The notes under the pieces: generated by a model
Databases searched by the model: none
Seen by the model: only the letters and a program-made list of their open reading frames with translations
Told to the model about the DNA's origin: nothing
Program-made: the position numbers and the translations under genes
Assembly: GCA_028275145.1 (NCBI GenBank)
Contig: JAQCNG010000071.1
Location: 1-11,495, forward strand
DNA: 11,495 nucleotides
Reading direction: 5' to 3'
Source of the DNA: Halovenus sp.
GTDB lineage: Archaea; Halobacteriota; Halobacteria; Halobacteriales; Haloarculaceae
Shown here: in pieces, positions 1 through 11,495 of the stretch
How positions within the stretch are numbered: the first letter of the stretch is position 1
How the letters are laid out: each line of letters starts with the position of its first letter

Positions 1-1008
1 GTCGACCCCGAGGATCTGGTGAAACTCTCCTCGAACGAGAACCCGTTCGGACCGAGTCCCGCCGCAGTCGAGGCTATCCACGAGGCAGCAGCGGGTGTCC
101 ACACGTATCCAAAGGCGGTCCACACGGACCTGATGGCCGCCGTTGCCACAAAGTGGGGCGTCGAACCCGGGCAGGTGTGGCTCTCGCCCGGTGGCGACGG
201 CTTTCTCGACTACCTCGGTCGGGCGATGCTCGACCACGACGACCGGGTGCTCGTTCCCGACCCTGCGTTTGCCTACTACGGGATGAGCGCCCGCTACAAC
301 GGTGCGGTCGTCGACCGGTACAGTCTCCACCGCGAGGAGAACTTCGCACAGACCCCCGAGACAGTGCTCTCGGACTACGACGGCCACCGTCTCGTCTACA
401 TCACCAGCCCCCACAACCCGACCGGGTCGGAGATGTCCCTCGACGACGTCCGGAGAGTTGCGGACCGGACCGACCCCGAGACGCTGGTGCTCGTCGACGA
501 GGCCTACGGCGAGTTCACGACACGGCCCTCCGCGCGGCGACTGCTCGAGGAGCGTGACGACGTCTGCGTGTTGCGGACGTTCTCGAAGAGCCACGGACTG
601 GCGGGGTTACGGGTCGGCTACGGACTGGTCCCGGCGGGGTGGGCGGACGCCTACAACCGGGTCAACACACCCTTTGCGGTGAACACGCTCGCCTGCAGTG
701 CTGCACTGGCCGCCCTGGAGGACGACCAGCACCTCGAGCAGGCGGTCGAAACCGCACGGTGGGCCCGCGAGTACATGCACGAACACCTCGACGCGCCGAC
801 CTGGGAGAGCGGCGGGAACTTCGTGCTCGCGGAGGTGGGCGACGGCGAGGCGGTGGCGGCGGCGACACAGCGCGCGGGTGTCATCATCCGTGACTGCACG
901 AGTTTCGGACTGCCAGACTGCGTCCGGGTGACCTGTGGCACCCGGGAGAGTATGCCCGAGGTGGTCGACACGATAAACAACGTGCTCGCGGGAGGAATCG
1001 CGGAGTAA
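1..1008 (+). CDS. hisC: Histidinol-phosphate aminotransferase, 5' end cut by window edge
   Basis: PLP-dependent class I/II aminotransferase that converts imidazole-acetol phosphate and glutamate to histidinol phosphate in cytosolic histidine synthesis. The frame is open from base 1, so the true start lies outside; 335 residues are visible and the family usually has about 350-370, so roughly 20-30 N-terminal residues are missing. Seen: the N-terminal LSSNENPFGPSP motif (from visible residue 9), SPHNPTG near 136-142, DEAYGEF near 166-172, and the PLP-lysine motif FSKSHGLAGLRVGY with the Schiff-base Lys at about 196. A GTG at 19 is internal and is not the likely start. It ends with TAA 2 bp before the adenylate kinase ATG, so the two are probably co-transcribed. 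The family is certain; the histidine role over another aromatic aminotransferase role is inferred from motif likeness. Confidence 0.93.
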   Translation, partial: VDPEDLVKLSSNENPFGPSPAAVEAIHEAAAGVHTYPKAVHTDLMAAVATKWGVEPGQVWLSPGGDGFLDYLGRAMLDHDDRVLVPDPAFAYYGMSARYNGAVVDRYSLHREENFAQTPETVLSDYDGHRLVYITSPHNPTGSEMSLDDVRRVADRTDPETLVLVDEAYGEFTTRPSARRLLEERDDVCVLRTFSKSHGLAGLRVGYGLVPAGWADAYNRVNTPFAVNTLACSAALAALEDDQHLEQAVETARWAREYMHEHLDAPTWESGGNFVLAEVGDGEAVAAATQRAGVIIRDCTSFGLPDCVRVTCGTRESMPEVVDTINNVLAGGIAE

Positions 1009-1010
1009 GG

Positions 1011-1517
1011 ATGCGCGTCGCAGTGACCGGCACTCCGGGGACCGGCAAGACAACCGCAACCGACCTCGCGGAGACACCCCTCTCGACGGTCCATCTCAAC
1101 GACGCCATCCACGAGCACGAACTCACCGCGGGCCACGACGAGGAACGCGACTCGGCAGTCGCCGACATCGACGCTGTCGTGGACTGGCTAAACGGCCGGG
1201 ACGACATCCTCGTCGAGTCGCATCTCGCCCACCACGTCCCCGCCGACCGTGTCGTCGTCCTCAGATGTCACCCCGAGGAACTTGAGAGACGGCTGCAACG
1301 GCGGGAGGAACCGCCCGAAACCGTCGCCGAGAACGCGGAGAGCGAGGCGCTCGATATCGTCCTCGCCGAGGCTGTCGACCGGCACGGGCGAGAACAGGTC
1401 TACGAGGTCAACACGACCGACCGTGACCCTGCGTCCGTTGCTGCCGACGTCGCGGCGGTGGTCGCAGGCGAGCGCGAACCGACCGCCGGAACGGTTTCGT
1501 TCGTGGACTACCTATGA
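1011..1517 (+). CDS. AK6/Fap7-type adenylate kinase (P-loop NTPase)
   Basis: A 168-residue archaeal homologue of AK6/Fap7 (hCINAP), an atypical adenylate kinase/ATPase which in eukaryotes and archaea assists late small-subunit ribosome maturation through protein S14/S11. Seen: Walker A GTPGTGKT at residues 7-14 directly after the first beta strand, a short NMP-binding region with HLNDAIHEHEL, a strand ending in ESHLAHHVPAD (about 65-75), and the AK6-like C-terminal helix NAESEALDIVLAEA (about 108-121), where the adenine-contacting part of these proteins lies. The length fits the family (about 170-180). The ATG sits 2 bp after the hisC stop and the stop overlaps the next gene by 4 bp (ATGA), so translational coupling in one operon is likely. 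The pairing with hisC probably reflects operon packing rather than a histidine role. Confidence 0.9.
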   Translation: MRVAVTGTPGTGKTTATDLAETPLSTVHLNDAIHEHELTAGHDEERDSAVADIDAVVDWLNGRDDILVESHLAHHVPADRVVVLRCHPEELERRLQRREEPPETVAENAESEALDIVLAEAVDRHGREQVYEVNTTDRDPASVAADVAAVVAGEREPTAGTVSFVDYL

Positions 1518-2122
1518 CACTCGACGGGCTCCGACCGCTCGCAGACAGGGTGATACGCCCGTTTATCTCGGGCTCGAAACGCGCCGGGCTCACCCCCGAC
1601 GCGGTGAGTCTGCTCGCTCTGCTCGCGGCGTTCGCGGCGGCCGGAAGCTTCTATCTGGCGGGCGAGACGCGATTCGCATACCTGCTCGGCGCACTGCTCG
1701 TGTTCTGCAACGGGATGCTGGACCTGCTCGACGGCGCGCTCGCGCGCGAACTCGACACCTCCTCGTCGGCCGGTGACCTGCTCGACCACGTGCTCGACCG
1801 CTACGCCGATATCGCCGTCGTCGCGGGGCTGGCCGCCGGTATCGGGGCGTTCGCGCTCGGGTTCGCGGCCGTCACCGGGGTGTTGATGACATCCTACCTC
1901 GGCACGCAGGCCGAGGCAGTGGGGCTCGACCGGGTGTACGGCGGACTGCTCGGACGTGCGGACCGGCTGGTGCTGGTCGGCCTGGTGGCGACTGTCGCCG
2001 CCTTCGGCGACTGGACGCTCCAGGGGCTGTCCCTGGTCGGCTGGCTGCTCGTCGTGTTCGCCGCCGTCGGCCACCTGACCGCGCTCCAGCGGTTCTACTA
2101 CGCACGCCGCGACCTGGGCTGA
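1514..2122 (+). CDS. CDP-alcohol phosphatidyltransferase family membrane enzyme
   Basis: A 202-residue integral membrane enzyme of the CDP-alcohol phosphatidyltransferase class, which moves a CDP-activated (in archaea, CDP-archaeol) lipid onto an alcohol head group. The complete signature D-x2-DG-x2-AR-x8-G-x3-D-x3-D is present: D70, D73-G74, A77-R78, G87, D91 and D95; the aspartates bind the metal ions. Hydrophobic segments near 31-49, 54-70, 99-115, 118-130 and 150-185 match the usual six-helix layout. The acceptor (inositol phosphate, glycerol phosphate or serine) cannot be decided; the TPDAVSLL start and short length recall archaeal PgsA-like or archaetidylinositol-phosphate synthases. 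ATG 1514 overlaps the adk stop by 4 bp, giving coupled translation. Six bases after its TGA a small palindromic element begins, so the mRNA 3' end probably carries that hairpin. Confidence 0.9.
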   Translation: MTLDGLRPLADRVIRPFISGSKRAGLTPDAVSLLALLAAFAAAGSFYLAGETRFAYLLGALLVFCNGMLDLLDGALARELDTSSSAGDLLDHVLDRYADIAVVAGLAAGIGAFALGFAAVTGVLMTSYLGTQAEAVGLDRVYGGLLGRADRLVLVGLVATVAAFGDWTLQGLSLVGWLLVVFAAVGHLTALQRFYYARRDLG

Positions 2123-2127
2123 ACCGT

Positions 2128-2213
2128 CTCATACTGTCGGCTGTAACTTCGTGGAACGATTCGGCACCCCGGGATGCCGAAATATGCCATTGGATTACAG
2201 CCGACAGTATCAG
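2128..2213 (+). mobile_element. MITE-like palindromic element, copy 1
   Basis: An 86-bp element (core 2131-2210) whose ends are inverted repeats: CTCATACTGTCGGCTGTAA on the left and the complement of CTGATACTGTCGGCTGTAA on the right, differing at one base in 19. The centre holds a second inverted repeat, TTCGGCA / TGCCGAA, around CCCCGGGA. The arms between are not complementary, which gives the element an orientation. A second copy lies at 4135-4220 in the opposite orientation; by eye 74 of the 80 core bases agree. There is no coding capacity and no clear target duplication (both copies share CTCAT before and ATCAG after, which I count as part of the element). It is most likely a non-autonomous element mobilised by a transposase not in this window. 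A structured RNA or terminator role for the upstream operon is possible. Confidence 0.82.
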
Positions 2214-2297
2214 CCCGACTCCGCTGGCACACGCGGCCACCGCCGGAACAGGCGTGTAGTCACCGCCGGAACGGTACGTACCTTCGACCGCACGCGC

Positions 2298-2340
2298 GAG
2301 CGGGGGAAACCAAGCGGGGGAAACCAAGCGGGAGAGAGCC
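2298..2340. repeat. Short 14-bp tandem repeat upstream of the aMBF1 gene
   Basis: Three consecutive units read as RAGCGGGGGAAACC: 2298-2311 and 2312-2325 differ only at the first base, and 2326-2340 is a degenerate third (AAGCGGGAGAGAGCC). The run lies some 40 bp before the ATG-proximal promoter box. Nearby are a direct repeat CACCGCCGGAAC at 2238-2249 and 2261-2272, and a 10-bp palindrome GGTACGTACC at 2273-2282. Together they fill the space between the MITE-like element and the promoter. They could be regulator sites or slippage products; no function can be assigned. Confidence 0.6.
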
Positions 2341-2345
2341 AGCGT

Positions 2346-2358
2346 ACGATTTATCCGG
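2346..2358 (+). promoter_or_regulatory. Probable archaeal TATA box for the aMBF1 gene
   Basis: The AT-rich patch ACGATTTATCC stands out in GC-rich sequence and is centred about 26 bp before ATG 2379. This is the spacing expected for a leaderless or nearly leaderless archaeal transcript, and it supports the start at 2379 rather than an upstream extension through the repeat element. Confidence 0.5.
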
Positions 2359-2378
2359 TATGCTCTCGAAGAACGGGT

Positions 2379-2927
2379 ATGGTCCAGTGTGAGATGTGCG
2401 GGACAGAGACTGCGGACCCGAACCGTATAAAAGTCGAGGGCGCGGAACTCGACGTCTGCGACGAGTGTACCGACTTCGGGACCGAGTTGAACACGGGAGA
2501 GGACTCCTCGTCGAGTTCGACGAAGTACTCGACATCCAGCGGCGGTTCGAGCACTGGGAGTTCGGGCAGGTCGGGCTCGACGAGCACCGGCACGACGAGC
2601 ACCGGCGGCGGTGGTGGCGGACACAGCAACGACATCTACGAGGATGTCGACGAACTCGCCCAGGACTTCGACAGACAGATACGGAAGGCACGCGAGCGCG
2701 CCGACCTGACACAGTCGGAGCTGGCACAGCAACTCAACGAGAAGGCCAGTCTCATCCGCAAACTCGAACAGGGTGATACGCTCCCGACCGACAACCTCCA
2801 GAGCAAGCTGGAGCGGTACTTCGATATCGACCTCACGGCGGGTGGCGGCGTCGACGCGGACGAGTGGGAGAGCGACAGTTCCACCGGCGAGTACACGCTC
2901 GGTGACATGGTCGAACGAAAGGACTGA
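2379..2927 (+). CDS. Archaeal multiprotein bridging factor 1 (zinc ribbon plus XRE-type HTH)
   Basis: A 182-residue protein with the aMBF1 layout. An N-terminal zinc ribbon uses C4-x2-C7 and C27-x2-C30. A low-complexity Ser/Gly/Thr linker runs from about 43 to 83. A helix-turn-helix of the Cro/XRE class runs from about 96 to 150 (RKARERADLTQSELAQQLNE, then LIRKLEQGDTLP). In eukaryotes MBF1 bridges activators and TBP; the archaeal protein associates with ribosomes and transcription, and its exact role is unsettled. The frame stays open upstream to 2151, but that stretch is the MITE-like element and repeats, while ATG 2379 fits the promoter box and starts directly with the zinc-ribbon sequence MVQCEMCG. 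It is probably transcribed alone: 73 bp with its own promoter signal separates it from srp19. The long flexible linker is typical of halophile versions. Confidence 0.93.
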   Translation: MVQCEMCGTETADPNRIKVEGAELDVCDECTDFGTELNTGEDSSSSSTKYSTSSGGSSTGSSGRSGSTSTGTTSTGGGGGGHSNDIYEDVDELAQDFDRQIRKARERADLTQSELAQQLNEKASLIRKLEQGDTLPTDNLQSKLERYFDIDLTAGGGVDADEWESDSSTGEYTLGDMVERKD

Positions 2928-2963
2928 GCCGACAACGGGCGAGATTCGGGGGCGGTGAGGGAC

Positions 2964-2980
2964 CGAAAGAGAATTACTCC
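2964..2980 (+). promoter_or_regulatory. Probable promoter (BRE/TATA) of srp19-gar1
   Basis: The purine stretch CGAAAGA (BRE-like) is followed by GAATTAC, centred about 26 bp before ATG 3001. It is the only AT-rich patch between the two genes and fits leaderless transcription of srp19-gar1. Confidence 0.5.
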
Positions 2981-3000
2981 GCGCGGGCAGAACTCGGCAC

Positions 3001-3279
3001 ATGGTCGAAAACGTCATCTGGCCGGCGTATCTCGACGCGAACCTGTCGCGCTCCGAGGGGCGACGGGTGCCCGAGGACCTCGCAGTCGAGGAGCCGACAA
3101 TCGAGGAGATTGCCCGCGCGGTCAAACAGGTGGGCTACGATATCGAGGTGAACCGGGACAAGACCTACTCCCGCGAGTACGAACCACGGGGGCAGGTGCT
3201 TGTAAAGGACGCCGGCGACGCCAGCAAGAGCGACCTCCTGCAGGCAACGGCGGCCTATCTCGGCGCGATACGGGCATGA
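3001..3279 (+). CDS. srp19: Signal recognition particle protein SRP19
   Basis: A 92-residue protein that binds the tips of helices 6 and 8 of 7S SRP RNA and prepares the particle to accept SRP54, which then targets nascent membrane and secreted proteins. Seen: the conserved opening [20 protein letters not shown] (residues 5-24), which is the RNA-binding strand and loop of SRP19, followed by the [13 protein letters not shown] helix and the basic strand region [17 protein letters not shown]. The length equals the usual 90-95 of archaeal SRP19. The stop overlaps the gar1 start as ATGA, so the two are translationally coupled. The srp19-gar1 pairing joins two archaeal ribonucleoprotein components and, from memory, is common in haloarchaea. 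Confidence 0.96.
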
Positions 3280-3503
3280 GACGCGCTGGCACCGTCGTCG
3301 GCACCGCTCAGAGTGTCGCGGTCGTCCGCAACACCGACGACCAGTTTCCCGACGTCGGAACGGAACTGGTCGACGAGCGACTCGACCCTGTTGGCGAGGT
3401 TGTGGACGTGTTCGGACCCGTCGACCAGCCGTATCTCGCAGTCTCCCCGCCACCGGACCGTACTGTTGCTCGACTCGTCGGCGATGTCGTCTACGCGCGG
3501 TGA
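3276..3503 (+). CDS. gar1: H/ACA RNA-protein complex component Gar1
   Basis: A 75-residue Gar1, the small beta-barrel subunit of the H/ACA ribonucleoprotein that with Cbf5, Nop10 and L7Ae carries out guide-RNA-directed pseudouridylation of rRNA; Gar1 contacts Cbf5 and helps product turnover. Seen: an N-terminal strand [11 protein letters not shown], the core strands [30 protein letters not shown] (residues about 27-56), where GxVxDVFGPVxxPY is the family hallmark, and a short tail ending VGDVVYAR. There is no Gly/Arg-rich tail, as expected for archaeal Gar1. The start ATG 3276 overlaps the srp19 stop. The gene ends before a 60-bp gap that leads to the convergent minus-strand pair. Confidence 0.93.
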
Positions 3504-3563
3504 CCCGCCCCGCGGGTCGGCACGGTCGTGTCCGCACGCCGATCCTGCCCCGCGGGTCCGCGG

Positions 3564-3704
3564 TCAATCCCGGGGGTGGCTGTCGATGTCGTCGAGAACG
3601 GAGCCGGTGAGTTCACGCTGTGACTCCAGGCCGGTCTCGACGGACAGACGACCGGTGTCGAACAGGTCACGCTGGACGTCGAGGGCCAGAGCGAACCGGG
3701 GCAT
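3564..3704 (-). CDS. Small 46-aa protein coupled to the AbrB-domain gene (phasin-like fragment?)
   Basis: Reading on the minus strand from ATG 3704-3702 gives 46 residues beginning MPRFALALDVQRDLFD and ending DDIDSHPRD before TGA 3566-3564. The start overlaps the stop of the upstream AbrB-domain gene (TGATG), a strong sign of coupled translation and of a real gene. The sequence is amphipathic and helix-prone, with QRDLFDTGRLSVETGLESQREL resembling the openings of phasin-like helical proteins next to AbrB-type PhaR genes in haloarchaea. The protein is much shorter than a typical phasin (about 120-160 residues), and the DNA past the stop is GC-rich with no obvious continuation in another frame. 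It may therefore be a truncated remnant or a genuine short partner. The coding call is fairly secure; the function is only a suggestion. Confidence 0.6.
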   Translation of the reverse strand: MPRFALALDVQRDLFDTGRLSVETGLESQRELTGSVLDDIDSHPRD

Positions 3705-4015
3705 CAGTCGTCGTCGCGTTTGCGTTTGACCGGGAACACGACCGCCTGCACGATGTCACCCTCCTCGATGTCCAGGGTCTCACGCTCCGCGTCGGGGATG
3801 CTGATGCGCCCGCCGCTCTGGACGCGGGTCTTGAACGTGGCCGTCTGACTCATTGCCCCGAGCTGGTTCATATCCATGCCCGCACCCGAGCCAGTTCCGG
3901 CCCCGAGCATCTGTCTGACCAGTTCCTGCTGGGTTTCGACTGCCTGCTCCCCGGTCTCTGCGAACAGCTTGAATACGTCCGGCGGCCCTGAGTACCCCTG
4001 GTCGTCGTCTGACAT
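3704..4015 (-). CDS. AbrB/SpoVT-domain protein, PhaR-like
   Basis: 103 residues in two parts. The N-terminal part (about 13-56) has a helical stretch VFKLFAETGEQAVETQQELV and a Gly/Met-rich linker. The C-terminal part (about 61-97) is a swapped-hairpin AbrB DNA-binding domain, with KTRVQSGGRISIPDAERETL followed by the family's D-x-x-E-GD-V pattern. From memory, Haloferax mediterranei PhaR has the same order and controls polyhydroxyalkanoate granule genes with its downstream partner PhaP; here a coupled small ORF follows but no phaE/phaC is in view, so the PHA link is inference. The frame is open further upstream to 4111, but ATG 4015 is chosen because a TATA box lies about 31 bp before it. 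The Asp/Lys/Arg-rich C-terminus is ordinary for halophiles. Confidence 0.82.
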   Translation of the reverse strand: MSDDDQGYSGPPDVFKLFAETGEQAVETQQELVRQMLGAGTGSGAGMDMNQLGAMSQTATFKTRVQSGGRISIPDAERETLDIEEGDIVQAVVFPVKRKRDDD

Positions 4016-4040
4016 CTGTTGAGTTCGGGTACTTCCCACC

Positions 4041-4050
4041 GAGATATAAA
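4041..4050 (-). promoter_or_regulatory. TATA box for the AbrB-domain gene
   Basis: On the minus strand the sequence CCTTTATATCTC is a clear archaeal TATA element, centred about 31 bp before ATG 4015. This predicts a leader of only a few bases. It is the best-formed promoter in the window and fixes the gene start. Confidence 0.68.
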
Positions 4051-4134
4051 GGTTGTGAGAGAACCCCACTCTGAACCACCTGGTGGTACGTGATGGCGAC
4101 CCACCGTTCACCGGCCCGTCGAGACTGCCGGCAA

Positions 4135-4220
4135 CTCATACTGTCAGCTGTAAGCCAATGACACATTTCGGCACCCCGGGGGGCCGAATCGTTCCACGAA
4201 GTTACAGCCGACAGTATCAG
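4135..4220 (-). mobile_element. MITE-like palindromic element, copy 2 (inverted)
   Basis: An 86-bp element (core 4138-4217), the reverse complement of copy 1 at 2128-2213 with about six base differences over the 80-bp core. The ends are CTCATACTGTC and GACAGTATCAG. The central TTCGGC / GCCGAA inverted repeat now flanks CCCCGGGG. One end carries a change (CTGTCAGC against CTGTCGGC) that weakens the outer stem by one pair. It sits 120 bp upstream of the AbrB-domain gene and just before the 25-bp tandem array leading to the ABC transporter. The 409 bp between the start codons at 4015 and 4425 contain no gene: only this element, the array and two divergent promoters. Confidence 0.82.
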
Positions 4221-4237
4221 TGTTCCCGTCGTCGTCA

Positions 4238-4380
4238 AGTCGGTCCGGAACCGCTCCGAACTGACCGGTCTGGAACCGGTCCAGCCTGACCGGTCTGGAA
4301 CCGCTCCGAACCGACCGGTCCGGAACCGGTCCAGCCTGACCGGTCCGGAACCGCATCGACCCGGTCTGGGACCGCTGAAA
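4238..4380. repeat. 25-bp tandem repeat array upstream of the ABC transporter
   Basis: Five 25-bp units lie head to tail at 4238-4262, 4263-4287, 4288-4312, 4313-4337 and 4338-4362, with a decaying sixth to about 4380. Units 2-5 start with the 8-bp palindrome GACCGGTC, then YGGAACCG. The remaining 9 bases alternate between a CTCCGAAC type (units 1 and 3, altered in 5) and a GTCCAGCCT type (units 2 and 4), so the array is also a 50-bp higher-order repeat. CTGGA and TCCAG arms around ACCGG give unit 2 a further perfect inverted repeat. The array ends about 4 bp before the AT-rich promoter box of the exporter gene. There are no spacers as in CRISPR, and the frames through it are not gene-like. 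An operator array or a slippage product are the two readings. Confidence 0.85.
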
Positions 4381-4383
4381 TCA

Positions 4384-4396
4384 CAATAATTAATGC
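4384..4396 (+). promoter_or_regulatory. Probable promoter of the ABC exporter gene
   Basis: CAATAATTAATG is the most AT-rich patch in the region, centred about 35 bp before ATG 4425. The predicted transcript would start near 4415 with a leader of about 10 bases. The 25-bp repeat array ends immediately upstream, where BRE or activator contacts would be. Confidence 0.55.
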
Positions 4397-4424
4397 TCTA
4401 CTTCCCCGAAAAGTCGTAGTTCAG

Positions 4425-6344
4425 ATGAGCACGGACCAGCAACTCGATGTGGAGTACATAGAGGAGTACCGGGAGGATGTCGACCGTCCTCTCTGGCAGT
4501 TGTTCCAGCGGTACGGGCACGGGAGCAGGCGGTGGTTCGTCCTGGGTATACTCGCCTCTATCGGCACCCGATTTGCCTCGCTGGTTCCACCGGTGTTGCT
4601 GGGGGTGGCTATCGACGCCATCTTCCGGGAGGACCAGGCGTTCAATCTCCCGGCCGTCCCGCAGTCGTGGCTCCCTGAGGCGACGATGGCACAGTTCTGG
4701 TTTATTATCGGCGTGATGGCTGTGGTCATGATCGGACAGGCACTGCTGAACTTCGTGCGGATGTCCTCGCTGAACCTGTTCTCACACCGCGTGAAACACG
4801 AGGTCCGGACCGCGACGTATCAGCGGATGCAACGGCTGGATATGGAGTTTTTCAACGAGGTCCAGACCGGCGAACTGATGTCGATTCTCTCGAACGACAC
4901 CAACCGGCTGGAGCTGTTTCTCGACAACATGTTCGGCGAGTCCATCCAGTTGAGCGTGCTCATCGTCGGCATCTCGCTGGTGCTTTTCTGGTTCAACCCG
5001 CAACTCGCGCTGGTGACGCTCGTGGTGGTGCCGCTCGCGGCCGTGTTCACCTACTGGTTCATGCGACTCGCCGAGCAACGGTACACCGACATCCGCCAGT
5101 CGGTCGGTGACCTCAACAGCAGACTGGAGAACAATCTCAACGGCATCCAGGTCATAAAGGCCTCGAACACCGAAGACTACGAGGACGAGCGCGTCAGAGA
5201 CCACTCCTACACGTACTTTCGTCTCGACTGGCTCGCGCTCCGCCTGAACTTCATCTACCGGCCCGGTCTGCAGGCGCTGACCTCGCTCTCGTTTATCGCG
5301 ACGTTCATTGTCGGCGGTGTCTGGATTCTGGACGGCCCGCCCGGTCCGCTGACCGGCGACCTCACCGTGGGGACGCTAGTCATCTTCCTGCTTCTGACCC
5401 AGCGACTGGTCGACCCGCTCGCCCAGATGAGCAACATCGTCGACCGTTACGAGGACGCCCGCGCCTCGACAAAGCGTATCCTCGGTATCATGAACCTGCC
5501 AATCGACATCGAGGAACCCGAGGACGCCGCTGCACTGGGCGGTGTCGACGGCGAGGTGTCGTTCGACGACATCACCTTCGCCTACGACCGGCAGAACGTG
5601 CTCGAGAACGTTGATTTCGACGTCGAACCCGGAGAGACGGTCGGTCTCGTCGGACCGACCGGTGCCGGCAAGACGACGATTGTGAAGTTGCTCCTGCGCC
5701 TGTACGATGTCGACCGGGGGGCCGTCCGGGTTGACGGCCGCGACGTGCGCGAGGTGACGCTGTCGAGTCTCCGGGACTCGATGGGGTACGTCGGCCAGGA
5801 GAACTTCCTGTTCGACGGGAGCGTCGAGGAGAACATCGCCTACGGCTCGTTCGACACCGACCACGACGAGGTGGTCGAGGCGGCCAGGCGGGCCCAGGCC
5901 CACCAGTTCATCACGAACCTTCCGGAGGGGTACGGCACCCAGGTGGGTGAGCGCGGCGTGAAACTCTCCGGCGGCCAGCGCCAGCGGGTCGCAATCGCGC
6001 GGACCCTGCTCCAACAGCCCGCGATCATGATATTCGACGAGGCCACCTCGGCGGTCGACACGGAGACGGAGATGCTCATCCAGCGGTCTATCGACGACAT
6101 CGCCGCCGACCGGACGACGTTCGTCATCGCCCACCGACTCTCGACGGTCAGGGACGCCGATACGATTCTGGTGCTGGAGGACGGCGAAATCGTCGAGCGG
6201 GGCACCCACGACGAACTGCTCGCGGTCGACGGCCTGTACGCCAATCTCTGGCGGGTCCAGGCCGGCGAAATCGGCAAACTCCCCGACGACTTCGTCGAGC
6301 AGGCGAGCAGACGGGTCGCACAGCAGAACGTCGAGACCGACTGA
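4425..6344 (+). CDS. ABC transporter ATP-binding protein/permease (exporter half-transporter)
   Basis: A 639-residue type IV (MsbA/ABCB-like) half-transporter, fusing one six-helix membrane domain (about 37-330) to one nucleotide-binding domain (about 375-612). It is expected to work as a homodimer or with a partner. Seen: Walker A GPTGAGKTT at 410-418, Q-loop Q458 in GYVGQENFLFDG, signature LSGGQ at 514-518, Walker B IMIFDE at 534-539 with catalytic E539, D-loop SAVD, and switch H570 in IAHRLS. All catalytic parts are intact. The substrate (lipid, drug or peptide) cannot be read from the sequence. An acidic extension of about 30 residues precedes the first helix and about 25 follow the ATPase domain, normal for haloarchaea. 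It appears monocistronic, with its own promoter and repeat array upstream and a convergent hydrolase 12 bp after the stop. Confidence 0.95.
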   Translation: MSTDQQLDVEYIEEYREDVDRPLWQLFQRYGHGSRRWFVLGILASIGTRFASLVPPVLLGVAIDAIFREDQAFNLPAVPQSWLPEATMAQFWFIIGVMAVVMIGQALLNFVRMSSLNLFSHRVKHEVRTATYQRMQRLDMEFFNEVQTGELMSILSNDTNRLELFLDNMFGESIQLSVLIVGISLVLFWFNPQLALVTLVVVPLAAVFTYWFMRLAEQRYTDIRQSVGDLNSRLENNLNGIQVIKASNTEDYEDERVRDHSYTYFRLDWLALRLNFIYRPGLQALTSLSFIATFIVGGVWILDGPPGPLTGDLTVGTLVIFLLLTQRLVDPLAQMSNIVDRYEDARASTKRILGIMNLPIDIEEPEDAAALGGVDGEVSFDDITFAYDRQNVLENVDFDVEPGETVGLVGPTGAGKTTIVKLLLRLYDVDRGAVRVDGRDVREVTLSSLRDSMGYVGQENFLFDGSVEENIAYGSFDTDHDEVVEAARRAQAHQFITNLPEGYGTQVGERGVKLSGGQRQRVAIARTLLQQPAIMIFDEATSAVDTETEMLIQRSIDDIAADRTTFVIAHRLSTVRDADTILVLEDGEIVERGTHDELLAVDGLYANLWRVQAGEIGKLPDDFVEQASRRVAQQNVETD

Positions 6345-6356
6345 GCGACACGGCGG

Positions 6357-7196
6357 TCAGACCGGGCCGAAATACCGCCGGAGAAACGCCCGCAACTCGG
6401 GGTTGGCAGCGTCGTACGCGTCACGGAACACGTAGTGTCCAGCACCCGGAACGTGGACGAGTCGGCCGTCGGCCAGTCGGTCGGCCGCGGCGAGGTCGGC
6501 CACCCGGTCGGACACCTCGACGTCCCGTCTCAACACCAGTGTCGGACAGGAAATCTCGTCGAACGCGTCCACGACCGGCGGATGGTGCTGTGCGAGTCTC
6601 GCGATGTGCGGGCTACACTGGTCGACCGAGGCCGCGAGACGCCGGAGCTGTGCCTCCTCGAACCCCGCGTCTGCGAGTTCTTTCTCGATTCGCTCCTCGA
6701 TCGAGCGGGCCTTCGACTCGCGCAACCGCTCGTGGGTTATCTCCGTTGCTCGCTCGACGCTCAACCGCGGTGACTCCCGGAACCTGGCGGGGTCTTCCAA
6801 CACGAGACCGCTTGGCATGTCGGGGTGCTCGGCGGCGGCCCACGCGGCCGTCGCCCCGCCCATCGAGTGACCGACCAGAATCGGGTCCACGAGCTCCAGC
6901 GCGTCCACGAGGCCGACGAGGTCCCCGACCCGTGTGTCGAGGTCGTACCCCCTCTCCGGCGCGTCCGACCCACCGTGCCCGCGGGCGTCGTAGGCGATGA
7001 CACGGTACTCCCTGGCGAGGTCCGAACCGAGTGGCACCCAGCGCCGGCCGTCGTCGTACATCCCGTGGGCCGCGAGAACCGGTTGCCCGCGTCCCGCCTC
7101 GTAGTAGTGGATGTCGATGTCGTCCGTGCTCGCTGTCCCCGCACTCCACTGGTCTGGGATGTCCATCTCTGCACAACGTTGCGGAGTCGCCGTCAT
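6357..7196 (-). CDS. Alpha/beta hydrolase fold protein
   Basis: A 279-residue soluble alpha/beta hydrolase. Seen from ATG 7196: the oxyanion-hole HG at 44-45 (LAAHGMYDDG), the DARGHGGSDAP strand-turn at 70-80, the nucleophile elbow GHSMGG with Ser111, a lid rich in Arg/Glu helices (about 140-215), a candidate acid at Asp225 or Asp230 after the strand PTLVLRRD, and the catalytic His254 in PGAGHY. Substrate unknown; similar proteins are annotated as esterases, haloperoxidase-like or lactonase-like enzymes without proof. Alternative starts are ATG 7166 (MDIPDQW, where similarity to the fold could equally begin) and ATG 7286; 7196 is a compromise because the extra residues before it (Gly/Pro-rich) are not fold-like. 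It converges on the ABC gene with a 12-bp gap and diverges from the broken lipoprotein gene. Confidence 0.88.
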   Translation of the reverse strand: MTATPQRCAEMDIPDQWSAGTASTDDIDIHYYEAGRGQPVLAAHGMYDDGRRWVPLGSDLAREYRVIAYDARGHGGSDAPERGYDLDTRVGDLVGLVDALELVDPILVGHSMGGATAAWAAAEHPDMPSGLVLEDPARFRESPRLSVERATEITHERLRESKARSIEERIEKELADAGFEEAQLRRLAASVDQCSPHIARLAQHHPPVVDAFDEISCPTLVLRRDVEVSDRVADLAAADRLADGRLVHVPGAGHYVFRDAYDAANPELRAFLRRYFGPV

Positions 7197-7296
7197 ACCA
7201 GTTCCGGAGCGTATCCCGACCGGGTGGGTGCAATCCAGCACCGGTCCCGTGCCCGGCCCGTGGCCCTGTTCTCCCGGCACACCCATCAGACGAGAA

Positions 7297-7310
7297 CTAT
7301 TTAGATACGT
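7297..7310 (+). promoter_or_regulatory. Shared AT-rich promoter box between divergent genes
   Basis: CTATTTAGATACGT is centred about 29 bp before ATG 7332, matching leaderless transcription of the plus-strand gene. Read on the other strand as ATCTAAATAG it could also serve the hydrolase gene, with a leader of about 80 bases to ATG 7196. No other AT-rich box is evident in the 135-bp intergenic stretch. Confidence 0.45.
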
Positions 7311-7331
7311 ACAATAGAACCTTACGCAGAT

Positions 7332-7746
7332 ATGCATCGGAGACAGATCATACTGGGCACTGGAACCGCAGTGGTCGCCGGACTGGCGGGCCGTCTCGGG
7401 GGGCGGCGGGGACGGCGGGAACGACGGACCGGAGGCAGTCGTGGAATCGTTCTACGAGGAGACCAGCGACCTCGGCTCGGACGCCGACGTCCAGGAGATT
7501 CTCGACGCGACGGATGGCCTCCTGCACAGTGAGTCGCCGATTCGGGCGGCGCTTGCGTTCATCGCTGTCGAGGATATCGAAGCGGAGTTCGTCGGTCAGT
7601 TCGGGAGTGTCGACCAGGAGGTACTCGAAGCGGTCGCCGAGGAAAACATCGCTGTCGAGGCGGACCTATCGGTCGACGGTGGGGAAGACCGGACCGAGAC
7701 CCACCTCGTCACGACAGAGGACGGTAACTGGGTGGTGTTCACGTGA
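7332..7746 (+). pseudogene. Lipoprotein-like gene, frameshifted and lacking the lipobox cysteine
   Basis: ATG 7332 opens a signal-peptide-like start, MHRRQIILGTGTAVVAGLAG, followed by Arg where a haloarchaeal lipobox would carry Cys (LAG-R; CGT against expected TGT). The frame then turns into implausible Arg/Gly sequence. Removing one G from the six-G run near 7398-7403 restores a Gly/Asp-rich linker (LGGGGDGGNDGPEAV) leading into the good downstream frame that is open to TGA 7746: VVESFYEETSDLGSDADV, continuing to THLVTTEDGNWVVF. That C-terminal part resembles small secreted domains of about 100 residues with an NTF2-like look (substrate unknown). Two independent lesions suggest decay, though a sequencing error in the G-run would explain the frameshift. 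The 3' end overlaps the convergent Bax1 gene by 8 bp. Translation from GTG 7441 would give a 101-residue cytosolic remnant. Confidence 0.72.
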
Positions 7747-9274
7747 CCGCGTCCTCACGCAACACACCGCCGCCGAGTCCCTCCCACTCGACGCGGTAGC
7801 CGAGCGCCGAGAGAACGCTGCTCGAATCGTCGAGACCGTACCGTTCGAGGACAGTCTCGGCGCTGTCCAGTTGCATTCCGGCCGAGAGCTGTCCGGCGAG
7901 TTCCTCGAGCACAGTCGGGCGGACGAGCGTCCGCCCCACCCGCTGGTGGTCCGGAAACGCCACCGTCTCGAGTGCGGCCTCGCTCACACCCCGTTCGGCG
8001 GCCAGGTCGGCGAGTGTCACCACGTCCGCCTCGGGCCGGAGTTCACCGGGCAGGTCCGCCGCCGCGTCGGCGACCAGACTGTCCTCGTACTCGCGGAGCG
8101 CGGCACGCACGTCGCGCAGACCAACCGCACCCGAGTAACTGATCGCCCGGTGGTCACGGGCCTCGATCTCCTCGCCGACACCGAGACTCTCGTCGACGGC
8201 GACCAGCATCTCCACGTCGTCCACGTCGGCCAGTCGCGAGAGCTTTTTCTCGACGTACTCGGGTGTCCAGAACCCCATTATCTCGAAGTAGACGCGGAAC
8301 GCCCCGTGGTGCCAGTCGAACGCGAAATCCGGAACGACCACGTGCTCGCCCGCGGCGAGCGCGTCGGGTTCGCGCACGAGATTCCAGGGCAGGTCGAGCG
8401 CCTCGAACCGGCGGGCAAACGACTCCTCGACGCCACTGTCGTAGCTCACATCGGTCACCGGTTCGACCCCGGGCACCGAGATATCGGCGTCGGTCAGTGT
8501 CAACTCGCGTTCCGTCCCGCGGTCGTCGACGGTGGCCTCCAGTCGCCACTCGGCGGTCCCGGCGACGCTCCGCAACAGACGGGCAAAGCGGGTGCCGTAC
8601 CGCCGGGTCGACCGGAACAGCGCGTCCGGTCCCGTCACCACGATTTCGCGGTCCGCGTCGCCGACCGCGCGACGCTCACCGGGTGGGAGTCGCCGCACCT
8701 CGTAGAGCAGTCGCAGGCGCTTGACCGCCGAGACGACCCGCTTCGGGTCGGACGAGCAGACCTGTACCTCCGTGGCGTCGAACAGGGCGGTCTGTGCGAG
8801 TGAGAGGTTGTACTGCTCGACGAGCTCCGCCGGGTCCCACCGCAGGTCCAGGCCCTCGAGCAGTTCGCGCCGGTCGAGGTCGGCGTACAGCGACGCCCCG
8901 ACCTCTTCAGGGGTTGCGTTGAGGCGGTCGGCCGCCCGCCGGAGTGCCTCGCTGCGCTCCGACTCGGTGACGACACCGACAGCCTCGGCGGCCTGGAACG
9001 CCCGCTCCCGGGCGCGACGTGGCGCTACCGGGGCCCGAACCGTCCAGGTGGCCTCTCGCTCGAGCAGTTTCGCGAACCCCCTGACGAGCTTGAAATCGTC
9101 GCTCTCGCGCTCGATGTCGGTGAGTGCCGCCTGCAACTCGCCGCGTGACTCGCCGACGTGGCCCTGATAACAGCCGACGACCCGCGCCGCCAGTGACTCC
9201 CGGCTCTCGTCGACGAACTCGGGGCTGTAGCCGCCACCGCGCCGGGAGACCCGCAGCAGGTCCTTCGTCAGCAC
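7739..9274 (-). CDS. Bax1/DUF790 family nuclease, partner of archaeal XPB helicase
   Basis: A 511-residue DUF790 protein. The family includes Bax1 (binds archaeal XPB), a structure-specific endonuclease that teams with XPB helicase in an archaeal nucleotide-excision-repair-like reaction. Seen: the N-terminus VLTKDLLRVSRRGGGYSPEF, typical of the family (usually MLTKDLLR); a middle domain of charged helices (about 100-200); and a C-terminal PD-(D/E)xK-like core with E284, PD at 315-316 in HVVVPDFAF, E331 in VYFEIMGFW and K343/K344 in PEYVEKKL. Active-site assignment is by motif, not structure. The start is GTG 9274; a GTG at 9307 adds a non-family Cys-rich tail, and an AT-rich box about 28 bp before 9274 agrees with the shorter form. 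In many archaea the gene neighbours xpb, but no helicase is in the 2.2 kb upstream; an MFS gene lies 51 bp away. Confidence 0.88.
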   Translation of the reverse strand: MLTKDLLRVSRRGGGYSPEFVDESRESLAARVVGCYQGHVGESRGELQAALTDIERESDDFKLVRGFAKLLEREATWTVRAPVAPRRARERAFQAAEAVGVVTESERSEALRRAADRLNATPEEVGASLYADLDRRELLEGLDLRWDPAELVEQYNLSLAQTALFDATEVQVCSSDPKRVVSAVKRLRLLYEVRRLPPGERRAVGDADREIVVTGPDALFRSTRRYGTRFARLLRSVAGTAEWRLEATVDDRGTERELTLTDADISVPGVEPVTDVSYDSGVEESFARRFEALDLPWNLVREPDALAAGEHVVVPDFAFDWHHGAFRVYFEIMGFWTPEYVEKKLSRLADVDDVEMLVAVDESLGVGEEIEARDHRAISYSGAVGLRDVRAALREYEDSLVADAAADLPGELRPEADVVTLADLAAERGVSEAALETVAFPDHQRVGRTLVRPTVLEELAGQLSAGMQLDSAETVLERYGLDDSSSVLSALGYRVEWEGLGGGVLREDAVT

Positions 9275-9297
9275 ACACCCAACTCGGCACGGCAGGC

Positions 9298-9306
9298 ACA
9301 AAATCA
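9298..9306 (-). promoter_or_regulatory. Possible TATA box for the Bax1 gene
   Basis: On the minus strand, GTGATTTTGTG between the MFS stop and the Bax1 start is the only AT-rich patch, centred about 28 bp before GTG 9274. It argues for an own, nearly leaderless Bax1 transcript and against the longer start at 9307. Confidence 0.38.
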
Positions 9307-9325
9307 CTGTCCTCCCGTTGCTCGC

Positions 9326-10576
9326 TCAGTCGGCGGCCTCGGGCTGGTCCTCGGGTGCGAGCCGGTCACCGCCGGCGACCAGCAGCGCGCCGAGTCCACC
9401 GGCCACGACGGCGAAACTCGCGAGCACGAGGAAGAATGCCCCGAGCGTGTACTCACCGAGGACGAACCCACCGACAGCCACACTCGTCGCGCCGAAGCCG
9501 AACTCCGCGAGGAAGGTGTAGCCGTAGGAGAGCCCCCGCGTGTCGGCAGGGGTGTACAGCGCCACAGCCACCTGGTAGAACGGCTGGATGGCAAACAGAA
9601 AGAAGCCGAGCAGACCACAGAGCACAAGTAACGGCGCGAGACCCAGCGCCGCAACGGGCACAAAAGCCACGACGAGCGCGGCGAGTATCCCGAAGATGGC
9701 CACCAGACCGCGCTCGACGGCCACGCGCTCGGTGAGTTTGCCGCCGACGTACTGGCCGACGATGCCCACCACGAGCAGGCTCACGAAGATGTAGTCCCCG
9801 GGTTCGATGCCATCGAGTCCACCGGCAGTGATGCCCCGAATCGCGTCGAGGTCCTGCAGAATCTCCGGCAGATAGGTCAGAACCCCCCGGTAGAACAGCC
9901 CCTCGAAGGTCACGAGCGCGAAGACAACGAGAAAGCCGGTGGCGAACAGGCGACGACTGTTGGCCAGAAAGGCTGGCAGCGTGAGCGGCGTGCCCGCGCC
10001 GGCGTCGTCGTCGTCGGTGGCAGCCGTCGGGTCGAACTCGACGCGCCAGGCGTAGACGAGCGCGAGCACACCCGGCAGCGCAACCAGCACCGCGACGGCC
10101 GACCAGTCGAGAAAGGCCAGCAACGTCGCCGTGGTAAAGGGTCCGAGCGCGAGGCCGATGTTGCCGGCCATCCCGTGGTAGGCAAACACCGTTCCCCGTT
10201 TGCTCGCGCCGGTGGAGATGAGCGAGTTGCCCGCCGGGTGATAGACGCTGGCGGCAGCGCCCCACAGCACCAGCGCGGCGGCGACTGTCAGCATCGAGTT
10301 CGCGGCCGCAACCAGGCCGAACGAGGCTGTCATGCCCGCGAAGCAGGCGAGAACGACCCGGCGAGGGCCGAACCGGTCGGCGAGCATCCCGCCGGGCAGC
10401 GAGCCGAGTCCGAACGGCGCGTAGCCAAGCGCCACCACGAGTCCGACCAGCACCAGCGAGACATCGAACGCGCCGCGCCAGGCCACCAGAAAGATCGGGA
10501 TAGACATCTCGAACCAGTGGACCAGTCCGTGCCCCAGCATGGTGAACACCGCTATCGAGCGGTCGTTGCCGTCCAT
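9326..10576 (-). CDS. Major facilitator superfamily transporter
   Basis: A 416-residue secondary transporter with about 12 hydrophobic segments. The first lies near 9-32 and the second near 40-60. The MFS motif-A loop GGMLADRFGPRRV is at about 62-74 between helices 2 and 3. A central Asp/Ala/Gly linker (TAATDDDDAGAGTP) separates the two halves, and the last helices end in VVAGGLGALLVAGG before an acidic tail. VYHPAGNSLIS and AYHGMAGNIGLALGP in helices 4-5 recall the fosmidomycin-resistance-like/YfnC group, but the substrate is unknown. ATG 10576 is chosen; an alternative GTG at 10603 would add nine residues, and a weak CTAAG box about 29 bp before 10576 supports the shorter form. The Nudix gene ends 79 bp upstream and Bax1 begins 51 bp downstream, all on the same strand, so partial co-transcription is possible. 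Confidence 0.92.
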   Translation of the reverse strand: MDGNDRSIAVFTMLGHGLVHWFEMSIPIFLVAWRGAFDVSLVLVGLVVALGYAPFGLGSLPGGMLADRFGPRRVVLACFAGMTASFGLVAAANSMLTVAAALVLWGAAASVYHPAGNSLISTGASKRGTVFAYHGMAGNIGLALGPFTTATLLAFLDWSAVAVLVALPGVLALVYAWRVEFDPTAATDDDDAGAGTPLTLPAFLANSRRLFATGFLVVFALVTFEGLFYRGVLTYLPEILQDLDAIRGITAGGLDGIEPGDYIFVSLLVVGIVGQYVGGKLTERVAVERGLVAIFGILAALVVAFVPVAALGLAPLLVLCGLLGFFLFAIQPFYQVAVALYTPADTRGLSYGYTFLAEFGFGATSVAVGGFVLGEYTLGAFFLVLASFAVVAGGLGALLVAGGDRLAPEDQPEAAD

Positions 10577-10655
10577 CTGTTCCGACAGAGCGGGTCCGCG
10601 CACTTAGCCCCACGGAACCTGTCGTCGGGTCCCGGTCTGTCCGCCCCGTGGCGGG

Positions 10656-11192
10656 CTACAGTTGTCCGTCGTACAGCAGGTAGTAGAGCACGCCAAACGC
10701 CGACCGGCCGTCGCGCAGGTCGTCCTCGCGGACCGCCTCGCGCAGTTGCTCGAAGGTGGTCGTGGTCACCTCGATTGTCTCGTCCGGGTCGAGGTCCTGT
10801 TCGGTGGCCTCCTCGCACCCGCGCGCGACGAAGTAGTGAAAGACCGCATCGGAGAAGCCGTTTGCCGGTTCGACGCTGGTCATGTGCTCGATATCGCCCG
10901 GCCGGTAGCCGGTCTCCTCCGCGAGTTCCCGCCCGACAGCGGCCTCCGGGTCCTCGTCGCCCTCGAGGGTACCCGCGGGCAGGCCGCGGTTGACCCGGCC
11001 GACGGCGTGTCGCCACTCGTCGATGACCACCACCCGTTTCTCCGGGGTGAACGGGAGGACGACCACGCTCTCCGCCTCCCGGAGCCAGTCGAACGCGGCA
11101 CGCTCGCCGTCTGGGAGCTCCACGGTCTCGTTGATGACGTCGAACCCCTCGCAGGTGTAGGCCAGTTCGCTCTCGACTGTCGTCCAGTTCAT
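10656..11192 (-). CDS. Nudix hydrolase, ADP-ribose pyrophosphatase-like
   Basis: A 178-residue Nudix hydrolase, an enzyme that cleaves a nucleoside diphosphate linked to another group. The full Nudix box G-x5-E-x7-REU-x-EE-x-GU is present as GTLEGDE...RELAEETGY: G74, E80, R88-E89-L90, E92-E93, G95. These glutamates bind the magnesium ions. The preceding IDEWRHAVGRVNRGLPAG segment is like ADP-ribose/NDP-sugar pyrophosphatases (QyR.....w.lpAG type), so ADP-ribose or a similar compound is the best guess. Length is normal. ATG 11192 is the start; the decayed tnpB end begins only 31 bp upstream, so the natural promoter may have been displaced or may lie in the element's right end, where TAGTTCAC is about 27-30 bp before the ATG. 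The MFS gene follows after 79 bp. Confidence 0.93.
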   Translation of the reverse strand: MNWTTVESELAYTCEGFDVINETVELPDGERAAFDWLREAESVVVLPFTPEKRVVVIDEWRHAVGRVNRGLPAGTLEGDEDPEAAVGRELAEETGYRPGDIEHMTSVEPANGFSDAVFHYFVARGCEEATEQDLDPDETIEVTTTTFEQLREAVREDDLRDGRSAFGVLYYLLYDGQL

Positions 11193-11225
11193 CGAGATGG
11201 AGTAGGGACTCGGTGCGGTGAACTA

Positions 11226-11265
11226 CCCCACCCTGCTCGTGCTGACGCGCTCGCTGAGGGTGGGG
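11226..11265 (-). repeat. Right-end hairpin of the tnpB element
   Basis: CCCCACCCT (11226-11234) and AGGGTGGGG (11257-11265) form a perfect 9-bp inverted repeat around 22 bases that code for the last TnpB residues. IS200/IS605 right ends carry such a subterminal hairpin, which is also part of the omega-RNA scaffold used by TnpB. On this reading the element ends near 11216-11222 (TAGTTCAC on the minus strand), and what follows is host DNA leading to the Nudix start. Confidence 0.68.
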
Positions 11266-11284
11266 CTTCCTGCTTCCACGACGT

Positions 11285-11325
11285 TGTCAGACTGCGTCTG
11301 ACAGCCCACCAGACAACGTCTGGTG
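11285..11325. repeat. Paired 8-bp hairpins interrupting the tnpB tail
   Basis: Two perfect inverted repeats, each with an 8-bp stem and 3-base loop, stand side by side: TGTCAGAC-TGC-GTCTGACA at 11285-11303 and CACCAGAC-AAC-GTCTGGTG at 11307-11325. The stems share the loop-proximal AGAC / GTCT half, so they look like diverged duplicates. They fall exactly where the tnpB reading changes frame, within a 46-base stretch lacking counterpart in the family's usual AKCVVEAGSP sequence. Confidence 0.72.
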
Positions 11326-11495
11326 AACGCACTTTGCAGGAACCGTAGTGGTTCCCGTAGGGAGCGCAGTCTCCACAGGCGTGCCTTCGGAGTGTCCCAC
11401 TCCTAGTGTCTCGACGGAGAGTTCCGTGGGACAGCGCACGCTTCTTGTCGCGTTCTAACGCTGTCCGTGACTGGAAACTTCGCAAGGAGCGAGCC

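Follow-up and report, generated by a model that had tools for sequence, protein, structure and literature searches.

In a contig of Halovenus sp., two near-identical palindromic repeats lie in opposite orientation around a block of core genes that includes srp19 and gar1, raising the question of what these repeats are and whether recombination between them inverts the block. The window is the whole stretch of DNA analyzed, 11,495 nt long.

The two copies and the genes between them

Two repeat arms of 86 nt (2128-2213 and 4135-4220) share 91% identity and stand 1921 nt apart, bearing out the earlier note's description of two inverted, closely similar copies around core genes; the next longest inverted repeat among the matches listed for the window has 47 nt at 70% identity. 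Each arm contains an element proper of 78 bp, TACTG...CAGTA, with precise ends (Table 1). The borders CTCAT and ATCAG, previously taken for those ends, turned out to be target bases plus the TCA duplication, since each copy is bordered by the same trinucleotide read in the same direction (TCA..TCA or TGA..TGA), which is non-palindromic and varies from copy to copy. The outer C and G of the window copies thus belong to the target preference and not to the element.

Table 1. Features of the two copies and their surroundings in the window
Feature	Position	Strand	Basis or remark
CDP-alcohol phosphatidyltransferase gene	1514..2122	+	PF01066; stop ends 6 bp before the TCA of copy 1
Target-site duplication TCA, left of copy 1	2129..2131	.	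read directly; target C-TCA-G with C2128 and G2213
Copy 1, element proper (TACTG...CAGTA), 78 bp	2132..2209	+	ends from 171 copies compared and 3-bp duplications
Left terminal inverted repeat of copy 1, 15 bp	2132..2146	+	helix 1
X arm, conserved subterminal arm of copy 1, one side only	2147..2163	+	alignment A1
Inner palindrome of copy 1 (TTCGGC...GCCGAA)	2160..2181	.	helix 2; both-side changes in 7/9 pairs
Right terminal inverted repeat of copy 1, 15 bp	2195..2209	-	helix 1
Target-site duplication TCA, right of copy 1	2210..2212	.	read directly
Block between the copies (context, outside the element)	2379..4015	.	profile scan; collinear in G015
aMBF1-like HTH gene	2379-2927	+	profile scan
srp19	3001-3279	+	profile scan
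gar1	3276-3503	+	profile scan
46-aa ORF	3564-3704	-	without Pfam hit
AbrB-like gene	3704-4015	-	without Pfam hit; AbrB is the earlier note's label
Target-site duplication TCA, left of copy 2	4136..4138	.	read directly; target C-TCA-G with C4135 and G4220
Copy 2, element proper, 78 bp	4139..4216	-	opposite orientation to copy 1
Inner palindrome of copy 2	4167..4188	.	folding and helix comparison
Target-site duplication TCA, right of copy 2	4217..4219	.	read directly

Each window copy is near-palindromic and folds far better than its own shuffles, copy 1 reaching -42.4 kcal/mol as RNA (z -8.4; z -6.8 as DNA) and copy 2 -34.7 kcal/mol (z -5.6). Across 67 copies, 93.5% of the cells in the 15-bp terminal inverted repeats are paired, and the inner palindrome is kept through compensatory changes, seven of its nine pairs having changed on either side. 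The overall form is that of a MITE-like double hairpin. The X arm reads CTTCGTGGAACGATTCG in copy 1 and STTCGTRAMGATATYCG in relatives (alignment A1). An Rfam search of the window returned no match.

The gene list of the earlier note stands for the aMBF1-like, SRP19, and Gar1 genes on the plus strand, while its minus-strand "AbrB pair" consists of two ORFs without Pfam hit. Its further idea, that recombination between the inverted copies could turn the srp19/gar1 block around, draws on the geometry of the two arms, their length, identity, orientation, and spacing. However, G015, the sole relative from the same genus in which the block was seen undivided, keeps the order and orientation of the window, with pgsA, aMBF1, srp19, and gar1 on the plus strand and the AbrB-like gene on the minus strand, and in G003 each half of the block that was seen agrees with this arrangement. 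Moreover, the other host copies found by BLAST lie on other contigs, the one other pair sharing a contig (C276) is in direct orientation, and there is no recombinase among the seven proteins scanned in 1514-6344. The comparison of gene orientation over 2214-4134 with these two relatives revealed no flip, and an inversion switch is highly improbable. The two copies around srp19 and gar1 are very likely independent insertions.

A dispersed element flanked by duplicated TNA trinucleotides

The family is dispersed well beyond this locus. In the host assembly, BLAST places it at 16 sites, and the stretches examined hold 18 distinct copies, so that there are at least 18; 17 of the 59 genomes in the set of relatives match, the host included. 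Of 391 Halobacteria genomes, 61 carry the exact end pattern, and these represent 20 of 86 genera, whereas the reversed control pattern has no match in the same 391 genomes. Genome G020 has 93 pairs of ends in the 86% covered, or 89 once nested double counts are taken out. Paired ends are absent from 34 loci matching window positions 1514-4460 in same-genus relatives, and neither the phage records nor three viral-contig scans contain a match to the element. Copies are inserted in both orientations with no bias seen (48:64, P 0.16), and among loci found by pattern most are 78 or 108 bp long.

Insertion is accompanied by a 3-bp duplication of the form TNA, which is TCA in both window copies. Identical TNA trinucleotides stand on both sides of 14/18 copies in the host assembly, 93/110 within the 115 loci found by pattern, and 133/171 distinct copies from 19 genomes or records; a further 37 of these 171 have unlike flanks, in a set that tolerates three mismatches per end and includes at least one false member. 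In G020, identical trinucleotides flank 77 of the 93 pairs, mainly as TGA/TGA (37) or TCA/TCA (31), with a single mixed TGA/TCA. A TA-only duplication in the style of IS630 is not favored, since the direct repeat comprises three bases and the mixed TGA/TCA type is found in 1/93. The preferred target is C-TSA-G, with C before the duplication in 126 of 194 cases and G after it in 107 of 194. A comparison of two Halomicrobium plasmids, and hence of another genus, revealed empty sites for four of the 11 copies tested (for the two window sites, the spacers in relatives are too diverged to align); at two of these four, the trinucleotide differs from the filled one in its middle base.

The family is therefore short, non-coding, multi-copy, and dispersed, with terminal inverted repeats and target-site duplications, as expected of MITEs. 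The earlier suggestion of non-autonomous transposon derivatives is supported by dispersed copies, precise ends, target-site duplications, empty sites, and the lack of paired ends in the relatives' loci read. The whole-element hairpin, backed by covariation, would also suit a Y1 transposase (IS200/IS605, RAYT-type) that moves a folded single strand, as for REPs or the PATEs of Haloquadratum, but this is improbable, because IS605-type elements and PATEs have been described as lacking target duplication (PMC3119063), whereas most copies here carry one of 3 bp.

Insertion at stop codons

Insertions are in strong excess at the 3' ends of genes, with the duplication itself forming the stop codon. 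In 24 of 75 G020 copies, the 3-bp duplication appears to serve as stop codon for the adjacent gene, against an expectation of 8-10% once sites are weighted by the target motif (P 4e-9 to 2e-7). Counted per TNA site on our own gene calls for G020, there are 23 insertions in 1158 sites at stops against 15 in 2243 sites 1-60 bp downstream (P 9e-4) and 29 in 14857 sites farther away (P 2e-13), with 6 in 48244 sites inside genes. When sites are weighted by motif, stops exceed the 60 bp that follow them by a modest margin (23/38 vs 41% expected, P 0.011). A looser test applied elsewhere, which asks for an in-frame open run of 100 codons, gave 23/53 copies in one set and 31/58 in a second (P 7e-11), against 16% in the control. 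On annotated plasmids, copies sit at stop codons in 5/10 cases in LC1Hm and 4/8 in pHmuk01, two of these sites probably being common to both. Thus, among the insertions examined, roughly one in three to one in two occupies a stop-codon position and leaves the gene intact; neither window copy is in such a position.

This overrepresentation at stop codons and over the 60 bp just past genes, along with the very stable folding and the both-side changes in the inner palindrome, could also be read as the mark of a structured 3'-end element under selection (mRNA stabilizer, terminator, translation damper, or REP-like), with mobility secondary. However, either end of the element may face the gene (25:24), and 48 of the 93 G020 copies were classed as lying outside genes and more than 30 bp from any gene end. 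With the clean duplications, the empty sites, and the absence of paired ends from the relatives' loci also against it, we consider a regulatory role of this kind unlikely.

We instead favor a non-autonomous mobile element and consider this explanation as a whole very likely; its two inferred parts are a trans-acting transposase and survival at stop codons. The transposase would probably be a DDE enzyme with a 3-nt staggered cut that inserts the element into TNA after recognizing both its terminal repeats and its conserved subterminal arm. Both TGA and TAA fit the TNA form, so that an insertion at a stop codon would remake the stop; the gene would therefore be unharmed and the insertion would survive, and most insertions inside genes would be lost. 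Landing on stop codons would thus offer a selfish element a simple route through gene-dense genomes without harm. It is possible, though rather doubtful, that target choice and not survival alone steers the element to terminal TGA or TAA, and that a perhaps host-encoded enzyme recognizes more than the terminal sequence, namely the folded hairpin with its fixed length of 78 or 108 bp; if so, the 3-bp duplication would restore the stop codon at targeted gene ends.

The missing partner and comparison with known systems

Neither the 86% of G020 covered, nor the 115 pattern-found loci, nor six plasmid neighborhoods yielded an autonomous partner, the complete insertion sequence sharing these ends that the earlier note proposed to look for. 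A self-comparison of G020 showed no repeat of at least 500 bp with these ends. Nine long end pairs in this genome were traced to a copy split by another insertion sequence, to ends of separate copies, or to a chance partner; one further weak long pair (180519-181265, 11/16 bases) falls outside these nine. Eleven ends in the 115 loci have no near partner; they belong to copies that are decayed or reduced to one half, lie at the end of a contig, or were taken for chance matches. Loosely paired long spans with equal flanks number five, versus none in the reversed control, and the spans viewed in detail (L332, L349, and L350) are not transposons with a gene; in L332, a Clostridiales contig, ordinary genes fill the 3.6 kb between loosely matched ends. 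The six plasmid neighborhoods, chosen at one-sided or partial matches, yielded one clean 78-bp copy and otherwise decayed or variant relatives.

TNA duplications are typical of IS1031-type elements of the IS5 family and of eukaryotic PIF/Harbinger elements. The present element shares this 3-bp TNA duplication but differs from them in that no matching transposase was detected: DDE_Tnp_4 was found in 0/59 genomes and DDE_Tnp_1_2 in 0/12. DDE_Tnp_1_3 appeared below the cut-off only, in 11/59 genomes, and DDE_Tnp_1 matched in 44/59; the covered part of G020 yielded no insertion sequence with these ends. Bacterial REPs and REPINs are likewise extragenic palindromes, often near stop codons. To our knowledge, however, REPs make no target duplication, whereas the present element has a precise one that can be the stop codon itself, which also sets it apart from Y1-mobilized elements.

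Among haloarchaeal elements, the MITEHsal2 copies listed in PMC10264941 are 411-413 bp with 6-8 bp duplications, and ISH2, at about 520 bp (PMC3119063), has termini related to those of its mobilizer ISH8. They resemble the present element in being short, without transposase, and flanked by a target duplication, but differ from its 78 or 108 bp, its 3-bp TNA, and its lack of a parent in the regions covered. The SMR-A and SMR-B repeats of Haloquadratum walsbyi, according to PMC3119063, are about 80-110 bp long, with prominent terminal inverted repeats and up to tens of copies; they are too short for a transposase, their terminal repeats are unlike those of known transposons, and their mobilization is called enigmatic. 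Compared by this description only, the two share a haloarchaeal host, small size, terminal inverted repeats, multiple copies, and no coding room. In contrast, the SMRs are reported there without target duplication, SMR-A preferring IS605/PATE palindromes, and the present element combines a 3-bp TNA duplication with the C-TSA-G and stop-codon pattern.

The present family was not recognized in the open-access literature surveyed, judged by titles and abstract openings. We conclude that it is a new family of a known kind, MITE-like, with an unusual landing pattern, whose ends are present in 20 of the 86 haloarchaeal genera surveyed, yet for which no enzyme was found. It bears on the unexplained mobility of the Haloquadratum "small mobile repeats", whose "no duplication" merits a second look, because a TNA beside a TAC... 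end is easily misread as part of the inverted repeat.

Element boundaries, target duplication and empty sites

The two inverted copies described in the earlier note are real: their 86-nt arms are 91% complementary at a spacing of 1921 nt, and the window's next inverted repeat is far weaker (47 nt, 70%). Copies of this repeat read C-TCA-TACTG...CAGTA-TCA-G or C-TGA-TACTG...CAGTA-TGA-G, placing the borders outside the palindrome, since the two sides are direct repeats and palindrome membership would need complementary ones. The CTCAT and ATCAG sequences once taken for conserved, precise borders are therefore target sequence plus duplication, and the element itself is 78 bp long.

Features of the window discussed in this part
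Feature	Position	Length
Inverted arm, copy 1	2128-2213	86 nt
Inverted arm, copy 2	4135-4220	86 nt
Element proper, copy 1	2132-2209	78 bp
Element proper, copy 2	4139-4216	78 bp
Tandem array	4241-4365	25-bp unit
ORF	7332-7532	
ORF	7441-7746	

Copy 2 is followed by the tandem array, whose unit is rich in CCGGTC/GGAACCG, and then by the ABC transporter gene. The two ORFs overlap in different frames and resemble a single short exported protein interrupted by a frame break, which is either genuine or a sequencing error.

Mapping the ends in a 2.9-Mb single-contig relative (G020; 86% of the sequence examined), we found 93 end pairs, or 89 without nested double counts. Identical trinucleotides flank 77 of the 93 (37 TGA, 31 TCA, 5 TAA, 3 TTA and 1 TGC) and mixed TGA/TCA flanks occur in one. 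A set of 171 distinct copies, drawn from 19 genomes or records with a tolerance of 3 mismatches per end and including at least one false member, splits into 133 with the same TNA on both sides, 37 whose flanks differ and one with some other identical trinucleotide. Identical TNA also flanks 14 of 18 copies in the host assembly and 93 of 110 distinct copies in 115 pattern-found loci, which partly overlap the 171-copy set. Among 194 copies with a TNA duplication, the target is preceded by C in 126 and followed by G in 107, CTGAG being commonest (57).

Empty sites were sought in another genus than that of the window, in the related Halomicrobium plasmids pLC1Hm-01 and pHmuk01, both read whole. 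When the flanks of 11 copies were joined and aligned to the other plasmid, four gave an alignment that spans the junction and has the trinucleotide once. Of these, the one for LC1Hm 12941-13018 is clearest: it runs gapless over 117 nt, with a single CTGAG versus TGA-element-TGA in the carrier. The site for LC1Hm 17150 reaches 75% over 116 nt, and for pHmuk01 59005 and 168252 the alignments extend for some 600 nt at about 88 and 92%; at LC1Hm 17150 and pHmuk01 59005 the empty and filled sites differ in the middle base of the trinucleotide (TGA for TAA or TAA for TGA). Of the other seven, one is matched by a decayed copy at the corresponding position, one lies within another repeat and has several matches, two matched on one side only and three had no match. 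At the two sites of the window, the spacers in same-genus relatives are too diverged for alignment; none of the 34 same-genus loci matched by window 1514-4460 holds an end pair, and five hold one loose end.

Anatomy and distribution of the family

From 119 distinct copies of 76-80 bp, 88 were picked and 67 aligned, leaving out 21 (among them copies with other interiors, one false match and some ordinary copies). In this alignment, pairing holds in 93.5% of cells for the 15-bp terminal repeats and in 92.3% for the inner 9-pair palindrome, and both sides have changed in 13 of 24 pairs overall and 7 of 9 inner pairs. For covariation, the alignment scores 0.291 and shuffles 0.131, none of 500 reaching the observed value, and the score is at most 0.091 when the partner is slid by 1-3 columns; because shuffles leave relatedness in place, this is support rather than proof. 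A conserved arm, STTCGTRAMGATATYCG, lies between the two palindromes on one side only. Copies fall into two narrow size classes, exactly 78 bp (70/110) and exactly 108 bp (12/110), and a second end class, TACGG..., with a different arm, is likewise 78-79 bp. Terminal sequence varies among subfamilies, and both ends of one copy match. The 78- and 108-bp sizes recur across subfamilies with different interiors. G020 also carries nested 93-bp copies (C1:16788-16880, 1541262-1541354 and 2696224-2696316), one element being inserted at TAA within the other's terminal repeat, and a 78-bp-type element (C1:2844057-2845547) split by a 1403-bp insertion sequence with a 458-codon open frame and a 10-bp duplication, CTTTACGAAC.

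The repeat is multi-copy and dispersed. Copy 1 matches 16 places in the host assembly (366 contigs, completeness 77%) by BLAST, and BLAST with a terminal-repeat search gives 18 distinct copies in the stretches examined; among the 59 genomes of the relatives set, 17 have a match, the host included. Of 391 Halobacteria genomes, 61 carry the exact end pattern TNATACTGYCGGCTGTAA, from 20 of 86 genera; its reversed control gave no match, and a named-genome scan with the pattern gave at least 115 stretches. Carriers among the 80 matches listed include Salinibaculum litoreum, Haloarcula rara, H. amylolytica, Halomicrobium katesii, Halorussus amylolyticus, Halostella pelagica and Natrarchaeobius chitinivorans; two bacterial records that were also listed (L274, L332) proved on inspection to lack the element. 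Two plasmids of near-equal size (L376 and L377; 316,071 and 316,107 bp), from Halostella pelagica and Salinibaculum litoreum of different families, hold the same copy within the same 220 nt near position 3003; the element may thus pass from genus to genus on plasmids. The relatives G017 and G006 (L043, L045, L055) contain a related family whose ends are TACTGTCGGACGTAA; in G017, 14 listed matches to one and the same 28-29-nt stretch suggest recent activity.

Insertion at gene ends

Copy 1 lies 6 bp downstream of a stop codon, and neither window copy lies on one. With G020 genes called by a simple home-made codon-usage caller, the adjoining trinucleotide is a gene's stop codon in 29 of 93 copies. 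In the strict set of 75 TNA-duplication copies, 24 are on a stop versus 8-10% expected (P 4e-9 to 2e-7) under a model that distributes copies over stops and non-coding TNA sites by a target motif derived from the remaining copies. Per TNA site, the 73 insertions placed give 23/1158 at stops, 15/2243 in the first 60 bp downstream, 29/14857 at greater distances and 6/48244 within genes. Base context accounts for part of the excess at the stop: within 0-60 bp, the stop would be expected to take 41% and takes 23 of 38 (P 0.011).

A caller-free test, scoring at least 100 open codons ending in frame at the duplicated trinucleotide, gave 31/77 in G020, 23/53 outside it (15 and 8 in the other two frames), 31/58 at further loci (18 and 7; P 7e-11) and 43/89 over all 115 loci. 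Control TGA/TCA sites in the same loci, coding ones included, reached 16% in frame and, in the two alternative frames, 30% and 37-39%. On the two annotated plasmids, the last base of an annotated CDS lies directly next to 5 of 10 copies (pLC1Hm-01) and 4 of 8 (pHmuk01), with two sites probably common to both plasmids. Orientation looks random (48:64, and 25:24 relative to the gene).

Mobilisation and comparison with known repeats

Dispersed copies, duplications and empty sites support the proposal that the copies are non-autonomous transposon derivatives; a target preference and a gene-end excess are also shown. An enzyme acting in trans would move the element, probably a DDE transposase, to which the 3-nt length of the duplication points; IS1031-like IS5 elements and PIF/Harbinger typically duplicate TNA. 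DDE_Tnp_4 had no match in 59 genomes and DDE_Tnp_1_2 none in 12, and DDE_Tnp_1_3 gave sub-cut-off matches only, in 11 of 59. DDE_Tnp_1 is found in 44 of 59, with one weak match in the host and none in the same-genus G003, and its loci were read in G020. Recognition of folded DNA is possible, since covariation spans the whole hairpin.

Recombination between the two inverted copies could, in principle, occur. The inversion of the srp19/gar1 segment envisaged in the earlier note was not seen in the two same-genus relatives compared: G015 has pgsA, aMBF1, srp19, gar1 and the AbrB-like gene in the order and orientation of the window, and G003 has the halves of the block on different contigs, each consistent with the window arrangement.

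In the accessible portions of the open-access literature on haloarchaeal MITEs and SMRs, stop-codon insertion and the terminal sequence, we recognised no description of this 78-bp family. A review of prokaryotic MITEs, as far as its available text goes, gives few archaeal cases and one MITE lying mostly in 3' untranslated regions (PMC10969869). Among described repeats, the closest, compared by description, are the Haloquadratum small mobile repeats; the available part of the report on them calls their mobilisation enigmatic and states that they make no target duplication (PMC3119063), whereas the element here has a 3-bp TNA duplication.
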